Below are positions 1 through 8,795 of a stretch of 8,795 bases of DNA, piece after piece. Numbering within the stretch: position 1 is the stretch's first letter; the number at the start of each line of letters is the position of its first letter. Below the pieces are notes generated by a model. The model was not told where the DNA came from. It searched no databases and saw nothing but the letters and a program-made list of their open reading frames with translations. Made by a program: the position numbers and the translations under genes. Source of the DNA: Candidatus Desantisbacteria bacterium CG1_02_38_46 (GTDB taxonomy: Bacteria > Desantisbacteria > UBA1551 > UBA1559); assembly GCA_001871015.1 (NCBI GenBank), contig MNUO01000043.1, positions 1 through 8,795 on the forward strand, written 5' to 3'.

Positions 1-642
1 GCGATTGTAGCTGTGCTCCTTGTGTCAATGGCAAGAGAAAAAAAATCAATTATATCAGAAGTCCAAAATTTGCAGGATAAGTCTGTTAATGAGAAACTTC
101 CCGCTGATTTTAAAAAATTTTTATTTGTAATCGGTCTTTTTACGCTTGGAAATTCAAGTGATGCATTTTTAATCTTAAGGGCTAACAATGTTGGTGTAAG
201 CCCGATGTTTATTCCAATACTCTGGCTTACATTTAACTCTACTTATGCTGTATCATCTCTGCCATCAGGCATAGCATCTGACAGGATAGGTTCCAAAAGG
301 GTTATTACCTACGGGTTTCTGATATACGCATTGGTTTATTTTGGATTTGCGTTTGCATCATTTCAGTATCAGGCGTGGCTTCTTTTCATAATTTATGGAT
401 TTTATTACGGACTCACTGATGGTGTGAGCAGGTCTTTTGTATCAAAAATGATTTTACCCCAGCATCGTGCCACTGCATTTGGAATTTATCACGCAGTGGT
501 CGGGCTAATAGCATTACCCGCAAGTTTACTTATGGGTTTTCTATGGGACTGGAGGGGTCCGCGGATAGCATTTATGTTTGGAATGAGTCTTGCACTTATT
601 TCAGCATTATTGCTTGCCACATTTAATTTAAAGGAGAAATAG
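1..642 (+). CDS. MFS transporter, C-terminal half (5' end outside window)
   Basis: The reading frame is open from base 1, so the true start lies upstream; the GTG at 13 and ATG at 28 are internal codons. The visible 213 codons hold a hydrophilic linker (about codons 10-38, rich in Lys and Glu) that looks like the central cytoplasmic loop of a 12-helix MFS permease, followed by about six hydrophobic segments that would be TM7-TM12. The clearest family mark is G-I-A-S-D-R-I-G-S-K-R at codons 90-100, the MFS loop motif (G-x3-D-R-x-G-x-R/K) as repeated in the second half between TM8 and TM9. The protein ends in a short Lys-rich cytoplasmic tail. It acts in the inner membrane; the substrate cannot be read from this half. 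The stop is two bases before the next ATG, and its last codons carry that gene's AAGGAG ribosome site (631-636), so the two are probably cotranscribed. Confidence 0.85.
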   Translation, partial: AIVAVLLVSMAREKKSIISEVQNLQDKSVNEKLPADFKKFLFVIGLFTLGNSSDAFLILRANNVGVSPMFIPILWLTFNSTYAVSSLPSGIASDRIGSKRVITYGFLIYALVYFGFAFASFQYQAWLLFIIYGFYYGLTDGVSRSFVSKMILPQHRATAFGIYHAVVGLIALPASLLMGFLWDWRGPRIAFMFGMSLALISALLLATFNLKEK

Positions 643-644
643 TT

Positions 645-2111
645 ATGGTTGATGTGGAAACTGAATTGAAAAATTTGTCTTCGGACTTTGATTTAAATTG
701 TAAGGATCTTTCTATAATTTTTGCTGCTGGACATGGAAAAAGGCTTAAATCTCAAACGCCGAAGATGCTTCATGAAATATGGGGGGTTCCTACCGTTGTC
801 AGAGTTTCGGAGATTGCAAAAAAAGGTCTTTGTTCAGCAAATCAAATTGTTATTGTGGGAATTAACGCTTTAGATATTGCGCGTACAATAGGAAAGGATA
901 AAGGAAGAGCGTTTGTCTATCAGGAAGAACAGAGAGGAACAGGGCATGCACTTTATGTAGCAATGGAATTTTTATCCAGAATTAAATTTATTCCTGAGAA
1001 TATTTATATCTTCCCTGGTGATATGGGCTTGATAACACCAGAGGCAATCAGGGATTTTAAGAAAAAATTTAAGAACTCAAATTATGAAATGATGGTTTTA
1101 TCAGGAAACTACCAGGGGAATCCTTTAGAAAATTACTACGGTAGAATAATCAGAGTTCCAGAGAAAACCAGAAAAAGCTTTTCCAGAATTATTGAAATTA
1201 AAGAGTTCAGAGATATCAAGGCTTTGAAGGGGATTTATAAAACTAATTTTGAAAATAAGGAATATTGTTTTTCTAAAAAAGGATTATTACGCATTAATGA
1301 GTTCAATGCCGGTGTTTATGCTTTTAAGGGGAGAAGTGTTAAAAAATATGTCGGAGAAATTACCCTTGATAATATTCAGCATGAAATGTATCTGACCGAA
1401 ATGATTCAGATTTTTCACAAATCTTCTCTTTCTGTTGGAGTCGTACCGGTCAAAGAAAACTATGTAGTTTTTGCTTTTAATAATAGATCAGTATTGAAAA
1501 AGATGGAAGAAATAGCACGCGATAAAGTTTATGATAAATTAAAAAATATAATTACTTTTAAAGATCGCGAAGATTTCTTTATTACTGAAGAAGTTGTTAA
1601 TAAAATTTTAAAATTAGACAAAAATGGAAGGCTTCTCGATATTGTCCTTGGCAAGGGTGTCCACATTGGTAAAGGAGTTGATTTAAATGTAGGTGTTGTT
1701 ATTAAAGACCATGCATATCTTGATGGAAATATTAAATTGTCAGAAGGAGTGATTATTGGAGAACGTGTTCATCTTTCAACTTATCCCAATCAGGTGCTTA
1801 AAATTGGCAGGCACTCAGAAATTTTTCAAGGAGATATTATCAAGGGTAATCTGGAAATAGGAGAGAACTGCCGTATCGAATCTTCTGTAAATATGACAGG
1901 TAGCGATGAAAACCCTGAGCGTATTGGCAACAGTGTTTTGATTAAAGGAACAAGCTATGTTTTTGGTTCAACTATTGATGATAATGTCCAGATTGAACAT
2001 TCAGTATTAAAAAATAAACATGTGCATTGCGTAAGAAAGAAAGATGGTACAATTCAACCGATAAGGTATATTCTTCCTCCTCCAGAAGGCGTGAATTCAA
2101 TAGAGGATTAA
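645..2111 (+). CDS. GlmU-like sugar-1-phosphate nucleotidyltransferase with left-handed beta-helix tail
   Basis: 488 residues. The N-terminal domain is a GlmU-type uridyltransferase fold (UTP + GlcNAc-1-P to UDP-GlcNAc + PPi). It shows the nucleotide loop A-A-G-H-G-K-R at 27-33 with P39-K40, E-Q-R-G-T-G-H-A at 95-102, the metal Asp in P-G-D-M at 124-127 (D126), Y-Y-G-R-I after it, and N-A-G at 221-223, matching the Asn of GlmU. The C-terminal part (about 333-460) has hexapeptide-like repeats of a left-handed beta-helix. However, the acetyltransferase residues expected in GlmU (the G-N-F-V-E, G-H-x-x-Y-x-G-D and G-A-G-T stretches) are not seen, so acetylation of GlcN-1-P here is doubtful. There is an extra N-terminal stretch of about 20 residues and an insertion before N221. 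The ATG has AAGGAG 8 bases upstream. It sits directly before glmM, which supports a role in UDP-amino-sugar synthesis; another sugar nucleotide as product is possible. Symbol left blank for that reason. Confidence 0.82.
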   Translation: MVDVETELKNLSSDFDLNCKDLSIIFAAGHGKRLKSQTPKMLHEIWGVPTVVRVSEIAKKGLCSANQIVIVGINALDIARTIGKDKGRAFVYQEEQRGTGHALYVAMEFLSRIKFIPENIYIFPGDMGLITPEAIRDFKKKFKNSNYEMMVLSGNYQGNPLENYYGRIIRVPEKTRKSFSRIIEIKEFRDIKALKGIYKTNFENKEYCFSKKGLLRINEFNAGVYAFKGRSVKKYVGEITLDNIQHEMYLTEMIQIFHKSSLSVGVVPVKENYVVFAFNNRSVLKKMEEIARDKVYDKLKNIITFKDREDFFITEEVVNKILKLDKNGRLLDIVLGKGVHIGKGVDLNVGVVIKDHAYLDGNIKLSEGVIIGERVHLSTYPNQVLKIGRHSEIFQGDIIKGNLEIGENCRIESSVNMTGSDENPERIGNSVLIKGTSYVFGSTIDDNVQIEHSVLKNKHVHCVRKKDGTIQPIRYILPPPEGVNSIED

Positions 2112-3583
2112 TGGAAAAATTAATATGTTCGGTTTCAGGAATAAGGGGCAAGGTTGGAAAAACTCTGACTTTTTCTGAAGCATATAAGACAACCTTATAT
2201 TTTTATAAAGAATACCTTAAAGAAAAAAGATATTGCGGGGAAATAAAAATTATCCTTGGAAAAGACGATAAAAAATCAGGGAATGCTCTCATCCTCGGTA
2301 TAAAAGAAGCGATTGAAGATATAATTAAAAGAAAAGGTGCAAAAATTAAATTAATTTATTTAGGAGTTACTTCCACGCCAATGATAGAATGGGCAATAAA
2401 AAATTATAAAGCAGCAGGAGGTATAAATATTACAGCAAGCCATAATCCCGTTGAGTGGAATGGCATTAAACTCTTTGGTAGAGATGGGATGTTGCTGGGA
2501 AAGAAAGAAATGGAAAAGATTAATGACAGACTTGCGAGGGCAGACTTTCCTGAATTACCCCGAACAGATCTGGTACAACAATACAATGAATGGACTATAA
2601 CCAGGGTTAAAGATGCGATTGATTTAGTCAGTGGCAAAAAAGGTAAGGGAGAAGAGATCTTTGCAGAAATTAGAAAACATAATTATAGAGTAGTCATTGA
2701 TGCCTGCAGTAAAGAAACTGCAAAAATTCCCTGGCAATTCTTAATCCATCTTGGATTAAAAAAGAAAAATATTCTTGTTATTAATTCTTCTTCAATTGAA
2801 AATTCCCAGCGTCGTTTAGAACCTGCACCTCCATATCTTGGCAATTTAAAGAAAGCAATTAAAAAGACAGGGGCTGATATAGGATTTGCTTTCGACCCTG
2901 ACCAGGATAGATTGGTCGTAATGCCTTTAGTGAGTGAGGAACATACCCTTCTTCTATGCGGAAAATTTCTTCTTGAACTTCAAAGATACAATTCCAATAA
3001 ATATATAAAAAATATACCGGTTAATTTATCTACCAGTTCTGCATGGGATGACATAGCTAGTGATTATGGAATTCACATAATTCGCACTGGTATCGGGGAA
3101 GTAAATGTGGTTAAAGCCATGCAGGAGAATAACAGTCTTTTCGGCGGAGAGGGAAATGGCGGAGTAATTCTTGGCAATGTTACTTATTGTCGCAATTCTA
3201 CAGTTGGTATGGCTCTTATTCTTGCGTATTTAGCATGGACAGGAAAAAAAATAAAAGAATTAGAGATGGAACTTCCTGAGTATGTTTTGATTAAGTCCAA
3301 ATTAAAAATTTCTCCAGGTGAGAATCAAGAAAAAAATATGGATAAAGTCATATCGAGAATAAATGGATCAGTGAAAGATGTGAATAAAATAGATGGATAT
3401 AAAATTTTCTTCAGGGATGACTCCTGGGTGCAGTTACGTCCATCAAATACAGAACCCATTATTAGAATTTTTGCTGAAGCAAAAGTTTACAAAAGCAGGA
3501 AAAAAACAGAAAAAAAGGTCAAAAAAACAATAGAAACAATTTCAAATACTTTGGAAGGGGGAGGAAAATGTCCAATGAAATGA
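2111..3583 (+). CDS. glmM: Phosphoglucosamine mutase / phosphohexomutase, archaeal-like
   Basis: 490 residues; alpha-D-phosphohexomutase family, cytoplasmic, probably converting GlcN-6-P to GlcN-1-P for the neighbouring nucleotidyltransferase. All four active-site loops are visible: S-V-S-G-I-R-G near the N-terminus, the phosphoserine loop T-A-S-H-N-P at 108-113 (catalytic Ser110), the metal loop D-P-D-Q-D-R at 262-267, the sugar loop G-E-G-N-G-G at 346-351, and the phosphate loop R-P-S-N-T-E-P at 443-449. The sugar loop and the Asn in the phosphate loop resemble archaeal GlmM/ManB-type proteins more than typical bacterial GlmM (G-E-x-S-G-H), and the protein is longer than the usual 445-460 residues. 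An upstream in-frame ATG at 2027 would add 28 residues read from the end of the previous gene, unlike the family. ATG 2111 shares one base with the preceding stop (TAATG), with GAGG 4 bases before it, and gives the normal N-terminus. Phosphoglucomutase or phosphomannomutase activity cannot be excluded. Confidence 0.85.
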
Positions 3584-4503
3584 AGATTTTTACTGGAAAT
3601 GCAAATCCAGAACTGGCAAGGGAGATATGTGATTATCTCAATGTACCTTCAGGAAATGCAGAAGTCAGGTCTTTTAGTGATGGAGAGATTTTTGTAAAAA
3701 TAAACGAAAATGTGAGGGGGGCTGATACTTTTGTAATCCAGCCAACTTCTCCACCTGTTGACAGGAATCTTATGGAATTGCTAATTATGGTCGATGCTCT
3801 TCGTCGCGCCTCTGCAGAGAGAATAACTGCAGTGATTCCCTATTATGGATATGCCAGACAGGACAGAAAAGTTCAACCCAGGGCGCCGATAACCGCAAAG
3901 TTAGTCGCTAATCTCATTACAATCGCGGGTGTGAACAGAGTCCTTGTAATGGATCTTCATGCAGGACAGATTCAGGGATTTTTTGATATACCTGTTGACA
4001 ATCTCTTTGCAGCCCCTGTTCTAATAGATTATATTCAGAAGATGAAATTAGATAACCTTGTTTTTGTCTCACCTGATACCGGTGGTGCCGAGAGGGTTCG
4101 AGCATTTGCAAAAAGACTTAATACAACAATGGCAATAATTGACAAGAGGCGTCCCCGTCCTAATGTTTCCGAGGTACACCATGTGGTGGGAAATGTTAGA
4201 GACAAGAATGCTATAATATTAGATGATATGATTGATACAGGAGGTAGTATTGTGAAAGCCGCTGAAGTACTTATAAAAAAAGGTGCAAAAACAGTTTATG
4301 CAGTGTGTACTCATCCTGTTTTCTCGGGCTCTGCCACCCAGCATATAGAGAAATCACCACTTAAAGAAGTGATAGCAACTAACACTATTCCACTGAACAA
4401 CAAAAAATCAAAAAAGATAAGGATGCTATCTATTGCACCCCTGCTCGGGGAGGCAATCAAGAGAATTCATCAGGGGGAATCAGTGTCATCATTATTCGTG
4501 TAA
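3568..4503 (+). CDS. prs: Ribose-phosphate pyrophosphokinase (PRPP synthetase, class I)
   Basis: 311 residues, full length for the family. It makes PRPP and AMP from ribose-5-phosphate and ATP for purine, pyrimidine, NAD, His and Trp synthesis in the cytoplasm. Visible motifs are N-A-N-P-E-L-A near the start, F-S-D-G-E, the catalytic flexible loop [10 protein letters not shown] at 92-101, the metal/ATP stretch [11 protein letters not shown] from 129, and the PRPP-binding loop D-D-M-I-D-T-G-G-S at 219-227. It overlaps the end of glmM by 16 bases. The start is not certain: ATG 3568 follows a GGGGAGG tract with only three bases between, while ATG 3580 (residue 5) forms an ATGA overlap with the glmM stop and also gives a family-like N-terminus (M-K-I-F-T-G-N). 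Both give a complete enzyme. The order prs then bL25 then pth is the Bacillus-type arrangement and supports the call. Confidence 0.97.
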
Positions 4504-4513
4504 ATGTTGGAAG

Positions 4514-4520
4514 AAGGAGG
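4514..4520 (+). promoter_or_regulatory. Strong ribosome binding site that fixes the GTG start of bL25
   Basis: AAGGAGG, a full match to the consensus Shine-Dalgarno core, five bases before GTG 4526. It is the strongest such site in the window and decides the start of the bL25 gene over longer in-frame options. It lies in the short prs-bL25 gap, which suits high expression of a ribosomal protein inside an operon. Confidence 0.85.
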
Positions 4521-4525
4521 TTAAT

Positions 4526-5233
4526 GTGGAAAAGATAAAATTGAATGCAGAAATAAGAGATAAAGTAGGTTCAGCGAATTCAAGAAGAATTCGCAGAACC
4601 GGTTTCATTCCTGGCGTGCTGTATGGAAAAGATGAGCAACCAATACACCTGAAAGTTTCAGTTGCAAATTTACACAATATCATATCTGAGGGCGAGAATG
4701 TTCTTATTAACCTTATTGTAGAGGATAAAGAAAAGACTGTGATGGTCAAGGAAGTTCAGCGTGACCCTGTCCAGGAAAATATTGTTCATGTTGATTTTTA
4801 TAAAGTTTCCTTACAGGAAAAAGTGACAATAAAGGTTCCGATAGAAACAACTGGAGAAGCAAAGGGCGTAAAAGAAAAGGGAGGAGTACTAGAACAAATT
4901 TTAAGAGAACTGGAAGTGGAATGTCTTCCTAATGATATTCCGGAAAAGATAACTCTGGATGTTTCAGAATTGGATATAGGACATTCCTTTACAGTAGAAA
5001 AATTGAAGATTCAACCAGGCGTGGAAGTGCTCACTCCCATTGATTCTACTGTTGTCACTGTTATTGCGCCAACTGTACTGGAAGAAGAGAAGAAGCCGGA
5101 AGAAGAGATAGCCGAGCCAGAACTAATTAAAAAAGTAAAGGAAGAAGAAGGGGTTGAAGTAGTAGAAAGCGAAGAAGTAAAGGAAGAAGAAAGTAAGAAG
5201 AAAATCAGGGAAGAAAAGGATGAGAAGAAGTGA
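4526..5233 (+). CDS. rplY: Large-subunit ribosomal protein bL25, CTC/TL5 type
   Basis: 235 residues from a GTG start. bL25 binds 5S rRNA in the 50S subunit. Residues 1 to about 93 are the L25 domain, with R-R-T-G-F-I-P-G-V-L-Y-G and the Q-R-D-P-V ... H-V-D-F-Y block. About 94-183 is the TL5/CTC C-terminal domain (G-E-A-K-G-V-K-E-K-G-G-V-L-E, then V-E-C-L-P-N-D-I-P-E). Residues 186-235 are a tail almost wholly of Glu and Lys. GTG 4526 is chosen because AAGGAGG at 4514-4520 lies five bases upstream and the protein then begins M-E-K-I-K-L-N-A-E as in the family; reading from an ATG at 4433 would only translate the end of prs in another frame. The ATG two bases earlier (4524) is out of frame. It lies 22 bases after prs and overlaps pth by four bases. 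Confidence 0.95.
   Translation: MEKIKLNAEIRDKVGSANSRRIRRTGFIPGVLYGKDEQPIHLKVSVANLHNIISEGENVLINLIVEDKEKTVMVKEVQRDPVQENIVHVDFYKVSLQEKVTIKVPIETTGEAKGVKEKGGVLEQILRELEVECLPNDIPEKITLDVSELDIGHSFTVEKLKIQPGVEVLTPIDSTVVTVIAPTVLEEEKKPEEEIAEPELIKKVKEEEGVEVVESEEVKEEESKKKIREEKDEKK
5079..5229 (+). repeat. Purine-rich GAA/AAG low-complexity tract (bL25 tail)
   Basis: The plus strand is almost all purine here, built of GAA, GAG and AAG triplets, and encodes the Glu/Lys tail of bL25. It ends in the pth start and supplies AAGGA (5216-5220), nine bases before GTG 5230, so the tail also serves as the ribosome site for pth. The triplet composition suggests growth by slippage; acidic/basic tails on CTC-type proteins are variable between species. 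Confidence 0.7.
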
Positions 5234-5820
5234 TATTAATTGTGGGCCTGGGTAATCCAGGCAATAAATATAAAAATACAAAACACAACCTTGGATTTAA
5301 GATAATTGATGCAATATCTTCCCGGTATAAGATTAAAATTCTGCCAAATAAAAAATTCTGTGCATATTTAGGCAGAGGATATATGGAGGGGGAAGAGGTT
5401 CTACTTGTCAAGCCAGGTTTATTTGTAAATCAGAGTGGAACGGTTGTCCGTTCACTGGTTGAATATTTCAATATTCCGGTTCAATCTGGATTAATTGTTA
5501 TCTGTGATGATATGAACCTGTCTGTGGGCAGGATGCGGATAAGAGAAAAAGGAGTAAGCGGGGGACATAAAGGTCTGGAATCAATTATAAAAAAATTGGG
5601 GGAAACCAATTTTATTCGCATTCGAATAGGCATTGGCAGACCCACCCAGAAAGAAGATGTGACTGAATATGTTCTATCAGGATTCGAAAAAAGTGAAAAA
5701 GAATTTATAATAAGTTCAATATCAAAAGCAGTCCTGGCAATTGCAGCTATAATTAATGAAGGCATTAAAAAAGCTATGAATATTTATAACAGGGAGGCGC
5801 AAAATGCAGCTGAAAGCTGA
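5230..5820 (+). CDS. pth: Peptidyl-tRNA hydrolase, bacterial Pth type
   Basis: 196 residues, normal length. It cleaves peptides from prematurely released peptidyl-tRNA in the cytoplasm and is essential in most bacteria. Visible family marks are V-G-L-G-N-P-G with Asn9, K-H-N-L-G-F with the catalytic His19, F-V-N-Q-S-G with Asn67, C-D-D-M-N-L with Asp93, and S-G-G-H-K-G-L-E at 110-117. In Escherichia coli Pth the residue after that His is Asn114; here it is Lys114. The other catalytic residues are intact, so the enzyme is probably active. The start is GTG 5230, inside a GTGA overlap with the bL25 stop and nine bases after AAGGA; no better start exists because the family sequence begins at once. 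The last codons lie in a 7-bp repeat run and overlap the next gene by 17 bases. Confidence 0.96.
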   Translation: MILIVGLGNPGNKYKNTKHNLGFKIIDAISSRYKIKILPNKKFCAYLGRGYMEGEEVLLVKPGLFVNQSGTVVRSLVEYFNIPVQSGLIVICDDMNLSVGRMRIREKGVSGGHKGLESIIKKLGETNFIRIRIGIGRPTQKEDVTEYVLSGFEKSEKEFIISSISKAVLAIAAIINEGIKKAMNIYNREAQNAAES

Positions 5821-6349
5821 AAGTTCAAAGTTCAAAGTTTTTATATCCTGTATCCTGTGGATTGTATCCTGCGGACTATTTTTTGGAGGGTGTGTATATG
5901 TTGGTCCGTCCATTTTACCTTCATATATAAAAAAGATAAACATTAACACATTTGCAAACGAAAGTTTTCGACCAGATCTGGATGAAAAAATAACTTCTGC
6001 AGTTACAAGGGAATTCATTGCAGATGGCAGGTTAATCACAACCGGGGAAGATGAGTCAGATGCTATACTGTTCGGGGAAATTAAACGATATGCTTTGGAG
6101 CCGCTCTCTTATACAGAAAAGATGAATGTAGAGGAATATAAGGTTCGCATTATTATAAATATCTGGCTAAAAGATTTAAAACAGAATAAAATCCTCTGGC
6201 GTGAAGATAATATTGAGAGCTGGGCCGCTGCATCTTCCACACAAGGAGGACTTGAAATTAAAGTTGAAAATGAAGCAATTAATGAAGTAGTTGAGAAGTT
6301 AGCAAGAAAAGTAGTGAAAAGAGTTATAGACGGATGGAGTAATATTTAA
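5804..6349 (+). CDS. lptE: LptE-like LPS-assembly outer-membrane lipoprotein
   Basis: 181 residues. LptE plugs the LptD barrel and helps deliver lipopolysaccharide to the outer leaflet of the outer membrane. The N-terminus has a basic region (Lys4, Lys9, Lys11), a hydrophobic core (about 12-27) and a lipobox F-G-G-C with the lipidated Cys at 30. After it come [23 protein letters not shown], a helix ending [34 protein letters not shown] and I-L-W-R-E, then a C-terminal helix [13 protein letters not shown]. This is the alternating pattern of the LptE family; the call rests on that recognition. The ATG has GGGAGG (5792-5797) six bases upstream and lies 17 bases inside pth. Residues 2-23 come from the heptamer repeats, which places two unusual Cys residues (16, 23) in the signal peptide. 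No lptD is in the window. Confidence 0.82.
5808..5871 (+). repeat. Heptanucleotide repeat run across the pth end and lptE signal peptide
   Basis: Successive 7-bp units read AGCTGAA at 5808 and 5815, AGTTCAA at 5822 and 5829, and a degraded AGTTTTT at 5836. After one extra base there are TATCCTG at 5844 and 5851, a diverged TGGATTG at 5858, and TATCCTG again at 5865. Nine units thus cover 64 bases in near-perfect 7-base phase. Because 7 is not a multiple of 3, the units are read in rotating frames and do not give a repeating peptide. The run encodes residues 2-23 of the LptE-like protein and the last residues and stop of pth. Heptamer tandem repeats of this kind are known between genes in some bacteria (for example cyanobacterial STRRs); relation to those is not claimed. 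Confidence 0.8.
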
Positions 6350-8352
6350 TGGGTTTCATACTTTATTCAGGCGGCGTTGGTTTTGCGGGAATATTATTTG
6401 TTATACTTTTATCTTTCTGGATTCTTAGACAGGACCCAGGGACAAAAGAAATGCAGGAAATCTCTGGTGCAATCCGTGAAGGCGCGATGGCCTTTCTGCA
6501 CAGGGAATATAAAGCCATTACTATTTTTGTTATTGTGTTAGCGTTGATTTTAATTTTTGGTATAAATTTATGGACAGGGATTTCTTTCTGTATTGGTGCA
6601 ATCTGTTCGATTGCTGCAGGATATGCAGGAATGCAGATTGCAACAAGGGCGAATACCCGTACTGCTCAAGCTGCAAAAAAAGGATTTAACCATGCCATAG
6701 GTATTGCTTTTCAGGGGGGTGCAGTTATGGGGATGTCTGTAGTGAGTATCGGGTTATTCGCCATATCTTTTCTTTATATAATATTTGCAAAAGCCGGAAT
6801 GGATATGCTTAAGATAGTGAATATTCTGGCTGGTTTCAGTATGGGTGCAAGTTCAGTTGCATTATTTGCAAGGGTCGGTGGTGGAATATATACAAAGGCA
6901 GCGGATGTTGGAGCAGACCTTGTGGGAAAGGTTGAAAAGAATATTCCTGAGGATGACCCCAGAAATGCAGCTGTCATTGCTGATTTAGTCGGAGATAATG
7001 TTGGAGATGTAGCAGGGATGGGAGCTGATTTGTATGAATCATATGTTGGTGCAATCATCAGCAGTTTTATCATTGCGGTTACGACTCTCAAACCAGAAAT
7101 GCAATTTAAAGGTATTACGCTTTCTCTTTTGCTTGCTGCAGGCGGAATTATCGCATCAATTATTGCAACATTTTTTGTGAAAACAGGCACCAAAAATCCC
7201 CAGACAGCATTGCGTAACGGGACAATATCTAGCGCAGTTCTATTTGCAATTGCTGCATTTGTAATTATTAGATTCTGGTACGGTGAAATATCAGTTTTCT
7301 ACTGTGCACTTTCAGGTTTAATTGCAGGAATGACAATAGGATTCACTGCTGAATTTTATACTTCAGGAAAGGCAATTGAAAATATTGCCAGGTCCTCAGA
7401 AACAGGTGCTGCTACAACAATAATCCAGGGTTTAGCAACAGGTATGAAGAGCACAGTTATTCCAATAGCGGTAATTGTTGTTGCTATTTTGATTTCCTAT
7501 TTTTCTGCAGGATTTTTTGGAATTGCCATAAGTGCAGTCGGAATGCTTGCTATTGTTGGAGTAACTGTGGCAGTGGATGCGTATGGTCCTATAGCAGACA
7601 ATTCAGGTGGTATTGCCCAAATGGCTAGCCTTGGGCCCGAGGTTAGAAAAATAACGGATTCCTTAGATTCAGCAGGAAATACCACTGCTGCAATCGCCAA
7701 GGGTTTTGCTATAGGTTCTGCTGCACTAACTGCACTTGCTCTTTTTTCTGCATATATTCAAAGAGTTCAGATAATCTCTCTTGATATAATGGATGCACGG
7801 ATTATTTCAGGACTTTTTATTGGAGGAATGGTTCCATTTGTTTTTGCTGCAATGACAATGCAGGCAGTTGGAAGGTCTGCATTTAAAGTTGTAGAAGAAG
7901 TCAGGCGCCAGTTTAAAGAAATATCAGGGTTAATGGAAGGTAGAGCCCGAGCACAATATGCCAGATGTGTTGACATTACTACTGCTCATGCTCTGAAAGA
8001 AATGATTGTGCCTGGAATAATAGCTGTGGCTCTGCCAATTGGAATTGGAGTGGTGTTAGGCAAAGAAGCGCTTGGAGGATTGCTTGCAGGTTCTCTTGTA
8101 AGTGGAGTTCCTCTTGCAATAAAAATGGCAAATGCAGGAGGTGCCTGGGATAATGCCAAGAAATACATTGAAAAAGGAAATCTCGGCGGAAAGGGAACAC
8201 CGACACACGCTGCAGCAGTCATTGGAGATACAGTCGGTGACCCCTTTAAAGATACAGCTGCTCCTGCAATGAATATTCTTCTGAAGTTAATGGCAGTTGT
8301 CTCGCTTGTGTTCGCTCCATTAATAATTTATCTCCACCAGTATTTTGGCTAA
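6349..8352 (+). CDS. hppA: Membrane-bound ion-pumping pyrophosphatase (K+-dependent type)
   Basis: 667 residues, about 16 hydrophobic segments, inner membrane. It couples hydrolysis of PPi to export of H+ and/or Na+. Signature blocks are [11 protein letters not shown] at 186-196, D-D-P-R-N at 202-206, the acidic cluster [12 protein letters not shown] at 212-223, G-R-A-R before the Y-A-R-C-V-D-I-T-T block, and [11 protein letters not shown] at 626-636. In [10 protein letters not shown] (443-452) the K+-site positions are Ala447 and Ala450, not Lys and Thr, which marks the K+-dependent subfamily. The gate Glu is in D-L-Y-E-S (Glu230), the place used in Na+-pumping and some H+-pumping members, so the ion is open. 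The ATG shares one base with the lptE stop (TAATG), with GGAG (6336-6339) nine bases upstream. The last Gly codon and stop lie at the edge of the downstream repeat. Confidence 0.97.
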
Positions 8353-8449
8353 AAAGGTGTCAGGTCTTGACAAATGACAAATATCAGGACTAAAGTCCCA
8401 AGTTACATGTCAAAGTGGCTAAGAAGGTGTCAAGTCGACCTGACACCTT
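8346..8449. repeat. Nested palindromic repeat element (REP/MITE-like), about 100 bp
   Basis: It fills most of the 111-base gap after hppA. A 13-base arm at 8354-8366 (AAGGTGTCAGGTC) is matched exactly in reverse complement at 8437-8449. A second near-copy of the left arm at 8424-8436 abuts the right arm with no loop, making a 26-base palindrome centred on GTCGAC with one mismatch pair. Inside are a further pair TTGACA (8367) / TGTCAA (8408), a small hairpin GGACT-AA-AGTCC (8387-8398) and a tandem heptamer TGACAAA at 8368 and 8375. Bases 8346-8366 and 8416-8436 also form a 21-base direct repeat with two differences; its left copy contains the hppA stop. No gene is inside, so it would be non-autonomous. 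No T-run follows the palindrome on either strand, so it is not a standard terminator. Confidence 0.75.
8424..8449. repeat. 26-bp near-perfect palindrome, loopless, centred on GTCGAC
   Basis: Left arm AAGGTGTCAAGTC and right arm GACCTGACACCTT pair at 12 of 13 positions. It ends 14 bases before the DUF362 start codon at 8464. It could fold as a cruciform or an RNA hairpin close to that gene's ribosome site, or be a protein site. It is most simply read as one end of the surrounding repeat element. Confidence 0.75.
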
Positions 8450-8463
8450 CAAAAGAGAAATTT

Positions 8464-8795
8464 ATGGCTATTGTTTCAATTGTTAAATGTGATGATTATG
8501 AAGATGCTAAAGTTGAAATCGCTGTTCGCCAGGCTCTTTTTCTTGTTGGCGGTCTACAGGAAGTTGTAAAACCCGGTCAAAAAGTTCTGTTAAAGCCCAA
8601 TATGCTTATGGCTTCAATCCCGGATGATGCTGCTACAACACATCCTTCTATTCTTAAAGCAATGATAAAGATTGTAAAAGAGCGCGGCGCAATTCCATTT
8701 GTCGGAGACAATCCGGGAAATGCCTATGCAAATGTAGACAGGGCTCTTGAAACAACAGGTTTCAAAAAAGTAGTTCAGGAACAGAAAGCTTTGAT
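8464..8795 (+). CDS. DUF362 domain protein, N-terminal part (3' end outside window)
   Basis: 110 codons are visible and the frame is open to the right edge. The protein starts M-A-I-V-S-I-V-K and carries V-L-L-K-P-N-M-L, then T-T-H-P-S-I-L-K-A-M-I-K-I-V-K-E-R-G-A and F-V-G-D-N-P-G, the order and spacing seen at the start of DUF362 proteins. Many members go on to a two-[4Fe-4S] ferredoxin domain, which cannot be checked here; the biochemical role of the family is unsettled. ATG 8464 is chosen because the family sequence begins there, though only a weak purine stretch (AAAAGAGAAA) precedes it. In-frame ATGs at 8407 and 8374 would add 19 or 30 residues read entirely from the repeat element and are probably false. 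The 111-base gap and the element suggest this gene may have its own expression, apart from the operon before it. Confidence 0.8.
   Translation, partial: MAIVSIVKCDDYEDAKVEIAVRQALFLVGGLQEVVKPGQKVLLKPNMLMASIPDDAATTHPSILKAMIKIVKERGAIPFVGDNPGNAYANVDRALETTGFKKVVQEQKAL

Follow-up and report, generated by a model that had tools for sequence, protein, structure and literature searches.

A probable non-autonomous element, rearranged, downstream of hppA with TIRYT-type terminal repeats and a nested REP

The window, an 8,795-nt stretch of the genome of Candidatus Desantisbacteria bacterium CG1_02_38_46, carries overlapping inverted and direct repeats at 8346–8450, at the junction of hppA and a DUF362 gene. 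This raises the question of whether these repeats are a chance arrangement, a regulatory site or a mobile element and, in the last case, what could have moved it. All the repeats named in the original prediction were present: perfect 13-nt inverted arms (8354–8366 and 8437–8449), a 21-nt direct repeat (8346–8366 and 8416–8436, 19/21 matching) and a loopless palindrome (8423–8450, 13/14 paired). That prediction held them to be far beyond chance, which stands for the site but not for the inverted repeat by itself. The latter is only mildly unusual: when the whole 8.8-kb window was dinucleotide-shuffled 200 times, 8 of the shuffles gave a perfect inverted repeat of 13 nt or more inside a 120-nt span. 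It is the genomic copy number and the DNA fold that place the site beyond chance. The 14-nt arm core GGTGTCAGGTCTTG has 71 exact copies in the sampled host genome (1.73 Mb, 133 contigs, 88% complete) and 92 matches with at most one mismatch, versus 2 for the reversed-pattern control, and the fold of the window copy has a z-score of −5.5.

Comparison of the copies gave an intact unit of 71 bp (AGGTGTCAGGTCTTGACAAATGACAAATATCAGGACTAAAGTCCTGAGTTACATGTCAAGACCTGACACCT), a palindrome with perfect 18-bp terminal inverted repeats (TIRs; AGGTGTCAGGTCTTGACA), longer than the 13 nt first given for the arms. The predicted fold of the unit as single-stranded DNA is a single hairpin (−25 kcal/mol, z = −8.8); that of one outer arm alone is weak (−3.2 kcal/mol, z = −1.1). 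The 71-bp composite recurs at eight or more sites, with unrelated flanks and 97–100% identity over 68–71 nt. The genome holds 33 paired copies, several tandem ones and up to about 29 solo arms, a figure that allows two mismatches and includes a few doubtful matches. The interiors of 24 paired copies consist of one to five central-hairpin units, and those of the other nine are of other kinds. Being short, non-coding, bounded by TIRs and present in many near-identical copies at unrelated sites, the element has the structural features of a MITE; no coding capacity was found within the approximately 95-bp window copy, which therefore lacks the TnpA encoded by IS200/IS605 elements themselves. The target preference in the flanks is weak (68% have A at −1). 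In this one 88%-complete genome and the nearest relative compared, G001, which shares only the order with the host, there was no sign of an empty site, a target duplication or a new insertion. A short tandem repeat GACCGAGTAGGTCTT, at about 2620–2680 of L074 (G000:C38), lies immediately upstream of a composite element.

Aligned with the intact unit, the window copy is a damaged and rearranged version of it (Table 1), in which an insertion repeats, with two mismatches, the last hppA bases and the left arm. The original prediction had counted the Gly codon and stop in the left copy as part of the element and had suggested that insertion set the 3′ end of hppA. This view was not upheld. The hppA stop lies outside the left arm, and the C-terminal tails of HppA in relatives differ in length near this point; insertion as the definer of the HppA C-terminus was rejected. 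The element did not supply the stop; the Gly–stop in the second repeat is host flank copied into the element and not the reverse. A role as a regulatory site of hppA was also rejected, since the arm was absent 3′ of hppA in 21 of 21 relatives. Both findings that the original prediction named as refuting it, a single genomic occurrence and conservation with hppA in distant relatives, are thus contradicted.

Table 1. Features of the hppA–DUF362 junction in the window
Feature	Position	Strand	Basis
hppA, H+-translocating pyrophosphatase (host gene)	6349–8352	+	Pfam H_PPase, E = 1.3e-265; stop TAA at 8350–8352
Left terminal arm AAGGTGTCAGGTCTTGACA, TIR of TIRYT kind	8354–8372	+	14-nt core with 71 exact genome copies; TIRYT genes elsewhere are bordered by this arm
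Heptamer boxes, two in tandem, TTGACAA.ATGACAA	8367–8380	+	Lag-7 identity 0.86; layout shared with the TIRs of long TIRYTs
Slightly degenerate GTAR-tagged REP nested in the element (B unit), GTAACTTGGGACTTTAGTCCTGATAT	8381–8406	-	284 genome matches to pattern; flanks RAYT in G001
Right arm, inner part (ATGTCAA)	8407–8413	+	Alignment to intact 71-bp unit
23-nt insertion AGTGGCTAAGAAGGTGTCAAGTC, copy of left flank (hppA end) and left arm, splitting the right arm	8414–8436	+	Direct repeat of 8346–8366; intact unit lacks it
Right terminal arm, outer part (GACCTGACACCTT)	8437–8449	-	Perfect complement of 8354–8366
DUF362 host gene, 5′ portion, 14 nt downstream of element	8464–8793	+	Pfam DUF362, E = 8.6e-14

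The centre of the unit, read on the other strand, is GTARCTCARRNCTTTAG, with 284 genome matches at up to one mismatch (control, 1), and is thus far commoner than the composite. In G001, copies of this central unit flank both sides of a gene for a 160-aa REP-associated tyrosine transposase (RAYT). The tag GT[AG]G, expected at the hairpin foot of GTAG REPs and REPINs, is absent from the outer arms, which have GGTG or GGGG; the inner B unit has GTAA or GTAG. By these features, the centre can be assigned to a GTAR-tagged REP of a separate RAYT system. The element is a composite of two repeat systems, which the original prediction had not recognised. Another repeat family was seen at L031 (G000:C60:8541-8867), where AAAAAGGGGACG-type repeats flank a degraded RAYT-like gene with an in-frame TAA.

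Of 386 bacterial genomes sampled, 60 contain the arm GGKGTCAGGTCTTG; the reversed-pattern control was near zero. In all six of the arm pairs examined with a spacing of 0.9–1 kb, the arms enclose the gene of a REP-associated Y1 tyrosine transposase, and on this basis the outer arms are TIRs of the known TIRYT/TIRtron kind (TIRYT, TIR-associated Y1 HUH tyrosine transposase). The six genes encode Y1_Tnp with a C-terminal HTH domain, annotated as Bac_DnaA_C in L142, L143 and L145 and as HTH_23 or HTH_38 in L140, L141 and L144; their NCBIfam name is REP_Tyr_transpos (L143 just below the cut-off, L141 at 70 bits). Thus, both parts of the original proposal, a MITE- or REP-like non-autonomous element with many copies at gene ends and a Y1 transposase flanked by the same arms, agree with the data, the former through the copies across the host genome and the latter through loci in other genomes. 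The nearest TIRs are those of L142/L161 and of a TIRYT from a Desulfatiglandales MAG (L173), which has AAGGTGTCAGGTCTTGACATTTGACATAA at each end; a few bases within the boxes set them apart from the focal arm. A TIRYT with GGTGTCAGGTC arms was not found in the 88%-complete host genome. The only intact long TIRYT there, C109, is uninterrupted, sits between a stop and a start codon and has GGGTCAGACCTCAAC arms, which occur in 9 exact copies versus 71 for the focal core; its enzyme is 49% identical to that of L173. The GGGGWSAS tip is present in GGGGTCAG arm variants from this genome and elsewhere, and the focal GGTGTCAG is one base off; dispersal as singles, dimers and clusters is also as in TIR repeat families. 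In a literature search, the arm 11-mer occurred in seven papers, none of which, judged by title, is about repeats or transposases.

Flank copying of the kind seen in the window was found in 2 of the 33 paired copies of the host genome (the window copy and C100). This count is not significant (permutation mean 0.69, maximum 4), and flank copying was rejected as a general feature of these copies. Similar flank-plus-arm duplications are present at the ends of TIRYT loci L141, L142/L161, L181, L183 and L184, with the target flank and arm tip tandemly repeated just outside; L183 has three ACACATTGGGGTCA-like units. Around TIRYT loci, 11 arm-tip copies were counted in the 2970 nt adjoining the TIRs versus 7 in 22268 nt farther out. 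It is these TIRYT ends, together with the individual cases, that suggest a link between flank copying and the element.

For comparison of the ends, TIRs were tabulated for 41 TIRYTs of 260–345 aa, of which 27 with anchored ends were classed as long (at least 300 aa). In the long TIRYTs, two tandem 7-bp boxes with a consensus of about TTSACWT come after the conserved tip. Identity at lag 7 was 0.67, whereas 2000 position shuffles gave 0.30 ± 0.03 with a maximum of 0.40; at other lags it was 0.35–0.40 at most. The Pfam Bac_DnaA_C subset by itself, which includes no members from G040, the genome contributing most elements to the table, gave 0.64. The seven shorter TIRYTs, in which the tail is of HTH type or was not recognised, gave 0.30 (Mann–Whitney p = 4.5e-4). 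Many long G040 members have no Pfam DnaA match, yet match the profile of DnaA-type tails; HTH-tailed members match this profile too, more weakly on the whole. Heptamer similarity tracks whole-protein similarity (Mantel p = 0.008), and the association of the box with the C-terminal domain beyond that with the core gave a partial Mantel r = 0.03 (p = 0.40), so tail and core are not separable here. The TIR layout with two tandem 7-bp boxes, common to the long TIRYTs and the focal arms, is new.

We tentatively suggest a bipartite reading of these TIRs, possible though somewhat short of an even chance, in which the GGKGTCAG tip would serve the HUH/Tyr core and the two element-specific boxes a DnaA-domain-IV-like C-terminus. 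Such an identity code would let several TIRYT lineages and their miniatures coexist in one genome, and the focal family would be one such element that also carries the REP of a second system. In G040, at least 12 distinct long TIRYTs (L230–L250) each have their own TIR box sequence, which suggests coexisting TIRYT lineages. In the host genome, the heptamers of solo or short arms at L095, L096, L081 and L088 are of other types (TGCTTTG, TGAATTG, TGAGTTG), which suggests that there are several TIR subfamilies. A shorter TIRYT class (215–235 aa; L188, L193, L198, L254–L262) differs from the heptamer type, its GGGGACA/GGGGACG TIRs lying within A/T-rich, near-palindromic arms.

Nearly all copies lie in gaps between a stop and the next start, mostly (24 of 33) between co-directional genes. 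Based on ORF scanning and our own count, about 31 gene 3′ ends face a paired element; the stop is inside the arm in 16 of them (mostly TGA at +13 or +20) and at most 10 nt outside it in 13, and many downstream starts are 14–22 nt from the element. The heptamers place stops in successive frames, and insertions in the last codons are therefore survivable. The placement fits selection in short gaps; selection alone may account for it, and target choice may contribute. The same placement, along with the strong fold, would suit an RNA-level job at operon junctions, such as a transcript-end hairpin, mRNA stabiliser or attenuator, with repetition owed more to selection than to transposition. We regard this as improbable, given that none of the 21 relatives keeps the arm with hppA, that an Rfam search returned no match, that the sole terminator-like match is on the minus strand within the B hairpin and that the same arms flank transposase genes. 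A promoter or terminator role was likewise set aside: the element has a single match of promoter type (TTGACA..TAAAGT, 10/12) and a single one of terminator type, a weak excess over the 0.7 and 0.3 expected in the 400-bp region.

Taken together, we propose, with a probability of about 0.8, that the window sequence is a rearranged non-autonomous MITE/REPIN-like element moved in trans, with the TIRs of a TIRYT (TnpA-Y1 subclass 2.1) as its ends and the GTAR-tagged REP of a RAYT system as its centre. The element would become single-stranded on the lagging strand, where the paired arms would fold into one hairpin. Then, a TIRYT acting in trans would recognise the tip and the two boxes at each end, cleave the element and rejoin it elsewhere, with the inner REP carried along. 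Since the arms are short and contain stops in every frame, most surviving copies would be those lying between a stop codon and the following ribosome-binding site. At hppA, a later template-switch-like event at the hairpin would have copied the left flank and left arm into the right arm, and this copy is therefore probably no longer mobile.

As a variant of this proposal, not exclusive of it, the resident C109 TIRYT could mobilise the copies in trans despite its GGGTCAGACCTCAAC arm. In favour of this, C109 is the only intact long TIRYT in the host and resembles the enzyme of L173, which has TIRs close to the focal arm; against it, the C109 arm is far rarer than the focal core and its box sequences differ from those of the focal arm, so that we consider this variant rather unlikely. 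Replication slippage and template switching at hairpins, with no transposase, could explain the tandem reiteration of the centre in many copies and the copied flanks of the window copy and C100. However, such events cannot put the same 71-bp composite at unrelated loci, and as the source of the repeats they are very improbable; they may lie behind the later rearrangements.

The element proposed here is of a known kind, and what is new is the combination of REP and TIR and the layout of the ends. TIRtrons have a GGGGWSAS motif, and their TIR repeats, called "moderately abundant", occur as singles, dimers and clusters (Di Nocera group 2013, PMC3733652, available passages). The focal family resembles them in the fit of its GGGGTCAG variants, in flanking Y1 transposases and in its dispersal; it differs from the families in those passages in its higher copy number, its nested foreign REP and its tandem heptamers, of which they make no mention. 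The Pseudomonas TIRs that join a degenerate GTAG-1 unit to unrelated stem-loops, described in the same paper, are also a REP combined with another repeat, whereas the focal REP is central between two TIRYT TIRs and the whole composite is dispersed. As in REPINs and GTAG REPs with their RAYT, the inner B unit is tagged (GTAR), hairpin-forming, abundant and, in G001, RAYT-flanking; unlike them, the outer arms lack a GTAG tag and each folds weakly alone. The enclosed transposases share the Y1_Tnp core and C-terminal Bac_DnaA_C or HTH_23/28 domain of TnpA-Y1 subclass 2.1 (Quentin et al. 2018, PMC6006769). That study found no REP-like sequences near subclass 2.1 genes, whereas matching TIRs and scattered non-autonomous copies were found here, and it left open the substrates of these transposases and the targets of their DnaA-like/HTH C-termini. 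The arms, the scattered copies and the two-heptamer layout offer concrete candidate substrates for subclass 2.1 enzymes, in a family where one repeat system is nested in another and both are dispersed together.
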